The notes beneath the pieces were generated by a model. The model had not been told where the DNA came from, ran no database searches, and worked only from the letters and a program-made list of their open reading frames with translations. Made by a program: the position numbers and the translations under genes. Of a DNA stretch of 64,000 bases, positions 1 to 64,000 are shown in pieces. Positions within the stretch are counted from its first letter, which is position 1, and each line of letters begins with the position of its first letter. The DNA is from Cystobacterineae bacterium (GTDB taxonomy: Bacteria > Myxococcota > Myxococcia > Myxococcales > Myxococcaceae), in the NCBI GenBank assembly GCA_009781495.1, contig WQYA01000001.1, forward strand, positions 1 to 64,000, written 5' to 3'.

Positions 1-54
1 AGGGGGTCGCGAGTGCTGCCTAAGCCCCGCAGGGCCCCAGAGGGTGTTTTTTTG

Positions 55-83
55 GTTACTTTTTTGTCACACAAAAAAGTGAC
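55..83. other. Stem-loop, terminator-like
   Basis: The arm GTTACTTTTTTGT (55-67) pairs with ACAAAAAAGTGAC (71-83) around a 3-base loop, with one mismatch. Because the stem itself is A/T tracts, it resembles a weak bidirectional terminator. There is no GC-rich stem core, so termination is inference. Confidence 0.4.
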
Positions 84-256
84 TCGCCGGTAGGCGAAAC
101 CTGCAGCGCCCGCGCAGCGGAAATGCCCGTGCCGCAGGCCCAGCACCCATAACCCCGCCCGGGAGGGCAAAAAAACCGTTTTAAAAACAGCCGGGCCGCA
201 GGCCCAGCAACACCCCCGCTAGGGCCTAATAAATAACGCTCAAAGTGAGAAACTTA

Positions 257-328
257 CCCTGCCCGGGAGGGCAAATCCCCTCCTGCCCGGGAGGGCAAAT
301 CCCCCCCTGCCCGGAGGGGAATTTCCAT
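257..328. repeat. Three 24-base tandem repeats with a GCCCGGGAGGGC core
   Basis: Units begin at 257, 281 and 305. The first two differ at one base and the third is degenerate. Each carries the core GCCCGGGAGGGC, a small inverted repeat with arms GCCC/GGGC. A further isolated core copy lies at 157-168 and a partial one near 361. The units have no spacers, so this is not a CRISPR. Confidence 0.75.
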
Positions 329-437
329 ACAAACCCCCTAAAAGTCACAACCTACCCCCCCCGGAGGGCAAGAAAGAAAATTCGCAAAAGCAAGCTTGCT
401 TTGCGCGCATGGGGCCAAACTCATATAGAGTGGGCCT

Positions 438-2066
438 ATGAGCATGTACAGCGAATCCCTGCGGGCTTTTTTGAAGCCTGTGGTGCCCTATTTGGACGAC
501 GACTCTGTCAGCGAAGTGATGATTAACGGCCCCGAAGACGTGTGGATTGAACGCAAAGGCCGCCTCTCCAAAACCGATGCGCGCTTCTCCGAAGAGGGCC
601 TTTTGGGGGCCGCACGCAACATGGCCCAGTTTGTCGGCCGCCCCCTCTCCGACGAAACCCCAAGGCTGGATGCTCGCTTGCCCGACGGAAGCCGCATCCA
701 CGTGGTGCTGCCCCCCATTGCTAAAAGAGGCACCACCATCGCTATTCGTAAATTCTTTAAGGGTAAACTCACGCCGGATGCTTTGCTTAAATTTGGTTCC
801 CTTACGGAGCCTATGCTTACCCTGATACGCGCGGCCATTGAAACCAAACTCAATATGATGGTTTCTGGGGGAACCGGCTCCGGCAAAACCACCTTGCTCA
901 ACATCCTCTCCTCGCTGATTCCAGGCGAGGAACGCATCCTCACCATTGAGGACTCCGCCGAATTGCAACTCAACCAGGAACACTTGGTCTCCTTTGAAAG
1001 CCGTCCCGCTGACAAATTCGGCAAGGGCGAAATCAACATGGGTGACCTCCTGCACTCGGCCTTGCGCCTTCGCCCCGACAGAATTGTCGTCGGCGAAGTC
1101 CGCGGCGGCGAGGCCTTTTACCTCATGCAGGCGATGAATACGGGACATGGCGGCTCCCTTTCTACCTGCCATGCCAATACCCCTACGGATACTTTGCGCC
1201 GCATTGAAAGCCTCTGCCTTATGAGCGCCGTGGAAATGCCCATGGTGGCCGTGCGCGCCCAAGTCGCCAGCGCCATTAACCTCATCGTCTGCTGCGAACG
1301 CCTCAATGACGGCAGCCGAAAAACCATCGCCATCAGCGAAGTCCTCCCCCTCGACGACAAAGGCGAATATAGGACACAGGACATTTTCGTCTTCACCCCC
1401 ATTGCCAAAAATGCCGAGGGGAAAATGCTGGGCTACCACTGCCCTACCGGCATCCTCCCTGGCTTCCTCGCTAAAGCCCAAGCCTATGGCTTCTCCGAAT
1501 TAACCGAAGAGTTTTTCGATCCCGCCCACTGGGGCCTCCCCCCTCCCCCCATTGTTAACCTCGGCCAAAGTGTGCATACACGGTGGGCCCCCTCCCTTCG
1601 GCATAGGGAAAGCGGTAAGGCGGACCCCCCAGAGTTCCGCCAGGCCTTCCGCGCCTTCGAGGCCAAACTCCTCCAAAACAGCAGCGAAATGGCCGCGGCC
1701 CCTAGGCCCAGCACCCCGAAAACCCCGGCCCCTAAACCCCCTCCCCCGGTGCCCCTCATCTCCCCTACGCCCCCTCCGCCCCCCGTCGTCTCCTCTAACC
1801 GCCCTACACTCTCCATGCGCGCCCCCTTTCAACAGGAGCTCAACCCCTCCGCCGCTGCGCCTGCCCCCCCCAGCAGCCCTCCAAGGAAAACCTCAAAACG
1901 CGCAGAGCCCGCGCTGCCCCCCCAGGAAACCTTCGTCGACGACGAAAAAAAAGCCCCCTCCGTCCAACTCTCCCGCTCCATGCTCGAAGAGGTGGAGCGT
2001 ATGGAAGAAGAGGAAAAAACACCCCCTCGCGGCTTCTCTTCAAGGCGCTTCCCCCCCCGCCGCTAG
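438..2066 (+). CDS. CpaF/TadA-family secretion ATPase with proline-rich C-terminus
   Basis: This is a hexameric secretion ATPase of the GspE/CpaF superfamily, which powers type II/Tad pilus or type IV secretion machines from the cytoplasmic face of the inner membrane. The N-terminal domain (about residues 1-120) has the CpaF signature around SEVMINGPEDVWIE. Walker A is GGTGSGKT at 144-151, the DSAEL box is near 172 and the Walker B region RPDRIVVGE is near 212. The core ends around residue 380 and is followed by about 140 residues of low-complexity proline-rich sequence, unusual for CpaF. It has no Tad neighbours; a second, FHA-fused CpaF lies at 31990-33744. The ATG at 438 is preceded by a GAGTGGG purine stretch; a second ATG is two codons on. 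The TAG stop overlaps the left end of a palindromic element. Confidence 0.88.
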   Translation: MSMYSESLRAFLKPVVPYLDDDSVSEVMINGPEDVWIERKGRLSKTDARFSEEGLLGAARNMAQFVGRPLSDETPRLDARLPDGSRIHVVLPPIAKRGTTIAIRKFFKGKLTPDALLKFGSLTEPMLTLIRAAIETKLNMMVSGGTGSGKTTLLNILSSLIPGEERILTIEDSAELQLNQEHLVSFESRPADKFGKGEINMGDLLHSALRLRPDRIVVGEVRGGEAFYLMQAMNTGHGGSLSTCHANTPTDTLRRIESLCLMSAVEMPMVAVRAQVASAINLIVCCERLNDGSRKTIAISEVLPLDDKGEYRTQDIFVFTPIAKNAEGKMLGYHCPTGILPGFLAKAQAYGFSELTEEFFDPAHWGLPPPPIVNLGQSVHTRWAPSLRHRESGKADPPEFRQAFRAFEAKLLQNSSEMAAAPRPSTPKTPAPKPPPPVPLISPTPPPPPVVSSNRPTLSMRAPFQQELNPSAAAPAPPSSPPRKTSKRAEPALPPQETFVDDEKKAPSVQLSRSMLEEVERMEEEEKTPPRGFSSRRFPPRR

Positions 2067-2248
2067 ACCGATTCAAAGTTGAAATGAGCCGCTGCGACAC
2101 AAACTTTTCGGCATCTTCCCGCGCTTCCTCCCTCGGCCATCCTCGACGTAGCTTGGGCTACGCCTCCGGTGGCCTCAGTCCGGGCCGCGGGAATCTGCTC
2201 GAAAATTTTGTGTCTCGCCAAGCTCATTTCAACTTTGAATCGGTCTAG
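2063..2248. mobile_element. MITE-like palindromic element inserted at a TA in the upstream gene's stop codon
   Basis: A 27-base perfect inverted repeat bounds this segment (2063-2089 and 2222-2248, both ends reading CTAG outward). If the outer TA is taken as a target duplication (2064-2065 and 2246-2247), the element is 180 bases with 24-base perfect terminal repeats starting GACCGATTCAAA. The inner arms continue as an imperfect palindrome (GACACAAA on the left, TTTTGTGTC on the right) with a smaller hairpin in the middle. There is no ORF of meaningful length. TA duplications and long terminal repeats are typical of elements mobilised by Tc1/mariner-IS630-type transposases. It lies between convergent genes and could also act as a transcript-end structure. 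Confidence 0.7.
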
Positions 2249-2289
2249 GGCCGTTTCGCCTTAGGCTTGGGCCTTTAACCCCAAATACC

Positions 2290-3579
2290 CTAGGGGGCTA
2301 CCTCTTCTGCCGGCGCTATGTCCTCCGCAGAAGGGGGGAGGGGTGGCGTGGCGTGTATAAACGCATCCTCCCCAAACAACAACTCATAGGCCAGCGCGGA
2401 CGGCTTGCCGGCTTTGCCCTGCGCATTCTGCGGCGTCCACGCGGCGGCCCAAACATAGCGGCCATCGGGCGAAAAACGCAGACGGCGCACGGACCAGCCC
2501 AAGGCCCTCTCCCACGTCTTCTCCCCCTGACGGTGCAACAAAATACGCTTGTCAAAACCCCCCGTCGCCAACATTTGCCCGTCCGGAGAAATGCCCGCCG
2601 TCGTCACCGTCCCCCGGTGCGCAAAAAAAGCCTTCTGCTCCCCCGTCTCTATGTTGAGCAATACCCCTCCGTCCCAGGGGCGCACAGGCTCCTTCTCCCC
2701 TCGCTTCTCCCGGAGGTGTATTTCTAGGGTACGCTCCGCCTTTGCCTCGGAAAGCGCTATGCCTAAAGTCTTCCCCATAGCGTCAAGGCTAAAGTCGTTG
2801 ACATAACCCTCAAAACCAAACTCCTTTTGCTTCTCTAATATGAACCGGCTGCCCCCCTCGCCCTCCTTTAACAGCCATTGCACAATACGCTTGTCAAAAC
2901 CCCCACTGTATAAATGCCCTTCCTTGTCGAAGGCTAAGGCCCTTACCTCGTCCGCGTGTAGCCCTTCCCATAGCCCCCCCTCCTCTAACCCCCCCTCCGG
3001 AAATGGCCAGGCGTATACCCCCACGCTGCCGTCGGCTGCCCCTAGCGCTACCCTCCCCCCCGTCGCGTCTATCGCTATGCATACCAGGGGCCTGCCCACC
3101 TGTACCTCTCGTAGCTGCTTGCAAGTTTTTACGTCCACCGCATAGAGTTTGCCGTTGCGCGATGCTGCCAGCAGAATGTCCCCCCCCGGCATAAACGCCA
3201 TGCCCTCTATGTCAAACGCCGTCTCATTTAGCGGCAACTCGCAGCGCAACTGGCCCCGCGTTTGGCCCCCTTCCGTCTCCAGCGTCCACAACGAGGCCAA
3301 CACGTGCTTCTGCGTCATGCGCGAGAAGGCCGCCCCCTCTTGGCCCGCGGGCATGGGGGCTATCGTCCATATGAAATTCTTGTTGTTGAGGACAACGGGG
3401 TCGGCAAGGCCCTTGGGCGCGCCTACCACCCAGGCCTCGGGGCTTTGGCGCAGCCCTTCCACAATATGAGGGGGGGTAGGGGATAGGCTAACACAGGCGG
3501 ATAAAATACCGGTTAATAACGTTAAAATACCGGTTAATAAAACGGTTGGCCTAGCATAGCCCCAGCCTAAAATATGCAC
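2290..3579 (-). CDS. Lipoprotein with WD40-like repeats
   Basis: An exported lipoprotein with a probable beta-propeller. The N-terminus has a hydrophobic segment ending in the lipobox LSAC (Cys29). Downstream, several WD40-like strands can be seen, for example SPDGQMLATGGFDKRI and RLRFSPDGRYVWAAAW in the last third, and an earlier LYSGGFDKRIVQW. It begins with GTG, which overlaps the TAG stop of the gene before it by one base (TAGTG), so the two are probably translated as a coupled pair. The signal peptide contains an in-frame duplication of seven residues. Such propellers usually act as interaction scaffolds; next to an LpoA-like protein a periplasmic envelope role is plausible but unproven. 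Confidence 0.75.
   Translation of the reverse strand: MHILGWGYARPTVLLTGILTLLTGILSACVSLSPTPPHIVEGLRQSPEAWVVGAPKGLADPVVLNNKNFIWTIAPMPAGQEGAAFSRMTQKHVLASLWTLETEGGQTRGQLRCELPLNETAFDIEGMAFMPGGDILLAASRNGKLYAVDVKTCKQLREVQVGRPLVCIAIDATGGRVALGAADGSVGVYAWPFPEGGLEEGGLWEGLHADEVRALAFDKEGHLYSGGFDKRIVQWLLKEGEGGSRFILEKQKEFGFEGYVNDFSLDAMGKTLGIALSEAKAERTLEIHLREKRGEKEPVRPWDGGVLLNIETGEQKAFFAHRGTVTTAGISPDGQMLATGGFDKRILLHRQGEKTWERALGWSVRRLRFSPDGRYVWAAAWTPQNAQGKAGKPSALAYELLFGEDAFIHATPPLPPSAEDIAPAEEVAP
3503..3544 (-). repeat. 21-base in-frame tandem duplication in a signal peptide
   Basis: Two adjacent 21-base units (3503-3523 and 3524-3544) share the core AAAATACCGGTTAATAA. On the coding strand they encode LLTGILT followed by LLTGIL, which lengthens the hydrophobic core of the lipoprotein signal peptide by seven residues without changing the frame. 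Confidence 0.8.
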
Positions 3580-5627
3580 TAGCTTTCTCCCTTCATCGGT
3601 ATTTCATAAATACCCTTGGGGCCTATTTGTAGAAAAAATAACTCGCGCTTGGCTTCACGCTGTATGTCAAAACCCCGCGTCCCCGCCGCCCCGTCTATCT
3701 TTACGTCCATGAGTGCACGCCTCAAAGCTTCCCGCGTTTGTACCCCTGTTGCTAGGGCTGCCCTTAGCAATAAACCACTGTCAAACCCCATCGCCGCCAG
3801 CAAACTGGGCGCCTTGCCTTCATAGCTGTCTCTGAAAGCTTTGGAGAAAATGCGCGTCGCCTTGCGCTGGCTGCTTTCAAAAAAACCATCCACATAGACG
3901 GAGCACATGACGAATTTTCCGCCGCGCTCCAACAGCAAAGGCAATCCGCTGGGGCCATTCGGAGAAGCCCAGGTGCTCGGCCCAATGAGGGTGACGGGTT
4001 TCAAATCCTTCCGCTTCGTCGTCCGGCGTATGCGCTCTAAATCTCTGGCGTCGCAGGCATTCGTAATAACGTCTTCTACCGCTAAGGCAGGCCCAATTAA
4101 CCCCACCCGCTGCCAACTGTCGGGAATAAACAACACGTCAAAATCCACAATGGGCGGCAACTGGCCGCGCAATTTCTCGAAGGCTTTGCGACGCCCAAAA
4201 TCATCGGCAATGTTTTGCCGGATGCGTGCGGCTTCCTGTACATAGTCGGCGCGCTCCTCAAGGAAATAGCGGCCTACCAGACGCTTGGCCTCGTCGGAGA
4301 ATGTCGTTTGATCAAAAGCATAACGCTCGGCCCCGCGAATTTGAATCCCCTCCTTGGAGGCCGCCTCCCAAAAGGCCTCCACCATCTCCTCCCCAAAGGC
4401 AGTGTCCGGAAACAACACCGCCGCACTCTTCGCCCCGCGCTCACGACGGCTCCACTCCAAAAGGGCGCGCGTCTGCGCCTTCGCCGTCAACATGTTGCGG
4501 AATATATAGCCCCCCAACAGCGTAATGTTGTCCGCCCGGGACAATGTCAGCAAAGGCACCTGCAAATTTTCAGCAACCTGCGCCGCACGGCGGCTGTCGT
4601 CCCCCAACATGGGGCCTATAATGGCGATGACTTGCGCCTCTACCAGTTGCTCTACTTGCTGGCCTGTTAATATGGCGTCCCCTTGGTTGTCTAAAACCAC
4701 CAACTCTAAACCACTTCCTCTTAGGGCTAACTCTAAACCCCGGCGTACTTCCTCACCTAAAGCACGAAAACGCCCGGAAAGCGGCAGAAGGACGCCAATA
4801 CGCTTCGGGTTGGTTTGCTCCATATGCTCCATGCGCAAAAGCAAGGCCTGCGCCTGCTGCGCAAAAGGCGAAGAGGGCGCCTTCTGCACCAACAAGGAAA
4901 AACACTCCTTGGCTTTGTTGCGCTCGCCCATGTGCCAAAACAACTTTCCAAGCTTCCATTGCACCAACGGCCATGCCGCATGCCCGGCGCCCAGCTTCGT
5001 GCCGGCATTCCATACCATGTCCATGTCGGCCCTCGACTCCAACTCCTCCAACAAGGCCTGGTATGTCTCCTCATTGGGCGTCCTCGCCCAGGCGTCGGCG
5101 GCAAGCACCAGCGCATTTTCGGCTTTGCCCCCCGCACCTGCCCTGGCCAAAGCATTCTCTGCCTCCGCACGGTGCTCCGCGGAAAGCCTCGACAAAATGG
5201 GACGCAAAAGGGCTTCCGCCTCGTCCAAAGCATAGAGGCGCAAAGCCGACATGCCCCAAATACGCCGGGCCTCCAACTCCTCCTCGGGGGTGTTGGCCCC
5301 CGGGTAGAAGCGACTCATGGCCTGTCTTGCCAACGCATAGTCCCCTCGCGCATAGGCCAGGCGCCCCACCTCCCATAAGGCCCTCTGCCCACCCAAAGTC
5401 TTGGCATAGCGCTCGGCCACTTCCAGCAGGGCCCTGAGGCCGGGGCCCGCCCCTTGCGCCTCCAATATGCCCATGGCCTGCTCAAAAGCAGCCTGGGCCT
5501 CTGTGTCATAGGCGGGTTGGTATTTCTCCTCTACCCTGAGGGCCGGCAAAGTCTTGGGACAGGCCAGCATACACAACATCCCTGCCGCAAGGCATACCAG
5601 GCAATAAAGCGGACGTTTGGCAAACAT
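3579..5627 (-). CDS. LpoA-like lipoprotein: TPR plus periplasmic-binding fold
   Basis: The C-terminal half (about the last 400 residues, from KRIGVLLPLSGRF) matches the type-1 periplasmic-binding-protein fold found in LIV-type receptors and in LpoA, the outer-membrane activator of penicillin-binding protein PBP1A. The first 250 residues are helical and TPR-like, the same arrangement as LpoA. I prefer the ATG at 5627, which gives a signal peptide ending in a lipobox-like MLAC; a TTG at 5669 would add 14 residues in front of it. There is no permease or ATPase nearby, which argues against a transport receptor. The gene is coupled to the downstream propeller lipoprotein by a TAGTG overlap. Confidence 0.75.
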   Translation of the reverse strand: MFAKRPLYCLVCLAAGMLCMLACPKTLPALRVEEKYQPAYDTEAQAAFEQAMGILEAQGAGPGLRALLEVAERYAKTLGGQRALWEVGRLAYARGDYALARQAMSRFYPGANTPEEELEARRIWGMSALRLYALDEAEALLRPILSRLSAEHRAEAENALARAGAGGKAENALVLAADAWARTPNEETYQALLEELESRADMDMVWNAGTKLGAGHAAWPLVQWKLGKLFWHMGERNKAKECFSLLVQKAPSSPFAQQAQALLLRMEHMEQTNPKRIGVLLPLSGRFRALGEEVRRGLELALRGSGLELVVLDNQGDAILTGQQVEQLVEAQVIAIIGPMLGDDSRRAAQVAENLQVPLLTLSRADNITLLGGYIFRNMLTAKAQTRALLEWSRRERGAKSAAVLFPDTAFGEEMVEAFWEAASKEGIQIRGAERYAFDQTTFSDEAKRLVGRYFLEERADYVQEAARIRQNIADDFGRRKAFEKLRGQLPPIVDFDVLFIPDSWQRVGLIGPALAVEDVITNACDARDLERIRRTTKRKDLKPVTLIGPSTWASPNGPSGLPLLLERGGKFVMCSVYVDGFFESSQRKATRIFSKAFRDSYEGKAPSLLAAMGFDSGLLLRAALATGVQTREALRRALMDVKIDGAAGTRGFDIQREAKRELFFLQIGPKGIYEIPMKGES

Positions 5628-5876
5628 ATGGCTGCATAACCTGCAAAAAACAACTTGCCAAGTCGTCAAGTAGGCCTAGGCATACTTCCCCTACATGCTC
5701 CCCACTCCTGAAAACCCCCTTGTCTTTTGAGCCTGAAGTCTAATTCTCTATAACTCAATATATTTGCTTAGAGTTTTAAGCCTTTTAAAGGGCTAAGCCC
5801 CTAGGCCCCTCATAAAACAAGGGGGGTTCAATAAAAAAGAGCTGAAATATGCCTTTGCAAACAGAATGAAAAGAGA

Positions 5877-7724
5877 ATGGGCAAAGCCATTGGCATCGAC
5901 TTGGGGACAACCAGCTCCTGCGTAGCTGTAATAGAGGGGGGCCAAAGCATCGTCATTCCAAACAATGAGGGCATGCGTACCACGCCTTCGGTGGTGGCCA
6001 TTTTGGAAGACGGCGAGCGTCTGGTGGGGCAGCCGGCCAAGCGTCAGGCGGCGACGCGGCCGGGGAATACGCTGTCTTCCGTCAAACGTCTCATGGGGCG
6101 CAAATTCGACGAGTCGGAAATGCAGTGTATTGCGCAAAGCATACGTGCCAAAATGGTGGCCGCAGGCAACGGTGACGCCTGGCTTGAAGTTGACGGGCGG
6201 CAGTTGAGCCCTCAAGAAGTCAGCGCCTGTGTGCTGATGAAAATGAAGCAAATTGCCGAGGACTATTTGGGGGAGACGGTTTCGGAGGCTGTCATTACGG
6301 TGCCTGCCTATTTTGATGATGCGCAGCGGCAAGCCACCAAAGACGCAGGACGTATTGCGGGGCTTTCTGTCTTGCGCATTATTAATGAGCCTACGGCCGC
6401 TGCCTTGGCCTATGGCCTTTTGGAGTCCTCTTCCAAGCAAAGTGAGAAGATTGCGGTTTATGACTTGGGGGGGGGGACTTTCGACATTTCCATTCTCGAA
6501 TTGAATGGCGATATTTTTGAAGTCATGTCCACTTCAGGGGACACTTTTTTAGGCGGCGAAGACTTTGACAAGCGCATTGTCGACAGTTTGGCCGACAACT
6601 TCCAAAAGCTCCACGGTGTGGATTTGCGCGAGGACAACACGTCCATGCAGCGTCTCAAAGAGGCCGCTGAGCGAGCCAAGCAGGAGCTTTCAAGCGTCAC
6701 CGAAACCGACATCAGCCTGCCCTTCATTGCCGCCAACCTTTCTGGGCCTCAGCACCTCAGCGAGGTTTTGACACGCGAAGCCTTTGAAGCCTTGGTTGAG
6801 GACTTGGTTGACAAAACCTTGGAGCCTTGTCGCGCCGCGCTTGCAGACGCAAAACTCACCGCGCAGCAAGTGGACAAAGTCCTCTTGGTTGGCGGAATGA
6901 CGCGCATGCCTTTGGTGCAAAAGAAAGTGCAAAGCTTTTTCGGAAAAGAGGTATATAAAAAACTCAACCCGGACGAAGTGGTTGCTTTGGGAGCGGCCAT
7001 TCAAGCGGGTGTTTTGCAGGGGAAAATAAAGGACGTTCTGCTTCTGGACGTTACCCCACTCTCTTTGGGTATTGAAACCGCCGGAGGTGTTTTTACGCGT
7101 ATTATTGAACGTAACACCACCCTCCCGTGCAAGAAGTCCCAAATTTTCTCAACGGCCACAGACAACCAACCCCTGGTTTCCGTACACGTATTGCAGGGCG
7201 AGCGTGAAATGGCCGATGACAACACAAGCCTTGCGCGTTTTGAGTTGGTGGGCCTTCCGCCTGCGCCGCGCGGCGTCCCTCAAATTGAAGTGAGTTTTGA
7301 CATTGACGCCAACGGTATTGTGCACGTGAGTGCGAAGGATTTGGGCACAGGCAAAAAGCAGCAGGTGCGCGTCGTCGCGCGCTCCGGACTTTCAGAAGAC
7401 GAAATGAAACGCATTGTCTCTGAGGCCGAGCAGCAAAAAAAGCAGGACGAAGAAAAGCGCTCTTTGGCGGAGCTGCGCAACAATGCCGAGGGGCTTTTGC
7501 TGATGACGGAGCACGCATTGGAGGAATATGCCCAGGTGCTCTCTCCCATGGACAGGCAAGCCATTCAAGACGACATTGCCCACCTCAAAAAACACCTGGA
7601 GGACGACAACCTCCAAACCCTCAAAGAGGCTTTTGGGTGTTTGGAGACTTCCGCCCACCAAATTGCGGATGCCATTTATAAGGGCGGATCCTGTTATAAG
7701 GACAGCGAATCTACGCCTGCATAA
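5877..7724 (+). CDS. dnaK: Molecular chaperone DnaK (Hsp70)
   Basis: ATP-dependent Hsp70 chaperone of the cytoplasm. The start [13 protein letters not shown] is the first phosphate-binding loop. The ATPase domain runs to about residue 380, the linker [15 protein letters not shown] follows, and the substrate-binding domain and helical lid make up the rest. At 615 residues it is a little shorter than E. coli DnaK, and the C-terminal tail ends in SESTPA rather than the usual acidic EEVxD-like tail. No grpE or dnaJ gene is nearby, so it could be one of several DnaK paralogues. A purine-rich AAAAGAG lies just before the ATG. Nothing recognisable as a heat-shock promoter was found in the 249-base gap upstream. 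Confidence 0.93.
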
Positions 7725-7874
7725 CCCTCTGAGGGGGCTTCCCTAAATCAGCCCCAATGTGGGTTTGAACTGTTGTTTTAAGCACAGTCTTTTGGCATAG
7801 ACGTTGTTTTTTTTTTGTTTTGCGGCATGGTTGGGCCGCTAAACAGCGTCCTGGGTTTTATATGAGAAGTTTAT

Positions 7875-7898
7875 CTCCTGGAGTTTGTGTCCAGGAGG
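7875..7898 (+). promoter_or_regulatory. Hairpin covering the AGGAGG of ppdK
   Basis: CTCCTGGA (7875-7882) pairs perfectly with TCCAGGAG (7890-7897) around a 7-base loop. The right arm contains the strong Shine-Dalgarno AGGAGG (7893-7898). In-frame TTG codons at 7905 and 7908 lie 6 and 9 bases after it, whereas the conserved ATG is at 7932. If folded, the stem would hide the ribosome site. Regulation is inference. Confidence 0.5.
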
Positions 7899-7931
7899 TT
7901 TGTTTTGTTGGTTTTAACCAAAGAGAAAACT

Positions 7932-10694
7932 ATGAATAAAGACTGTTATTATTTCGGTGCCCCCCAAGCGGACGGCGACAGCTCCATGAACAGCTTGTTG
8001 GGTGGCAAAGGCGCCAACCTGGCGGAGATGACGAACCTGGGAATTCCCGTCCCTCCGGGGTTTACGCTGACCACCGAAGTTTGCTTGCGCTATACGCAGG
8101 AAGCCAAGCTGCCTGACAACGTCAAAGCCCAAGTAGAGCAAGCCCTCGCGCGTATGGAAAAAGAGGTAGGCCGCAATTTTGGAAAACCCAGTGCGCCCTT
8201 GCTGGTGAGTGTACGCTCCGGGGCCCGGGCCTCCATGCCGGGTATGATGGATACCATTTTAAATTTAGGGCTAAACGAGGAGATAGTGCAGGCCTTAGCG
8301 AAGGAAACCAATAACCCCCACTTCGCCTATGACGCCTACCGTCGTTTTATTGCCATGTATTCCGACGTTGTGCTGGGTGTTTCCAAGGAGCATTTTGAGA
8401 AGGAGTTGGACGAGCTCCGCCGCGAGGTTGCCAAGCGCAAAGGGTTGGCTTTGGAGAAGCTGAACCCTGAGGAACTCAAACAAGCCGTGCCCGACAACGC
8501 ATTGTCGGCAGAGGACTTGAAGGAGCTGGTGAAGCGCTCCCTGGCCATTGTGGAACAGAAGCTGCAAAAGCCCTTCCCGACGGACCCGAAGGAGCAACTG
8601 TGGGGCGCCATTGGCGCGGTGTTTGAGTCATGGAACAACGACAGGGCCATTGCCTATCGTCGGATGAACCAAATTCCCGACGAGTGGGGAACCGCTTGCA
8701 ACGTGCAAGCCATGGTGTTTGGCAATTTGAGCGACGACTCTGCAACGGGTGTTTGCTTCACCAGAGACCCGCGCACCGGCGAGCGTGAATTTTTTGGCGA
8801 GTGGTTGCCGAATGCGCAGGGCGAAGACGTGGTTGCCGGCACACGCACGCCTTTCAACGTGACGAAGAAAGCCGGCGGCGACGACGCTTTGGAAGTGAAA
8901 ATGTCCGAGTGCTATGAGGAGCTGGTGCGGATTTATCAGCTGCTGGAGAAGCACTACCGCGACATGTTGGACATTGAGTTTACCATTCAGCGAGGCAAAC
9001 TCTATTTGTTGCAGTGCCGCGTAGGCGGACGCTCCGGCCGCGCCTCCGTGCGCCTGGCCGTTGAAATGGTGCACGAGGGCCTCATTTCCAAGCAGGAAGC
9101 TGTGCTGCGCGTCCCCCCCCACAAGTTGGACGAGTTGCTGCACCCCGCCGTCAACCCCGACGCCCCCAAAACCTTGTTGGCCAAGGGCTTGCCCGCGGGC
9201 CCCGGCGCCGCTTGTGGCCACATGGCCTTCTCCGCAGACGAAGCCGCGCGTATGGCCGGTGAAGGCAAGAGCGTCATTCTCGTCCGCCGCGAGACTTCGC
9301 CCGAAGACATTCACGGCATGAAAGCTTCCAACGGCATCCTCACGGCCCGCGGCGGCATGACCAGCCACGCGGCGGTGGTTGCGCGCGTTATTGGCAAATG
9401 CTGCATTGTGGGTTGCTCCGCCATGGACATTGACTATGCCAAGAAGACGGCAACCATTTCCATTTATGCCAAGGACGGGCACGTTGAGAAAACCGTCGTC
9501 CTCAAAGAAGGGGACGAGGTGACGCTTTCGGTGGACGACAAAGGTGGGGCCGTCTATTTGGGCAAGGTGCCGATGACGAATGCGCAGACGGGCGCGCATT
9601 TTGAGGAGTTGATGCAGTGGGCCGACACGTTTAGGCGCATGCGCATTCGCACGAATGCCGACAAAGCCTCTGAAGCCAAGGTGGCCATGGATTTTGGCGC
9701 CGAAGGCATTGGGCTTTGCCGCACGGAGCACATGTTTTTTGAGGAAGACAGGGTGCCGTTGATGCGGGAGATGATTGTGGCCGACACCCAGGCCGAGCGC
9801 GAAGTGGCGCTGGCCAAGTTGTTGCCGCTGCAGCGCGCCGACTTTGTGGCGCTTTTCAAACAGATGGCCGGGTTGCCGGTGACCATTCGTCTGTTGGACC
9901 CGCCGCTGCATGAGTTTTTGCCGACCGACGAGGCGCAGTTTGCCGCTTTGGCCAAGGCCACGGGTTTGACGGTGGCAGACTTGAAGCGCCGCTCCGACGA
10001 GCGCCACGAGCAAAACCCCATGTTGGGCCACCGCGGTGTACGTTTGGCCATTACCTACCCTGAAATTTATGCCATGCAGGTGCGCGCCATTCTCGAAGCC
10101 GCTTGCGGGGTGCAAAAAGAAGGGAAGGGGAAGGTAGTACCCGAAATTATGATTCCCTTAGCCGCAACCGTACAAGAGTTAGAAATTTGCAAAAAAATAG
10201 TGGAGAAGATAGCCGCCGAAGTATTCGCAGAACAAGGGGTGAAGCTGGACTACCTCTATGGGACGATGATTGAGCTTCCGCGCGCGGCCCTGTGTGCGGA
10301 TTCGCTGGCGAAGGAGGCCGAGTTTTTCAGCTTCGGCACCAACGACTTGACGCAAACCGGCTGGGGACTTTCCCGCGACGATGCCGGAAGGTTTTTGCCG
10401 GCCTATGAGGCCTCCGGCATTGTGAAGAAGGACCCCTTCCAAACCCTCGACACCGAAGGCGTAGGCGCGTTGGTGGAAATGGCTTGCCTGAAGGGACGAA
10501 AAACGCGCCCCGGTATGAAGCTGGGGGTTTGCGGAGAGCATGGGGGAGACCCGGCCTCTATTTTCTTCTTTGACGGCATTGGCCTGGACTATGTCAGCTG
10601 CTCTCCCTTCCGCGTGCCCATTGCCCGTTTGTCCGCCGCCCAAGCGACTTTGAAGAGTGCAGGCAAACAACGCTCCGGAAGCAGCGAAGTCTGA
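7932..10694 (+). CDS. ppdK: Pyruvate, phosphate dikinase
   Basis: Interconverts pyruvate + ATP + Pi and phosphoenolpyruvate + AMP + PPi, linking glycolysis and gluconeogenesis in the cytoplasm. The N-terminal ATP-grasp domain has GGKGANLAEM and VRSGARASMPGMMDT. The swivelling phospho-histidine domain has GGMTSHAAVVAR, with the catalytic His at about residue 479. The C-terminal PEP/pyruvate barrel has GTNDLTQ and the catalytic Cys in CGEHGGDP. Length is about 920 residues, usual for the family. The ATG at 7932 gives the conserved MNKDCYYFG start; GTG 7887 or the TTGs at 7905/7908, which suit the AGGAGG better, would add a short leader. Two terminators follow. Confidence 0.95.
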   Translation: MNKDCYYFGAPQADGDSSMNSLLGGKGANLAEMTNLGIPVPPGFTLTTEVCLRYTQEAKLPDNVKAQVEQALARMEKEVGRNFGKPSAPLLVSVRSGARASMPGMMDTILNLGLNEEIVQALAKETNNPHFAYDAYRRFIAMYSDVVLGVSKEHFEKELDELRREVAKRKGLALEKLNPEELKQAVPDNALSAEDLKELVKRSLAIVEQKLQKPFPTDPKEQLWGAIGAVFESWNNDRAIAYRRMNQIPDEWGTACNVQAMVFGNLSDDSATGVCFTRDPRTGEREFFGEWLPNAQGEDVVAGTRTPFNVTKKAGGDDALEVKMSECYEELVRIYQLLEKHYRDMLDIEFTIQRGKLYLLQCRVGGRSGRASVRLAVEMVHEGLISKQEAVLRVPPHKLDELLHPAVNPDAPKTLLAKGLPAGPGAACGHMAFSADEAARMAGEGKSVILVRRETSPEDIHGMKASNGILTARGGMTSHAAVVARVIGKCCIVGCSAMDIDYAKKTATISIYAKDGHVEKTVVLKEGDEVTLSVDDKGGAVYLGKVPMTNAQTGAHFEELMQWADTFRRMRIRTNADKASEAKVAMDFGAEGIGLCRTEHMFFEEDRVPLMREMIVADTQAEREVALAKLLPLQRADFVALFKQMAGLPVTIRLLDPPLHEFLPTDEAQFAALAKATGLTVADLKRRSDERHEQNPMLGHRGVRLAITYPEIYAMQVRAILEAACGVQKEGKGKVVPEIMIPLAATVQELEICKKIVEKIAAEVFAEQGVKLDYLYGTMIELPRAALCADSLAKEAEFFSFGTNDLTQTGWGLSRDDAGRFLPAYEASGIVKKDPFQTLDTEGVGALVEMACLKGRKTRPGMKLGVCGEHGGDPASIFFFDGIGLDYVSCSPFRVPIARLSAAQATLKSAGKQRSGSSEV

Positions 10695-10718
10695 AGAAAT
10701 GTATGACCTAGACTCAAG

Positions 10719-10748
10719 CCCCGCTTGCCCATGCAGGCGGGGTTTTTT
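10719..10748 (+). terminator. Rho-independent terminator after ppdK
   Basis: Stem CCCCGC (10719-10724) pairs with GCGGGG (10737-10742), followed by six T residues. It begins about 25 bases after the ppdK stop codon. Confidence 0.75.
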
Positions 10749-10749
10749 G

Positions 10750-10775
10750 AAGCCCCGCCTCCCTGCGGGGCTTTT
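10750..10775 (+). terminator. Second tandem terminator after ppdK
   Basis: Stem AAGCCCCGC (10750-10758) pairs with GCGGGGCTT (10765-10773) and ends in a short T run. It directly follows the first terminator. The stem is nearly identical to those behind the two Cys-rich lipoprotein genes. Confidence 0.7.
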
Positions 10776-10955
10776 GAGTGTAGGCTGGCCTCAAGAAAAG
10801 CATGCTTGAAATGGGAGGAAGCTTCCCAGACACTTTCCCTTTTATAAGGCTTATAGAAAACTCTTGCGCTCGCACATGCGAAGAAAATTAAATTAAAGTC
10901 TCAATATTTCGTTTATTTTTGCGGTTGAACCCGGGAAAGGCTGCAAAACGATTTC

Positions 10956-10983
10956 TTGACTATCAGCAAAACACGACTAGATG
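10956..10983 (+). promoter_or_regulatory. Candidate sigma-70 promoter for the first Cys-rich lipoprotein
   Basis: TTGACT (10956-10961) and TAGATG (10978-10983) are separated by 16 bases, in the otherwise empty 268 bases between the ppdK terminators and the lipoprotein gene. The -10 box is a poor match, so this is tentative. Nothing else was seen in the gap apart from A/T-rich sequence upstream of the -35 box. Confidence 0.3.
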
Positions 10984-11043
10984 TAGGGAATCACCGATGG
11001 TCAATTGTGCTGGCCAGAAGTTTTCCTTAAGGAGCAAACACAG

Positions 11044-11367
11044 ATGAAGAAGCTGATGATGATGTTGGTCGCCGCCATGGCGATGATGATGTTCGGTTGT
11101 TCCAAAAACGACTGTGAGAAGGCTGGTAACGTTGGGAAGGATGCGATGGAGACTTATTGCAAAAGTCATAAGAAATGCGACGCTTGCGAGTGCATCCTGA
11201 ATCCCAACTCGAAAGATTGCGAACCTGATTCTGACCCAACAGATGAAGAAGACGATAAATGCGAGGGAGCAGAGCTTACATTGGCTGAAACCTGCTTAAA
11301 GGATGAGAAAAAATGTGGGGACCTTGCGGTTTCGGAAATAAAACGCGCATGCGAAGGAAGGGACTAA
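11044..11367 (+). CDS. Small Cys-rich lipoprotein, copy 1
   Basis: I do not recognise a family. The ATG at 11044 follows a good Shine-Dalgarno (AAGGAGC) and gives a 107-residue protein. It has a Met-rich signal peptide (MKKLMMMLVAAMAMMMFGC) with the lipid-acceptor Cys in FGC. The mature part has ten further cysteines: NDC, ETYC, a CxxCxC cluster, KDC, KC, CLKDEKKC and AC. Charged residues dominate between them. All ten align with the paralogue at 11679-12032, so they are probably disulfides or a metal site in a periplasmic protein. The gene is flanked by terminators, so it is a single-gene transcription unit. Confidence 0.7.
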   Translation: MKKLMMMLVAAMAMMMFGCSKNDCEKAGNVGKDAMETYCKSHKKCDACECILNPNSKDCEPDSDPTDEEDDKCEGAELTLAETCLKDEKKCGDLAVSEIKRACEGRD

Positions 11368-11404
11368 ACCCACCTTTTAAGTGTCTAAAAATATAGGTTT
11401 AAAA

Positions 11405-11431
11405 AAGCCCCACCCCGTGCGGGGCTTTTTT
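11405..11431 (+). terminator. Rho-independent terminator after Cys-rich lipoprotein 1
   Basis: AAGCCCC (11405-11411) pairs with GGGGCTT (11421-11427), followed by an uninterrupted T run to 11431. Confidence 0.75.
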
Positions 11432-11491
11432 GATGCCCGGGCGCCTATGGCTACCCATAACACCATGCTTAGACTGGGCTAAACCAGGCCT

Positions 11492-11510
11492 GGGGTATCT
11501 CTGATACCCC
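11492..11510. other. Perfect 8-bp palindrome in the intergenic region
   Basis: GGGGTATC (11492-11499) and GATACCCC (11503-11510) form a perfect stem with a 3-base loop. There is no T run after it, so it is not a typical terminator; it could be a protein-binding site. A half copy, GGGGTATG, follows near 11533. The rest of the 11432-11678 gap shows nothing recognisable. Confidence 0.4.
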
Positions 11511-11678
11511 TAGGGCTTCATGATATATAGCTGGGGTATGTAACAAATACCTTCTTCCAACGACATAGAGACAGGGGTTCATTTTGTTTTAGAGTTGAAC
11601 TCAAAGAGGTTTGAGGGGTTGCCCCCCAAATCCTTGAAGCCGAACCCTTTGTTTTTTCTCAATAAGGAAGGATGGTTT

Positions 11679-12032
11679 ATGAAGAAATGGATGATGATGT
11701 TGGTCGCCGCCATGGCGATGATGAGCTTCGGTTGCGCCAAGAACGATTGTGAGAGGGCTACTGACATTATATTGGATGCCCAGGAGACTTATTGCAAAGA
11801 TCATAAGAGTTGCAGCAATTGCAAATGCATTCTGGACCCTAAAGCTTCAGGTTGCAGCACCTTTTCTGATGCAAAAGACAAAAAAGAAAGGGAAGATGCA
11901 GCATGTGAGGGGGAAACGCTAAAAGGTGCTCAAGAGTGCTTAAAAAATGAGAAAACATGTACAGATACCATTCTTTTGGGGCTAAGGAGCAGCTGCGGAG
12001 ACAATTCGTGGATTCCAGGGTATCCATACTAA
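11679..12032 (+). CDS. Small Cys-rich lipoprotein, copy 2
   Basis: Tandem paralogue of the preceding gene: 117 residues from the ATG at 11679, which follows AAGGAAGG. The signal peptide is almost identical in DNA and protein, with lipid-acceptor Cys in FGC. The Cys framework (NDC, ETYC, SCSNCKC, GC, AACEG, CLKNEKTC, SSC) is conserved while the intervening residues have diverged, the pattern expected when the fold depends on disulfides or a bound metal. The C-terminus carries an extra short tail ending PGYPY. No function can be assigned. It has its own terminator. Confidence 0.7.
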   Translation: MKKWMMMLVAAMAMMSFGCAKNDCERATDIILDAQETYCKDHKSCSNCKCILDPKASGCSTFSDAKDKKEREDAACEGETLKGAQECLKNEKTCTDTILLGLRSSCGDNSWIPGYPY

Positions 12033-12071
12033 GCTTAGCCTTTAAAAGACAGGTTTAACAAAGGGTTAACA

Positions 12072-12098
12072 AAGCCCCGCCCCGTGCGGGGCTTTTTT
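12072..12098 (+). terminator. Rho-independent terminator after Cys-rich lipoprotein 2
   Basis: AAGCCCCGC (12072-12080) pairs with GCGGGGCTT (12086-12094) around a 5-base loop, with T residues to 12098. Confidence 0.8.
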
Positions 12099-12196
12099 AG
12101 CCCCAGGGCGCTAGAGGAGCCCCATAGGTTGGATGGCCATAGCCCCATGGACACCTGTTAAAGGGGGTTTAAACCTGTCTAAACCCCTAGGGTATT

Positions 12197-12880
12197 TTAA
12201 AAGTTTCGGCTAAGGCCATAGACTGCCCAGATACACGGCAAAACGACAACGGCAGAGGCCAAAAGCAGCCAGCCTCGACGGCCCCCCTTGGCATGTTGGA
12301 GCAAGGCCAGGCCGCCCACAAAACCCGCCGCTGCGCCGCCGGCGTGGCCGGCAAGGCTGATACCCGGCAGCAAACTCAAAACGGCAATTTGAATGAACCA
12401 AAAAAGCAAGTTTTTTCGGGCTTGGCGCCCCACCAAAGGCAGCATGGCGCCCGCCCAGGCGAGAATGACGCCTGAAGCGCCTACCATCAGCGCCTCGGGG
12501 CTGAACAACATGGACGACAGGGCGGTGCCCAATGCGCCCAACAGAGAAACCCACAAAAAAAGCCCAGAGCCAATGTAGGCTTCAAGGTTGCGGCCCAGGC
12601 CATAGGCCACCCACATGTTGAGGGACACATGCAAGATGCCGCCATGGAGGAAATGGCAGCTGAGAATGCGCCACCATTGCCCAATTTTAACATAGGGGGC
12701 ATATAAGCCAAAATGGCGAACCCAGTCTTCGTGTTGGCCCATGAAGGTGCCAAGCACAAAAAGGGCAATGCATACAGCCATATAACCATAAGTCACCCAA
12801 GGTATGCGCTGCGGGAGAGGAGGAGGTGGTGGGGCCTCCATAGGCATATCCGGGAAAGCTTCGGGGTGTGGGTTATTCAT
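12197..12880 (-). CDS. Rhomboid-family intramembrane serine protease
   Basis: Polytopic membrane protease that cleaves transmembrane substrates within the inner membrane. All rhomboid hallmarks are visible: WRILSCHFLHGG followed by HVSLNMW (the HxxxN oxyanion motif), GASG with the catalytic Ser136, and GHAGGAAAGF with the catalytic His179. About six hydrophobic segments follow a 25-residue proline-rich cytoplasmic start. The ATG overlaps the nadB stop by four bases (ATGA), so the two genes form an operon although their functions seem unrelated. The substrate is unknown. Confidence 0.9.
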   Translation of the reverse strand: MNNPHPEAFPDMPMEAPPPPPLPQRIPWVTYGYMAVCIALFVLGTFMGQHEDWVRHFGLYAPYVKIGQWWRILSCHFLHGGILHVSLNMWVAYGLGRNLEAYIGSGLFLWVSLLGALGTALSSMLFSPEALMVGASGVILAWAGAMLPLVGRQARKNLLFWFIQIAVLSLLPGISLAGHAGGAAAGFVGGLALLQHAKGGRRGWLLLASAVVVLPCIWAVYGLSRNF

Positions 12881-14460
12881 GGCTCCCTTTGCACAAAGCT
12901 ATCGGGTTGGGGGGAGGGGAGGGTATTGGGCCAGTCCTGGCTGGTATGCAAGCCCCGGCTTTCTTTGCGCAAGAGGGCGCACTCCACAATCAAATAGGCC
13001 ACGTCCGCAATGTTTCGCAGCTCCAGCATGTCGCGTGTAACGACATATTCGCCATAGAAGGCGCGAATTTCCTCTCGCAGCCATTTCAACCTGCGTTTGG
13101 CCAGCAAGAGGCGTTTGTCGGAGCGTACAATGCCGACGAGGTTCCACATGAGGCGGCGAATGTCCTCCCAATTTTGGCGCACCAACACCCCCTCAAAGCT
13201 GTCGGGTTTGCCCTTATAAATCCACGGTGCAATGGGCTCAAAGCCGGGCTGAGTTTCTTGGAGTGCGGCCACGGCGGCCATGGCGGCGCGGTGTCCAAAC
13301 ACCAGGCCTTCCAGCAAGGAGTTGGAGGCCAGGCGGTTGGCGCCGTGCAGTCCCGTATGCGCGACTTCGCCGACGGCAAAGAGTCCGGGGAGGGTGCTAT
13401 GCCCATCCAAGTCGGTATCTATGCCGCCGCATTGGTAGTGTGCGGCGGGTACAACGGGGATAGGGGTGGTTACCATATCCACACCGAAGGAGCGGCAGGT
13501 AGCCAGGAGGTTAGGGAAGCGCTCTTTCAGGAAAGTTTGGCCCAGGTGGCGTACGTCCAGCAGCAGGTGCGTATCGCCGCTTTTTTTCATTTCGGTATCC
13601 ATGGCGCGCGTCACCACATCGCGCGGCGCCAAGTCGCCCTGGTGGTGGTAGTTTTGCATGAAGCTTTGGCCGCTTCTCAAGCGGAGGATGCCGCCCTCCC
13701 CGCGTACGGCCTCACTGAGGAGGAAGTTTTTAGCCTCAGGGTGGAAGAGGCAGGTGGGGTGGAATTGGAAAAACTCCATGTTGGCAATACGCGCACCGGC
13801 ACGGAAGGCCATGGCCAGCCCATCCCCCGTAGCCACATCCGGGTTAGAGGTATAAAGGTAGGCCTTGCCGGAGCCCCCGGTAGCCAAAACGGTTTGCCGC
13901 GCGTGGAAGGCTTCAATATGCCCACCCTCCATTAATACATAGGCCCCTAAACACCGCCCCTGCCCGAGGGGGAGACGTTTGTCGCACACCAAGTCAATGG
14001 CGCAACTGTGCTCGAAGAAGGAAATTTGGGGCAAGCTGCGGCAATGTTTCAGCAAAGCGCGTTGTACCTCTTTGCCCGTTATGTCTCCGGCGTGGACAAT
14101 ACGGCGGCGGGAGTGGCCGCCTTCACGGGTTAAGTCATAGCGGCCGTCGCTTTTGACGTCAAAATGGCAGCCCAGGGCCGCAAGCTCCAAAAGCCTTTGG
14201 GGGCCCTCTTCCACCGTCACACGTACCGCGTTTTCGCGGCATTGGCCGGCGCCGGCCACCAGGCTGTCTTCCACGTGCAACTCAAAGCTGTCGCTCTTAT
14301 CCAACACGGAGGCAATGCCCCCTTGGGCTTGGCTTGTGCTGGTTTCTTCGGCCCCTCGTTTCGTCAAAACGGCGACACGTCCATATTGGGCTGCAACACG
14401 GGCGAAGCTAAGGCCCGCAACTCCACTCCCAATGACAAGAAAGTCATATTCCAGGCGCAT
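12877..14460 (-). CDS. nadB: L-aspartate oxidase
   Basis: Flavoenzyme that oxidises L-aspartate to iminoaspartate, the first step of de novo NAD synthesis, in the cytoplasm. The FAD-binding loop GSGVAGLS is at the N-terminus. Active-site regions HSRRRIVHAGD, RDVVTRAMDTEM and PAAHYQCGG are all present, followed by the helical C-terminal domain shared with fumarate reductases. Length and the short inter-domain motifs fit NadB rather than SdhA. I chose the ATG at 14460, preceded by AAGGGG and giving the usual MRLEYDFLVIGSG start; an ATG at 14511 would add 17 atypical residues. nadA and nadC are not in the window. Confidence 0.93.
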   Translation of the reverse strand: MRLEYDFLVIGSGVAGLSFARVAAQYGRVAVLTKRGAEETSTSQAQGGIASVLDKSDSFELHVEDSLVAGAGQCRENAVRVTVEEGPQRLLELAALGCHFDVKSDGRYDLTREGGHSRRRIVHAGDITGKEVQRALLKHCRSLPQISFFEHSCAIDLVCDKRLPLGQGRCLGAYVLMEGGHIEAFHARQTVLATGGSGKAYLYTSNPDVATGDGLAMAFRAGARIANMEFFQFHPTCLFHPEAKNFLLSEAVRGEGGILRLRSGQSFMQNYHHQGDLAPRDVVTRAMDTEMKKSGDTHLLLDVRHLGQTFLKERFPNLLATCRSFGVDMVTTPIPVVPAAHYQCGGIDTDLDGHSTLPGLFAVGEVAHTGLHGANRLASNSLLEGLVFGHRAAMAAVAALQETQPGFEPIAPWIYKGKPDSFEGVLVRQNWEDIRRLMWNLVGIVRSDKRLLLAKRRLKWLREEIRAFYGEYVVTRDMLELRNIADVAYLIVECALLRKESRGLHTSQDWPNTLPSPQPDSFVQREP

Positions 14461-14561
14461 GCCCCTTGTTCCCCCGAGTTGTTTTTTTTGGCAACGAAAA
14501 ATGCTAAACATTTCATTATGGGCTAAACCGTTTAAAGGCCCTCTAAAGCTTTGTGTCTCAT

Positions 14562-15218
14562 ATGTTTCATTTCCGGTTTTATATATGCCCCCTTGCCGCC
14601 GTCGGCCTTGCCCTGTGGGTGGGTGTTGTTTCGGCAGAAGAAGGCAAAATTTATAAATACATTGGGGAGAATGGAACCACTGTTTACACCAATGTACCCA
14701 GGGGGCGCGACAAAGCGAAGGCTTCTGCTATACCCAAGTCAGCTCAAATGGGCGCGGGTGCAACAGGGGCGCAAAACGCGGTTTTCCAAGCCAAATATGA
14801 GCCTTTCGAGGAAATGGTGCTTGCCTGTGCTCAAAAATATCAACTGCCGGCTGCCTTGTTGAAGGCCGTCATGCATGTGGAGTCCGCTTTTGAGCCTGGG
14901 GCGGTTTCTCCAAAAGGCGCCGTGGGCCTCATGCAGCTGATGCCCCAAACGGCTCAACAACTGGCTGTGGAAAACCTCGTGGATGCCGACGCCAACATTG
15001 AAGCGGGCGCACGTTATTTGAGAATACTTTCAGACTTGTTTGAAGGGAATATGGTGCAGACGCTTGCAGCCTATAACGCGGGGCCTAATGCCGTAAAAAA
15101 ATACGGTGGGCAAATCCCTCCCTATGCAGAAACACAGTTATATGTGCGAAAGGTGCTATCCCTCTATTTTGTCTACCAATACAAAAATACACAGCGGAAG
15201 GAGGAACCAAAGCCATGA
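14562..15218 (+). CDS. SLT-type lytic murein transglycosylase
   Basis: Periplasmic peptidoglycan lyase producing 1,6-anhydromuropeptides. A signal peptide (to about VVSA) is followed by a DUF4124-like segment with KIYKYIGENG. The goose-lysozyme-type catalytic domain has the catalytic Glu in HVESAF (about residue 107), then GAVGLMQLMP and AAYNAGP, all diagnostic. It is short (about 218 residues), with no separate binding module. A GTG at 14553 would add three residues. The stop overlaps the next start by four bases (ATGA), tying it to the TPR gene. It is divergent from nadB. Confidence 0.9.
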   Translation: MFHFRFYICPLAAVGLALWVGVVSAEEGKIYKYIGENGTTVYTNVPRGRDKAKASAIPKSAQMGAGATGAQNAVFQAKYEPFEEMVLACAQKYQLPAALLKAVMHVESAFEPGAVSPKGAVGLMQLMPQTAQQLAVENLVDADANIEAGARYLRILSDLFEGNMVQTLAAYNAGPNAVKKYGGQIPPYAETQLYVRKVLSLYFVYQYKNTQRKEEPKP

Positions 15219-16762
15219 AAGCTCAAAGTGTGGTGGACGAGGCCGCATTTCTTGAAGCCTTCTATCGTGGAGGAGAATGGCTCGCTCAAGGCGACTTCGC
15301 TGCGGCCAAAACCCACTTGGAGCAGGCTTTGCGCCTAAGCCCCAACAATGAAAAAACCCAAAACCTGCTCGGCCTCACCTATTTTAAACTCAGCCTCTGG
15401 AAAGATGCGGCGCAAATTTATGAGGCCCTTATCCGCAATAACCCGGGGGATGCTACCCTCCACATTAACCTGGGCCTGGTCTTCCTTAAACAAAACAACA
15501 CCAACCACGCCATACGCACCTTTGAAACGGCCATAGGCCTTCAACAGGACAACAAGAAGGCCCATAACTACTTGGGGCTTGCCCTGGCCCAAGGTGGAGA
15601 ATATTCTCGCGCGCGTGAGCATTTTCTGCTGGCAGGCTCCGAGGCCATGGCTTCGCGTATGCATCAAATTTTGGAGGAGTTGGGCAATACAGCCCCCAAG
15701 CCCCATGCGGACCCTCCTGAAGAAGCCCCAAAACCACCTCAAGAAACCTCCACACCGCCTCAAGAAGCCCTACCGCCTTCCCCTATTCCCCAACCACAAG
15801 AGTTGCCCCCCCTTCCCCCAATGACAGAAAAGCCAGCCCCCCCAGAAGCCTCCCCCCCAGAAGAGCTGCCCCCTAAGCCCCTTGCGGAACAGAGGGAAAA
15901 AGCACCTGTGGACAGCGCAGCCCAGGCGCCCCATGTGGCCCCTAAGCCAAGCCTAACCCAAGCCCAACCGCTTCCTTTTTCTTCAACCCCCGCCCCCATA
16001 AAAAGCTCTGTAGCTGCGGCCAAACCTCCTGAAAATTCCCCACCAGAAAAGGAGGATGTTTTTCCACTGCCTTCCGCTCAGAGAGACTCAAAGCCCATGG
16101 AGCGTTTTCAACCTCCTTCCATAGAGGAGATGCTCAACGCAGGGTTTAAAATTTCGCAAGCTGTTACGGTGTTGCCATGGCCGCAAGAAGGCGCTGAGCT
16201 TTTTCAAGTCGACAAGGAGGTGGTTGTCATCGCCGTACAAGGTGAGCTGCTGACGCGTCTGACGGGCTTGTTGGCTGCGGCGGGGAATTTGGATGCGGCT
16301 CCCGAAATGCGTCGTTACCGCGGGCGTTCAACCGACAGCCCTTTCGGGGTGGGGCAAGATCAAATGCAGCGCCTCATAGGCGCGGGTGTGCTGTTTGTTG
16401 AGAAAGCGGCAACAGAATTTTTGAGCCTTTCTTTGGATGAGGGCAGCCTTTATTTGCGCGAAGAAAACCTCTTTGCTTTTGATGAGCAGTTAAATTTTGA
16501 AAACGGGAGGCTATCAGGGGAGGATGGTTGGAGCATAGACATGGTACACCTCAGGGGGGAGGGGAAGTTATTGCTGCGTCTCAAGGGGATGTTACGTCGT
16601 GTCCCGGTACCCTCTTCCATGCCTTTGCGTGTGCCTGTTTCTCAATTGGTGGGTTGGTATGGCCAACTGACGCCCGTATTAAGCGCCATGGTAGGCCGCA
16701 GCACCATTGTACTTAGCGGCACAGGCTCCGCGCTCATCAGCGTTGCAGGTTTTAGGCCATGA
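15215..16762 (+). CDS. TPR protein with proline-rich linker and AIM24-like C-terminal domain
   Basis: Three parts can be seen. Residues 10-150 hold TPR-like repeats (for example AKTHLEQALRLSPNN and TLHINLGLVFLKQNN). Residues 160-300 are a proline-rich linker with repeated PPQE units. The last 210 residues resemble the AIM24 family, a beta-rich trimer-forming fold with hydrophobic Gly-containing strands such as GAGVLFVEKAA. No signal peptide is visible, so it is probably cytoplasmic. It overlaps the transglycosylase and pgsA genes by four bases on each side, a tight three-gene operon. Function is unknown; TPRs suggest a scaffold. The AIM24 assignment is by pattern only. Confidence 0.65.
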   Translation: MKAQSVVDEAAFLEAFYRGGEWLAQGDFAAAKTHLEQALRLSPNNEKTQNLLGLTYFKLSLWKDAAQIYEALIRNNPGDATLHINLGLVFLKQNNTNHAIRTFETAIGLQQDNKKAHNYLGLALAQGGEYSRAREHFLLAGSEAMASRMHQILEELGNTAPKPHADPPEEAPKPPQETSTPPQEALPPSPIPQPQELPPLPPMTEKPAPPEASPPEELPPKPLAEQREKAPVDSAAQAPHVAPKPSLTQAQPLPFSSTPAPIKSSVAAAKPPENSPPEKEDVFPLPSAQRDSKPMERFQPPSIEEMLNAGFKISQAVTVLPWPQEGAELFQVDKEVVVIAVQGELLTRLTGLLAAAGNLDAAPEMRRYRGRSTDSPFGVGQDQMQRLIGAGVLFVEKAATEFLSLSLDEGSLYLREENLFAFDEQLNFENGRLSGEDGWSIDMVHLRGEGKLLLRLKGMLRRVPVPSSMPLRVPVSQLVGWYGQLTPVLSAMVGRSTIVLSGTGSALISVAGFRP

Positions 16763-17409
16763 GTTTGGCCCCTCCTTTTCAAAGCGAGGAGGCCGGGCGC
16801 GGCGGAGAAAACAAACTGCGTGTTTGGAAGAGGGAGTTTTGGAATTTACCAAACATGTTGACGTTGTTGCGCATGGCGATGATTCCGATTTTTGTCGTGC
16901 TGATGAATGGGAACACGCCTCTGTCTTCCTTGCTCGCAGGCTCCGTATTTGCGCTTGCTGCGCTGACGGATGTGGTGGACGGTTTTTTAGCGCGCCGTTG
17001 GAATATGATTACGGTGATAGGGAAGTTGATGGACCCTCTGGCGGACAAGTTGATTGTTGCGGCTGCCTTGGTGATGATGACTTTTTTGAACCGGGTTCCG
17101 GCGTGGATAGTGATTGTGTTGCTTTCTCGGGAATTTCTCGTTTCAGGCCTTCGTCAAATTGCCGTTAGTGAGGGGTTGGTGATTGCTGCCGGACAAGAGG
17201 GCAAATGGAAAACTTCGCTGCAGTTGGCGGGGATTGTTGCGCTTTGTGTACACTATGTGCACCCCGTCAACTTTCTGTTCGGCGTCTATGACGTCAATTT
17301 CAACACCGTGGGTTTGGTGTTGATTCTCATGTCCATGCTGTTTTCGTTGTGGTCAGCCGCTGTCTATTTCCGCGACTTTATTGTCAAGCTTTCAGAGGGC
17401 ACGAGCTGA
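16759..17409 (+). CDS. pgsA: CDP-diacylglycerol-glycerol-3-phosphate 3-phosphatidyltransferase
   Basis: Integral membrane enzyme that makes phosphatidylglycerol phosphate from CDP-diacylglycerol and glycerol-3-phosphate. The CDP-alcohol phosphatidyltransferase signature DGx2ARx8Gx3Dx3D is complete, running from DGFLARR to MDPLADK, with several membrane helices around it. PNMLTLLRM just before the first helix is typical of PgsA. It has about 30 extra polar residues at the N-terminus. It overlaps the preceding gene by ATGA. Confidence 0.9.
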   Translation: MSLAPPFQSEEAGRGGENKLRVWKREFWNLPNMLTLLRMAMIPIFVVLMNGNTPLSSLLAGSVFALAALTDVVDGFLARRWNMITVIGKLMDPLADKLIVAAALVMMTFLNRVPAWIVIVLLSREFLVSGLRQIAVSEGLVIAAGQEGKWKTSLQLAGIVALCVHYVHPVNFLFGVYDVNFNTVGLVLILMSMLFSLWSAAVYFRDFIVKLSEGTS

Positions 17410-17418
17410 GTTTGGGTT

Positions 17419-18042
17419 TTAGGTTTTTTTTGTCTCTTTGCGTTGGTTATAGCGATTCATTGCGGCGGCAGCCCCCTCCTCTATCCAACACTCCAAAGCT
17501 TGGACTGCCTGCACAATGGCTGTTTCTTCCATGGCCTTTTCTTGAGCCGAAATTCCAGACAGGACATGGGAAACAACGCGCTCCCTGGCACGCTCTTTGG
17601 TGTCGTCCGTTGGAAGTCCATGCATGGCGTTTTGAGGTTTGCCGATGCCGAAGCGAAGGCGGGCATAGTTGTTATGGCCCAGCTGCTCTGAAATGCTGCG
17701 CAAGCCGTTATGTCCCCCGTGTCCGCCCCCTTGTTTGAATTGAAGCCTTCCGAAGGGCAAGTCCAACTCGTCGTGGACAATCAGCACATGGGGTGTATCG
17801 ACTTTATAGAATGGAATGGCTTGGCGTAGGCTATGGCCGGATAAATTCATATAAGTTTGAGGTTTAAGCAGCAATATACGCTGCCCCTGAAAAGCCCCCA
17901 TACTCCACATGGCCTCAAATTTTGGACCCAGCCAGGTGAAACCTAAGGCGTTTGCAAAAGCATCCAAAACCCTAAAGCCAATGTTATGGCGGTGGGTTTC
18001 ATAGGCTTTTCCTGGATTTCCAAGGCCGCAAAGGAGTTTCAT
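17419..18042 (-). CDS. pth: Peptidyl-tRNA hydrolase
   Basis: Releases tRNA from peptidyl-tRNAs that fall off the ribosome. The start MKLLCGLGNPG, the catalytic THRHN (His19), the KPQTYMNLSG loop, HDELDLPFG and the GGGHGGHNGLRS substrate-binding loop are all present. At 207 residues it is slightly longer than usual through a polar tail. It follows rplY in the common bacterial order rplY-pth, with a terminator-like hairpin between them. The start has only a weak GAG as Shine-Dalgarno, directly at the base of that hairpin. Confidence 0.95.
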   Translation of the reverse strand: MKLLCGLGNPGKAYETHRHNIGFRVLDAFANALGFTWLGPKFEAMWSMGAFQGQRILLLKPQTYMNLSGHSLRQAIPFYKVDTPHVLIVHDELDLPFGRLQFKQGGGHGGHNGLRSISEQLGHNNYARLRFGIGKPQNAMHGLPTDDTKERARERVVSHVLSGISAQEKAMEETAIVQAVQALECWIEEGAAAAMNRYNQRKETKKT

Positions 18043-18050
18043 GGCTCAAA

Positions 18051-18084
18051 AAAACCGCGTTTGGAAAAACCCAAGCGCGGTTTT
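18051..18084 (-). terminator. Terminator or attenuator between rplY and pth
   Basis: A 14-bp stem (18051-18064 with 18071-18084, one G-T pair, 6-base loop) is followed on the minus strand by a run of seven T residues that ends eight bases before the pth ATG. The core is CCGCG/CGCGG. It would terminate most rplY transcripts, leaving pth on read-through or on a promoter inside rplY. Confidence 0.7.
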
Positions 18085-18098
18085 GTCTCTATAAAGGG

Positions 18099-18737
18099 CT
18101 ATTTCTTTTTAGCATCCTTAGCTGCGGCTTTGGTTTCGGTTTTGGTTTCCGTTGGGGTTGCAGCGGCAGCAGCGGATTCTGTTTCCGGCGTTGAAATGGT
18201 GGCGACGGTGAAGTTGATGTTGGACTTATGGACGACGCCTTCGGGCATGGCAATGTCATTGACGTGCAAGACTTGAGCCATTTTGAGGTGAGAAACATCC
18301 ACTTCTATTTGCTCTGGAATGGAGGCAGGCAAAGCCCAGACTTCAAGGTTGCGCCTCTGTTGCGACAAGACGCCGCCGTCAATGACGCCTTGAGGCCTTC
18401 CTGTGAGGACGATGGGAATGTTGACTTTGACAGACTCCTCCTCGCGTACGCTGAGGAAGTCCACGTGCAAAAGCTTATCGCTGAGGGGGTGTCGCTGGGT
18501 ATCTTTAAGCAGGACGAGGTGGGTTTCGCCATTATTCAAGGAGAGCGTCAGCACCGTATTCAACTTTCTTGGGGTTTGAATGGCTTTGCGGACGGCGACG
18601 GGATCTACAGAAATGTGGAGGGCTTCTTTGAGGTGTTTCCCATAAACCACGGCGGGGATGAGGTTTTGTACGCGCAATTTGCGGGCGGCGCCTTTTCCTG
18701 CCTGGGGGCGTATATGGGCTTCAACGAGGGTGGACAT
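18099..18737 (-). CDS. rplY: 50S ribosomal protein L25, long (TL5/Ctc) form
   Basis: Binds 5S rRNA in the large ribosomal subunit. The N-terminal L25 domain (1-95) includes RKLRVQNLIPAVVYGK and GETHLVLLKDTQRHP. The C-terminal TL5 beta-domain (100-185) includes VNIPIVLTGRPQGV and VHVNDI-type strands. It ends in an Ala/Thr/Lys-rich tail of about 30 residues, common in Ctc-type proteins. It heads a minus-strand unit with pth and diverges from rplS. Confidence 0.93.
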   Translation of the reverse strand: MSTLVEAHIRPQAGKGAARKLRVQNLIPAVVYGKHLKEALHISVDPVAVRKAIQTPRKLNTVLTLSLNNGETHLVLLKDTQRHPLSDKLLHVDFLSVREEESVKVNIPIVLTGRPQGVIDGGVLSQQRRNLEVWALPASIPEQIEVDVSHLKMAQVLHVNDIAMPEGVVHKSNINFTVATISTPETESAAAAATPTETKTETKAAAKDAKKK

Positions 18738-18936
18738 GGTGTTTTCCTTATGCAGATAATACTATGGTTTTAGAGGGATTCCGGCATCTTAGCAGCGCCA
18801 AGCCCCGAAGATACCCCTCCGCCAAGCGCGCCTAAGCTCCCAAAAAAAACCCCCTACGTCAAGGAAAGCTTGCCGCCCCCTAAAATATTTGCTAGTGGCC
18901 CAACCCTCTTTATTTTTATTTTCGTCAGGTGAAGTT

Positions 18937-19335
18937 ATGGGTTTAAACGCCATTGAGTTTATTGATTCGCGGCAATTGAGAAAAGATGTAAATCCGTTGG
19001 CATTTAAGCCTGGCGACACGGTGCGTGTTTTGTGGCGCATTCGAGAAGGTGAGAAAGAGCGGACGCAGGCATTTGAGGGTGTGGTTATATGCAAGACGCG
19101 GGGCTCCTTAGCGGCGACTTTCACAGTGAGGAAGGTTTCCTATGGTGTAGGCGTAGAGCGTATTTTCCCTCTACATTCACCGCGTTATGAGTCTATTCAA
19201 GTGTTAAGCCGAGGTGCTGTGCGCCGATCGCGTTTGTTCTATCTGCGCAAGCTGAGCGGCAAGGCAGCGCGTATTGAGACCATGGATGAAGTGGCATCCA
19301 AGAGAGCGGCGATAACAGAGTCCAAAGACGCTTGA
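18937..19335 (+). CDS. rplS: 50S ribosomal protein L19
   Basis: Large-subunit protein at the 30S interface. Diagnostic stretches are FKPGDTVRVLWRIREG, RTQAFEGVVI, FTVRKVSYGVGVERIFPLHSP and RRSRLFYLR. The ATG at 18937 follows CAGGTGAAG and gives 132 residues with a short acidic C-terminal extension; the frame is open further upstream but not in a conserved way. The usual rpsP-rimM-trmD partners are missing from its left side. It opens a long co-directional run reaching polA. Confidence 0.95.
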   Translation: MGLNAIEFIDSRQLRKDVNPLAFKPGDTVRVLWRIREGEKERTQAFEGVVICKTRGSLAATFTVRKVSYGVGVERIFPLHSPRYESIQVLSRGAVRRSRLFYLRKLSGKAARIETMDEVASKRAAITESKDA

Positions 19336-19366
19336 GTTTTTTATTTTAGCGCTGCAGAATAGCGCT

Positions 19367-19735
19367 ATGGGCATGGGTTGTCGGGAGAGAGGTCGCAAGG
19401 CGGAGGAGGTAGCGCGTCGTTTTTTAGAGGCGCGGGGCTATGTTATATTGGAGCAGAATTTTTGTTCTCGTGGGGGGGAGATAGACTTGGTTGTGCAGAA
19501 AGGCAACCTGGTTTGTTTTGTTGAAGTGCGCATGCGCAGCCGGGCGAAGTTTTGTCTTCCCTTGCAGACCATTACACCGAAGAAGCAGCGGCGCATTATA
19601 CTGGCCGCGCTGCAGTTTTTGCGAGAGCATCCGTGCGGGGGGCGGGCTTTGCGTTTTGATGTGGTTTCCATTTTAGGCGAGGGTCGTTTTGCGCATATTG
19701 AACATTTGCCGGGGGCATTTGACGCGGGGTTTTGA
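19367..19735 (+). CDS. UPF0102 (YraN-type) nuclease-fold protein
   Basis: Small protein of the UPF0102 family, a restriction-endonuclease-like fold often found near rplS and rnhB. The family motif is clear: GxxAExxARRFL at the start, then GGEIDLVVQ and VCFVEVRMR, which supply the D/E and E-x-R/K residues of the nuclease-like site. Length of 122 residues is typical. The molecular function of the family is not firmly established; it may act on DNA. It starts 31 bases after rplS. Confidence 0.88.
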   Translation: MGMGCRERGRKAEEVARRFLEARGYVILEQNFCSRGGEIDLVVQKGNLVCFVEVRMRSRAKFCLPLQTITPKKQRRIILAALQFLREHPCGGRALRFDVVSILGEGRFAHIEHLPGAFDAGF

Positions 19736-19753
19736 GGCATTGGGAGTTTGGAG

Positions 19754-19864
19754 ATGGAATGGATTTTCGAAAGACGGACAGAGGAGGCGCGACGGCAGAT
19801 ATGGAGGCGGGTGAGGAGCTGTTGTGAAAAATACGTCAAGAGGCAGGCATTTCGGATAGGGTGA
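19754..19864 (+). CDS. Possible 36-residue basic small protein
   Basis: An ATG preceded by TTTGGAG opens a 36-codon frame in the 138-base gap between yraN and rsmI, ending 9 bases before the rsmI start. The product is very basic, with many Arg and paired Cys (RSCCEKY). It resembles nothing I know. The spacing inside an operon is suggestive, but a frame of this length can arise by chance. Confidence 0.2.
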   Translation: MEWIFERRTEEARRQIWRRVRSCCEKYVKRQAFRIG

Positions 19865-19873
19865 GCCCACGCT

Positions 19874-20743
19874 ATGGCAGGTCGACTTTTTCTGGTTGCC
19901 ACGCCCATTGGCAACCTTCAAGACATCACGTTGAGGGCGCTGGAGGTTTTGCGCTCTGTTTCGCGTATCGTCTGTGAGGACACGCGCAGGACGCGTATTT
20001 TGCTTGCGCACCATGGGTTTTCGAAGCCTCTGTTCAGTTTACCGGCCTATGGCGAGTATGAGCGCAGGGGGAGGGTTATAGAGCATTTATTAGAGGGGGA
20101 GGATGTGGCCTTGGTCAGCGATGCGGGGACTCCTGGCATCAGCGATCCGGGGGCTGCGACGGTGGCCCTTGCGTTGGAGCGGGGGGTTGAGGTGATTCCC
20201 TTGCCTGGAGCGAGTGCGGTGACGACGGCGTTGAGTGCTTCTGGGCTTTGCAATTCTCGTTTTTGTTTTTTAGGTTTTCTTCCGAGGGGGGAGGGGCCGG
20301 CGCGTCGTTTTCTGGGGGCTTATGTTTCGCTTCCATTGAGTTTGGTTTTTTTTGAATCCCCCAAGCGTCTTTCGAAGAGTTTGGCGTTGCTGAAGGAGGT
20401 ATTAGGGGGGGCTCGGCAAGCGTGTATTGCTCGGGAGCTAACGAAAATACATGAGGAATTTTTGCGTGGTTCTTTAGAAGAGTTGGTGGAAATAAGTCAA
20501 AAGCGTGTTTGGTTAGGGGAGGTGGTGGTGCTTATAGAAGGCCAAGAGGAGAAGGAGCGTTGGTCTGAGGCATTGTTGGATGAGGCGCTGCAAGAAGCTT
20601 TTATTGAAGCGAAGGAAGTGGTGGGTTTGAGGCGTGGGATGAAAGAGGTTGCCAAGCGGTTTTCGGCGCTTTCTTTATGGAGCGAGAGGGAAGTCTATCA
20701 ACGAGCGCTTCACCTGAAGAAATTGAGAGATACTGAGGATTGA
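19874..20743 (+). CDS. rsmI: 16S rRNA (cytidine-1402-2'-O)-methyltransferase
   Basis: SAM-dependent enzyme that 2'-O-methylates C1402 in the decoding centre of 16S rRNA. The tetrapyrrole-methylase fold is clear from LFLVATPIGNLQDITLRA, CEDTRRTRILL, LVSDAGTPGISDPG and PGASAVTTALSASGL, followed by FFESPKRL and CIARELTKIHEEFLRG. Length of 289 residues is normal. It lies in the run rplS-yraN-rsmI, close to the translation genes. Confidence 0.95.
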   Translation: MAGRLFLVATPIGNLQDITLRALEVLRSVSRIVCEDTRRTRILLAHHGFSKPLFSLPAYGEYERRGRVIEHLLEGEDVALVSDAGTPGISDPGAATVALALERGVEVIPLPGASAVTTALSASGLCNSRFCFLGFLPRGEGPARRFLGAYVSLPLSLVFFESPKRLSKSLALLKEVLGGARQACIARELTKIHEEFLRGSLEELVEISQKRVWLGEVVVLIEGQEEKERWSEALLDEALQEAFIEAKEVVGLRRGMKEVAKRFSALSLWSEREVYQRALHLKKLRDTED

Positions 20744-20828
20744 GTTGAGGAGAGGTTTGCTTTGAAAAGAGAAAGGGCAAGTGGGATGGTTTACTCTCTA
20801 CTACACGGTTGTGTTAGGGTACTGCGGC

Positions 20829-22874
20829 ATGTCTAAAGCGACACCGGAGCCTGACGTATTTCGAGGACGTCGGGTAGGCAGGTATGAAGTATTGACGCGC
20901 CTCAACATAGGGGGGATGGCGGAGCTGTTTTTGGCCTTCACGACGGGGCCGGGTGGTTTTCGAAAGTTTGTAGTCCTCAAACAAATTCTTCCAGACATTG
21001 CCAGTGACGAGTCTTTCGTCCACATGTTTTTGGATGAAGCGCGGATTACGGCTGCACTCAACCACCCCAATGTAGGGCAGGTTTATGAGCTAGGAGAAGA
21101 GGAGGGGCAGTTTTATTTGGCCATGGAATACATTTCCGGCCAGAATTTAGAACACATTATTCGAAGGGCTGCGCAGCGAGGGATTCCGCTGCCCATAGGG
21201 TTTTCCATTAAAGTGATGCGGGATGTTTGTTTAGCTCTCAATTATGCGCATAACTTTTCGGACTTAAGCACGGGGCGTTTGGCAAGAATTGTCCACCGGG
21301 ATATTTCGCCGAAGAACATTATGGTGACCTATGCAGGCACCGTGAAGGTGGTGGATTTTGGGATAGCCAAAGCGCGCAACCGCCTCATTCGCACAAGGGC
21401 GGGCATGGTGAAGGGCACAAGCGGCTACATGTCTCCTGAGCAAGTCCGCAACACGGTGATTGACGGAAGAACGGATTTGTTTGCATCAGCGGTGATTTTG
21501 CACGAGCTGCTGACAGGGCAACGTTTGTTTTTGGCCAATACGGATTTGGTGATGATGCAGAAGATTGCAGAGGAAGAGATTCCGCATCCTCAAAAGCTCA
21601 ATCCAAGGTTGTCGGATGTTTTGTCTGCCGTGGTGATGAAGGGGCTGGAGCGCAATTTGCGGGAGCGGTTCCAAAGCGGTGGGGAGATGGCGCGTGCGCT
21701 GGAGAAGGCCTATCCCAACATTGCCGATGAAAGCAAGACAGCGAGTTTTATGTCGGAGCTGTTTCCCGACAAGATGAGTCAGGCGCAGGCCTTGCTTGAA
21801 TCCGCAGGGGTGAATGACAGTCAAGAGCTCTATAAAGCCGTACGGGCATTAAGAGAAGACCCCAGCGATGCAGGTCGACGTTCGTCGTCTCGAAATTCTT
21901 CGAATTCGGGACGTATCTCTTCATCTCCCCATGCAGAAGCATCCTCATCTGCAAGCGGGCCAAGTCCTGCCAAGTCTGGACAAGCGCATCGTTCCAAGAG
22001 ACGTTCCACTTCTTCGGCAAGCAGAAAGCAAGCTGCGGATGGTTTTGAAGGCAAGACACCTGTTTCGCAGCAATGGGTTGCGAAGCCTTCTCCTGTGAAG
22101 CGCTGGGGGGTGGGGCTAGGTATATTTGGGCTTTTAGGTGTTTTGGTTTGGGCTGTGGTTTGGGGTCCCTTCCAGTCGCTGCAGCCTTATGCGGCGAAAA
22201 CAACGGATTGGGTGAAAGAGAATGTTTTTCAAGACAAGCCTGTGGCTGAGGTATCGCCGCCGGCCAACCCAGACGATGAGTTGCCGGAATGGGTTATTGA
22301 GCGGCGGGCTGAGCAGGCGCGTTTGGCCAGTGAGAGAGAGGCCATGCGGGAATATGAGCGGCGCTTGGATGAAGATCCTGAATTTCAGAAAATCCTGAAT
22401 GATATTGATGATCAGGTTCGCAAGTTGGCTCAGATGGAAGAAGAGCAACGGGCTTTGAGAGAGGCCATGAAAGAGGACAGGAGAGCAGGGAGTGCCAATA
22501 CGCGGAAGATTGCGGATTTAGAAAAGAAGATTGCCGCGCTTTCCAAGCAATTGAATGTGAACCGTTCACGAAGGGCCCAAATAGAGGGGAAACCCATTCA
22601 AGTGGTGGATGATGCTGAAAAAGCGGCGCAGGAAGGCCTGGGCTATTTTTCGCTCAGCACCTCCAACCCGACGAATGCGAGGGTTTATTTAAAAAGCAAC
22701 CTCATAGGCACGACGCCTTTGGTTGACGTACTCATTGAAGAGGGCATGCAGGGGTTTCACCTCATAGACTCCGATGGCCAACGCCACCTGCTGGCCCTTC
22801 CCATTGTGCGTGGCCAAAAGCACAATATTGCAATGGATATAAAAAAGCTGCCCTTGGTTGTTGGGCCACGCTAA
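20829..22874 (+). CDS. Transmembrane serine/threonine protein kinase with PEGA-like domain
   Basis: Hanks-type kinase anchored in the inner membrane. The kinase domain has the glycine loop NIGGMAEL, the ATP-binding Lys in VVLKQI, the catalytic loop HRDISPKN (Asp158), DFGIAKA and the activation segment GTSGYMSPEQ. A Ser-rich linker leads to one transmembrane helix near residues 427-448. Outside lies a charged coiled coil (about 490-590), and the end looks like a PEGA domain (TNARVYLKSNLIGTTPL). The start is uncertain: GTG at 20781 has a better Shine-Dalgarno but would add an atypical hydrophobic leader. It may phosphorylate partners of the FHA proteins encoded 8-15 kb downstream. Confidence 0.88.
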   Translation: MSKATPEPDVFRGRRVGRYEVLTRLNIGGMAELFLAFTTGPGGFRKFVVLKQILPDIASDESFVHMFLDEARITAALNHPNVGQVYELGEEEGQFYLAMEYISGQNLEHIIRRAAQRGIPLPIGFSIKVMRDVCLALNYAHNFSDLSTGRLARIVHRDISPKNIMVTYAGTVKVVDFGIAKARNRLIRTRAGMVKGTSGYMSPEQVRNTVIDGRTDLFASAVILHELLTGQRLFLANTDLVMMQKIAEEEIPHPQKLNPRLSDVLSAVVMKGLERNLRERFQSGGEMARALEKAYPNIADESKTASFMSELFPDKMSQAQALLESAGVNDSQELYKAVRALREDPSDAGRRSSSRNSSNSGRISSSPHAEASSSASGPSPAKSGQAHRSKRRSTSSASRKQAADGFEGKTPVSQQWVAKPSPVKRWGVGLGIFGLLGVLVWAVVWGPFQSLQPYAAKTTDWVKENVFQDKPVAEVSPPANPDDELPEWVIERRAEQARLASEREAMREYERRLDEDPEFQKILNDIDDQVRKLAQMEEEQRALREAMKEDRRAGSANTRKIADLEKKIAALSKQLNVNRSRRAQIEGKPIQVVDDAEKAAQEGLGYFSLSTSNPTNARVYLKSNLIGTTPLVDVLIEEGMQGFHLIDSDGQRHLLALPIVRGQKHNIAMDIKKLPLVVGPR

Positions 22875-22883
22875 AGAGCCCTC

Positions 22884-23849
22884 ATGTATTTTCAAGAGTT
22901 GGTTTCTGTTTTGCAGTCGTTTTGGGTTCAGCAGGGTTGTATTTTTGTCCAGCCTTATGATCTCGAAGTGGGTGCGGGCACAATGTCGCCGTCGACTTTT
23001 TTGCGTGCATTGGGACCTGAGCCCTGGAATGTGGCCTATGTGCAACCTTCGCGAAGGCCGGGTGACGGGCGTTTTGGAGAAAACCCCAACCGTCTTTTCC
23101 AACACCACCAATTCCAAGTGTTGCTCAAACCTGCGCCCAAAAATACCCAAGCGCTTTATTTGGAGTCTTTAGAAGCTTTTGGTGTTCGCCCCATGGAGCA
23201 CGACTTGCGTTTCGTAGAAGACGATTGGGAGTCGCCAACCCTAGGGGCCTGGGGTTTAGGCTGGGAGGTTTGGTGTGACGGCATGGAGATTACGCAGTTT
23301 ACCTATTTCCAGCAATGCGGCGGTTTTGACTGCAAACCTGTCAGCGCCGAATTGACTTATGGCCTTGAGCGCATTTGCATGTACTTGCAGGGCGCAGACA
23401 ATGTCTATGAGTTGGAGTGGGCCAAAGGCATTCCCTACAGGGAGCTTTTTCACCGCAATGAAGTGGAGATGAGCCGCTATGCTTTTGAGGCGGCGGATGT
23501 TTCACAGTTGTTTGCCTTGTTTGAGAGCCATGAAAAAGAATGCCAACGTTTGTTGGCGTTGGGGGGCTTGCCTTTGCCCGCCTATGATCAGGCGCTCAAA
23601 TGCTCGCACATTTTCAATTTGTTGGATGCGCGTGGGGCCATTTCCGTCACAGAGCGCGCACTCTACATCAAACGTGTACGCAACAACGCCAGGGCTTGTG
23701 CCGAGGAATATTTGCGCACACGAGAAAGCCTGGGCTGGCCGCTTTTGAAGACGCAATGGCGCGCGGGCAAGCACGAGCCCATTCTGGAAGGGGCGCCTGC
23801 TTCTGAGGACTGGAGCTCCATGACATTCCAAAAGAAGGAGGAAGCATGA
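22884..23849 (+). CDS. glyQ: Glycyl-tRNA synthetase alpha subunit
   Basis: Catalytic subunit of the alpha2beta2 GlyRS that charges tRNA-Gly. Conserved blocks are [20 protein letters not shown], the class II motif 2 around [31 protein letters not shown] and [13 protein letters not shown]. At 321 residues it is close to the usual 300, with a short extra C-terminus. It begins 9 bases after the kinase gene and overlaps glyS by ATGA. Confidence 0.97.
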
Positions 23850-25939
23850 AAAGCGACCCTGTTTTGCTCGAAATAGGTTTCGAGGAGATGCCGGCTTCTT
23901 TTTTGCTGCCTGCCTTGGACGCTTTGGGGGAAGGGTTTTTGCGCGAGGCGCGTGAGGCCAAGCTTCTGCATGGCCCCATGGAGAAATTTGCAACGCCGCG
24001 CAGGCTGGCCTTGTTGATAAGGGACGTGAAGGAAGCCTCAGAGTTAACGATAACTCAAATATTAGGGCCTTCCGTTAAAGTTGCCTATGACGCAGAAGGC
24101 AAGCCCACCCAAGCCGCGAGCAAGTTTGCCCAAAGCCACCGCCTTGAACCAAAGCAGCTTCAGCGTGTGCAAACACCCAAGGGTGAATATGTGGCCGCAG
24201 AAGTGCGACAAGAAGGGCAGCCTGTGGTTCCGTTGCTGTCCGCCATATTTAACAAGCTGATTCACGAGCTGCGTTTTCGCAAGTCCATGCGTTGGGCGGA
24301 TGTACGTTTCAGTTTTGCGCGCCCCATACATTGGCTTGTAGGGCGATGGGGCAAAGAGGCCATTCCTTTTTTGTGTGCAGACGTGCAGAGTGGCGCTTGC
24401 AGTTATGGGCACCGGTTTTTGCACCCTGGCCCCATAGCGTTGGCAGAAGTTGCGGACTATGAGAAGGCTTTGTTTGAAGCCGGTGTGGTGGCGAGTTTTG
24501 AAACGCGCAAAGAGAGGATGCTTGTGGCCCTGCGTGAGGCGGCTAAGGGGGCGGGAGGGGAGTTATTGGAGGATGAGTCCCTCGCCAATGAGGTAGCCAA
24601 CTTAGTGGAGTGGCCCAGTCCCCTATTGGGTGAGTTTAAAGCCGGCTATTTAGACTTACCCCCCGAGGTACTCATTTCCGAGATGAAGCAGCACCAGCGT
24701 TATTTTGCACTCGTCGACGGGCAGGGGTGTTTGTTGCCGAAGTTTTTGGCGGTTTCCAACACGCCCGTCAAAGACGTTTCGCTTTCGGCCAAGGGCTATG
24801 CGCGCGTACTCAACGCTCGACTTGCCGATGCGCGTTTTTTCTTTGACGAAGACAGGCGCAAGCCGTTGGCCTCGCGGTTGCCGATGTTGGAGCGCGTGGT
24901 TTGGCTACAGTCCTTAGGCAGCTATGCAGAGAAGGCGGAGCGTTTACGTCAACTCAGTTGTTTTTTAGCGCGTGAGGAGGGGTTAGGGGAGGGGATAGCC
25001 GACTTAGATAGGGCGGCATTGTTGTGCAAGGCCGACCTCGTTACGGGGATGGTAGGGGAGTTTCCCGAACTCCAGGGGGTAATGGGGAGGGAATATGCGC
25101 TGCACTCTGGGGAGAGTCGCGAGGCAGCACAAGCCATTTTTGAGCACTACCTTCCCCGCTCCGCCCAGGGTATTTTGCCCAAGACAGACACAGGGGCCCT
25201 GTTGAGCATTGCGGACAAGCTGGACAACCTGTGCGGTTTGTTTGGCATGGGCAAATCTCCCACGGGGGCTGCGGACCCCTTTGCACTCAGACGTGCTTGT
25301 TTGGCGATTGTGAACATTTGCCTCAAGAAGGGCTACCGCTTTTCTTTGAGGAAGGCCATTAGCGCCGGTTTAGAATTATTGGAAAGCAAGTGGAAAACCT
25401 ACCCCGGGTTTAAGGGTAAGGGGGTGGTTGAGGAGCAAATATTGGCCTTTTTTGAAAACCGTTTAAGGGTACTCTGGTCAGAAAGTTTTAGAGCGGACTT
25501 CATCGACAGTGTTGTTGCGGTGGGTTTTGATGATTTGAGTTGGGCGCAGGAGCGTTTGCAAACCCTGCATGCATGGATGCAAAGCGGCGAGCTGGCGGTT
25601 TTGGTAGGCCTTTCCAAGAGGCTTGGCAATTTGCTGAAGCAAGCCCAGGGGGCAGGGCCTGTGGACAGTGCGCTGTTGCATGAAGAAGCGGAGCGTGCTT
25701 TGTGGCAAAGCTGTGGCGCGTTGGAGAAGCGGCTTGAAGACAGTTGGCGTCAGCGCAAGCTGTCGGACTATTTGTTGGGTTTAAGCTCCTTGAAGTTGCC
25801 CTTGGAGCGTTTTTTTGAGGAAGTTTTGGTGATGGCTCCGCAGGAGGAGATTCGAAGCAACCGCATACACATGTTGAAGCACATTTGGGGTTGGTTCACT
25901 CGTATGGCGGATTTTTCTCGGATTCAGATAGAGCATTGA
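23846..25939 (+). CDS. glyS: Glycyl-tRNA synthetase beta subunit
   Basis: Partner of GlyQ, needed for tRNA binding and full activity. It opens with [14 protein letters not shown], and the middle carries [41 protein letters not shown] and the HD-type domain region [12 protein letters not shown]-like ([18 protein letters not shown]). The C-terminal DALR-like anticodon domain ends in [17 protein letters not shown]. Full length at 697 residues. Confidence 0.96.
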
Positions 25940-25941
25940 AC

Positions 25942-27327
25942 ATGTCGCTGTTTTGTCAAAGCCATAGGCGTTTTCAGAGCTGGCCAAGCATGCTGGTGGT
26001 GTGGGGCATTTGTTGGGCCTTGGGTTGCACACTGGAGGAATTCAACAACATGCCTCCTTTGGACGCATTCTATTTTCCTTCAAGCGTAGCCTACATAGAG
26101 CGTGAGGGTGGGGAGGAAGGGATATTGCTGATAGCGAATGCGAATTTCGACAAGCGCTACAAGCATGGGAGTGTTGTAGCCGTAGACTTATCGGCATTAG
26201 GGGAGGGGGGCCTACCGGCATTTGGGGAGACGGAGGGGTTGCCCAAGCACATTCGAGAGTTGAACATTCGTCCTGAGGATGCGTTGAGGGTTTCAAGTTT
26301 TTCGGGGCGGCTAGGGTTTTATCCACTTCCTGGCGGGGAGGGCCTGCGTTTTTTCCTCCCCTCCCGCTCCGAGGGTGCTTTGTTGCATGTCATCGACATG
26401 GACATGCCGCATGAGGTGGGGGGGGCATTGAATTTGCGTTGTTTCCCCAAGCCAAGGAAGGAGGAGAGCGACTGCACGCAGACAGCGCTCTCTTTGACGG
26501 CGAATGAGAAGACGAAGACGGGGCTTCCGCGGGCGCCCTCTCCGGGGTTTGCGGTGGTAAGCCCGGATGGAGAAGTTTGGCTAACCCACATGGATGCGGC
26601 GGACTCTCCTACCGGCAGCACGGCCAACCACGTTTCCTATGCGGTACGTTTATCAGCCATGGAGCCTCAGCTAACGAACGATGCGTTTATGCCCATAGGG
26701 ACATATCCTTCGGATACGGCCTTAGTACTGGGGGACTGGATACTCTTAACAGGCAGGGGGGGTGCCCCCGTACTTCGCATGTTATCGACGACGGAGAGGG
26801 GGAGGATAGAGGATGCGAACATAGAAAGCAGTTTAAGGGTAAGTGAAGGGCGTGATTTGGTTTTATCCAGTGACCGGAGGGAGATATTTCTATTAGGCCG
26901 CTACCCGGATTTATTTTTGGTATTACGTTTAAACGAGACCACCTCCCCCCCTTCGGTGCAAGTAGCGCGGGAAATTCCGCTGCCGGAAGGCCCCATGGCC
27001 TTGCACATACTCAAGCGGGAGGGGCAGGGCGACCTGGTAGCCATTCTCAGTTCAGGCAGCAGCGCCTTGTCTTTTTATGATCAAGACGCGGGGATATTGA
27101 CAGGCCAGCTGACGGTTTTGGGGCAAGGGCCTTTTTCCATGGCTTCGAGCAAGCGAGGGGGTGGGGCCAGGTTGTTTATTGGCAATTTCAGTGATGGCCG
27201 TATTGCCGTAGTGGACATGATGGATTTGAAGCGTCCGCAGGATGCGCGCCTGGTTGCTTTTTTAGGCAAGTCCCAGGAGTGCCTTATACAGGGGGATGAT
27301 TCTGCAAAATGCGAGGAGGGGCCATGA
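25942..27327 (+). CDS. Predicted lipoprotein, beta-propeller-like
   Basis: The ATG at 25942 lies two bases after the glyS stop and gives 461 residues. It has a hydrophobic leader ending in ALGC, a probable lipoprotein site. The rest is beta-rich with repeated short blocks such as VVAVDLSALGEGG, VVSPDGEVWLTH and LVLSSDRREIFLLGRYP; near the end FIGNFSDGRIAVVDMMDL resembles YVTN/YncE-type propeller blades. I do not recognise a specific family. It overlaps the next lipoprotein gene by ATGA; the pair is probably a functional unit in the cell envelope. Confidence 0.6.
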   Translation: MSLFCQSHRRFQSWPSMLVVWGICWALGCTLEEFNNMPPLDAFYFPSSVAYIEREGGEEGILLIANANFDKRYKHGSVVAVDLSALGEGGLPAFGETEGLPKHIRELNIRPEDALRVSSFSGRLGFYPLPGGEGLRFFLPSRSEGALLHVIDMDMPHEVGGALNLRCFPKPRKEESDCTQTALSLTANEKTKTGLPRAPSPGFAVVSPDGEVWLTHMDAADSPTGSTANHVSYAVRLSAMEPQLTNDAFMPIGTYPSDTALVLGDWILLTGRGGAPVLRMLSTTERGRIEDANIESSLRVSEGRDLVLSSDRREIFLLGRYPDLFLVLRLNETTSPPSVQVAREIPLPEGPMALHILKREGQGDLVAILSSGSSALSFYDQDAGILTGQLTVLGQGPFSMASSKRGGGARLFIGNFSDGRIAVVDMMDLKRPQDARLVAFLGKSQECLIQGDDSAKCEEGP

Positions 27328-29183
27328 AGTTTGGCAAATGCCGCTGGATAAATTTGGGGTGGGTGGCGTGTTTTATTTTGGCTTGTACAGAGAAGCCCGA
27401 GGGCAGCGACGCCGCACTCTATGGTGTGGGCGATTTGGTTTCGTCCGGCGACTTAATATTTACTTTATCCAGGGACCACAACGAGCTGCGCGCTTTGGAT
27501 TTAAATTCCAGCGATCGCGTGAGGGGTCCGCATTTTATGCCGGCGGTGAACCCCCTGGAGCCGCTTGCGATTCCTGTATTGGACTACCCGAATATTTTAG
27601 CAAGCGACTTAAGGTGGGAGGATAGCCTATTAGACTCCGGGGAGCTTATTCCCCAAGGGAGGATGTTAGGGGGCCCCTTTGTTTATGCCGCCAGCCATGG
27701 GAGGGGAGGCATTTCCATCATAGGGGCTTCACGCGAGTGGCTGAAGGAGCTTCAACGTTTTCCGACGGGTGCTCCGGTGACGGCGCTGGCAGCGCACCGT
27801 GCAGAAGGGCTGTCGACGCTGTTTTTTGGCACCTATGACGGTGCAGAGGGGAGCCTATGGGCATTGGACTTGCAGAGTGAGCAGGCGGTGCATGAGGCTT
27901 CTGTGGAGGATTTGTTGGCGAGCCAGCGGTTGATACAAAGCTACACCGGCCGCGTCATAACAGCCTTGAGTATATTGCCCGGAGGCGCGCTGGCTGTAGC
28001 GGTGCGCAGAGATGTCGGCAGTGCGACGGCAGTGGACGAGACGACGGCCCTTCATTTTTTAGACAACACAGAGCCGATGACGGAGCGGTTGAAGCTTGAG
28101 TTGCCCCAGGCTTTGCGGATGTTGACGACGCATGCCGCGGCGAAGCATACGGGGGGGAGTTTAGCAGCGGGGAAGTGGCTTTATGGCATATTAGACGAGG
28201 GGGGGTGTATGTCAGACTTATGTGAGAGTGGCATGCTGGCGGTAGATGTAGAGACAGGGGACATAGGGCCGACCCTTCCATGTATAGGGGGCCTACCCAT
28301 TTCGCTGGGGTTTATGCCCGCCGTCTACAAAGGGGTGGAGAGGCTGGTAGGTTTTTATGTGACAGGCAGTGGCCTCATAGGGATGTTTGATGCGGCAGCG
28401 CCTGGCCCACTGGAAGCGCCCAGAGCGGTTTCTGCCGCATTTTTCACACCCGACGGTGCAGGCGAGCTGCGGGAGACGAGCTACGTGGAAGGGCCATTGT
28501 TGAACGCAGATGGGACGCCGGCGGTACAAGTGACGGGGGTGGTTTTGGACGAGACGATTTTGATAGGGATAGAGTCCTTGGTGCCTGGGTGGACGAGGGT
28601 AACGCTGGAGGCCGACACCGTTATTGCGGGCCGTTTTTTCGTTGACAGTGTGGAGATGTCGCGCATTGAAGAAGGGGATGAGTTGGAGCTATTGGGGCAA
28701 GAGTCCTGCGTGGTGCGTGTGGAGGGGGTAGATGAAGGAGATGGGGCCGTGGATTTGGGGCTAGGGCCATTGCCGGCCTGTTTTGGGGAGGGTACGGACT
28801 TTCAGTTAAGGGCCGGGGAAGAGAGCAGCCACCCCTATGTAGTAGCGGGTATGAAAACAGGCTACCTAGGACGTACGGGGCCTGGCCAGTCTTTTCATTC
28901 GGCAAAACCTGAGCTAAGCATTGATTTTGGAACGACTTCTTCTGTTGAAGCCCGTCGAGGTGCGCGTTGGGAGTTGGCATTATCCTCTGGATATTTCGAA
29001 CATTCGAGAGACATTCAGGGTGTTAGCGAGTGTTCCACGCGAATTGCTGCTGGCATATGGATAGATTCGGTGAGACAAAAGGCATATATTTCGTTTTCTT
29101 CTTCCAATGCATTGGTTGAAGTAGGCGCCCAAGCGTTGCTAGAGAAAGCTTTAGGTGAAGCAGAGGTGGCCTGTTATCGGTGA
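27324..29183 (+). CDS. Predicted lipoprotein, large, unknown function
   Basis: The ATG at 27324 overlaps the preceding stop by four bases; the product has 619 residues. The leader ends in ILAC, a good lipobox. The mature part is rich in Gly and beta strands and contains propeller-like blocks (LIFTLSRDHNELRALDLNS, LFFGTYDGAEGSLWALDL, AYISFSSSNALVEVG). A pair of cysteines in CMSDLCESGMLAVDVETGD could form a disulfide. No known family is recognised. Codon use resembles its neighbours. Linked by overlap to the lipoprotein upstream. Confidence 0.6.
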   Translation: MKFGKCRWINLGWVACFILACTEKPEGSDAALYGVGDLVSSGDLIFTLSRDHNELRALDLNSSDRVRGPHFMPAVNPLEPLAIPVLDYPNILASDLRWEDSLLDSGELIPQGRMLGGPFVYAASHGRGGISIIGASREWLKELQRFPTGAPVTALAAHRAEGLSTLFFGTYDGAEGSLWALDLQSEQAVHEASVEDLLASQRLIQSYTGRVITALSILPGGALAVAVRRDVGSATAVDETTALHFLDNTEPMTERLKLELPQALRMLTTHAAAKHTGGSLAAGKWLYGILDEGGCMSDLCESGMLAVDVETGDIGPTLPCIGGLPISLGFMPAVYKGVERLVGFYVTGSGLIGMFDAAAPGPLEAPRAVSAAFFTPDGAGELRETSYVEGPLLNADGTPAVQVTGVVLDETILIGIESLVPGWTRVTLEADTVIAGRFFVDSVEMSRIEEGDELELLGQESCVVRVEGVDEGDGAVDLGLGPLPACFGEGTDFQLRAGEESSHPYVVAGMKTGYLGRTGPGQSFHSAKPELSIDFGTTSSVEARRGARWELALSSGYFEHSRDIQGVSECSTRIAAGIWIDSVRQKAYISFSSSNALVEVGAQALLEKALGEAEVACYR

Positions 29184-29248
29184 GTGGCGGATGATGAAAG
29201 TCGGTCAAATATTTTGGATTTCACGTTGAATTGAAGGATGCTTGAAAC

Positions 29249-29968
29249 ATGATGGGACCCAGTTCCAAGTCACAGCGCCGTGTAGCGATTGCCGATCACA
29301 TATGGCAAGCGTTTGAAGAGATGGCTGTTCAAATGGGAGTCGAGAAGGAAGCTCTTATTAACCAAGCGATGTTTATGTTTGCGAGGCTTAATGGTTTCTT
29401 GGAAGCTCAAGAGCATTTGTCAGCGCGCACCCTGTTGCATAGCGAAGGGGAGCGACCTCCGGCATTGCCGCGCCGAGCAGAAGGAGGGAATGCGCGCAGC
29501 CAAGAAATGACGATGGGGTTTGATGATGATGAGGGGCGTCAGGCTCGGGTGATGGAAGCTGCAGCTGAGCTGGAGCGTTCCATGCGTGTACGCCAATCGT
29601 CTTCGTTGGAACTAGAAGCCAGTGCTTCTAGTACAGCCTGGGGATTGGACGAAGCCTTGGGAGCGTCTCCGAGTTCCTATGTTGGGAAGACTTTATATGT
29701 GCAGTTGGACACAGGGGAGCCGGAGCCTGTCATTGCTTCGCGTTTTGTCATCGGTCGAGGTCGGCATTGCAATTTGGTGATTCCCTCGGGGAAGGTTTCG
29801 AGGGAGCATGCGGAGATAATACGTGAAGGGGATGACTATTACATAGGGGATATGGACTCCTCCAACGGGACATGGTTCAACAAGCAGCGCTTGAAGCAGC
29901 GCCGAAGGATAGAAGACGGCGAGGAATACTATATTTGCAGCGAGCGTATTCGTGTTTCCTTCCGCTGA
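29249..29968 (+). CDS. FHA-domain protein
   Basis: The C-terminal 95 residues are a forkhead-associated domain, which binds phosphothreonine: FVIGRGRHCNL, then SREHAEI and SSNGTWFN, holding the usual Arg, Ser, His and Asn residues. The first 55 residues are a separate helical unit (RRVAIADHIWQAFEEMAVQ) that vaguely recalls ribbon-helix-helix proteins, followed by a flexible acidic linker. It has no membrane segment. It sits directly before the prepilin peptidase, secretin and FHA-CpaF genes and could pass kinase signals to that machine. AAGGA lies upstream of the double ATG. Confidence 0.8.
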   Translation: MMGPSSKSQRRVAIADHIWQAFEEMAVQMGVEKEALINQAMFMFARLNGFLEAQEHLSARTLLHSEGERPPALPRRAEGGNARSQEMTMGFDDDEGRQARVMEAAAELERSMRVRQSSSLELEASASSTAWGLDEALGASPSSYVGKTLYVQLDTGEPEPVIASRFVIGRGRHCNLVIPSGKVSREHAEIIREGDDYYIGDMDSSNGTWFNKQRLKQRRRIEDGEEYYICSERIRVSFR

Positions 29969-29988
29969 TTTTTTTCTGAAATGGCCAA

Positions 29989-30507
29989 GTGATTGCTGAC
30001 AGCTGGCAAATAGCCCTTTGCTTGTTGTTGTGTTGTGCCTTGCTCATTGGGATGGTGACGGATTTATGGTTTCGGAAGATTTATGACTGGGTGACGTTGC
30101 CGAGCATATTTTTGGCATGGTTCATTCGGTGGATAGAGGGGGGTTGGGGGGGATGGGGAGAGGGGCTGGCTTCTGGTCTATGGGGTTGTTGTATAGGGGC
30201 GGGTTTTTTAGGGGTATTTGTTTTATGGAAAGGGGGAGTGGAGTGGGGAGAAGTGAAGCTGATGGGGGTAGTGGGAGCGGTATTGGGATGGCCGAGGGCA
30301 ATGGAGGCATTGGTGTTGGTTTCGTTGTTTGGGGCATTGCAGGCGCTGATAGCGATTGTTGTGAGGAAGATTTGTCGGCGCAGACGTTCCTTAGGTGAGG
30401 AGGAAGAGGAGAGGGCTATCATTCGGGAGCGTTTTTCCATTCCCTATGGAGTATCGATTGCGCTAGGTGGCATAGGGAGTTTGGTTTGGTCTTTCTGGAT
30501 AGGCTAA
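29989..30507 (+). CDS. CpaA/TadV-like A24 prepilin peptidase, second catalytic Asp replaced
   Basis: Membrane aspartyl protease of the A24 family that removes the leader of Flp-type prepilins. About six membrane segments are seen. The first active-site motif is intact (VTDLWFRKIYDWVTLP, Asp25). The second, normally GxGDxK, reads VEWGEVKLM, with Glu88 where the catalytic Asp should be. Length (172) suits the small peptidase-only CpaA type. It starts with GTG 21 bases after the FHA gene, with no strong Shine-Dalgarno, and lies directly before the secretin gene. Confidence 0.8.
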   Translation: MIADSWQIALCLLLCCALLIGMVTDLWFRKIYDWVTLPSIFLAWFIRWIEGGWGGWGEGLASGLWGCCIGAGFLGVFVLWKGGVEWGEVKLMGVVGAVLGWPRAMEALVLVSLFGALQALIAIVVRKICRRRRSLGEEEEERAIIRERFSIPYGVSIALGGIGSLVWSFWIG

Positions 30508-30528
30508 CAAAATGATATGGGAGAAGTC

Positions 30529-31974
30529 ATGAAGCGGATGCGTGGGCTTTTGGCAATTTTTTGGGCTTTCGGGGTGGTGGCGCTGGCTCAATCTCAGCCG
30601 GAAGGCAATCATCTCAACATGGGAATAGGCACACAGCGGGTGCTGACGATTCCAGGGGCCATTCGTGTTGCAGCAGGCAGTCCGGATGTACTTGAAGTGA
30701 AGGTTGTACCTCCGAACCAGCTTTTGTTGACGGCGCTGGGGGAAGGCAGGACGACACTAACGGTATGGAAGAACAACGGGCAGCGTCTGTCCTATTCGGT
30801 GACGGTCCGCAAGACGGATTTTCCCACTTTGGTTTCAGACATTAAGAGGCTTTTGGGAGATGTTGAGGGCATCAACGTACGGATTATAGGGGACTACATT
30901 TATATTGATGGTCGGGCCTATACGCAGGCGGATGCGGATCGTGTTGATCAAGTTGTCGCGCTCTATCCCAACGTCAAGAGTCTGGTCAAAGTTGCTCCCG
31001 AAGCCAGGCGTATTGTTGCGCAGAATTTGGATGCGGCCTTTCAAAAAGCGGGGCTCAAAAACATTCGTCCGAATGTTGTGGGTTCAACCATTTTCCTAGA
31101 GGGTTCTGTTGAGAGCCAGCAAGATTTAGAGAAAGTGCAGCTCATCACCCAAGCTTTAGGTGAGAAAGTTGAGAATTTGTTGACGGTTGGAATTCGTCGG
31201 ATGATTTTATCCGAAGTTCAGTTTGTCGAAATTCGGCGCAGCACAACCGATCGTTATGGCATCAAATACCCGACCGATTTGTTAGGGCGAGCAGGAGGCA
31301 CTTTCCAGGCGGCGAAGGGGTTATTTGCATCGGCCAGTCCATTTGTAGGCTCTTTAGGGCTACAAGGGGATTTAGGTTCAAACTGGTCTGTTGGTTTCCA
31401 AGGGAATACTGGCTATGGGCGTTTGTTGGCGCAGCCCAAACTGGTTTGTGCCAGTGGGGAGACCGCTGAGTTTATGGCAGGCGGTGAAATTCCTCTTCCT
31501 ATCATTACGATGATGCACATCATCATTGAATACAAGCCCTATGGGGTTATTCTCAAAATCAAACCGACAGCAGATAGAAGCGGCAACATTCAGACGGAGA
31601 TTGAGGCAGAGGTTTCAGAAATAGACGACACGGTTTCTGTGACAGCTGGCGCCAATGTGAGCATTCCAGGTTTTCGCAAGCGTCGCGTGAAAACGAACGT
31701 TACGGTTCGTCATGGTGAAACGATTGTGCTCTCAGGAGTTTTCAACCATGATGAGCAGAAGTCGGTTTCAAAGCTTCCTGGACTGGGGCACATTCCCATC
31801 ATTGGTGAGTTGTTCAAGAACAGAGGGTTTGACACGACGAAACGAGAGCTGTTGATTTTTGTGACTCCGCGCATTGTCAATCCCGAGTCTGACAAAATTC
31901 GGACGATGATAGACGAGATGAAGGTGCGCTATAAAGAAGCCCGAAGCGAAGTTCGCTTCAATATTTTTGACTAA
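30529..31974 (+). CDS. CpaC/RcpA-type outer-membrane secretin
   Basis: Forms the outer-membrane gate of a Tad/Flp-type pilus or secretion machine. A signal peptide (about 1-22) is followed by the pilus-associated N-terminal domain (IGTQRVLTIPGAIRVAAGSPDVLEV), BON-like modules (VRIIGDYIYIDGRA and VVGSTIFLEGSV), and the secretin domain with VQFVEIRRS, GRLLAQPKLVCASGETAEFMAGGEIPLP-type beta-lip region, and the closing VSKLPGLGHIPIIGELF and LLIFVTPRIV. The ATG at 30529 sits 2 bases after GGAGAAG; another ATG at 30517 would contain that Shine-Dalgarno. 481 residues. Confidence 0.93.
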   Translation: MKRMRGLLAIFWAFGVVALAQSQPEGNHLNMGIGTQRVLTIPGAIRVAAGSPDVLEVKVVPPNQLLLTALGEGRTTLTVWKNNGQRLSYSVTVRKTDFPTLVSDIKRLLGDVEGINVRIIGDYIYIDGRAYTQADADRVDQVVALYPNVKSLVKVAPEARRIVAQNLDAAFQKAGLKNIRPNVVGSTIFLEGSVESQQDLEKVQLITQALGEKVENLLTVGIRRMILSEVQFVEIRRSTTDRYGIKYPTDLLGRAGGTFQAAKGLFASASPFVGSLGLQGDLGSNWSVGFQGNTGYGRLLAQPKLVCASGETAEFMAGGEIPLPIITMMHIIIEYKPYGVILKIKPTADRSGNIQTEIEAEVSEIDDTVSVTAGANVSIPGFRKRRVKTNVTVRHGETIVLSGVFNHDEQKSVSKLPGLGHIPIIGELFKNRGFDTTKRELLIFVTPRIVNPESDKIRTMIDEMKVRYKEARSEVRFNIFD

Positions 31975-31989
31975 GTTGTCAAACATAGA

Positions 31990-33744
31990 ATGCCGCTCGT
32001 CATTGAGAGGGCGGCAATCTTTGAAGGCAAGGAAGATGTTTTCGCTATGCTTTTGGTGACGCTTGCCGAGAAAGATTCTGAAGAAGAAGAGCTTACGTTC
32101 GACAAAGCAGAAGTCTCCATTGGCCGTCTGGCAAGTTGCGATTTGTGTCTTTCCAAAGGGAATGTTTCGAAGAACCACGCCAAATTTGTTGAGCGTGAAG
32201 GCAGGGTTATTCTTGTCGATCTGCGATCGACGAATGGGACTTTTGTCAATGGACGGCGTCTGACGGGGCCACAGGTAGTGAAGCCCAATGATGAGATTTC
32301 CATTGGCGACTATTTTCTATATGCAGAGGTGCTCGAAGATGAGCATGAAGATGACGATGAATTGGAAGATCGTTATCTAAAGAAAGAAGAGTCTTCTCAG
32401 AGGAACATGCCGGCTTCGCTTGCAGCTGCGCTTGCGAAGAGCCGAAAGCACAAGATAGATCCAGCCATAGAAGCCTATGCGAAGTTGCAAAAAGACATTC
32501 ATGATCGTCTCATTGAATATTTGGATTTGAGGCGTATGGATTTGGATAGGCTAGGGGATGAAGAGCTCTGGCGCCGCACAGAGAAAGCCATTCGGGACAT
32601 TGTCGAACAGATGGAGATGGACGGTGAATTGCCCACCCACATTCATCGTGATCAGCTGTTGAGGGATGTGCTCAATGAGGCACTGGGTTTAGGTCCCTTA
32701 GAGGCTTTTTTAGCCAACGAAGAAATTTCTGAAATTATGGTGAACCACGCTGCGCAAATTTATATAGAGCAACGTGGCAAAATCACCCTTTCAGATAAAA
32801 TTTTCTCTTCTAACCAAGCCGTATTGGGTGTCATTGAACGGATTGTTGCCCCCATTGGTCGAAGAATCGACGAATCATCGCCTTTGGTGGATGCGCGTTT
32901 GAAGGATGGGAGTCGTGTGAATGCGATTATTCCGCCTTTGGCGCTCAAAGGTCCTTGCATTACCATCCGCAAGTTTAAGCGTGAGGCTTTGAGGATTGAA
33001 GACCTGGTTCGTTTCAAAACGTTGTCGCCGCAGATGGCAGAATTTCTCGAAGCGTGCATACAGGCGAAGCGCAACATTGTTATTTCTGGAGGCACGGGTT
33101 CAGGAAAGACCACCACGCTCAACATCATCAGTGGTTTTATTCCAGATGACGAGCGCATTATTACGGTGGAAGACGCAGCGGAATTGCAGTTGCCGCAGGA
33201 GCATTGGGTCCAGTTAGAATCACGTCCGCCGAATTTAGAGGGGAAGGGGGCGATTAGCATTCGAGACTTGGTGAAGAACTGTTTGCGTATGAGGCCGGAT
33301 AGGATTGTTGTAGGTGAATGTCGAAGTGGTGAAGCTTTGGACATGTTGCAGGCCATGAATACAGGCCACGATGGTTCTTTGACGACGCTGCATGCCAATA
33401 CGCCGCGAGATGCTTTGGCGCGTCTAGAAACGATGGTGTTGATGGCGGGCATGGAATTGCCGGCCAAGGCCATTCGCGAACAAATTGCCAGTGCCGTGCA
33501 TATTATTGTTCAGCAGACGCGGTTTTCGGATGGAAGCCGGAGGCTTTCCTATATTACAGAGGTGTCGGGGATGGAGGTCGACATTGTGACTTTGCAGGAT
33601 ATTTTTTATTTCAAGCAAGAAGGGTTCACACCTGATGGGAAGGTGAAGGGGCGCTATGTTGCATCGGGTTTTGTTCCCAAGTTTTATGAAGACTTGCAGC
33701 GGCGGGGTATTCCCGTCAACATGGGCATCTTCAGAGAGGAGTGA
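31990..33744 (+). CDS. CpaF/TadA-family ATPase with N-terminal FHA domain
   Basis: Motor ATPase of the Tad-like machine. Residues 40-110 are an FHA domain (VSIGRLASC, SKNHAKF, STNGTFVNGR), then an acidic linker and the CpaF core: ISEIMVNHAAQIYIE, DARLKDGSRVNAIIPP, Walker A GGTGSGKT at 367-374, VEDAAELQL and RPDRIVVGE. An N-terminal phosphothreonine reader on the motor suggests control by Ser/Thr kinases. The start could instead be the ATG at 32047, which aligns with the first FHA strand. It follows the secretin by 15 bases and almost touches the next gene. TadB/TadC-type platform genes are absent here. Confidence 0.92.
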   Translation: MPLVIERAAIFEGKEDVFAMLLVTLAEKDSEEEELTFDKAEVSIGRLASCDLCLSKGNVSKNHAKFVEREGRVILVDLRSTNGTFVNGRRLTGPQVVKPNDEISIGDYFLYAEVLEDEHEDDDELEDRYLKKEESSQRNMPASLAAALAKSRKHKIDPAIEAYAKLQKDIHDRLIEYLDLRRMDLDRLGDEELWRRTEKAIRDIVEQMEMDGELPTHIHRDQLLRDVLNEALGLGPLEAFLANEEISEIMVNHAAQIYIEQRGKITLSDKIFSSNQAVLGVIERIVAPIGRRIDESSPLVDARLKDGSRVNAIIPPLALKGPCITIRKFKREALRIEDLVRFKTLSPQMAEFLEACIQAKRNIVISGGTGSGKTTTLNIISGFIPDDERIITVEDAAELQLPQEHWVQLESRPPNLEGKGAISIRDLVKNCLRMRPDRIVVGECRSGEALDMLQAMNTGHDGSLTTLHANTPRDALARLETMVLMAGMELPAKAIREQIASAVHIIVQQTRFSDGSRRLSYITEVSGMEVDIVTLQDIFYFKQEGFTPDGKVKGRYVASGFVPKFYEDLQRRGIPVNMGIFREE

Positions 33745-33746
33745 CG

Positions 33747-35996
33747 ATGCCTTCTTTGGTTATTTATCATACAGGTGGGACACAGGAGGAGCGGGAAGTT
33801 ATAGGCCAACTGACGCTGGGTCGTCTGGATGAGAATGACGTTGTGTTGGCTGAGAGTGGGGTTTCTCGTCGCCATGCCCGGTTTTTTATGGAGGGGGATG
33901 AGTTATGGGTTGAAGACTTAGGTTCTGCCAACGGTACTTTTGTTGATGGAGAGATGATTTCTTCCCCTGTTCTCCTGAAAAACAAAGCTCAGGTACTGAT
34001 TGGCGACTGTGAGATTGTGGTTCATTTGAAGCAAGCAAAAGAGAGAGACGAGAACACGCGGCCGAAAGTTGTGGTTTCTGAAAATTGGGATGAGCGCACC
34101 GTTGGCTCTGAAAAGGTGGCCGCAATTATAAAAAAACAAGCTGCCCAGGCTCGGCTTGTCTGTGTGAGCGCGCCCGCAGAGGGCGAGAGCTTTGAACTTG
34201 TTGGGACGTGTGTTGTCGGCAGGGCGCTTGGCTCCGAAATACGAGTTGACGATACGTCCATCAGTCGTCGACATGCAGAAATTGTGGTTCGTGCAGATGG
34301 AAGCATATGGTTGACGGATTTAGGGAGCGCCAATGGCACGTCTGTCAATGATGAGCCCATCTGTGAAGCCACGCCTCTGTCAGATGGTGATGTGGTGCAT
34401 TTTGGGACCGTCGAAATGCATGTTCAGATGGAGACTGCCCAGGCAACTCAGAAGTCCCGAAGGAATGTGCCTGCCAAAAGGCCTGAGCGGAGATTGGCAG
34501 CAAGCAGGCGTGAAGAAGGAGCAGGAGGAGAGAAGGCAAAGGTTGTGGTTGCCAGGAAAGCGCCTCTTCAAAAGAAAATGCTTTTTATTGTGGCAGGCGC
34601 TGTTGTTGTTTTCTTGTTGGGGGCTGTTATTTTGAAGTGGGTGTTGTCTTCCTCTCCGCCTCCTCTTCCTAAAAATCCAGATTTTCCTCCTGGATCGTTT
34701 CCCCCTCCGAAGAGCAGCGATGAGGTGGAACTGGAAAGAGCTCTCAGGGAATGTCGACAATATCTTCAGAGCTCTGCGCCGGACTATAGACGAGCGGCTG
34801 AAGCTTGTGATCGCGCGCTGGATATCGATCCCATTCACGAAGAAGCCAACAAACTCAAACAGAGAATTTCTGTGGAATCCGGATGCTCAAGTCATTTTGA
34901 TAAAGGGATGCAAGCTTTAGAATTTGAGCCTGAAAAGGCGCTTGATCTTTTTTCGAAAATTGATCCGGCATGCAAAGAATATCAGCAACGTGCTGTTGAG
35001 CCCGCTGAGAGAGCAAGAAACAAAGTTGAAGATAAGGTGAAAGAAGAATGCGACGGCTACACCAAAGTGAAGTCATGGCGCTTGGCCTATGAGAAGTGTA
35101 GCCTTTATATGAATCTTGTTTGTCCAAAAATGTCAGAAGAGGAGCTTTATCCCCCAGGCGGCAAGCAGCTTACCTTGGAGAAGCCGCGCAACAAGAATCA
35201 ATGGCAACCTCTGAATGTCTACTATCGAAATTTTCTTTTGGCTCGTTCGAAGGCAGATCCTCATACGCTTGAGTGGCGATGTCCAAATCCAAAGAGGGTG
35301 AACCCACGGGAACTTCTCTCGGAAGACAAGAGGGAAAAAGCGAAAGAATTATTAGAACAGCGGCTGCAACATAAAGATTTTGTGCAAGCCGTTTTGTCTT
35401 ATTACGATGGCAAGACACAAGACGCGCTGAACAAGCTGGCTGCTATTAAGAGCAACATGCAGAAAGCAGACTTGCACGAGGAGGTTACTCGAATGCAAGT
35501 TCTGGTTCGTCAAGTAGATGCTTTTTTTAATGAGGGAATGGCATTTTTAGAAAAGGCGAACGTTAGGGATGCAGCAGAGCGTTTTCAAAATGTCTTGGAT
35601 AAGGACAAAATGCTTATGCTTGGTGAAATTTCGGGCATGAGCGAGCTCGAAGAAAAAGCTGCCTTGGACAACTATTTGAAGTCATTCTTTCGCAACAGTG
35701 TCATGGACGATATGCCAAAGACATGCCTGAAAATGGGTACAGATTGGCGTGATAGAAACGACGCCCGACGTGCCTGCCAAATTTGGAAGGTGGGTTATTA
35801 CTTTAATAAAAACAACACAGATCTTCTTTCGGCTTTAACGCGTTATTGCACCAATTATGCCAATGAACTTTTGAAGAAAGTATCCAGTTGTAGCGATCTC
35901 CAAGAAGTCTTGGAATACGCTGTTGAAGGGGATGGGTTGCGTCAGAAGGTTGAGAAACTGCAGGTGGACAGAAACTGTTCTCGTTCGTTGTTTTAA
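33747..35996 (+). CDS. Membrane protein with two FHA domains and a TPR-like periplasmic region
   Basis: Two FHA domains lie in the cytoplasmic part: about residues 20-95 (LTLGRLDENDV, SRRHARF, SANGTFVDG) and 130-225 (VVGRALGSEI, SRRHAEIV, SANGTSVND). One transmembrane helix follows at about 278-300, then a Pro-rich stretch. About 430 helical residues come last, with TPR-like pairs such as YRRAAEACDRALDIDPIHEEA and several Cys. The ATG at 33747 has a good GAGGAG before it; a GTG at 33741 overlapping the ATPase stop is less likely. It could link phosphothreonine signals inside with the secretin complex outside. Confidence 0.8.
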   Translation: MPSLVIYHTGGTQEEREVIGQLTLGRLDENDVVLAESGVSRRHARFFMEGDELWVEDLGSANGTFVDGEMISSPVLLKNKAQVLIGDCEIVVHLKQAKERDENTRPKVVVSENWDERTVGSEKVAAIIKKQAAQARLVCVSAPAEGESFELVGTCVVGRALGSEIRVDDTSISRRHAEIVVRADGSIWLTDLGSANGTSVNDEPICEATPLSDGDVVHFGTVEMHVQMETAQATQKSRRNVPAKRPERRLAASRREEGAGGEKAKVVVARKAPLQKKMLFIVAGAVVVFLLGAVILKWVLSSSPPPLPKNPDFPPGSFPPPKSSDEVELERALRECRQYLQSSAPDYRRAAEACDRALDIDPIHEEANKLKQRISVESGCSSHFDKGMQALEFEPEKALDLFSKIDPACKEYQQRAVEPAERARNKVEDKVKEECDGYTKVKSWRLAYEKCSLYMNLVCPKMSEEELYPPGGKQLTLEKPRNKNQWQPLNVYYRNFLLARSKADPHTLEWRCPNPKRVNPRELLSEDKREKAKELLEQRLQHKDFVQAVLSYYDGKTQDALNKLAAIKSNMQKADLHEEVTRMQVLVRQVDAFFNEGMAFLEKANVRDAAERFQNVLDKDKMLMLGEISGMSELEEKAALDNYLKSFFRNSVMDDMPKTCLKMGTDWRDRNDARRACQIWKVGYYFNKNNTDLLSALTRYCTNYANELLKKVSSCSDLQEVLEYAVEGDGLRQKVEKLQVDRNCSRSLF

Positions 35997-36013
35997 GGGA
36001 GGAGAAACATTTT

Positions 36014-38671
36014 GTGCCACCCCTGGAATTGATGTTGGTGGATGTATCGGGTTTTGTATTTCGTGCCTACCATGCACTTCCTCCACTGACGAATGCGCAA
36101 GGCCTTCCCACGCAAGCGGTGTTGGGTTTTGCGAACATGCTGTTGCATTTGCTTGAGACGGAGAAGCCGACACATTTGGCGCTTTGTTATGACAAGGACA
36201 GCAGAGCAGGAAGGGCCGCCATTGACCCAAACTACAAGGCGAACCGTCCACCTGCTCCAGCGGATTTGTCGATTCAGTTTGAATGGGTGCGCAAGCTTGG
36301 CAAAGCCATGCGCCTTGCGAGCCTGGAGATGCCGGGTTGGGAGGCAGATGATGTGATTGCCACACTCACCCGAAAGGCAAAATCAGCAGGGTGGAAGGTA
36401 CGCATCATCTCTTCGGATAAGGATTTAATTCAATTATTAGACGAGGGGGTACGGGTGTTGGACCCTGTCAAACACCGCTATGTGACTTCCCAAAGTGTAC
36501 AGGAGAAATTCGGAATACACCCCTCGCAGATGTTGGATTTTTTGTCGCTTGCAGGCGACGCTTCAGACAATGTCCCCAAAGTCCCTGGGATTGGTCCAAA
36601 GACAGCGGCGAATTTGTTGGAACGCTTTGGAAGTGTCGATGCTTTGTTGGCAAGGCTGGATGAAATAGACAAACCCAAATTGCGCAAGTCTCTGGAAGAA
36701 AACGTCAACGGGCTCCGACGTGCGCAAGAGCTGATTCGCTTGCGGGAGCATTTGCCATTGGATGTTGAGCTTTCTGAATTGGTGCGTGCGCCATGGGATG
36801 AAAGCGAGTTGCATGCTTTGTTGACGACGCTTGAGTTTAACAAACTTTTGAAAAAATTTTCTGCTGTGCGGCCGACAACACCTGCTGCTTTGCAGCCGCC
36901 GACGTCTTCTTCACCTCTCAAGGAAGCAGGGACAAGCTCAACGCTTTCGGCCCCCGACGTTATAGAGGCAGACGATGGCGTGCATTTGGAACAACTGAAT
37001 TTTCTGTTGCAAAAAGCCAAGGAAGTGGCCTGTTGGGTGTTAGAAGATTTTTGGGGTGAAAACAAATTGGCTTTTTATGTGCCGGGGGAGCCCATTTATG
37101 TTTTTAGGCTTACTGCCCTAGGAGCAGAAGAAGAGACTCAACAGGAACAAGCTCGACAAATAGGCGAACACTTCTCCCGAATAGGACTCAAACGTGTTGC
37201 CTATGCAGGGAAAAAACTCTGGCACATATGGGCTTCCAAAGGTGTTGAGTTGCCCTCCATAGATGCAGACCCACAACTCTATGCCTATGTTTTGGACACT
37301 TCCTTGGGCGCTGTGCCTTTTCAGGAGTTGTGCAAACGGTATTTGGGCATAGAGCTTCCGAATGCCACGAACGAAGCAGAGCAAGCGCAGCGGGCTTTTT
37401 GGCTTTATAAACTCACTTGCTTTCTTGAGGAGCAGTTGAAAACTCAAAACTTGTGGGCTTTGGCCAAGGAGATGGAGATTCCACTGTTGGTGCTTTTGGC
37501 GCGCATGGAGGCGCAGGGCATAGCTGCAGACAGGCAAGTGTTGGAAAATGTTTTGTCGGAAGTGGGGGAGAAGTGCCAACAACTGCAAACAACGGTTTGG
37601 GAGTTGGCCCAGACGCATTTCAATTTGGATTCGCCGCAACAGTTGGGCAAGGTGCTTTATGAGGATTTGAAATTGCCTGTGCTGAAGAAAAAGAAGACAG
37701 GCCCCTCGACAGACCATGAGGTTTTGGAGCAATTGGCCTCCAAACACCCTCTGCCGAAGATGCTTTTGGAATATAGGAACCTCTCAAAACTTAAGAATAC
37801 CTATTTAGAAAAACTCCCTCAATGGATTGCGAAAGATGGACGCATTCACACGCACCTGCACCAGACTTTGGTTGCGACGGGACGCTTGTCTTCTTCAGAG
37901 CCCAACATTCAAAACATTCCCGTACGCAACGAATGGGGGAAGAAAATACGTGCGGCTTTTTGTGCAAAGCCCGGTTGGAAACTGGTTTCGGCCGACTATA
38001 GTCAATTGGAGCTTCGCATTCTCGCGCATATGAGTGCGGACAAGGCCCTGCTGGCGGCATTTTTGGAAGGCACGGATGTGCACCGGCGGACCGCTTCTGA
38101 AATATTTGGCGTCATGGAAGCCTTCGTGAGCAAAGAGCAGCGTCGTGCGGCCAAAATGGTGAATTATGGCATTGCCTATGGCTTGTCTGCCCGGGGGCTC
38201 GCCTTGCGTTTGTCCATTCCTCAAAGAGAGGCCGCCGACATTGTGGCGCGTTATGAAAAGCGGTTTACAGGAATTTTTTCTTTTTTTGAGAGGGTACTTT
38301 CCCAGGGGAGGCAGAGGGGTTTTATAGAAACGCTTTTCGGGCGTCGACGTTATTTGCCCGAGTTAAACGCGAAGAACAAAAACCTCGCACAAGCAGCGGA
38401 GCGTGCGGCAGTGAATATGCCCATTCAAGGCACGGCGGCGGATTTGATGAAACGGGCCATGTTGACTTTGGATGCGGAGATAAAAAAGCGCCAACTGCAC
38501 TCCCGCATGCTTTTGCAGGTACATGACGAGTTGTTATTGGAGTGCCCCCAGGGGGAGGAGGGGGAGATAATGCAGCTTGCAAAGCAGCACATGTCCCAAG
38601 CGGGGGAGTTAAGGGTACCTTTAGAAGTAGAAGTGAGGCTAGGGGAGAACTGGGCACAAATACACGACTAA
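36014..38671 (+). CDS. polA: DNA polymerase I, proofreading domain inactivated
   Basis: Repair and Okazaki-fragment polymerase. Residues 1-290 form the 5' nuclease (LVDVSGFVFRAYHAL, GWEADDVIATL, GDASDNVPKVPGIGPKTA). The central 3'-5' exonuclease-like domain (about 315-490) has lost the metal ligands: the DTE motif reads VLE, and the second and third Asp motifs are also changed (for example AEQA). The polymerase domain is intact, with DYSQLELR (Asp661), KMVNYGIAYGL and QVHDELLLE (Asp838). The start is GTG 36014, 18 bases after the FHA gene, with GGGAGGAG upstream. Its stop is 12 bases from the convergent TonB-like gene. Confidence 0.95.
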   Translation: MPPLELMLVDVSGFVFRAYHALPPLTNAQGLPTQAVLGFANMLLHLLETEKPTHLALCYDKDSRAGRAAIDPNYKANRPPAPADLSIQFEWVRKLGKAMRLASLEMPGWEADDVIATLTRKAKSAGWKVRIISSDKDLIQLLDEGVRVLDPVKHRYVTSQSVQEKFGIHPSQMLDFLSLAGDASDNVPKVPGIGPKTAANLLERFGSVDALLARLDEIDKPKLRKSLEENVNGLRRAQELIRLREHLPLDVELSELVRAPWDESELHALLTTLEFNKLLKKFSAVRPTTPAALQPPTSSSPLKEAGTSSTLSAPDVIEADDGVHLEQLNFLLQKAKEVACWVLEDFWGENKLAFYVPGEPIYVFRLTALGAEEETQQEQARQIGEHFSRIGLKRVAYAGKKLWHIWASKGVELPSIDADPQLYAYVLDTSLGAVPFQELCKRYLGIELPNATNEAEQAQRAFWLYKLTCFLEEQLKTQNLWALAKEMEIPLLVLLARMEAQGIAADRQVLENVLSEVGEKCQQLQTTVWELAQTHFNLDSPQQLGKVLYEDLKLPVLKKKKTGPSTDHEVLEQLASKHPLPKMLLEYRNLSKLKNTYLEKLPQWIAKDGRIHTHLHQTLVATGRLSSSEPNIQNIPVRNEWGKKIRAAFCAKPGWKLVSADYSQLELRILAHMSADKALLAAFLEGTDVHRRTASEIFGVMEAFVSKEQRRAAKMVNYGIAYGLSARGLALRLSIPQREAADIVARYEKRFTGIFSFFERVLSQGRQRGFIETLFGRRRYLPELNAKNKNLAQAAERAAVNMPIQGTAADLMKRAMLTLDAEIKKRQLHSRMLLQVHDELLLECPQGEEGEIMQLAKQHMSQAGELRVPLEVEVRLGENWAQIHD

Positions 38672-38683
38672 ACCAAAACCGCT

Positions 38684-39913
38684 CTAACGTGTTCTCCGCA
38701 TAAACCCCGAGAGCCCCCCCCGGGAAATTTCGAGATAGAAGCCGAAGGAGAATTGAATGTCCTCCGCATTGTTAAACATATTGGGGGGGGGGTTAACAAA
38801 GGGGGAGGCGCGCATAAACGCGGCGACGGCCTCTTCGTCCAGGAAGCCAAGGCCACTGCTTTTGGCCACCTTTATGTCGCTGATGCGGCCGCTTTTATGC
38901 AGCGTAACCGCCAGCAGCGTATACCTGTCCTGGCTCCCATAAATTTGTCCGTTGGCGTCGCGCGCCAGCAAAACCGCGTTGGGGTTCCAATGTTGGCCCA
39001 CGCTTTGTTTAAGGCGGTTAAAGAAGGAGGCATATTTCCACTCCTTGGTGGAGAGAAAAGTCCCCTCTCCCTCTTCGACTTCGGGGAGATGATCGTTCGG
39101 GGCTGCGCCGGAGATTTTGTCCAAAGCGGCATAGGAGGGGACGAGGAGCAATCCGGTTTGGCTTCCGATACGTCCCAGCGAGCCCTCCATGGGGGAGGGG
39201 CGGCCCAGGTATTGGCCCAGGGCAAGCCTGTCGGAGTTGCCCTGCTGTGCCTCACGCTCTTTACGTGAGGGGAGGGGGGCCCCCAGGGTGAGGGGATTGG
39301 GTTTAACCTCAAGGGCAGACTGGTGGGCGATGGTGGGGATTTCGAGGGCTGCGCGTGCAGCAGCGCCTTTGGCCAGGGGCCTATCGTCCATAGCCAAGCC
39401 CCCATTGCCTGGGAGTTGCAGGCGCTCCCCCTCGCCGTGTATGGGGTGCTCCTGGGCAGAGGTTGTTTTAGGTGCTGCGTTTTTATAGTGGGCTGTCGTA
39501 TTTTTAGCGCGGGTTTGTTTTTCGACTTTGTTGTTGGTTTGCGCGAGGTATTGGGCCTTTTCGTCGATTTGGCGATTTCCCGGGGCGACGTCGACGAGTT
39601 GTTGATTGGGGAAGGGTTTTTCAGGCTGAGGCGCAGGTGGGGGGGCCTTTTTAGCCAAAGCCTTAGGGGAGGGGGGAGCAGGTGAAGGGGGGGCGTCCCC
39701 TCGATTTTTTTGCCAACTTTCTTCAGAGAGGGGGAGGTAGCCGAAGGGTTTAGGGGGGGCAGAGGAAGAAGCAAGCCTGGGGGAGGCAGGGGAGAGGGAG
39801 GCGGCGAGGGAGAGCAAAGCGAGCAGCAGCGCGTGGCAAGCGATGGCCACGAGGAGAGAAAGTCCCCAGCGTAGGGGGGGGCTTTTGGGTTGTTTAGAGG
39901 GGCGCCCGCTCAT
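38684..39913 (-). CDS. TonB-like protein with C-terminal TonB domain
   Basis: A cytoplasmic start leads to one transmembrane helix (about residues 15-38), then a 230-residue Pro/Ala/Lys-rich spacer that would span the periplasm. The C-terminal domain resembles TonB: NRLKQSVGQHWNP, then YTLLAVTLHKSGRISDIKVAKSSGLGFLDEEAVAAFMRA and a final beta strand. TonB couples the proton gradient to outer-membrane receptors through ExbB/ExbD, none of which is nearby. It could equally be a TonB-box-free AgmX/GltJ-type envelope linker. Confidence 0.75.
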   Translation of the reverse strand: MSGRPSKQPKSPPLRWGLSLLVAIACHALLLALLSLAASLSPASPRLASSSAPPKPFGYLPLSEESWQKNRGDAPPSPAPPSPKALAKKAPPPAPQPEKPFPNQQLVDVAPGNRQIDEKAQYLAQTNNKVEKQTRAKNTTAHYKNAAPKTTSAQEHPIHGEGERLQLPGNGGLAMDDRPLAKGAAARAALEIPTIAHQSALEVKPNPLTLGAPLPSRKEREAQQGNSDRLALGQYLGRPSPMEGSLGRIGSQTGLLLVPSYAALDKISGAAPNDHLPEVEEGEGTFLSTKEWKYASFFNRLKQSVGQHWNPNAVLLARDANGQIYGSQDRYTLLAVTLHKSGRISDIKVAKSSGLGFLDEEAVAAFMRASPFVNPPPNMFNNAEDIQFSFGFYLEISRGGLSGFMRRTR

Positions 39914-39982
39914 GCCTTAAGTGTAGTGCAAGAAGAGGGGGAAGGAGGCTTGAAAAAGCGTTTTTGCGAAAAAGAAACGAAA

Positions 39983-40054
<72 letters not shown>

Positions 40055-40199
40055 GAAATGTCCAGGCTTTCTCTCATTTGCTTTGGAAATTTTCAAGGGT
40101 ATTGGTAGATTTTTTTAAACTTTGTTTTGAGTATTCAGGTGGATTGTATATTTCAGATGCGCCTAGAGTGAGAGAAGGAATTTTGTTTGAGGGGTGAAT

Positions 40200-40880
40200 A
40201 TGGGTTGCGCTCAAATAGAAGCCATTGAAGTTGTCGAGGATTTTTCGAGCACAGCGCGCTGTGACGAAGGGTTTTTACAAGTCCGCCGATTTTGGGCGAA
40301 GAACCGTCGAGGGGATGGCAGCACGTCTGCGGCCTACAGGGTGGACTTGGTAGACCGACCCCGTTTGGATGCGGTAGCCGTCCTGATATACCGCAAGGGG
40401 CCCTTGGGGGAGGTGGAGATATTGACGCGCCAGGCGTTGAGGCCGGCGGCCTATTTTAGGAAGGACAAGGCGCCGGTGATACCGGACGGGCGTGAATATT
40501 TGTTTTGCGAGGAAGTGGTAGCCGGTTTGTTAGAGCCCGAGGACATAGGGGAGGCGGGATTATTAAGGCGGGCGGCTAAGGAAACAGAGGAGGAGGCGGG
40601 GATAGTGGTGGAGCCGGACTCAGTGGTGGTGTTGGGCGCTCCCGTATTTGTAGCCCCCGGTATTTTGTCAGAGAAGATTTTCATGACGGTGGTGGATGCG
40701 ACGGGCAAAGCACAGGGTGAGCCCCGTGGGGATGGGAGTCCGATGGAGGAGGGGGGAAAATTGCGTTGGCGCTCCATAGACGAACTCAAGCAAGCGATAG
40801 CCTGCGGTGAGATACAGGATGCGAAGACAGAGATTGTGCTGCACCGTTTTTTAGCCAGTCCATTGTTTACGCAGGCGTGA
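40200..40880 (+). CDS. Nudix hydrolase, ADP-ribose pyrophosphatase-like
   Basis: Hydrolyses a nucleoside diphosphate linked to another moiety. The Nudix helix is visible as LLRRAAKETEEEAGI (about residue 120), with Lys in place of the usual Arg before the first Glu. The upstream VAVLIYRKG, LTRQALRPAA and the insert before the helix are reminiscent of ADP-ribose/NDP-sugar pyrophosphatases, but the substrate cannot be decided. The ATG at 40200 follows GAGGGG; a GTG at 40194 lies inside the ribosome-binding region. Confidence 0.82.
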   Translation: MGCAQIEAIEVVEDFSSTARCDEGFLQVRRFWAKNRRGDGSTSAAYRVDLVDRPRLDAVAVLIYRKGPLGEVEILTRQALRPAAYFRKDKAPVIPDGREYLFCEEVVAGLLEPEDIGEAGLLRRAAKETEEEAGIVVEPDSVVVLGAPVFVAPGILSEKIFMTVVDATGKAQGEPRGDGSPMEEGGKLRWRSIDELKQAIACGEIQDAKTEIVLHRFLASPLFTQA

Positions 40881-40937
40881 ATTTTTGAAGGCAAGAGTTG
40901 GAAAGATTCATTTTCCTCCTCGTCGCTTGGTGCCATA

Positions 40938-41681
40938 ATGTCGGATATGATGACCGCTCGTGACGATGTATTTTTGTCACCCAGTGTAGCTTTGCAAAAG
41001 ACTTTAGAAGCTGCGAGGAGGTGGGGGCCGGAAGGGGTATTGGCTTTTGACTTAGACTCCACCCTATTGGACAACAGGCCGCGCCAGGCGAGAATTGTAA
41101 GGGACTTTGGCAAGGCCAAGGGCCTGTCTCTTTTGCAGGGGTGCAAGCCGGAATATTTTATTTCAGGGTGGGACTTAGAGGGTGCTTTACTACGTTGTGG
41201 GCTAAGCCAAGACGAGTTGTTGGTTTGCCTTGCTGAAGTGAGGCGGTTTTGGCAGGAGCGTTTTTTCACCAGTGCTTATTGTGTGGAAGACCTGCCCATA
41301 GCGGGCGCCAAAGAATATTTGGATGCTTGTCTCAAGACGGGCGCGCAACTGGTTTTCATTACGGGGCGTCCTGAGGACATGGAAGAGGGCACCATTGCCT
41401 GTTTGAGGAAGCACGGCATGCCCACGCCGGGGGGGCGCGTCCATTTGTTGATGAAGCCTTTGGCGCAGAGAGACGATGATGCTTTCAAGCGCCAGGCGCA
41501 CAACCGCATTCCTTCGTTGGGCGAGTTGATTGCCGTATTTGACAATGAGCCCACCCACATTAACGACTATGCCGGGCAATTTCCCGACGCTGTGGCCTTT
41601 TGGCTGGACACGGGCCATTCTGGGCGCGACGTCAAGCTGCACCCCGGCATTATTGCCCTCCGCAATTTTGAAATGGTTTGA
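40938..41681 (+). CDS. HAD-superfamily hydrolase
   Basis: The first HAD motif LAFDLDSTLLD supplies the nucleophile and acid Asp residues, motif II is VFITGRP and the final acidic motif is FDNEPTHIND. The cap lies between them. The substrate is unknown; small phosphatases of this type often act on phosphorylated metabolites. It starts 57 bases after the Nudix gene, so the two may be co-transcribed. Confidence 0.8.
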   Translation: MSDMMTARDDVFLSPSVALQKTLEAARRWGPEGVLAFDLDSTLLDNRPRQARIVRDFGKAKGLSLLQGCKPEYFISGWDLEGALLRCGLSQDELLVCLAEVRRFWQERFFTSAYCVEDLPIAGAKEYLDACLKTGAQLVFITGRPEDMEEGTIACLRKHGMPTPGGRVHLLMKPLAQRDDDAFKRQAHNRIPSLGELIAVFDNEPTHINDYAGQFPDAVAFWLDTGHSGRDVKLHPGIIALRNFEMV

Positions 41682-41741
41682 GCCTATGCGCTGCAAGCCG
41701 GCGTATGTCTTTCAGACTAGAGCAGCTGTTTGCTTAGGGCT

Positions 41742-42359
41742 TTAAGGTGGTGTCGGCAGGCAGCGAAGGCATTGTTTGTCGGTAACCACCCAGTGCATGC
41801 GCACGTCATGTGCCTCTTCGGGCAAATTTTCTACGAGGTATTCTTCAAAGCACAGCCCCACGCGAAGGGCTTTCATTTCGGGGGCAGCCAGGAGTTTGTC
41901 ATAAAACCCCCCGCCTCTTCCGAGGCGTGCGCCGTTTTTGGCAAAGGCGAGGCCTGGCACGAGAATCAGCTCCACATTGGCCATAGCCACAGGGGGGCAG
42001 TGGGGTTTAGGGAAGAGGATGCCATAGGGGCCTGGGGCCAAGTCCTCCAAGGAGGAGACGAGGGCGAGGGAGGGGGCATGAAGGCCAGGGGCAGGGAAGC
42101 AAGTATGTTTATGTATGCCCCAAAGTGTTTCAAACAGTTTAGAAGTAGGCACTTCAAAGGGTTGGGCGGCATAGAGGGCGACGCAGCGGGCGCTGTGCCA
42201 GTGGGGTAGGTTGAGGAGTTGGGCGAAGAGGAGGAGTCCTTTGTTGGCAATTTGCTCAGGGGGGAGGGTTTTGCGTTGGTTTAGGCAGAGGAGGCGGAGG
42301 GCTTTTTTAGGGGAGGAAGAAGAAAGCTCCCCGCTGAAGGCCGTGTGTGAAGTGTTCAT
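41742..42359 (-). CDS. 5-formyltetrahydrofolate cyclo-ligase family protein
   Basis: Converts 5-formyl-THF to 5,10-methenyl-THF using ATP, salvaging folate. The C-terminal signature VPGLAFAKNGARLGRGGGFYDKLL-type block is complete (key residues GARLGRGGGFYD), the N-terminal KKALRLLCLNQRKTL matches the Arg/Lys-rich ATP-binding start, and ALYAAQPFEVPT is present. About 205 residues from the ATG at 42359; a GTG at 42368 would add three. 6S RNA is often found next to this gene in other bacteria, but I could not recognise one here. Confidence 0.88.
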   Translation of the reverse strand: MNTSHTAFSGELSSSSPKKALRLLCLNQRKTLPPEQIANKGLLLFAQLLNLPHWHSARCVALYAAQPFEVPTSKLFETLWGIHKHTCFPAPGLHAPSLALVSSLEDLAPGPYGILFPKPHCPPVAMANVELILVPGLAFAKNGARLGRGGGFYDKLLAAPEMKALRVGLCFEEYLVENLPEEAHDVRMHWVVTDKQCLRCLPTPP

Positions 42360-42577
42360 TGAACCCACGAGAGTTCAATGGGGAAACTTGAATTCCGATG
42401 CTTTAGGCTTCCCACTGATACAGCTGAAGGCTTGCACACGACACCGAGAACAGTTTCCATTTTATACATATCGGTTCAAAGACACACTGCACATCACGCA
42501 CCCAGCAGGGAACAGCTCTAAAATTCCTCTTTACATCTATCATAGGAACCGACAATCAAGAGATCAAGAGAGGTTTC

Positions 42578-43519
42578 ATGTCCGCAGGAAAAATATTGCC
42601 GGAGAGAGTGCCCAAAGGTACGCGAATTGGCAACTATGAAATACTCAGCCTCCTAGGGCGGGGAGGGATGGCCGAGGTCTACCGAGCGCGTGCGCTGAGT
42701 GGGGCGCGTACGGGGCAAGAATTGGCGATTAAGCGTCTGTTGCCCGAGTTGGAGTCGGACTTTACGCAGCTGACATTTTTTGCTGGGGAAGCGGATTTGG
42801 CGCGGTTTTTAGATCACCCCAGCATTGTGAAGCTTTATGAAGTAGGGAGTTTAGGGGAGTCCTTTTTCCTAGTGATGGAGTTGGTAGACGGTTGTGACGT
42901 AGGGCAGATACTCAAAGCGTGTCGAGTATTGAATGTACATTGGCCTGTGGACTTTGCAGTATGTCTTGTGAGGGAGCTTTTGTTGGCCTTGGACTATGCG
43001 CACAATGCATGTGGTCCGACGGGGAAGCCCTTGGGGATAGTGCATTGTGATGTTTCGCCTTCGAATTTTTTTGTTTCGAGGACAGGGGATTTAAAGCTGG
43101 GGGATTTTGGTGTAGCGCGGGTTTTGTTGGATGGTGCGAGCAGTGAAATTCTCGGCAAGCCTTTTTATTTGTCTCCGGAGGCTTTGCGCGGACAAATTTC
43201 CCCCGCGGTGGATTTATGGGCGATGACAGTAGCTTTCTATCAACTGTTAACCTTACGTCGGCCATTTGGGGGCAAGGACACCAAGCAAGTTTTTCAATCC
43301 ATCCGCAACATTCGTTATGAGGGGATATGCAGCATTCGTCCTGAGCTTCCGAAGGCTTTGTCAGACATTATAGACAAGGCTTTTTCTGCTCGAATGGAGA
43401 ACCGTTTTGCTTCGGCCAAAGAATACGCCGAAGCATTGACGCCGCATTTGGACCCCAACATTGGCACGCACCTTGGGTTGGCGTCGATGGTGGAGAACCT
43501 TGTATTGGTGAAGGGCTAG
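42578..43519 (+). CDS. Soluble serine/threonine protein kinase with HCD catalytic loop
   Basis: A Hanks-type kinase domain with little else (313 residues) and no transmembrane segment. The glycine loop is GRGGMAEVY and the ATP-binding Lys is in LAIKRL. The catalytic loop reads HCDVSPSN (His156, Cys157, Asp158), so the Arg of the usual HRD is Cys. GDFGVAR and LSPEAL are normal. A non-RD loop usually means that activation-loop phosphorylation is not required. The gene is convergent with a Fic-like gene, their stops sharing CTAG. The 218-base gap upstream shows no obvious promoter. Confidence 0.88.
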   Translation: MSAGKILPERVPKGTRIGNYEILSLLGRGGMAEVYRARALSGARTGQELAIKRLLPELESDFTQLTFFAGEADLARFLDHPSIVKLYEVGSLGESFFLVMELVDGCDVGQILKACRVLNVHWPVDFAVCLVRELLLALDYAHNACGPTGKPLGIVHCDVSPSNFFVSRTGDLKLGDFGVARVLLDGASSEILGKPFYLSPEALRGQISPAVDLWAMTVAFYQLLTLRRPFGGKDTKQVFQSIRNIRYEGICSIRPELPKALSDIIDKAFSARMENRFASAKEYAEALTPHLDPNIGTHLGLASMVENLVLVKG

Positions 43520-44331
43520 GAGAAAAACTTAAGTGCGCTTTTCTGGCCATTGCTAATGGCGTCGACAAGCAGTCCGCGCAGGTTGGAAACAGTTCCTCTG
43601 AAGGCCTCATAATATTTTTGGCGATCCGTGGTATGGATGATGGCCGGGAATATGCCTGCACGCAGAAGGATGAGGTTGGAGAGCATTCTACCGACGGAGC
43701 CGGAGTATTCGGTGAAGGGGAAGATTTGGATGAGTTGGAATTGGAGTTGCGCGGATTGAGCGATGGGGTGCAAGTCGACAAACTCGCGTTCTGCCGCATA
43801 TTCGACGAGCTTTTCGAGGCGTGCTGAAATTTTAGAAGGCTGGGAAATTTCGTGGGAATAGGTGCGGTGCAAAGGCATGTCTCTGCGGAACCCGGCTTTG
43901 TCTTTTGAAGATTCGCGCTCCTTACGTTCTCTGCGTTCGGTTGCGATGCGAGCAGCTTGCGCCTGCGGTGTATTGCCGGACAACAAGTCGTGGATGTGTC
44001 GGATGAGGGGCAAATGAACAGAGGCGCTGGGTTTTGCAGGCGTTGTTTTGGCTTCCTGGCAGATGAAGTCAATGCAGGCCATGTGGTTGCGAATGCCCAG
44101 AATGGCCGCAATCATCGTCGCTTCATAGGGGGAAGCGCTGTTGGTTTTGGCAGCGGCTTCCAATTCTGCGGGTGAATAGACAATCCCGTCGATGGCGCTG
44201 TCGTGATAAATCCACGAGAGCCGCAAGCGTTCCATGAATGTGCGAGCTTGTTCAGGCTGACGCTCTTGCAGCTGTTTGAGTTCCTCGTTGCGTTGCTCAA
44301 TCTCTTTATAAAGTTCCTTCACAGCCTCCAA
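43516..44331 (-). CDS. Fic-fold protein with degenerate catalytic motif
   Basis: The N-terminal part has an inhibitory-helix-like segment HDSAIDGIVYS, matching the S-x-I-E-G type of class II Fic proteins with Asp for Glu. The Fic core motif, normally HPFxEGNGRxxR, reads FPFTEYSGSVGR: the catalytic His is Phe and the phosphate-binding GNGR loop is lost, although the flanking helix (LIQI and MLSNLILLRAG) is preserved. AMPylation is therefore unlikely, and the protein may have kept only binding or a different role. The start is TTG 44331 or GTG 44322, close to a GGAGG. It is 271 residues, with a charged insert (about 130-150). Confidence 0.75.
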   Translation of the reverse strand: MEAVKELYKEIEQRNEELKQLQERQPEQARTFMERLRLSWIYHDSAIDGIVYSPAELEAAAKTNSASPYEATMIAAILGIRNHMACIDFICQEAKTTPAKPSASVHLPLIRHIHDLLSGNTPQAQAARIATERRERKERESSKDKAGFRRDMPLHRTYSHEISQPSKISARLEKLVEYAAEREFVDLHPIAQSAQLQFQLIQIFPFTEYSGSVGRMLSNLILLRAGIFPAIIHTTDRQKYYEAFRGTVSNLRGLLVDAISNGQKSALKFFS

Positions 44332-44595
44332 GTTTAAAGATTTTGCAAGGATTTCGCCACGGTAATATATCTAACAAGTTGATTTTTAAAATGAAATTAT
44401 TGACTTTTTACAAAGGAGCCGTGGTTTTAGAAAGAAGGTTTTAGGGGCGTAGGGGGGCAGGGTTAGGCGTCCGTTTATTTTGTTATTGAAGGGCCACCGC
44501 CAGGCTATTGGCGGGCTACAAATGGGCGAGGTGATGGATTCAATGAATTGTCAATCTCCTTGTTTTGGGCTAGAGCGCATGGAGTGGAAAAGCCC

Positions 44596-44961
44596 ATGGC
44601 CAAAATACTTGTTGTCGATGATGATCAAGCGCAAGCTCTGTTGATTTCAAGCTATTTAAGCAAACACGGCTATACAGTCGTAGCGGCGTTTGATCCGGTT
44701 GAAGGGATGAAGCAGTTGCTTGCGAACGACTTTCAGCTGGTGATTACGGATTTGATGATGCCGCACATCGATGGGATTTCTTTTGCCGAAAAAATCCACG
44801 CCATTGAGCGCATGAAGGATTTGCCGATTATTATGGTGACAGCCTATCCATCGGAAGAGCTTTCGGAGAAGAGCATGCGCCGAGGCATTGCATTAATACT
44901 CTCAAAGCCCATCAACCTTTCCAAGCTTCGGGACTTGGTTGGTTTTTCAACGGGCGCCTGA
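44596..44961 (+). CDS. Stand-alone response-regulator receiver protein
   Basis: CheY-like single receiver domain of 121 residues. The acidic pocket VVDDD (8-10), the phospho-acceptor Asp52 in ITDLMMP, Thr82 in VTAYP and Lys104 in LSKPI are all present. No output domain and no histidine kinase are nearby, so it is an orphan. The ATG at 44596 gives the conserved MAKILVVDDD start. The gap 44332-44595 contains a small hairpin (44497-44514) and a TTGACT at 44400-44405 without a good -10 partner. Confidence 0.93.
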   Translation: MAKILVVDDDQAQALLISSYLSKHGYTVVAAFDPVEGMKQLLANDFQLVITDLMMPHIDGISFAEKIHAIERMKDLPIIMVTAYPSEELSEKSMRRGIALILSKPINLSKLRDLVGFSTGA

Positions 44962-45040
44962 GGGGGCATGGGGGTGCCCCGTCATGAGGTGAGCTTCGCA
45001 ATGGTGGGCTGTCCTCGTGCGGGTTGAATAGGGTATTTTC

Positions 45041-45880
45041 TCAAATTCGGCGTTTGCTGGCTTTGCGTTGATCAGGGGTTGCAGAGGGGAATTCGACCCA
45101 ATCGCAAACATGGCAGATGCGGCTGAAGATGCGTTCGCCAATGCGCTCAACCAGCAAGTGGGGCTCTTTGCCTTTTTCCCAAAGCTCGCTGCTGGAAACA
45201 TAGTTGGCGGGCTTTTGTGGGGGGGCCAGGGTGCCCAGAGAATAGTTGGTTGCAAACAAGGTGGGTTTTTTCTCGTTATAGCGACGTGAAATCAGCTCAT
45301 CCAAGGTTTCAAGCTCAAAAGGGCTGAGTCGGCCTTTGCCCAACTCGTCGATGGCGAGCAAGTCTGCCTGGGCGAGGGGGTTAATAATTTCCCCGCCGCT
45401 TTTTCCTTCTTGGAAGCCGCGGCGGATGGCGGCATAGAGCAAAGAAATTTCAATATAAGAAGCCCTCACGCCAAACTCTAGAATGAGCTGTCGCAGGCTG
45501 GCCGCCAACAGGTGTGTTTTGCCAGTCCCGACGGGCCCAGACAGCAAAAACCCGCGTGGGACAGGGGGCTGGGAGGCATACATTTTCGCCATTTCCAAGG
45601 CGCGGCTTTGCTCATCGTTTTTGGGCCTATAGTCGCCAAAGGAGACGTTTTGAAACAGGGGGGGAATTTTGGCTGCGGCCAGCAGCGAAGCCCTGTGCAG
45701 CAGTTGGCGTTTTTTGCAGGGCCTGGCTTCCTCATAGACGCGTCCATGGAGTTTTTGTTGGGTGAGCAACAAACCGGAGCCTCTGCAATGTTGACATTGC
45801 TCAATGGCCTCTTTGAGGCGAAGGAGATCCGCCTCCTTGTCAACAGAAAACCCCTGAGTATGGCACTGCATATCCGGCAT
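45041..45880 (-). CDS. DnaC/IstB-like AAA+ ATPase, probable helicase loader
   Basis: AAA+ protein with Walker A GPVGTGKTH, Walker B LLAIDELGKG and sensor I FATNYSLG, arranged as in DnaC/DnaI helicase loaders and IstB. A Cys-rich N-terminus (CQHC, then CKK) precedes it, as in many members. The ATG at 45880, two codons after the upstream stop, gives 279 residues; the same frame is open for 94 more codons through the neighbouring gene, where its sequence is not protein-like. With no transposase nearby a loader for replicative DnaB fits better than IstB. Operon with the 218-residue protein. Confidence 0.83.
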   Translation of the reverse strand: MPDMQCHTQGFSVDKEADLLRLKEAIEQCQHCRGSGLLLTQQKLHGRVYEEARPCKKRQLLHRASLLAAAKIPPLFQNVSFGDYRPKNDEQSRALEMAKMYASQPPVPRGFLLSGPVGTGKTHLLAASLRQLILEFGVRASYIEISLLYAAIRRGFQEGKSGGEIINPLAQADLLAIDELGKGRLSPFELETLDELISRRYNEKKPTLFATNYSLGTLAPPQKPANYVSSSELWEKGKEPHLLVERIGERIFSRICHVCDWVEFPSATPDQRKASKRRI

Positions 45881-45884
45881 GTCT

Positions 45885-46541
45885 TCAGCCCCAGTTGCGG
45901 ATTCCAAAACGTTGTTTGAAGACGAATGCCAAAAAAAAGCGCCATTGCTCTTTGGCTGCCTCCAAGGACAAGGCTTCTCGCGTTTTGGCAAGCTGTCGTG
46001 TTTCTTCCAAGAGTTTTTTCTTCTCCTCTTGGGGAAGTGCGTGGGCGAGGACAAAAATGGCCAATATTTCTTGGTGCATGGCCTGGTGAATGTCGGCGGG
46101 TTTTCCAAGGTGTTCAAGGAGCCTGGAAGTTGTTTTTGGGGCCCAGGGGTGTTTTTTGGCAAAGCTTAGGAGTTGTTTTTTCAGGCGTTGGTGTCTTGTT
46201 TGCGCATAGGCCTCTGCGTTTTCATCGGTGGTTTCGGTATGGGTTGAAGGGACAGGCTGTGTGTGAATGCGCAAATAGCGGGCAATTTCACTTTCGACAT
46301 GGCGGCGGCATGTGCGAAGTGAAGGCAAGGAGAGGGTTTCATCTTGTTTGAGTCCTGTGAGGCGCGACTCAAAGCAGCGCCGCATGCCACGCGCAACCAC
46401 CTCGAAGGGGACTTGGGTTGAAGCCCAAAGCTCCAACAATTCTGCATCCAAAGGCGAGAGAGCGGCCCCGTGGCCGCGCAAAAAACAGAAGAGGGCCTGG
46501 ACTTGTTCATGGAAGCTGGCGTTTTTGGGCAGTTGACTCAT
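45885..46541 (-). CDS. Unknown protein upstream of the helicase-loader gene
   Basis: 218 residues, mostly helical and charged, with no membrane segment and no motif I recognise. The first 80 residues (HEQVQALFCFLRGHGAALS, then LELWASTQVPFEVVARGMRR) look like a winged-helix or DnaD-like domain in length and pattern, but this is only a resemblance. A Glu/Lys-rich second half includes EEKKKLLEETRQ. It ends four bases before the loader start, so the two are translated together and may act together in primosome assembly. Confidence 0.6.
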   Translation of the reverse strand: MSQLPKNASFHEQVQALFCFLRGHGAALSPLDAELLELWASTQVPFEVVARGMRRCFESRLTGLKQDETLSLPSLRTCRRHVESEIARYLRIHTQPVPSTHTETTDENAEAYAQTRHQRLKKQLLSFAKKHPWAPKTTSRLLEHLGKPADIHQAMHQEILAIFVLAHALPQEEKKKLLEETRQLAKTREALSLEAAKEQWRFFLAFVFKQRFGIRNWG

Positions 46542-46594
46542 GGAAGGGACTTGACAGCGTAGGCGTTTGGGGTTTAGCTGCGCGGCGTTTTATG

Positions 46595-46666
46595 GGGTCC
46601 TTAGCTCAGGGGTAGAGCGCTACCTTGACACGGTAGAGGTCGGTGGTTCGAAACCACCAGGACCCA
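46595..46666 (+). tRNA. tRNA-Val (GAC)
   Basis: Cloverleaf with acceptor GGGTCCT/AGGACCC, D arm GCTC-AGGGGTA-GAGC, anticodon stem CTACC/GGTAG with loop TTGACAC giving anticodon GAC, T arm GGTGG-TTCGAAA-CCACC and discriminator A. CCA is not encoded. Confidence 0.95.
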
Positions 46667-46743
46667 TTGCTCTTTGTTTGGTCCGGCGGCAAAATTCTGG
46701 CTTTGCCGCTTTTATTTTGTCCTTTGCTCAATAGAGTCTGCAT

Positions 46744-48666
46744 ATGGTTGTTGTGACACTTTTGGATGGAAGCCAAAAACACATAGCGCGTGGGGCCTCC
46801 ATTTTCGAGTTTATTCAAACCCACATAGGCCCTGGCCTGGCCAAAGCGGCTGTGTTTGCACGTTATAACGGCAAGGACGTGGATTTGTCTTTCAAACTCG
46901 AAGAAGACGGGCAACTGGGTGTTTTCACGGACAAGACGCCCGAAGCTTTGGAAGTGGCCCGCCATGATGCGGCCCACATTGTCGCGGATGCTGTGCAGCG
47001 TTTGTTTCCTGGGACGCAAGTGACGCTGGGGCCCCCCATTGAGGAGGGTTTCTATTATGACTTTTTCCGTGACAAGCCCTTTTCTCCGGAAGAGTTGGAG
47101 CAGATTGAGGCGAAGGCGAATGAGATTGTTGCCGAGAAGCAGCCTTTTATATGCCGGCAAGTGAGTGTTGAAGAAGCCCTGGCTTTGTTTGAAAGCAAGA
47201 AGGAAACGTTTAAGCTAGAAATTATCCACGATATTGTAGCCAAGGGGGCTAAGGAATTAACCCTCTACCGCCATGGGGAATGGGTAGATTTTTGTTTAGG
47301 CCCCCATGGGCCTTCGACGGCGAAGGTAGGGGTTATTAAAATTTTAAGCTCTTCAGGGGCCTATTGGCGCGGGGACTCCAGCAAGCCCATGTTGCAGCGC
47401 ATTTATGGGACGTCGTTTTTTGAGAAGAAGGCCTTGGAGGCTTGGCTGAAACAGCAGGAGGAAGCCAAGAAGAGAGACCACCGCAGGCTGGGCAAGGAGC
47501 TCGACTTATTCCATTTCCACGCCACAGCCCCGGGGGCTGCCTTCTGGTCCGCGAAGGGGACGACGCTTTATAACACCCTCAGCCATTTTATGCGCAAGCT
47601 GGTGCGCGAAGCCGGTTATGTAGAAGTGAAAACCCCGCTGCTGTTTCACAAGAGTTTGTGGGAGCAGTCCGGGCACTGGGGGAAATACCGGGAGAACATG
47701 TTTCTTGTTATGGACGATGAGACGGGAGAGCACAGTCTGTCGCTCAAACCGATGAATTGTCCTTCGCACCACTTGTTTTTCGGGTTTAAGCGCCGAAGCT
47801 ACCGCGAGTTGCCGATGCGGCTGTGGACGCAGGACGTGTTGCACCGCAACGAGCCCACGGGGGCCTTGGGGGGGTTAACGCGCGTACGCCAATTTTGTCA
47901 GGACGATGCGCACATTTATTTGGCGCAAAGCCAGCTGATAAGCGAAGTCAAAGGCTTTGTACAGCTGCTGGACAAAGCCTACCGTGCCTTTGGCTTAAGC
48001 TATGAAGCTAAGTTTGCGACAAGGCCCGCTCAACGTTTAGGGGACGAGGGGATGTGGGATAGGGCGGAAGCAGGCCTAAGGGATGCCCTAGAGGGTTTAG
48101 GGCTTTCCTATACCCTCAAGGAGGGCGACGGGGCCTTTTATGGGCCGAAGTTGGACTTTGATGTTTCGGATGCCATTGGCCGCAAGTGGCAGTTGGGGAC
48201 TTTGCAACTGGACTATGCAGCGGCGGAGCGTTTCGACTTAAGCTTTGTAGGTGAAGACAACAGCGAGCACCGCCCTGTGGTTTTGCACCGTGCTGTTTTT
48301 GGCTCCTTTGAGCGTTTTGTCGCCATTTTGGTGGAGCACTATGCGGGAGCTTTCCCGCTGTGGCTGGCGCCCGTACAGGCCGTATTTGTAACCGTAGCCG
48401 ACCGACATTTGCCCTATGCGCATTCTCTTCGCGAGCAGTTGGCAGCGGAGGGGTTTCGCATAGAGGTAGACGAGCGCAGCATGACGCTCAACGCCAAAAT
48501 TCGCGACGCGCAGTTGCAGAAAATTCCGTTGGCTCTCGTCGTTGGGGACAAGGAAGCGCAAAGCCATTCTGTTGCCCCTCGCCGCCACGGTGGGGAGGAC
48601 TTGAAGTCCATGAGTTTTGAAAACTTTGTATTGCTGCTTCGCAAAGAAGCGCAGATGCCTGGCTAG
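46744..48666 (+). CDS. thrS: Threonyl-tRNA synthetase
   Basis: Charges tRNA-Thr and edits mischarged serine. Domains in order: TGS (1-62), editing/SAD domain with HDAAH (His74, His78), the class II catalytic core with zinc ligands in MNCPSHH and the downstream HRAVFGS, motif 2 [21 protein letters not shown], and the C-terminal anticodon-binding domain with [10 protein letters not shown]. The usual NCPGH is NCPSHH here. Full length at 640 residues. It lies 77 bases after the tRNA-Val gene. Confidence 0.96.
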
Positions 48667-48796
48667 AGCCCCCCCATGGGCAATTGCACATCCTCCTTAT
48701 GACGTATATACCTCGGCTTTTTAGGGGGCTAGAAGAGGGGATGTGGGACAACAGCAACGCTTTCATTGAAGAAGCAAGAGAAAGAAGGGAAAGAAC

Positions 48797-49054
48797 GTGA
48801 AGAAAATTCAAAAGGGCCGAAAATTCCGCCGCGGGCAAGGTATGACCGAATATATTATTATTGTTGCGCTGATTGCGATTGCTGCCATTGGTGTCATCTC
48901 CTTGTTTGGCAACAACATCCGCAACCTCTTCGGTATGGCTACCGACTCGCTGTCGGGCGACATGGCCGTTAAGCAACGTGCCATCAAATCCGGGAAGGCT
49001 TTGGAGAACAAGGACATGAGTAACTTTGGCGAAAACAACAGTCCGAATGGCTAA
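48797..49054 (+). CDS. Flp/Tad-type pilin
   Basis: 85-residue precursor of the major Flp pilin. A short basic leader (KKIQKGRKFRRGQG) is followed by the processing site G|MTEY with Glu+4-type residue and a 20-residue hydrophobic helix (IIIVALIAIAAIGVISLF), then a polar tail. This is the expected substrate of the CpaA-like peptidase at 29989-30507 and of the secretin/ATPase cluster, from which it is separated by 13 kb. The start is GTG 48797 after AGGGAAAG. A terminator follows, so it is its own transcription unit. Confidence 0.88.
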   Translation: MKKIQKGRKFRRGQGMTEYIIIVALIAIAAIGVISLFGNNIRNLFGMATDSLSGDMAVKQRAIKSGKALENKDMSNFGENNSPNG

Positions 49055-49078
49055 ACCCTTGATGGACATGTGCCTCCC

Positions 49079-49115
49079 AAACCCATCTTCCATGGTTGCG
49101 AGGGTGGGTTTTTTC
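49079..49115 (+). terminator. Rho-independent terminator after the pilin gene
   Basis: AAACCCA (49079-49085) pairs with TGGGTTT (49105-49111), followed by T residues. The 19-base loop can pair further internally. It makes upstream starts of the next gene unlikely. Confidence 0.65.
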
Positions 49116-49135
49116 TATACCTAAAAAAAGCAGGC

Positions 49136-50110
49136 ATGCCTTTTCCCTCCCCCCCCCCTGTTTCGGAGAGGCCTTCGGGTTTTCAGCAGGTACTCCGTGA
49201 ATGCCTTGAGCGGCGGCGTGTTTTGCTGTCGACGACGGAGGTTTGGCGTTGGGTGGATGGTGAAATAGAGGACCTGGTGGTGGAGGTATACGGTAGGGTA
49301 GCGGTAGCCAGTTTTTTTTCGCCATGGGTGCAGGCCGACAAGGAAGCCCTGTGGGGGGCCATGCAGGCGCTGTTCCCCTTGGAGGCCATATGGGAGAAGC
49401 GCCGCCCCAAAGAGGCCCGTGTGCTGGCGAATACGCAGTTGTCCGAGTTGGCGCCTTCCTCCCCTGCCTGGGGGGGTTATAGCGAGGCATTTAGGGTAGA
49501 AGAGGAGGGGCTTAGCTTTGAAATACGTCCAGGCAACGGCCTATCCGTAGGGCTTTATGTGGATGCGCGTAAGGCCCGGCGTTTTATACGTACCCACGCT
49601 ATGCACAAGCGGGTATTAAACCTATTTGCCTACACCTGTGGTTTTGGTTTAGCGGCGCGTAGGGGGGGCGCCATAGAGGTGGTGAACATAGACATTTCCA
49701 AGCACTGTTTAGAGTGGGGCAAGCAAAACCTCCGGCACAATGGCATAGAGCCTCTTCCGGGGGAGTTTTGGGCGGCCGAAGTATTTTCTGCTTTGCGCAG
49801 GCTTGCCGGGGGGGGGCGGCGTTTTGAGTTAATTGTTTTGGACCCCCCCTCTTTTTCGAGTGTAGGCAAGCGTCGGCTTCGCATAGCGGACGACTATAGG
49901 CAGTTGGTGAGCCTATGTGCAGCGTTGTTGGAGCCGGGGGGGGTACTGTTGGCGATGTGCAATGCGCGGTTTGTAGGGCCTGGGGTATTTTCCAAGTGGC
50001 TAGGCGAGGGTTTTAGCGGACAGGGCTATTGTGAGGAGCGTCTGGGGGCGGACATGGACTGTCGGCAGCCCTCCTGGCTAAAGGCGGAAGTTTGGCGCAA
50101 GCTTTCCTGA
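49136..50110 (+). CDS. RlmI-like class I SAM-dependent rRNA methyltransferase
   Basis: Probable 23S rRNA cytosine-C5 methyltransferase of the RlmI/RlmK type. SAM-binding motif I is VLNLFAYTCGFGLAA, motif II is VVNIDISKHCLEWGKQN, and the catalytic-type LDPPSFS is present. The N-terminal part holds a PUA-like beta domain (GEIEDLVVEVYGRVAVASF). The ATG at 49136 follows GCAGG and comes after the pilin terminator, so the longer reading from 49070 is unlikely. The 3' end overlaps the convergent DUF167 gene by 33 bases. Confidence 0.82.
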   Translation: MPFPSPPPVSERPSGFQQVLRECLERRRVLLSTTEVWRWVDGEIEDLVVEVYGRVAVASFFSPWVQADKEALWGAMQALFPLEAIWEKRRPKEARVLANTQLSELAPSSPAWGGYSEAFRVEEEGLSFEIRPGNGLSVGLYVDARKARRFIRTHAMHKRVLNLFAYTCGFGLAARRGGAIEVVNIDISKHCLEWGKQNLRHNGIEPLPGEFWAAEVFSALRRLAGGGRRFELIVLDPPSFSSVGKRRLRIADDYRQLVSLCAALLEPGGVLLAMCNARFVGPGVFSKWLGEGFSGQGYCEERLGADMDCRQPSWLKAEVWRKLS

Positions 50111-50509
50111 GAGCAGGCTGTCCAAGCGCTGGGCCAGCAGAGGGAAGGGGCCGCGCAGCAGCACTTTTTTATGCCGAGAAGCATGGCCTGAGAGCAGATG
50201 GACATCGGTTTTGCGAAGTCCGAAGGCTTGGGCGAGCCATAGGCAGAGGGCCTCATTGGCCTGGTTATCGACGGGGGGTGAGGTGAGGCTGATTTTAATT
50301 TGAGCGTTATGGATACCGACGAAGGCATTACGCGAGGCGCGGGGTTGGATGAGGAGGGACAGCAGCATGCCTTCTGGGGATTCGCAGGCGGCGGGGGGGT
50401 ATGTGGGGGCCGGTTTTTGAGGGGGGGTAGGGGGAGGTTTGAGGGCCATAGGGGGTTTATGCTCAGCGGGGTATTGGCCATAGGGGCTGGTTAGGCAAGT
50501 TATTTCCAT
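50078..50509 (-). CDS. DUF167 (YggU-type) protein
   Basis: The core (from MLLSLLIQPRASRNAFVGIH) matches the small DUF167/UPF0235 family: IKISLTSPPVDNQANEALCLWLAQAF, then VHLLSGHASRHKKVLL. Family function is unknown. It has about 47 extra Pro-rich residues before the core, so the real start may lie inside at the Met near the core; the ATG at 50509 is the longest. Convergent overlap with the methyltransferase. Confidence 0.8.
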   Translation of the reverse strand: MEITCLTSPYGQYPAEHKPPMALKPPPTPPQKPAPTYPPAACESPEGMLLSLLIQPRASRNAFVGIHNAQIKISLTSPPVDNQANEALCLWLAQAFGLRKTDVHLLSGHASRHKKVLLRGPFPLLAQRLDSLLSGKLAPNFRL

Positions 50510-50558
50510 ACAAACTGAGGCGGGCCTAAGCTATTTCCAGTCGAATAAAAAGTAGGTA

Positions 50559-52481
50559 TTGCCGTCAAATATTGGGCTTAGGTTGTGTTATAGGGAGAAG
50601 GCGTTTGACTCAGAGAGCACCGTGAAATTTGGCAACTATCGTCTTATACAAAAAATCGCAACGGGAGGCATGGCCGAGGTTTGGCTTGCGGAGCAGGAGG
50701 GGATTGAGGGATTTTCGCGGAAAGTGGTGGTGAAGCGCATTTTGCCGGCCTTTGCGCAAAACCCGACATTTGTTTCGATGTTTTTGAATGAAGCGCGTGT
50801 AGCCTCGCAGTTGTCGCACCATAACATAGTCCACATTAACGACTTAGGGGAGCGTGACGGCGAATATTTTTTGGCCATGGAATACATACACGGCCGCGAC
50901 TTGGGCCGAGTCATGCATCGTTCTTTGGAGATGGAGCGTTGGGTGACGCCTGGGGTGGCATTGCGGATGGTTGCCGACGCATGTGCCGGCCTTTATTATG
51001 CGCATACTCGGGAGGATGCGCAGGGGCGTCCATTGGGGCTTGTGCACCGCGACATTTCCGCGCAGAACATATTGGTGAGCTTTAACGGCTCCGTCAAGCT
51101 GGTTGATTTTGGCATAGCGAAGGCGGCCAACCAGTCCACGGGGACGCAGACGGGCATGGTGAAGGGGAAGTTTGCTTATATGTCGCCGGAGCAAGCTGCA
51201 GGCCATGCATTGGATGCGCGCGCGGACATTTTTTCTTTAGGGTTGGTTTTATATGAGTTGTTGACAGCCATACGTCCGCTGAAGCGAGACAGCGATTTGG
51301 CGACTTGGCAGGCTGCGACGCGGGCGGAGATACTCAAGCCTTCGGAAGTGGCCAATGTCAGTCGGCAGTTGGACACCCTCGTCATGAATGCTTTGGCCAA
51401 AAAAGCTGATGACCGCTATGCAGACGCCAGTGCTTTCCAAATGGCCATTGAAGAATACCTTGTTGGGAATGGCCTTTTGGTGACCTCCTTGCAGATTGCG
51501 GATTTGTTGACGGAACTGTTTCCGGAGTGGTTGGAAGAGAAGGCTTTGCTGGGGGCCAACCTTTCTCAAGGGCAGGGACAAAAGGCAGGCGCCCTTTCCA
51601 GAACCGCTTCTGCCCGTTCAGGGAATGGCAGATTGCGTGAGCAGACAGAGGACATGGAGGCTGGCGCCTTGCAGCAGGTGGGGGTGTCTGAAACTCTGCG
51701 CTCGAAGAGCGTACGGATACGAGGGAAGGAACAGAAGAAGGAAGCCATAGGCTCACTGGCCCACGAGGTGACGCCCATAGAAGACAGGGTTGTTTCGAGC
51801 AGGGAAGGGCGTGCGTTGGGGGTGAACAAGAAGGGCATGCCTATGGCTTCAAAGCTGGGGGGGGGGGTACCCATATTTTTAAGGTTTTGGAGAGGCATGC
51901 GTCTTTCTTCGAAGCTTTGGGTAGGGGGAGGTATTATAGGGTTGTTGGTGTTGATGGTGGTATTAGGGTTTATTTTTGGGGCCCCCCCGGAAGCATTGCC
52001 TCCTGGCGCGCCTCTTTATTTGAGCATTTCAACCACCCCGCCCACGCAGGTTTATGTTTTGCGAGGGGAGAGGGGGAAGCGGGTTTATATGGGGGCGACG
52101 CCCCTGGAGAGGCGTCCTGGGGTTGTGGCAGGAGAGAAGCTGTTGTTGCTGAACGAGGCGAGCAACATACACTATGAAACAACCCTACCCCTGTTGGCCG
52201 AGGGGGAGGTTTTTGAGTTTGAGAAGAAGTTTGAGGAGGGGCGGCTAAAAATTCTCACCCACCCTGAGCGTATGGAAGGGATGGAAGTATTTCGCAAAGG
52301 TACAGGCAAAGCTTTGGGGATGGTAGGTTTACCCATTCCGCTTTATGAAGGGGCATATGAGCTTGAGTTACGGGGTAAGGCCTTGAAGGAGCCGGTAGCT
52401 TTCAAGGCAGAAGTGAAAGCTGGGAAGAAGATGACGCAAGTGACGGTAGACCTTTCGGACTTTCTGTTAAAGTCGCGCTAA
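50559..52481 (+). CDS. Transmembrane serine/threonine protein kinase with PEGA-like tail
   Basis: Kinase domain with ATGGMAEVW, VVVKRIL, catalytic HRDISAQN (Asp165), DFGIAKA and KFAYMSPEQ. After a linker rich in Ser, Gly and Gln there is one transmembrane helix at about 453-475. The periplasmic tail begins with APLYLSISTTPPTQVYVLRG, followed by MGATPLERRPG, a PEGA-like pattern. The architecture matches the first kinase (20829-22874). The start is TTG 50559, or more conservatively GTG 50622 giving VKFGNYRLI; neither has a strong Shine-Dalgarno. It ends six bases from the convergent MoeB-like gene. Confidence 0.88.
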   Translation: MPSNIGLRLCYREKAFDSESTVKFGNYRLIQKIATGGMAEVWLAEQEGIEGFSRKVVVKRILPAFAQNPTFVSMFLNEARVASQLSHHNIVHINDLGERDGEYFLAMEYIHGRDLGRVMHRSLEMERWVTPGVALRMVADACAGLYYAHTREDAQGRPLGLVHRDISAQNILVSFNGSVKLVDFGIAKAANQSTGTQTGMVKGKFAYMSPEQAAGHALDARADIFSLGLVLYELLTAIRPLKRDSDLATWQAATRAEILKPSEVANVSRQLDTLVMNALAKKADDRYADASAFQMAIEEYLVGNGLLVTSLQIADLLTELFPEWLEEKALLGANLSQGQGQKAGALSRTASARSGNGRLREQTEDMEAGALQQVGVSETLRSKSVRIRGKEQKKEAIGSLAHEVTPIEDRVVSSREGRALGVNKKGMPMASKLGGGVPIFLRFWRGMRLSSKLWVGGGIIGLLVLMVVLGFIFGAPPEALPPGAPLYLSISTTPPTQVYVLRGERGKRVYMGATPLERRPGVVAGEKLLLLNEASNIHYETTLPLLAEGEVFEFEKKFEEGRLKILTHPERMEGMEVFRKGTGKALGMVGLPIPLYEGAYELELRGKALKEPVAFKAEVKAGKKMTQVTVDLSDFLLKSR

Positions 52482-52487
52482 AGCATT

Positions 52488-53585
52488 TTAAGTGCCCAAG
52501 CCGCAGGCGGGGCAATCGGCTTTTTTAGAGAACAGGATTTCGCGCAAGCGGCTTTCCGAGGAATTCCAAAGGAGCAAGCGACCGGACAGAAGCTCTCCAT
52601 GAGCGAGCAGCACTTTGAGGACTTCATTGGCCTGCAAGAGGCCGACAATTCCCGCGGCGGTATTCAGGGGGCCGGAGGTGGTGAGGTTTTCAGGGGGGTT
52701 AGGCCACAGGCAGCGATAGCAGGGGCCATTGGGAGCATTGAGGAGGGTGACTTGGCCTTCGAAGCCGGAGACAGAGCCATAAACCCAAGGGGTATGCGTA
52801 GACACGCAGGCGGTATTGATGATTTCGCGAGTTTCCAAGTTGTCGGAAGCATCGACGACGACGTCGAAATTTTCGATGAGGGGGGCAGCATTTCCGGAGT
52901 GAAGGCGCTCATTAAAGACTTTGAGGTGCAAGTCCGAGCACAGTGTTTGAAGCCTATAAGCTCCGCTCCATGTTTTGGGGAGGTTAAGGCTGGGGGTACT
53001 GTGGAGGATTTGTCGGGGCAAGTTAGAGAGGTGCACAACATCCGCATCCATCAGCCCCAATTCTCCGATGCCTGCGGCCGCCAGATAGAGTGCGACGGGG
53101 GAGCCCAGGCCGCCCAAGCCGACGATGAGCACACGTGCGTTTTTGAGCAAGGCTTGGCCCTGGATGCCTACTTCAGGGAGTTTGACGTGTTTTTCGAAGC
53201 GCTCCAGGTATTGCTCACTCAAGCAAGGCTCACAGGGATAGCCTTGGGCTACCCACTGAGTCAAACCGCCCCTGAGGGCGGAGACATTGTGAAAGCCCAT
53301 GTCATGGAGGACTTGGGCTGCGAGGATGGAGCGCACTTCGCCCGAGCAATAGAGGACCAGAGTGTCTTCAGGTTTGACCAGGGCCTCAATGCGTATTTCC
53401 AAGCGGCTGCGTGGGAGCATAATGGCGCCTGCGATTTTGCCTCTGTGGTATTCGTTGGCTTCTCGGAGATCGATCAGTTGAACTTCGGGGTTTTTTTGAG
53501 AGAGTTGGCTGAACAATTCAGAGGCGTGAATGAGGGGAACGGATTGCCGCGCTTGCTGAAAGAGCTCTTCAAACACCGATGACAT
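52488..53585 (-). CDS. MoeB/ThiF-type adenylyltransferase with N-terminal rhodanese domain
   Basis: The second part (from about residue 130) is an E1-like enzyme that adenylates a ubiquitin-like sulfur carrier such as MoaD or ThiS. It has GLGGLGSPVALYLAAAG for ATP, DADVVHLSNLPRQIL, VDASDNLETRE and zinc cysteines CYRC and CPAC. Residues 5-110 form a rhodanese domain with LYCSGEVRS as active site. In most fusions the rhodanese is at the C-terminus; here it comes first. The ATG at 53585 gives the rhodanese start; an in-frame extension to 53690 lies in the neighbouring divergent gene and is rejected. 365 residues. Confidence 0.85.
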   Translation of the reverse strand: MSSVFEELFQQARQSVPLIHASELFSQLSQKNPEVQLIDLREANEYHRGKIAGAIMLPRSRLEIRIEALVKPEDTLVLYCSGEVRSILAAQVLHDMGFHNVSALRGGLTQWVAQGYPCEPCLSEQYLERFEKHVKLPEVGIQGQALLKNARVLIVGLGGLGSPVALYLAAAGIGELGLMDADVVHLSNLPRQILHSTPSLNLPKTWSGAYRLQTLCSDLHLKVFNERLHSGNAAPLIENFDVVVDASDNLETREIINTACVSTHTPWVYGSVSGFEGQVTLLNAPNGPCYRCLWPNPPENLTTSGPLNTAAGIVGLLQANEVLKVLLAHGELLSGRLLLWNSSESRLREILFSKKADCPACGLGT

Positions 53586-53615
53586 GTTAGTGCTTATAAC
53601 GAGAGAGGCAGGAAG

Positions 53616-54362
53616 ATGAAACCACGACTTGGCAAAACCTCCAGGCAGCTGGCGTTGATAAGTGGAGCAGGCACGCGGATAGGGGCCCATTTAGCGAGGG
53701 CGCTAGGGGAGGCGGGGATAGACGTAGCCCTACACTGTAACCGTTCCACGAGGGGGGCCCATGCTTTGGCTGGGCGGTTAAGGCGTCAGGGGGTGAGGGC
53801 GGAGGTTTTTGTTGCGGACTTTGAGGAGGAGGGGGGGCCGCAAAGGCTTGGGGAAGAAGTATGCAGGCATATGGGGGTACCGCATATTTTGGTGCACAAT
53901 GCGGGGATAATGGAGGGGGCCATATTTTCCAAAACCTCGGCAGGGTGTTTGGACAGGTTATGGAAGATAAACGTAAGGGCAGCCTTTTTGTTAAGCCAGC
54001 AGTTAGCGGGGCCCATGGGGAGGAGGGGTGGGGGCCACATACTCCACATATTGGACATAGCGGGGCTAGAGCAGACATGGGGCGGCTATGCGGCCTATGC
54101 GATGACGAAGGCCGCGCTGGCGCAGTTGTGCCGCTCTTTGGCCAAGGAGTTGGCGCCCAGGCTGCGCGTCAACGCCATAGCGCCGGGGCTGGTATTGCCT
54201 TCAAAGGGCCTTTCCGCCAAGGCCACGGCGCGGCTGGTTTCCAAAATTCCGATGAAGGAGAAGGTATCGCCCCAGAGTTTGGTGGAGGCGATGTTTTTTT
54301 TGCTCTCGAATAATTCCATGACGGGGCAAATTCTCGTGCTAGATGGTGGACGCTCTCTATAG
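53616..54362 (+). CDS. Short-chain dehydrogenase, pteridine-reductase-like
   Basis: NAD(P)H-dependent SDR. The nucleotide loop ISGAGTRIGAHLARAL has the TRIG form typical of pteridine reductases (PTR1/FolM) rather than TGxxxGIG. NAG is present in LVHNAG. The active site reads D...GGYAAYAMTK, with Asp (in ILDIAG) instead of the catalytic Ser, again as in PTR1. A dihydrofolate/pteridine role is thus suggested. The start has AGGAAG close before the ATG; only 30 bases separate it from the divergent MoeB-like gene. The end runs to GQILVLDGG, and the pseudouridine-synthase gene follows. Confidence 0.83.
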   Translation: MKPRLGKTSRQLALISGAGTRIGAHLARALGEAGIDVALHCNRSTRGAHALAGRLRRQGVRAEVFVADFEEEGGPQRLGEEVCRHMGVPHILVHNAGIMEGAIFSKTSAGCLDRLWKINVRAAFLLSQQLAGPMGRRGGGHILHILDIAGLEQTWGGYAAYAMTKAALAQLCRSLAKELAPRLRVNAIAPGLVLPSKGLSAKATARLVSKIPMKEKVSPQSLVEAMFFLLSNNSMTGQILVLDGGRSL

Positions 54363-54372
54363 GCAAAAGAGT

Positions 54373-55158
54373 ATGGAGCGTTTGCACAAATACCTGGCGA
54401 GGGCCGGGGTAGCCTCACGGCGCAAGGCCGAGCAACTGATGTTGGCCGGGAGAGTCCAAGTGAACGGCCAGACGGTATGTCAGTTAGGCAGTGTGGTAGA
54501 TGCGGGGAGGGATGAGATATGTATAGACGGCCATAAATTAAGTTTAGCGTTACAGCAGCGATATTTTATATTTTATAAACCCCCTGGGGTAGTGACTACC
54601 CTAGCAGACCCCCAAGGCCGCCCCTGTATAGGGGATTGGCTGAGCAAAGAGCATGGGCGCATCTACCCGGTAGGCCGTTTGGACTATGACACCGAAGGCG
54701 CCTTGTTGTTGACGGACGATGGCGACTTGGTCAACCGTTTGTTGAGGCCGCGTTTTAAAATTCCACGCAGCTATGTGGCCAAAGTCCGCGGCAAGCCCTC
54801 CCCTGCGGCTTTGCGACGGCTTTGCGAGGGGGTGGTGCTCAGCGATGGGAAGCCGGCGGTGGCCTTAAGCGCCAAGCCCTACCGTATTTTAAAGGCCAAC
54901 AGTTGGGTGGTATTAACCGTAACCGAAGGGCGCTACCACCTCGTTAAACGTATGTTTGAAGCCATAGGCCACCCTGTTTTAAGCCTGTTTCGCCCAGCGC
55001 AAGCGGGCATTTCCGTCCTAAAAATGTACCCTGGACAGATGCGGGCATTGACGGAAGAAGAATGTGTGTTGTTGAAAGCGGTTGCTTCGGGCACTTGCCA
55101 ACCTCCCTTGGTGGTGGGTTTGCCAGTCCGTGCGGCGGGCTTTTCTGTTGGCAAGTGA
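54373..55158 (+). CDS. RluB/RsuA-type pseudouridine synthase
   Basis: An N-terminal S4 RNA-binding domain (MERLHKYLARAGVASRRKAE) is followed by the catalytic domain with YPVGRLDYDTEG (catalytic Asp in RLDYDT), YFIFYKPPGVVTT and RYHLVKRMFEAIGHPV. It isomerises uridine in rRNA; the C-terminal sequence fits RluB (23S U2605) at least as well as RsuA. The ATG at 54373 gives the conserved S4 start, 10 bases after the SDR stop. Confidence 0.9.
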   Translation: MERLHKYLARAGVASRRKAEQLMLAGRVQVNGQTVCQLGSVVDAGRDEICIDGHKLSLALQQRYFIFYKPPGVVTTLADPQGRPCIGDWLSKEHGRIYPVGRLDYDTEGALLLTDDGDLVNRLLRPRFKIPRSYVAKVRGKPSPAALRRLCEGVVLSDGKPAVALSAKPYRILKANSWVVLTVTEGRYHLVKRMFEAIGHPVLSLFRPAQAGISVLKMYPGQMRALTEEECVLLKAVASGTCQPPLVVGLPVRAAGFSVGK

Positions 55159-55171
55159 TATATGGGTTTTC

Positions 55172-57244
55172 ATGCGATGGACCTATGCATTGTCGGTGTT
55201 GTCGATGTTATTGCTTTCTTGCAACGAGAAGGAGGAGGCGTGGAAAGCCAGCTTGGAAAACCCTTTCCCTGAGGCGCGCATTGCAGCCCTCAAGCGGTTG
55301 ATTGAGAAGCTAACGCCCGGCGACTTGGAGTATTTGGCCTTGGCAGCCAGGGACGTGGAGCCAGGCGTCCGCAGGGTGGCAGCCGAAGGGCTTGGGAAAA
55401 GCCGAGACCGATATGCTTTGGACTTGCTGAGCGATTTGTTGATGGACGCCGATGAAGAAGTCCAAGTGGCTGCGGCCTTGGCCATGGGCCGCAACAGCAG
55501 CGAGAAGGCGCGCAAATATTTGCTGTTGCGTTATTCCAAGAGCCGTCGACCCATGCGATATGCCATTGTACAAGCGCTGAAAGCTTCTGGCCTTGCAGCG
55601 CCCATGAAGCAGGCGGTGGGTTTTGAGGCCAAGGAATTGTGGGAGAAAACCCAAAGGGAGCTTGCTTCGCCGCCTTCGCATGCAGAGTGGGTGAGTGCCA
55701 TTGCTCGTCTGGGAGAGAGCGGCCGCGATGAAGCCGTCGAAAGCTTGCTTCCTTTGCTGAAGGAGAAGACGTCTGCGGTGGTGGTGGCTGCGGCTGAAGG
55801 TTTGGGCAATTTGGGTGCGCAGGCAGCTTTGGCGGAGCTGGAGATTTTGGCATTGAGCAGCAACGCTGACATTCGCAGAGCCGGCATAGCTGCGGTGGCT
55901 GCCTTGCAGGCAACAAGCTCCATACCTCTGTTGATTCGGTTAACGACGGCAGAAGAGGAGACGGCTTTGTTGGCGTTGGAAGGACTGGCAAGCTTTGCTT
56001 CATCGACTGAAGTGGACAAAGCCATTTGTGAGCTTGCCGTTCAACCGGGGAACCGTTTGCTGCGTTTTCGTGCGGCCTTGGCATTGGCGCAAAGGGCGCC
56101 TTGCTCGCCGCGTCCTTTGTTTGAGCAACTGTCCAATGCGTCTTTGGCCCCAACCGCTTTGTTGGTATTAATGCGTTGGCCGGATGCTTGGAGCAACGAG
56201 GCGGACAGGGTTTGGGCATTAACGAAGTCCTCTGACTTGGTTTTGTCAACTTTGGCCGCGCAGTTGCTTTCGCAAGCCTATTTACGGGGGGAGCTACAAG
56301 AGAAGCCGGCGAAGGAGCTTAGGTTTATATTAGAGCAGATAGGTGTTTTAGCGAAGAAGGAGGAGAGTTGGATAAAGTCACCCCTGGGGGGTGGTTTTGG
56401 GGTGCGTATTCCTCAGGGGGAGGGAGGGGACACAGAGCGCAGGCAACGCCAGGAGTTGTTGGTGAAGGGGATAGAGGCGCGCAATGCCGTATTGCTCAAA
56501 GAGATGGGCAAGCAAGCTTCCGGGCCCTTGTTGTTGCCGGAGTTAGCGGAGGAGTTGAGTTGGGCGGAGGGGGAGCAATTGGCTGCGTTTTTAAAGTTGG
56601 CAAGTTGTTTAAAGCCTGAGGCGGTGGAGCCCTATTTGAAGCGTTACATAAATATAGCGAATGTTTCATTGCGAGGGGTTGTTTTAGCGGCATTGGCAGG
56701 GATGGGGGAAGGGCATGGGGGCCTAGCGGAGCAGGGCCTTTTCGATAGGAGCGAGGAGGTCCGCCTGGTTGTAGCAGAGGCATTTATGCGGGAAGGTATA
56801 GAAGGGGAGAAACGGCTTATAGCGGCCCTAGGGAGGCGTACAGAAGACAGCTCCAGTTTGCTCAGTCTGTTGTCATGTCGGCAGTTGAGCGAGGAGGGCG
56901 CGCAGACATTGATGGATTTTTTGAACAAGAGTGTTCAAGAAGCCATGGAGGCAGCCCGTTGTTTAGGACACGCCAAACAGAGGGGGGCGCGAGACAAGTT
57001 GCTTATATTGCTAAACTCGACGGTATTGCTCCAAAAGAAGGCAGCCCTGGAGGCATTGGGAGAAATGGGAGGTGGGGATATTTCTGAAGAGATTGAAAAG
57101 CAATTGTTTCATGAGTCTCCTGAGATTCGTGAAGCGGCGGCAAGGGCCTTGCGTTATTTAAGAGGAGGAGACTTGGGGGAAGTATTAGAAGCCCTAAGTG
57201 AGGATTATTTTAAAAGAGTTCGTCAAGGTATTGGCCCTATTTGA
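55172..57244 (+). CDS. HEAT-repeat lipoprotein
   Basis: The ATG at 55172 gives a short leader ending in LLSC, a lipobox, so the protein is probably anchored in the envelope. The mature 670 residues are a chain of helical HEAT/armadillo-like repeats, for example VEPGVRRVAAEGLGKS, EVQVAAALAMGRNSSEKA, AVVVAAAEGLGNLG and HESPEIREAAARALRYL. Such solenoids act as protein-binding scaffolds. It has no catalytic motif. It starts 13 bases after the pseudouridine-synthase stop and is followed closely by the cyclic-nucleotide gene. Confidence 0.8.
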   Translation: MRWTYALSVLSMLLLSCNEKEEAWKASLENPFPEARIAALKRLIEKLTPGDLEYLALAARDVEPGVRRVAAEGLGKSRDRYALDLLSDLLMDADEEVQVAAALAMGRNSSEKARKYLLLRYSKSRRPMRYAIVQALKASGLAAPMKQAVGFEAKELWEKTQRELASPPSHAEWVSAIARLGESGRDEAVESLLPLLKEKTSAVVVAAAEGLGNLGAQAALAELEILALSSNADIRRAGIAAVAALQATSSIPLLIRLTTAEEETALLALEGLASFASSTEVDKAICELAVQPGNRLLRFRAALALAQRAPCSPRPLFEQLSNASLAPTALLVLMRWPDAWSNEADRVWALTKSSDLVLSTLAAQLLSQAYLRGELQEKPAKELRFILEQIGVLAKKEESWIKSPLGGGFGVRIPQGEGGDTERRQRQELLVKGIEARNAVLLKEMGKQASGPLLLPELAEELSWAEGEQLAAFLKLASCLKPEAVEPYLKRYINIANVSLRGVVLAALAGMGEGHGGLAEQGLFDRSEEVRLVVAEAFMREGIEGEKRLIAALGRRTEDSSSLLSLLSCRQLSEEGAQTLMDFLNKSVQEAMEAARCLGHAKQRGARDKLLILLNSTVLLQKKAALEALGEMGGGDISEEIEKQLFHESPEIREAAARALRYLRGGDLGEVLEALSEDYFKRVRQGIGPI

Positions 57245-57262
57245 GCAAGAGAGTTAAGAAGC

Positions 57263-58906
57263 ATGGATTTGAGTGATTTGCGCGAGCAAGCTGCGTTGGC
57301 GTTTGCGAAAGGGCGCTTTGCGAAGGCCGCAGAAATGTATGAAGCTTATTGTGCGCAGATGCCCAAGGATTCTCAAGCGTGGATTCGTTTGGGCGATGCC
57401 TGGTCGCGTTTACGCAAGAAGGAGAAGGCGGCAGCCGCCTATTATGAAGCGGCCGAGTCCTATGCGGACAGTGGATTTTTTCCTCGTGCGATAGCAGCGT
57501 GCAAACTTGTTTTAGAAGTAGAGCCTGAGCATATAGGCGTACAGGGCATGTTGGAAGAGCTTTATGCGCGCAAGGCGGACGCCAAGCCTTCGAATTTTTC
57601 GGTTTTTCCTTCGAAATACACACCCGAGAACCTAGAAGCGAAGCCTGTGCTTACAGCCGAGAGGGGTGGTTTTTCGAGGCAGGAAGCGTCTTTGTTGCCG
57701 ACGCCCATACCGCTTCCTGGGAAGCTTGTGGGGGAGGAGGAGATGCCGATTGTTTTAGGGCATGAGGCGTTAGCTGAAGGGTGTGAGGGGGAGGGGGTAG
57801 AGGAGGTGCAGGGGGGGGGTGCCGGAGCAGTCGTTCCTCCTTCCCATGTAGAAGCTGTCCTGTCTGTAGCGACGCCCGTTGGCACGCCGTCTTCGTTTTT
57901 AGAAAAACCGTCATCCGAGGCTTCATGGGCCAGCGCCATGAAGCCCCCGAGCATTCGTCCGATGGCCGGTGCTTTTTATGCCATTGAGGACGCGGCGAAA
58001 GCCAGCCTTGAGGAGCGAGGGGAAAATCCAAGTGCTTGGTTTAAAGCGGCGAAGCACACGACGCCTTCGACGGGTTTACCGCTGAACATTCCGTTGTTTT
58101 CGGAGTTGCCGAAAGCGGCGTTGTTGGCTTTGTTTCAAGCATGTCCGCTTCGAAGGTTTGCGCCGCGGAGTCGAATTATTGGGCAAGGGGAGCGAGGGAA
58201 TTCTTTTTTTATTATTTGTTCAGGGGCCGTTCGGGTATTTCGCCTACAAGGAGGGGAGCGGGTAGAATTAGCCATTTTAAAGGAGGGGGAGTTTTTTGGG
58301 GAGATGGCCTTATTGTCGGGGGAGCCGCGTTCAGCATTTGTTGAAGCCATGGAGACGGACACTCAAGTTTTAGAAATTTCCGCAGAGGTATTGGCTGAGC
58401 TTTCTCGCAAATTCCCACAAGTTTCCACAGCGCTTTGGCGGTTTTATCGGCAACGTTTGCTCAACAATATTATGGCCGGTTCTGCACTGTTTAGGCCTTT
58501 TGCTTTGGAGGATCGCCAGAAGCTGATTCGTTGTTTTGAGGCGGTAGATGTGGTGGCGGGCACGGAGGTTGTGGTGCAAGACGGGATGAGTGAGGGTTTA
58601 TTTGTCATATTGGTAGGCCGCCTAGAAGTGATTAAAAATGGCCAAAAGATAGCGGAGCTCAAGAAAGGGGAATTGTTTGGAGAAATATCCCTATTGACGA
58701 AGAAGCCGGCCACGGCCAGCGTTGTGGCGGTGGAGCGATGTGCTTTGCTGAAGCTTCCCGTCAGTGATTTCAATACGTTAATTTCCACACACCCTCAAGT
58801 ATTGGAGCTTTTGAGCCGGCTGATGGAAGAGCGGATGGGGATGGGAGAGGAGTTTTCGCTCAAGTCCCTGGGTTTGCAAACCGAGGATTTTGAGACATTC
58901 ATTTAG
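57263..58906 (+). CDS. TPR protein with two cyclic-nucleotide-binding domains
   Basis: Residues 1-110 hold TPR-like repeats (KFAKAAEMYEAYCAQMPKD type). A 150-residue low-complexity linker follows. Two CAP-type domains come next: about 275-390 (PRSRIIGQGERGNSFFIICSG, then FFGEMALLSGEPRSAF, with the phosphate-binding Arg present) and about 410-520 (LFGEISLLTKKPATAS, where the Arg is missing). The first could bind cAMP or cGMP; the second probably cannot. No DNA-binding helix-turn-helix is visible, so it is a signalling scaffold rather than a CRP. It starts 18 bases after the HEAT gene. Confidence 0.85.
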   Translation: MDLSDLREQAALAFAKGRFAKAAEMYEAYCAQMPKDSQAWIRLGDAWSRLRKKEKAAAAYYEAAESYADSGFFPRAIAACKLVLEVEPEHIGVQGMLEELYARKADAKPSNFSVFPSKYTPENLEAKPVLTAERGGFSRQEASLLPTPIPLPGKLVGEEEMPIVLGHEALAEGCEGEGVEEVQGGGAGAVVPPSHVEAVLSVATPVGTPSSFLEKPSSEASWASAMKPPSIRPMAGAFYAIEDAAKASLEERGENPSAWFKAAKHTTPSTGLPLNIPLFSELPKAALLALFQACPLRRFAPRSRIIGQGERGNSFFIICSGAVRVFRLQGGERVELAILKEGEFFGEMALLSGEPRSAFVEAMETDTQVLEISAEVLAELSRKFPQVSTALWRFYRQRLLNNIMAGSALFRPFALEDRQKLIRCFEAVDVVAGTEVVVQDGMSEGLFVILVGRLEVIKNGQKIAELKKGELFGEISLLTKKPATASVVAVERCALLKLPVSDFNTLISTHPQVLELLSRLMEERMGMGEEFSLKSLGLQTEDFETFI

Positions 58907-58958
58907 CCCAAAAGACATTTCAATGCTCAGTTAGCCAAAAAGACATTTCAATGCTCGC
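58903..58958. repeat. 28-base tandem duplication at the end of the cyclic-nucleotide gene
   Basis: Two consecutive 28-base units start at 58903 and 58931. They share TTAGCC and AGACATTTCAATGCTC and differ at three positions. The first unit contains the stop codon of the upstream gene. Being recent and imperfect, it looks like a slippage duplication. Confidence 0.75.
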
Positions 58959-58989
58959 AGAGAACATTTTCTTGGATTAAAACCGAGGC

Positions 58990-59781
58990 ATGAAACATTT
59001 TTGCCTTGTTGCTGCTGTAGCATTATTGGGAATGGGCTGCGCTCACAAGTCGCTGGATGTTGCGGCATTGAACACGGTTCAGAAGCCTGCTTTTGTGGGC
59101 CGCATATTGAAGAATGCGGGGCCGAAGGCAACCGTTTTTACGGACGACAACTCATTTAGAGAAGGCCTCAAGAAGTTGGCGCCTGCCGAAGGCAACCGGC
59201 GCATGGCTGCTCGAATGCTCAAAGGTTTGCCGCACTATGAGTTGTCGGACGGTTTACGTGCGCGCACCATGTTGCATTTGGGAGAGGTTGCGCCATTTAG
59301 AGATGCGGCTGACCCCTCCCAGGTTGCTCGCGCCCTGGGTATTTTTTTGACTCAGGATGAAGCGGATGCGGAACCCAACTATCCGACATTGGCCTCACTC
59401 AATGTAGACAGTGTGGTAGAGCTTGTTATTGAGGAATACGGCATTCGCAGCGCCCAGGGGAAGCTTCGTTTTTGGGTCAGCGGCCATGGGCGTATGTTTC
59501 GTTTGCAGGGTGGGAGTGTGTTATGGAAGCGGAGTTTTTATGCAGAGGAAGAGGCGTCGAGTCTACCGGTTTTAGATCCTTTCGTTATGGCGAAGGATTC
59601 TACCCTTTACCGTACCCGCATACATTGGGTGCTGGACACCGTTGCTCAGAAGTTGGCTGAGGATTTGTCTCCGGGGCAAAAGGCGGCAGTGCTTGCTCCA
59701 ACACAAGAAACCCCCTCTCCTGTTGTTTTGCCTCCTGCCAACAAGCCCAAACAAGTGATGGTTGAAGAAGATCCGCTTTGA
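58990..59781 (+). CDS. Predicted lipoprotein, unknown
   Basis: 263 residues with a lipoprotein-like leader ending in LGMGC (Cys17). A TVFTDDNSFREG stretch, several conserved-looking Leu/Val segments and a proline-rich tail (PTQETPSPVVLPP) follow. No family is recognised. It may be transcribed with the preceding genes; its only upstream gap is the 28-base duplication region. ATG at 58990. Confidence 0.6.
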   Translation: MKHFCLVAAVALLGMGCAHKSLDVAALNTVQKPAFVGRILKNAGPKATVFTDDNSFREGLKKLAPAEGNRRMAARMLKGLPHYELSDGLRARTMLHLGEVAPFRDAADPSQVARALGIFLTQDEADAEPNYPTLASLNVDSVVELVIEEYGIRSAQGKLRFWVSGHGRMFRLQGGSVLWKRSFYAEEEASSLPVLDPFVMAKDSTLYRTRIHWVLDTVAQKLAEDLSPGQKAAVLAPTQETPSPVVLPPANKPKQVMVEEDPL

Positions 59782-59797
59782 GGATGAGGGGGGCCCT

Positions 59798-60151
59798 TCA
59801 TTTTTTTCCCGGGGGGAGGTGTCTTTTAGCTCTCTCTTCGGCTTGGCGTAGGGTTTTAGGGGGGGTATTGGTTGTTTGGGCGGAGCGCATTTCTCTGGAC
59901 ATGTCGCCGAAATAATGGACAGCGAAAGGCAATGTAAACAGCAAGACGGCGATGCCCAAGGAAATGGCCGTGAGGGGGACAGGCTCTGAGAGTTTTTCCA
60001 GAGACTCTTTATATTTTGAGATACCGCTTCTCGACGTTTCTGCACGGGCATTTTCGCTATAGGAGAAGTTATTCAACCGAGGGCGCTCTTCAGGTTGTGC
60101 CTGTGCGGACGAGGCCAGAAGCAAAAAGAGACTCAAGACGAAAGCACGCAT
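59798..60151 (-). CDS. Small exported membrane protein, unknown
   Basis: 117 residues. A signal peptide is seen (FVLSLFLLLASSAQAQ), then a polar stretch, a single transmembrane helix (about residues 58-78, LTAISLGIAVLLFTLPFAV) and a basic tail. Function unknown. Its stop is 17 bases from the convergent lipoprotein gene. Confidence 0.6.
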   Translation of the reverse strand: MRAFVLSLFLLLASSAQAQPEERPRLNNFSYSENARAETSRSGISKYKESLEKLSEPVPLTAISLGIAVLLFTLPFAVHYFGDMSREMRSAQTTNTPPKTLRQAEERAKRHLPPGKK

Positions 60152-60286
60152 GAACGAACCATAGCACGCTCTCGCGAAGAAAATGCAAGCGGCAAAATGA
60201 GTCAGTGGGGGGGCTTCTTTTCTCGAAGTATAGGTGGATTATTTCCACAGAGGGAGGGCCAAGGCCATGGGTTTTATTGAGGCAAA

Positions 60287-63200
60287 TTATTCCAAGGAAT
60301 AGCCGATAAGGTGGAGGGGAGGGAGCCCGGCGTCGAAGCGTACAGAGAGTTGGTAATAGAGGGAGAAGGAGACGCTTTGGGCGATGGAGGTACGCAGGAA
60401 GACGGCGAGGCCTGCGGATTTCAGCCAGCGTTGGGTGGGGTTGTCGCTGCAAGCGGCGGTGCCGAAAAGCTCCACGTCGACTTGTCGCCAGAAGAGGGAG
60501 GGGAAGATTTTGAAGACAGAGACGGAGCCCCTGTCAATGACGAAGGAATAGCGGTAGCGGGCGTTGGCAATGCCTGCATGGTTGGCGCGTATGGAGAAGT
60601 CCTCGAAGCCGCGTATGGCCTCACCGAAAAACGTAGGGAGGAAGAGGTGAGGGGAGGGGGCATATTGGGACTCCAGGGTTTGGAGGAGGACAGGGTTATA
60701 GGCCATACCCCCCAGTTGTAGGCTACCTTTAGGGGCATTGGGGAGGAAGCGTCCTCTCAAGCCCAGGGTGAAGGAATGTCGTGTTGAAAAGGGCAGGGGG
60801 ATGCCGAAGCCGAGGTGGCCGGACAAGTCAACGAGGTTGCGCGTGCTGCCCAAGCCTTTGAGGAAGAGGCTTGCCGAGGCGCCTATTTGAAACAGGCTTT
60901 GGATGCCTCCCATAGCGGTAGAGGCGCCCGCGGCATAGTTGAGGGAGAAGGAGGGGCCGAGATAGCGTTGGTGGAGGCCCGACAGGTTTCTGTCGATGGC
61001 GAGGAAGGAGAGGCGCATGGGGGTGGTGAAGAAGCTGCGTTGTCCTCCGAGTTGCCCCACCCAATATTCTACGGAAGGTGTTTTGTCATATTGGAGTTGA
61101 GCAAACAGTGTCCACGGTGCGAGTTGTTGATTGAGATAGGCCAGTGCCGCGCTATAGGCCTTGGCGGGTGTAGCGAAGCGAAAGTCCACGGCCCAGTTGT
61201 GGAAGCTGAGGCGATCGCTCCCATAGAGGGAGAGTCCGAAGGAGGAGCCGATTTTTGCCTCCCAAAACCTTGCAGGCAAATAGATGTCCACGAAGGGGAT
61301 GCGTGCTTTGGGAAGCCAAAGCCCCTCCCACCCGGAATAGGGGCGGTTGGACTCTATTTGAAGCCCTTCCTGTTGCAGCTGCCCATTTTGGGAGGTTTCG
61401 TTTTCTAAGGTTTCATGGGCCAAGGTGTTGTTGGTTTGCGCCTCGTCTTTGGGGGCTGCCTCATCCAACACTTCCTTTTGGAGTCCCTCGTTGTTTGGGG
61501 TTTCATGGAGGGCCTCGTTGGGGGGTGTTTCGTCTTTTGGTGTTGTCTCATGGAGGTTAAGGGGGATGCGCTCCAGGTTCCATCCCCACCCTACTCGGTT
61601 AAGGAAAGCGATATGCGTTTGGGAGGGGCTTGCATCCATGGCAAAGAAGGGCGCCTGTGTTAGGCGTATATATTTTTGGGAGGGGAGGTGGAGGCGAAAA
61701 GCCTGAGCGCTATTTCCCTCTTGGCCTACAAAGAGGAGGTTATCCTTATCCACCCATTTAGGGGCATAGTTGAAGGCCGAGCTATGGGTGAGTTGTCGGC
61801 ATGGACCGCCGATGCGGCACAGGTGAATGTTCCAGCCTTTGCCTTCCCAGCGCGCGAAGGCAAGGTATTTGCCGTCTGGAGAATAGCTTGGGGCAGCGAA
61901 GGCGACGCCGGGGCCCTCTTCGAACAGGGTTTGTTTTTGTCGGGTGTGCAAATGAAATTCCACCAGGCGTGTTTTTCCAGGCTCCATCTCCACCCAGACA
62001 TAGCGTTGCCCATCCGGGTGCAGACAGCCCCCCTGGCTTCCTGCGTTTTGCCACACCTGCACCACCTTAGCCGTTTGCGTATCCACCTTCCACAGTTGCC
62101 CCACTTCATTTCCCCAGTCGTTGATGTCCTGGTTGTGCAGGAAAAGCCAACGTCCGTCGTTGCTGAAAGAGAGGCCAGAAATGCTTGAAGCGCTCGCGCT
62201 CGCCCATTGGCGATAGGGCACATATTGTGTCAGCGGCAGTTTTGCGCGCAGACGCCCGTCGCTTTCCAGCAACAGGAGGGCGGGGGTTTTTTCCCGGTGG
62301 GAGGCGACCAGCGCCATGCTGCCGTCGGCCGCAACCCCCAGCCTTGCCACATAGCCCACATTTTCCCTAAGGGTAGTTTGGTAGGCCGGTGGGGCTAGCA
62401 GCGGAGCCGTTTTAGAGGCGAGGTTTATTTCCCACTCTGCCAGGAGGGCGGCGAGGGGTTTGCCATAGACTTTTTGGAAGCGCAGGCTGACGCCGAAGGG
62501 GAAGAAGAAGGCGTCGGCCTGCAATGAGATTAACGCCCAAAGTTTTTCTTCCCCATAGGTTTCAACGAGATATTCAATAAAAAAGAGCGAGGTGAGATAG
62601 GCGCCGGAAGCGGGCAGCAAGTCCCTTGTTTGGGGGTGCAAGTCGCTCTCATAAATTTTGCCTTTGCGTGCAGCAATACCCGAATGGAAGAGCGCGTGGT
62701 AATAGGGGCTATGGGGCCTTCCCGTAGGGTGGCGCAGCCGCCCCTCATAGAATTGCGCTACCCCTTCCGTAAACCACCTTTCCAAAGAAGCCTGAGGGGA
62801 AACCTGCGGCCCGAAAATAAGGTTAAACCACCTCCAAATTCCCCGTGTCTGCTCAAAATGTACATAGTGAAAAATTTCATGGCAGGCGACTTCTGAAATG
62901 TCCCCCCCCGACAGGTTATACCAATTAAAAGTTTCACTCGTAAGGAAGAGGGGGTTAACCGTATGCAGAGGCTCCCCCCCATATTCTCCTGCGACATAGG
63001 CGTTGTTGAAGTTGGTAGAGGTGAGAAAAACCAGCATGCGTTTTGTGGGTGTGTGTCCCTGGGTTTTGCTGCGCAGCGTGAGCAGGCATTGACGCATTTG
63101 TTGGGCAAGGCGCAAGGCCTCTGCCTCATGTTTTTTGGGGTAATAAATTTCCGACTCAGGGGTTGTCAGTTTCCACATTTCGTCGCGGGCAAACCCTGTA

Positions 63201-63292
63201 GCGACGGCGGGGGAGAAGCGTGGCGAGAGGGAGGCGCAGGCGCCAAGGATGAGGGTGCTGCACAGCAGCGCAAGAAAACGCATTGTTTCCAT
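60287..63292 (-). CDS. Lipoprotein with zinc-protease, propeller and beta-barrel domains
   Basis: 1001 residues with a leader ending in LGAC. Residues 60-290 resemble a gluzincin (peptidase MA-like) domain: HEIFH is the zinc motif and the third ligand is the Glu in WFTEGVAQFY. Residues 310-600 carry propeller blades like TolB/WD40 (SFSNDGRWLFLHN, SYSPDGKYLAFARW). An acidic repetitive linker (KDETPPNEALHE type) follows. The last 350 residues are amphipathic strands resembling an outer-membrane beta-barrel of the D15 type, ending in ...IGYSLE. If so it is a surface or periplasmic protease anchored by both lipid and barrel, unusual as a combination. ATG at 63292; an internal Met at 63283 is also possible. 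Confidence 0.72.
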   Translation of the reverse strand: METMRFLALLCSTLILGACASLSPRFSPAVATGFARDEMWKLTTPESEIYYPKKHEAEALRLAQQMRQCLLTLRSKTQGHTPTKRMLVFLTSTNFNNAYVAGEYGGEPLHTVNPLFLTSETFNWYNLSGGDISEVACHEIFHYVHFEQTRGIWRWFNLIFGPQVSPQASLERWFTEGVAQFYEGRLRHPTGRPHSPYYHALFHSGIAARKGKIYESDLHPQTRDLLPASGAYLTSLFFIEYLVETYGEEKLWALISLQADAFFFPFGVSLRFQKVYGKPLAALLAEWEINLASKTAPLLAPPAYQTTLRENVGYVARLGVAADGSMALVASHREKTPALLLLESDGRLRAKLPLTQYVPYRQWASASASSISGLSFSNDGRWLFLHNQDINDWGNEVGQLWKVDTQTAKVVQVWQNAGSQGGCLHPDGQRYVWVEMEPGKTRLVEFHLHTRQKQTLFEEGPGVAFAAPSYSPDGKYLAFARWEGKGWNIHLCRIGGPCRQLTHSSAFNYAPKWVDKDNLLFVGQEGNSAQAFRLHLPSQKYIRLTQAPFFAMDASPSQTHIAFLNRVGWGWNLERIPLNLHETTPKDETPPNEALHETPNNEGLQKEVLDEAAPKDEAQTNNTLAHETLENETSQNGQLQQEGLQIESNRPYSGWEGLWLPKARIPFVDIYLPARFWEAKIGSSFGLSLYGSDRLSFHNWAVDFRFATPAKAYSAALAYLNQQLAPWTLFAQLQYDKTPSVEYWVGQLGGQRSFFTTPMRLSFLAIDRNLSGLHQRYLGPSFSLNYAAGASTAMGGIQSLFQIGASASLFLKGLGSTRNLVDLSGHLGFGIPLPFSTRHSFTLGLRGRFLPNAPKGSLQLGGMAYNPVLLQTLESQYAPSPHLFLPTFFGEAIRGFEDFSIRANHAGIANARYRYSFVIDRGSVSVFKIFPSLFWRQVDVELFGTAACSDNPTQRWLKSAGLAVFLRTSIAQSVSFSLYYQLSVRFDAGLPPLHLIGYSLE

Positions 63293-63382
63293 TTCTTCTA
63301 ACAGCTGTGTTTAGAAGCGACAAACTTTGTTTGCACAGCGAGAAATTCCAAACAAGCCTTACATACATGTTATGGAGGGGCC

Positions 63383-64000
63383 ATGGATATGGATATGGAT
63401 AAACCCCCGCATATGGAAGCCGCACTCTCCCAGTTGGTGCTTTTGTTGAAGACGGCTGAAAAGAGAGACGTGGATTATTTGAATGCTTCTTGGAGTGAAA
63501 TTGAGAAGTCCGTCATTAAAGTTTTGGGTGGCGCATTCAAACTTTCCAAGCCGGAGCACCAACTCATTGCTTTGGGGTTGACGGCTGTCCTCGGTGAGAA
63601 GCTTTTGCATATGCATAAGGGGTTTTGGTTTTCCAACCACGACTCGGCGGCAGGGGTGTCTTTGGGCTTTGCAGAGGCGATGGTTGTTTTGCCTCCGTTT
63701 GAGGCGGTGTTGGACGCTTTGGCTTCGGCCAACCTGGGAAAGTTGGACGCATTGACTCGGAATTTGAGCAACTCCCTCAGCTCTGCGCGTTTGGCTTCGG
63801 GGATTCCTTTGTTGGATGCGCCCAAGTTGGATGCCCAACTCTATCAGCACTTGTTTGATCCAAGTTTTGTCCAGTTGATGGCCTTGGACATGGAGAAGGC
63901 CCAGGCCCTATGGAAGCGTCTGCCGAGCCAACTCATGCAGGAACTCAAAGACGCCCTCGGCCGCACAGGAAGCGCTTTTCCCGCGAAGTTGAAGGCGCAC
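63383..64000 (+). CDS. Partial gene, unknown protein, cut by window edge
   Basis: An uninterrupted frame runs from the ATG at 63383 to the last base, with 206 codons visible and no stop. GGAGGGG lies directly before it, so ATG 63389, 63395 or 63413 may be the true start. The visible product is helical, rich in Leu and Ala, with no signal peptide and no motif I recognise. The frame on the opposite strand (63359-63850) is weaker in codon use and is taken to be a shadow. Confidence 0.65.
   Translation, partial: MDMDMDKPPHMEAALSQLVLLLKTAEKRDVDYLNASWSEIEKSVIKVLGGAFKLSKPEHQLIALGLTAVLGEKLLHMHKGFWFSNHDSAAGVSLGFAEAMVVLPPFEAVLDALASANLGKLDALTRNLSNSLSSARLASGIPLLDAPKLDAQLYQHLFDPSFVQLMALDMEKAQALWKRLPSQLMQELKDALGRTGSAFPAKLKAH

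Follow-up and report, generated by a model that had tools for sequence, protein, structure and literature searches.

A Fic-fold protein without the catalytic histidine is retained across nearly the whole phylum Myxococcota

INTRODUCTION

What does a Fic protein do once the histidine of its catalytic motif is gone? The question is raised by a gene in the window, the whole 64,000-nucleotide stretch analysed here (positions 1 to 64,000 of the forward strand of contig WQYA01000001.1, assembly GCA_009781495.1, from a Cystobacterineae bacterium). A match to the Pfam Fic family is commonly taken to denote an AMPylase, and the product of this gene belongs to a phylum-wide orthologous group that is incapable of that chemistry by the known mechanism. 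The gene is retained under purifying selection even in a genome of 1.3 Mb. Myxococcus xanthus has an orthologue (strain AM003, locus L104), so that a role of a Fic pseudoenzyme in normal physiology, rather than among toxins or effectors, can be tested in a genetic model.

RESULTS

The altered Fic motif

The gene lies on the minus strand (43516..44331) and encodes a product of 271 amino acids when the TTG at 44331 is taken as the start; a GTG at 44322, three codons on, is an alternative possible start. The protein matches the Pfam Fic domain (PF02661) with 38.4 bits against a cut-off of 24 and is therefore a Fic-domain protein. It has no TPR domain in the Pfam scan and is the sole Fic above the cut-off in its own genome (G000; 2.27 Mb, 88% complete). 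Where canonical members have HPFx(D/E)GNGRxxR, the window protein reads FPFTEYSGSVGR (residues 204-215; 43687..43722, minus strand), within the wider region IFPFTEYSGSVGRMLSN. As the original prediction had stated, phenylalanine (Phe204) occupies the place of the catalytic histidine and GNGR is missing; YSGS stands there instead, with Ser210 at the motif Asn and Ser212 at the first motif Arg. The claim that the motif as a whole is lost holds for the histidine and GNGR but goes too far for the remainder, since Pro205, the acidic Glu208, Gly211 and the second Arg, Arg215, are retained. Arg215 aligns with R374 of human FICD.

An inhibitory-like helix had been described as preserved, and it is found as HDSAIDG (residues 43-49; 44185..44205, minus strand); YHDSAIDG corresponds to the inhibitory helix seen in class II Fic proteins, Asp48 replacing the inhibitory Glu. 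On the same strand lie a remade flap, RRDMPLHRTYSHEISQP (residues 149-165; 43837..43887), and an RxxYY block (residues 237-241; 43609..43623) that aligns with FICD 396-400. Directly before the flap is a charged insert of low pLDDT (about residues 121-145; 43897..43971, minus strand), which in the alignment is filled in the Myxococcaceae family sequences and gapped in most order-level members.

Conservation across the phylum and selection

Matches to the protein were found in 182 of 195 phylum genomes at E ≤ 1e-5 and in 176 at E ≤ 1e-50. A separate search at E ≤ 1e-20 also gave 176 of 195, with one match in 169 genomes and two in 7. Of the 149 high-quality genomes (completeness of 90% or more, contamination of 5% or less), 142 had a match at E ≤ 1e-50; the other seven had none at this threshold, and the gene is therefore not indispensable. 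With the family profile, members of the subfamily reach 202 bits or more, and 19 other Fic-like ORFs in the same phylum loci score at most 84 bits. The nearest named records are the metagenome-assembled genomes WQTM01 (90%) and WRKR01 (Cystobacterineae, 85%), and further relatives among the best 80 of 266 related stretches are labelled, for example, Myxococcus, Corallococcus, Archangium, Hyalangium and Anaeromyxobacter. The isolate codes suggest termite guts as a possible habitat; a study of 589 metagenome-assembled genomes from termite guts reports five Myxococcaceae, although these isolates are not named in its main text (excerpt of PMC7024585). One record labelled Comamonas sp. KCTC 72670 (BNCN01000003.1) carries an orthologue that resembles the Corallococcus and Myxococcus ones and is 50% identical to that of the window; its label is probably wrong.

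Residues were counted in 139 distinct full-length orthologues, taken from Myxococcota loci only; comparison over residues 20-200 of each matched stretch left 141 distinct sequences, from which 2 that were not full-length were dropped. Many of the 139 are closely related, so the counts do not represent independent events. The catalytic position is never His (Phe in 130, Tyr in 9), and because the residue is missing from all 139 orthologues, chance can be excluded as the cause of its absence. The motif Asn is replaced by Ser in 126 and by Thr in 9, with Asn in 3 and Ala in 1; at the first motif Arg there is Lys in 105, Arg in 20 and another residue in 14. The second motif Arg, Pro205 and Gly211 are present in all. 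Thus the motif of an active Fic AMPylase, HxFx(D/E)GNGRxxR, is absent, with only its second Arg fully kept. At the acidic place we found Glu in 95, Asp in 27 and other residues in 17, no Arg being among those listed, so the Arg characteristic of the AvrB family (R266) is absent as well. Of the stretch FPFTE...SGS, whose conservation had been put forward as a check, Phe or Tyr at the His place, the fixed Gly and the prevailing Ser at the Asn place stood up, but the final Ser did not, this being mostly Lys.

Class II Fic proteins carry the inhibitory motif (S/T)xxxE(G/N). In the subfamily an acidic residue (Glu in 123, Asp in 16) is always followed by Gly49, and His43 is likewise invariant, but the Ser/Thr place is acidic throughout (Asp in 90, Glu in 49), so the class II motif as such is not present. 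The form of this motif in HYPE is given in an excerpt of PMC8097203.

The flap is the most conserved part of the protein. Arg149, Pro153, Tyr158, His160 and Pro165 occur in all 139 orthologues and His155 in 138, giving the pattern RxxxPxHxxYxH. Its mean column information of 3.46 bits is the highest of ten segments scored, compared with 3.26 for the inhibitory helix, 3.07 each for the Fic loop and the RxxYY block, and 2.12 for the whole protein. In the RxxYY block Arg237 and Tyr240 are invariant and Tyr241 is found in 126. The position of FICD N407, which we take to be an adenine contact, is not conserved among the orthologues.

Among three congeners dN/dS was 0.092, 0.083 and 0.089, and no stop codons were found inside the matches; neither relaxed selection nor broken frames, the marks of a pseudogene, are seen. 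Since the same altered form is retained across nearly the whole myxobacterial phylum, the altered Fic protein is, on sequence grounds, very likely functional, with a job of a new kind, and not the product of a dying gene. The new role at which the original prediction had hinted gains support, the histidine being absent from every orthologue examined and selection purifying.

Predicted structure

An AlphaFold2 model of the window protein, computed from an alignment of 59 sequences (the window and related loci), had a pLDDT of 87.1 and a pTM of 0.88. It aligned with human FICD (4u0u) at Z 27.4 and an rmsd of 2.4 Å over 241 residues, and with AvrB (2nud) at Z 11.1; FICD was also the best PDB profile match of the protein (3.4e-28). 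The retained fold proposed earlier is therefore borne out by an FICD-like structure, and the protein belongs to the Fido fold as judged from a predicted rather than a solved structure. The flap region is modelled without a strand (pLDDT 64-71 for residues 141-160) and has an invariant Pro inside it. The columns of FICD V314-G317 are empty in all 139 orthologues, so a flap hairpin of the VxxG type is missing. We infer the pocket geometry and contacts discussed below from FICD by homology.

Age of the subfamily and members outside the phylum

A tree was built from 76 members, which represent 29 families, and three canonical Fics as outgroups; in it the subfamily was monophyletic with a support of 0.829. 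Twelve of the 13 multi-member families were also monophyletic, but order and class were not, which means that the deep branches are poorly settled or that there was some transfer; from these sequences, some horizontal transfer within the subfamily is possible. The subfamily appears to be old and has largely been inherited vertically, generally as a single copy per genome.

Outside the phylum we sampled 189 genomes (384 minus 195), of which 11 had a match at E ≤ 1e-20, the level down to which matches were read. Nine of these are canonical HPFxDGNGR Fics scoring up to 115 bits, and two genomes (G321 and G284) carry divergent members, both without the histidine, which may reflect transfer or a deeper origin. 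The member in G321 scores 192 bits and has the motif MPYGRFSGRLAR and a flap without the P-x-H part; that in G284 is split across two contigs, with the motif YPFSAWSGIVGR, the flap PVHRAYFQ and Gln at the His160 place. No intermediate with both the histidine and the new flap was seen among the 11 matches. The plasmid and phage collections gave one weak match each, annotated as Fic-like, and an NCBIfam scan of four Fic-fold proteins gave matches all far below the cut-offs. A literature search, whose reach excluded most subscription papers, gave no account of this subfamily among the papers listed, and judged from these listings it is undescribed so far.

Another Fic without the histidine was seen in G072 (L248; contig 12, about 105450-106073). 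It has the motif QPFSEMNARLAR together with FHEMAISGT, and with 84 bits against the family profile it falls outside the subfamily.

The neighbouring kinase and the gene neighbourhood

The Fic gene is convergent with a gene on the plus strand (42578..43519) for a Hanks-type Ser/Thr kinase with an HCD loop (PF00069, 125.5 bits). Their stop codons have CTAG in common (43516..43519, no strand assigned), exactly as had been noted. The kinase contains LAIKR, VHCD and LGDFG and so has the VAIK Lys, the HxD Asp and the DFG motif; its loop reads IVHCDVSPSN and lacks the Arg of RD kinases. HCD is found in 26 of 30 clustered kinases, the other four being different kinases, and dN/dS of the kinase was 0.03 between G000 and the congener G002. 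We conclude that it is an ordinary Hanks kinase in which HCD is a fixed trait of the orthologous group, with otherwise nothing atypical in the tests run. The CTAG overlap occurs in two of three congeners, G001 having it and G002 having 180 bp between the two genes. The two genes run convergently at every one of the 25 loci where both a called Fic gene and an HCD kinase occur. Genes for a DHH phosphoesterase and an IscS-like protein separate them in 23 of these, the window and G002 being the exceptions. The view that the kinase is atypical and a meaningful neighbour did not hold up against these counts, and a functional pair of Fic protein and kinase is unsupported.

In the window, the Fic gene, the kinase and a 5-formyltetrahydrofolate cyclo-ligase gene (41742..42368, minus strand; PF01812, 126.7 bits) are contiguous, the last serving as a syntenic marker since relatives have the same neighbourhood. 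The recurrent order in relatives is GlnE, patatin-like protein, IlvE, sometimes an AAA ATPase, the Fic gene, often endonuclease IV, DHH phosphoesterase and IscS-like protein, followed by the convergent kinase, 5-formyl-THF cyclo-ligase, YmdB-like protein and TyrS (the names YmdB, IscS, TyrS and IlvE were assigned from sequence without a family search). Genes of relatives were called by a simple script with a minimum of 60 amino acids, so that some starts or genes may be wrong; in the window the Fic and cyclo-ligase genes were added manually and one overlapping ORF was removed. In the 69 loci with a called Fic gene (7 of 76 loci without one were left out), and within fetched stretches many of which were shorter than 20 kb, the neighbours were IscS-like protein in 37, DHH phosphoesterase in 34, IlvE in 30, the kinase cluster in 27, patatin-like protein in 22, AAA ATPase in 21, endonuclease IV in 19 and GlnE in 16. 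As to a FicTA toxin-antitoxin arrangement, the recurrent neighbours are housekeeping-like, and an antitoxin shorter than the 60-residue minimum could be missed.

The AAA ATPase was found in 109 of 195 phylum genomes and is rejected as an obligate partner. Of 12 genomes searched, IlvE was found in 8, three of these matches reaching no more than 31% identity, and GlnE was found in 2; neither was found in four genomes of family f22 (1.3-1.8 Mb) that carry the Fic gene, which rules out both as obligate partners.

The stretch next to the Fic gene at 45041-46541 of the window (minus strand) holds an IstB-like ATPase (PF01695), overlapped by an upstream ORF that belongs to no clear family; the two may be a helicase-loader pair. 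At six loci from other families (L230, L232, L233, L234, L213 and L214) the Fic gene adjoins a gene of one cluster, whose member in L232 is a GTP cyclohydrolase II by Pfam.

Co-occurrence with other AMPylases

We examined a chosen set of 37 genomes for further Fic proteins at E ≤ 1e-5. The subfamily member was the only Fic in 11, namely 8 of one group of 30, 2 of a second group of 6, and the genome of the window itself; the other 26, among them the congeners G001 and G002, had additional matches. Twelve genomes, hand-picked mostly for small size, were searched for other Fic proteins, GlnE and SelO, and none of the three was found in G000, G044 and G172 (88, 89 and 99% complete). SelO turned up in 4 of 18 genomes. 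In the genus of G000, G001 and G002, whose genomes are small, neither a GlnE nor a SelO match was found. Because the subfamily member stands alone among these families in 3 of 12 genomes, its role seems to be independent of the known AMPylases, and within these three families the result argues against the protein having another Fic as its obligate regulatory target, and against its recognising AMPylated proteins.

DISCUSSION

The reading we favour, to which we would give about an even chance, is that the subfamily consists of Fic-fold pseudoenzymes that do not AMPylate and instead bind a conserved ligand or partner through the pocket and the remade flap in a housekeeping process. AMP transfer would have been lost at or before the subfamily root, in an FICD-like Fic-fold protein of the Myxococcota. 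The old nucleotide pocket (Arg215, Arg237, Tyr240, Glu/Asp48 and the loop Gly211) may still bind a phosphate-bearing or similar ligand and is presumably still kept locked by Arg215 and the inhibitory acid, and the rebuilt flap (Arg149, Pro153, His155, Tyr158 and His160) would hold one conserved partner or ligand. The protein would then act by binding, as a pseudoenzyme switch or scaffold. This is supported by the loss of the histidine from every orthologue examined, the universal presence of the R374 equivalent, the near-invariant flap, the predicted FICD-like fold, the purifying selection, and the persistence of the gene in genomes in which no canonical Fic, GlnE or SelO was found. BepC provides a precedent for a Fic domain that acts through binding (excerpt of PMC7842960). 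Some observations fit the binding reading less well: the invariant polar residues His43, His155, His160, Tyr158, Arg149, Arg215, Arg237 and Tyr240 resemble an active site more than a scaffold, neither member outside the phylum has the full flap, and there is no obligate partner gene.

The same residues make a new enzyme of the Fido fold possible, although we would not bet on it. Here His155, Tyr158 and His160 of the flap, with Arg215 and Arg237, would catalyse another transfer (glycosyl, phosphoryl or other), and the invariance of polar residues in both flap and pocket would follow. AvrB, which has the Fido fold but lacks the motif, acts as a rhamnosyltransferase (excerpt of PMC10866546), and its motif Asn is a conserved Ser (excerpt of PMC2686095), as it is in most of the subfamily. 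Engagement of the flap in FICD is described as sequence-independent and characteristic of Fic proteins (excerpt of PMC8373988), so the strict conservation of this flap needs another reason. On the other hand, AvrB depends on Arg266 (excerpt of PMC10866546), a place that is taken by Glu or Asp in 122 of the 139 orthologues. FICD too has His at the His43 and His160 places, so these residues are not novel; His155 or His160 is changed in both members outside the phylum, and no substrate gene travels with the Fic gene. In its most specific form, which we put forward tentatively and think rather doubtful, the rebuilt flap (Pro153, His155, Tyr158 and His160) took over catalysis and the subfamily is a near-phylum-wide Fido class whose members perform some housekeeping modification that has nothing to do with AMPylation.

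It is improbable that the protein is a reader that captures proteins tagged with AMP or in some other way with a nucleotide. FICD His363Ala does trap BiP-AMP, forming a long-lived complex with AMPylated BiP (excerpt of PMC8373988), and the subfamily keeps the inhibitory acid in all orthologues and the acidic Mg residue in 122 of 139. Such a reader of Fic, GlnE or SelO products is weakened by G000, G044 and G172, where the gene is present and no other member of these families was matched, unknown AMPylases being possible, and by the unconserved N407 place. A dedicated partner among the neighbours (the HCD kinase, the AAA ATPase, IlvE or the patatin-like protein) is hardly more credible. The neighbourhood is conserved to the extent counted above, yet the kinase gene runs convergently in all 25 loci, with two genes in between in 23, the AAA ATPase was not found in 86 of 195 genomes, IlvE and GlnE were found in none of the four f22 genomes with the Fic gene, and a block so housekeeping-like may persist through slow rearrangement.

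Residual AMPylation or deAMPylation without the histidine has a very small probability. The equivalents of Glu/Asp234 and Arg374 are retained, and a His-to-Ala mutant of IbpA with residual activity is cited in an excerpt of PMC4454073. Against this, of the 139 orthologues 3 have the equivalent of Asn369 and 20 that of Arg371, and the flap sequence VLVG is replaced. Classical Fic activity is unlikely, since His363 of FICD is described as essential for AMPylation, and deAMPylation is abolished when it is mutated (excerpt of PMC8373988). Finally, a decaying pseudogene among homologues that carry HPFxxGNGR, the outcome on which the original prediction would have fallen, is rejected and has next to no chance of being right, as nothing except the missing histidine speaks for it, while that residue is missing from all 139 relatives and dN/dS is 0.083-0.092.

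Among known systems, FICD/HYPE, the human class II AMPylase/deAMPylase, is alike in its fold over nearly the whole protein, in the inhibitory helix with Glu/Asp-Gly and in Arg374, Arg396 and Tyr399. It differs in that His363 is gone from the subfamily, Asn369 is mostly Ser, Arg371 is mostly Lys and the N407 place is not conserved, and the flap V314-L315-V316-G317 of FICD stands in the alignment against P-x-H-x-x-Y. The effector AvrB shares a Fido fold without the catalytic histidine and a Ser for the motif Asn. AvrB, however, has Arg at the acidic place and an inserted upper lobe (excerpt of PMC2686095), whereas the acid is mostly retained in the subfamily, and the subfamily gene, unlike that of AvrB, lies in a conserved chromosomal block. 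Doc clade D2, with Gln for His, is another case of a catalytic histidine lost clade-wide, but it is Doc-like, with the motif Qx[F/Y]x[D/E][G/V]NKR (excerpt of PMC4454073); FPFxExSGK matches none of the five consensus motifs in that section of the paper. BepC of Bartonella has a non-canonical motif and evidence of a non-catalytic Fic role (excerpt of PMC7842960), but its motif retains His and GNGR, and BepC is an effector that is secreted and has a BID domain. The flap of BepC can be exchanged without loss, whereas the flap of the myxobacterial subfamily is the part most strictly kept.
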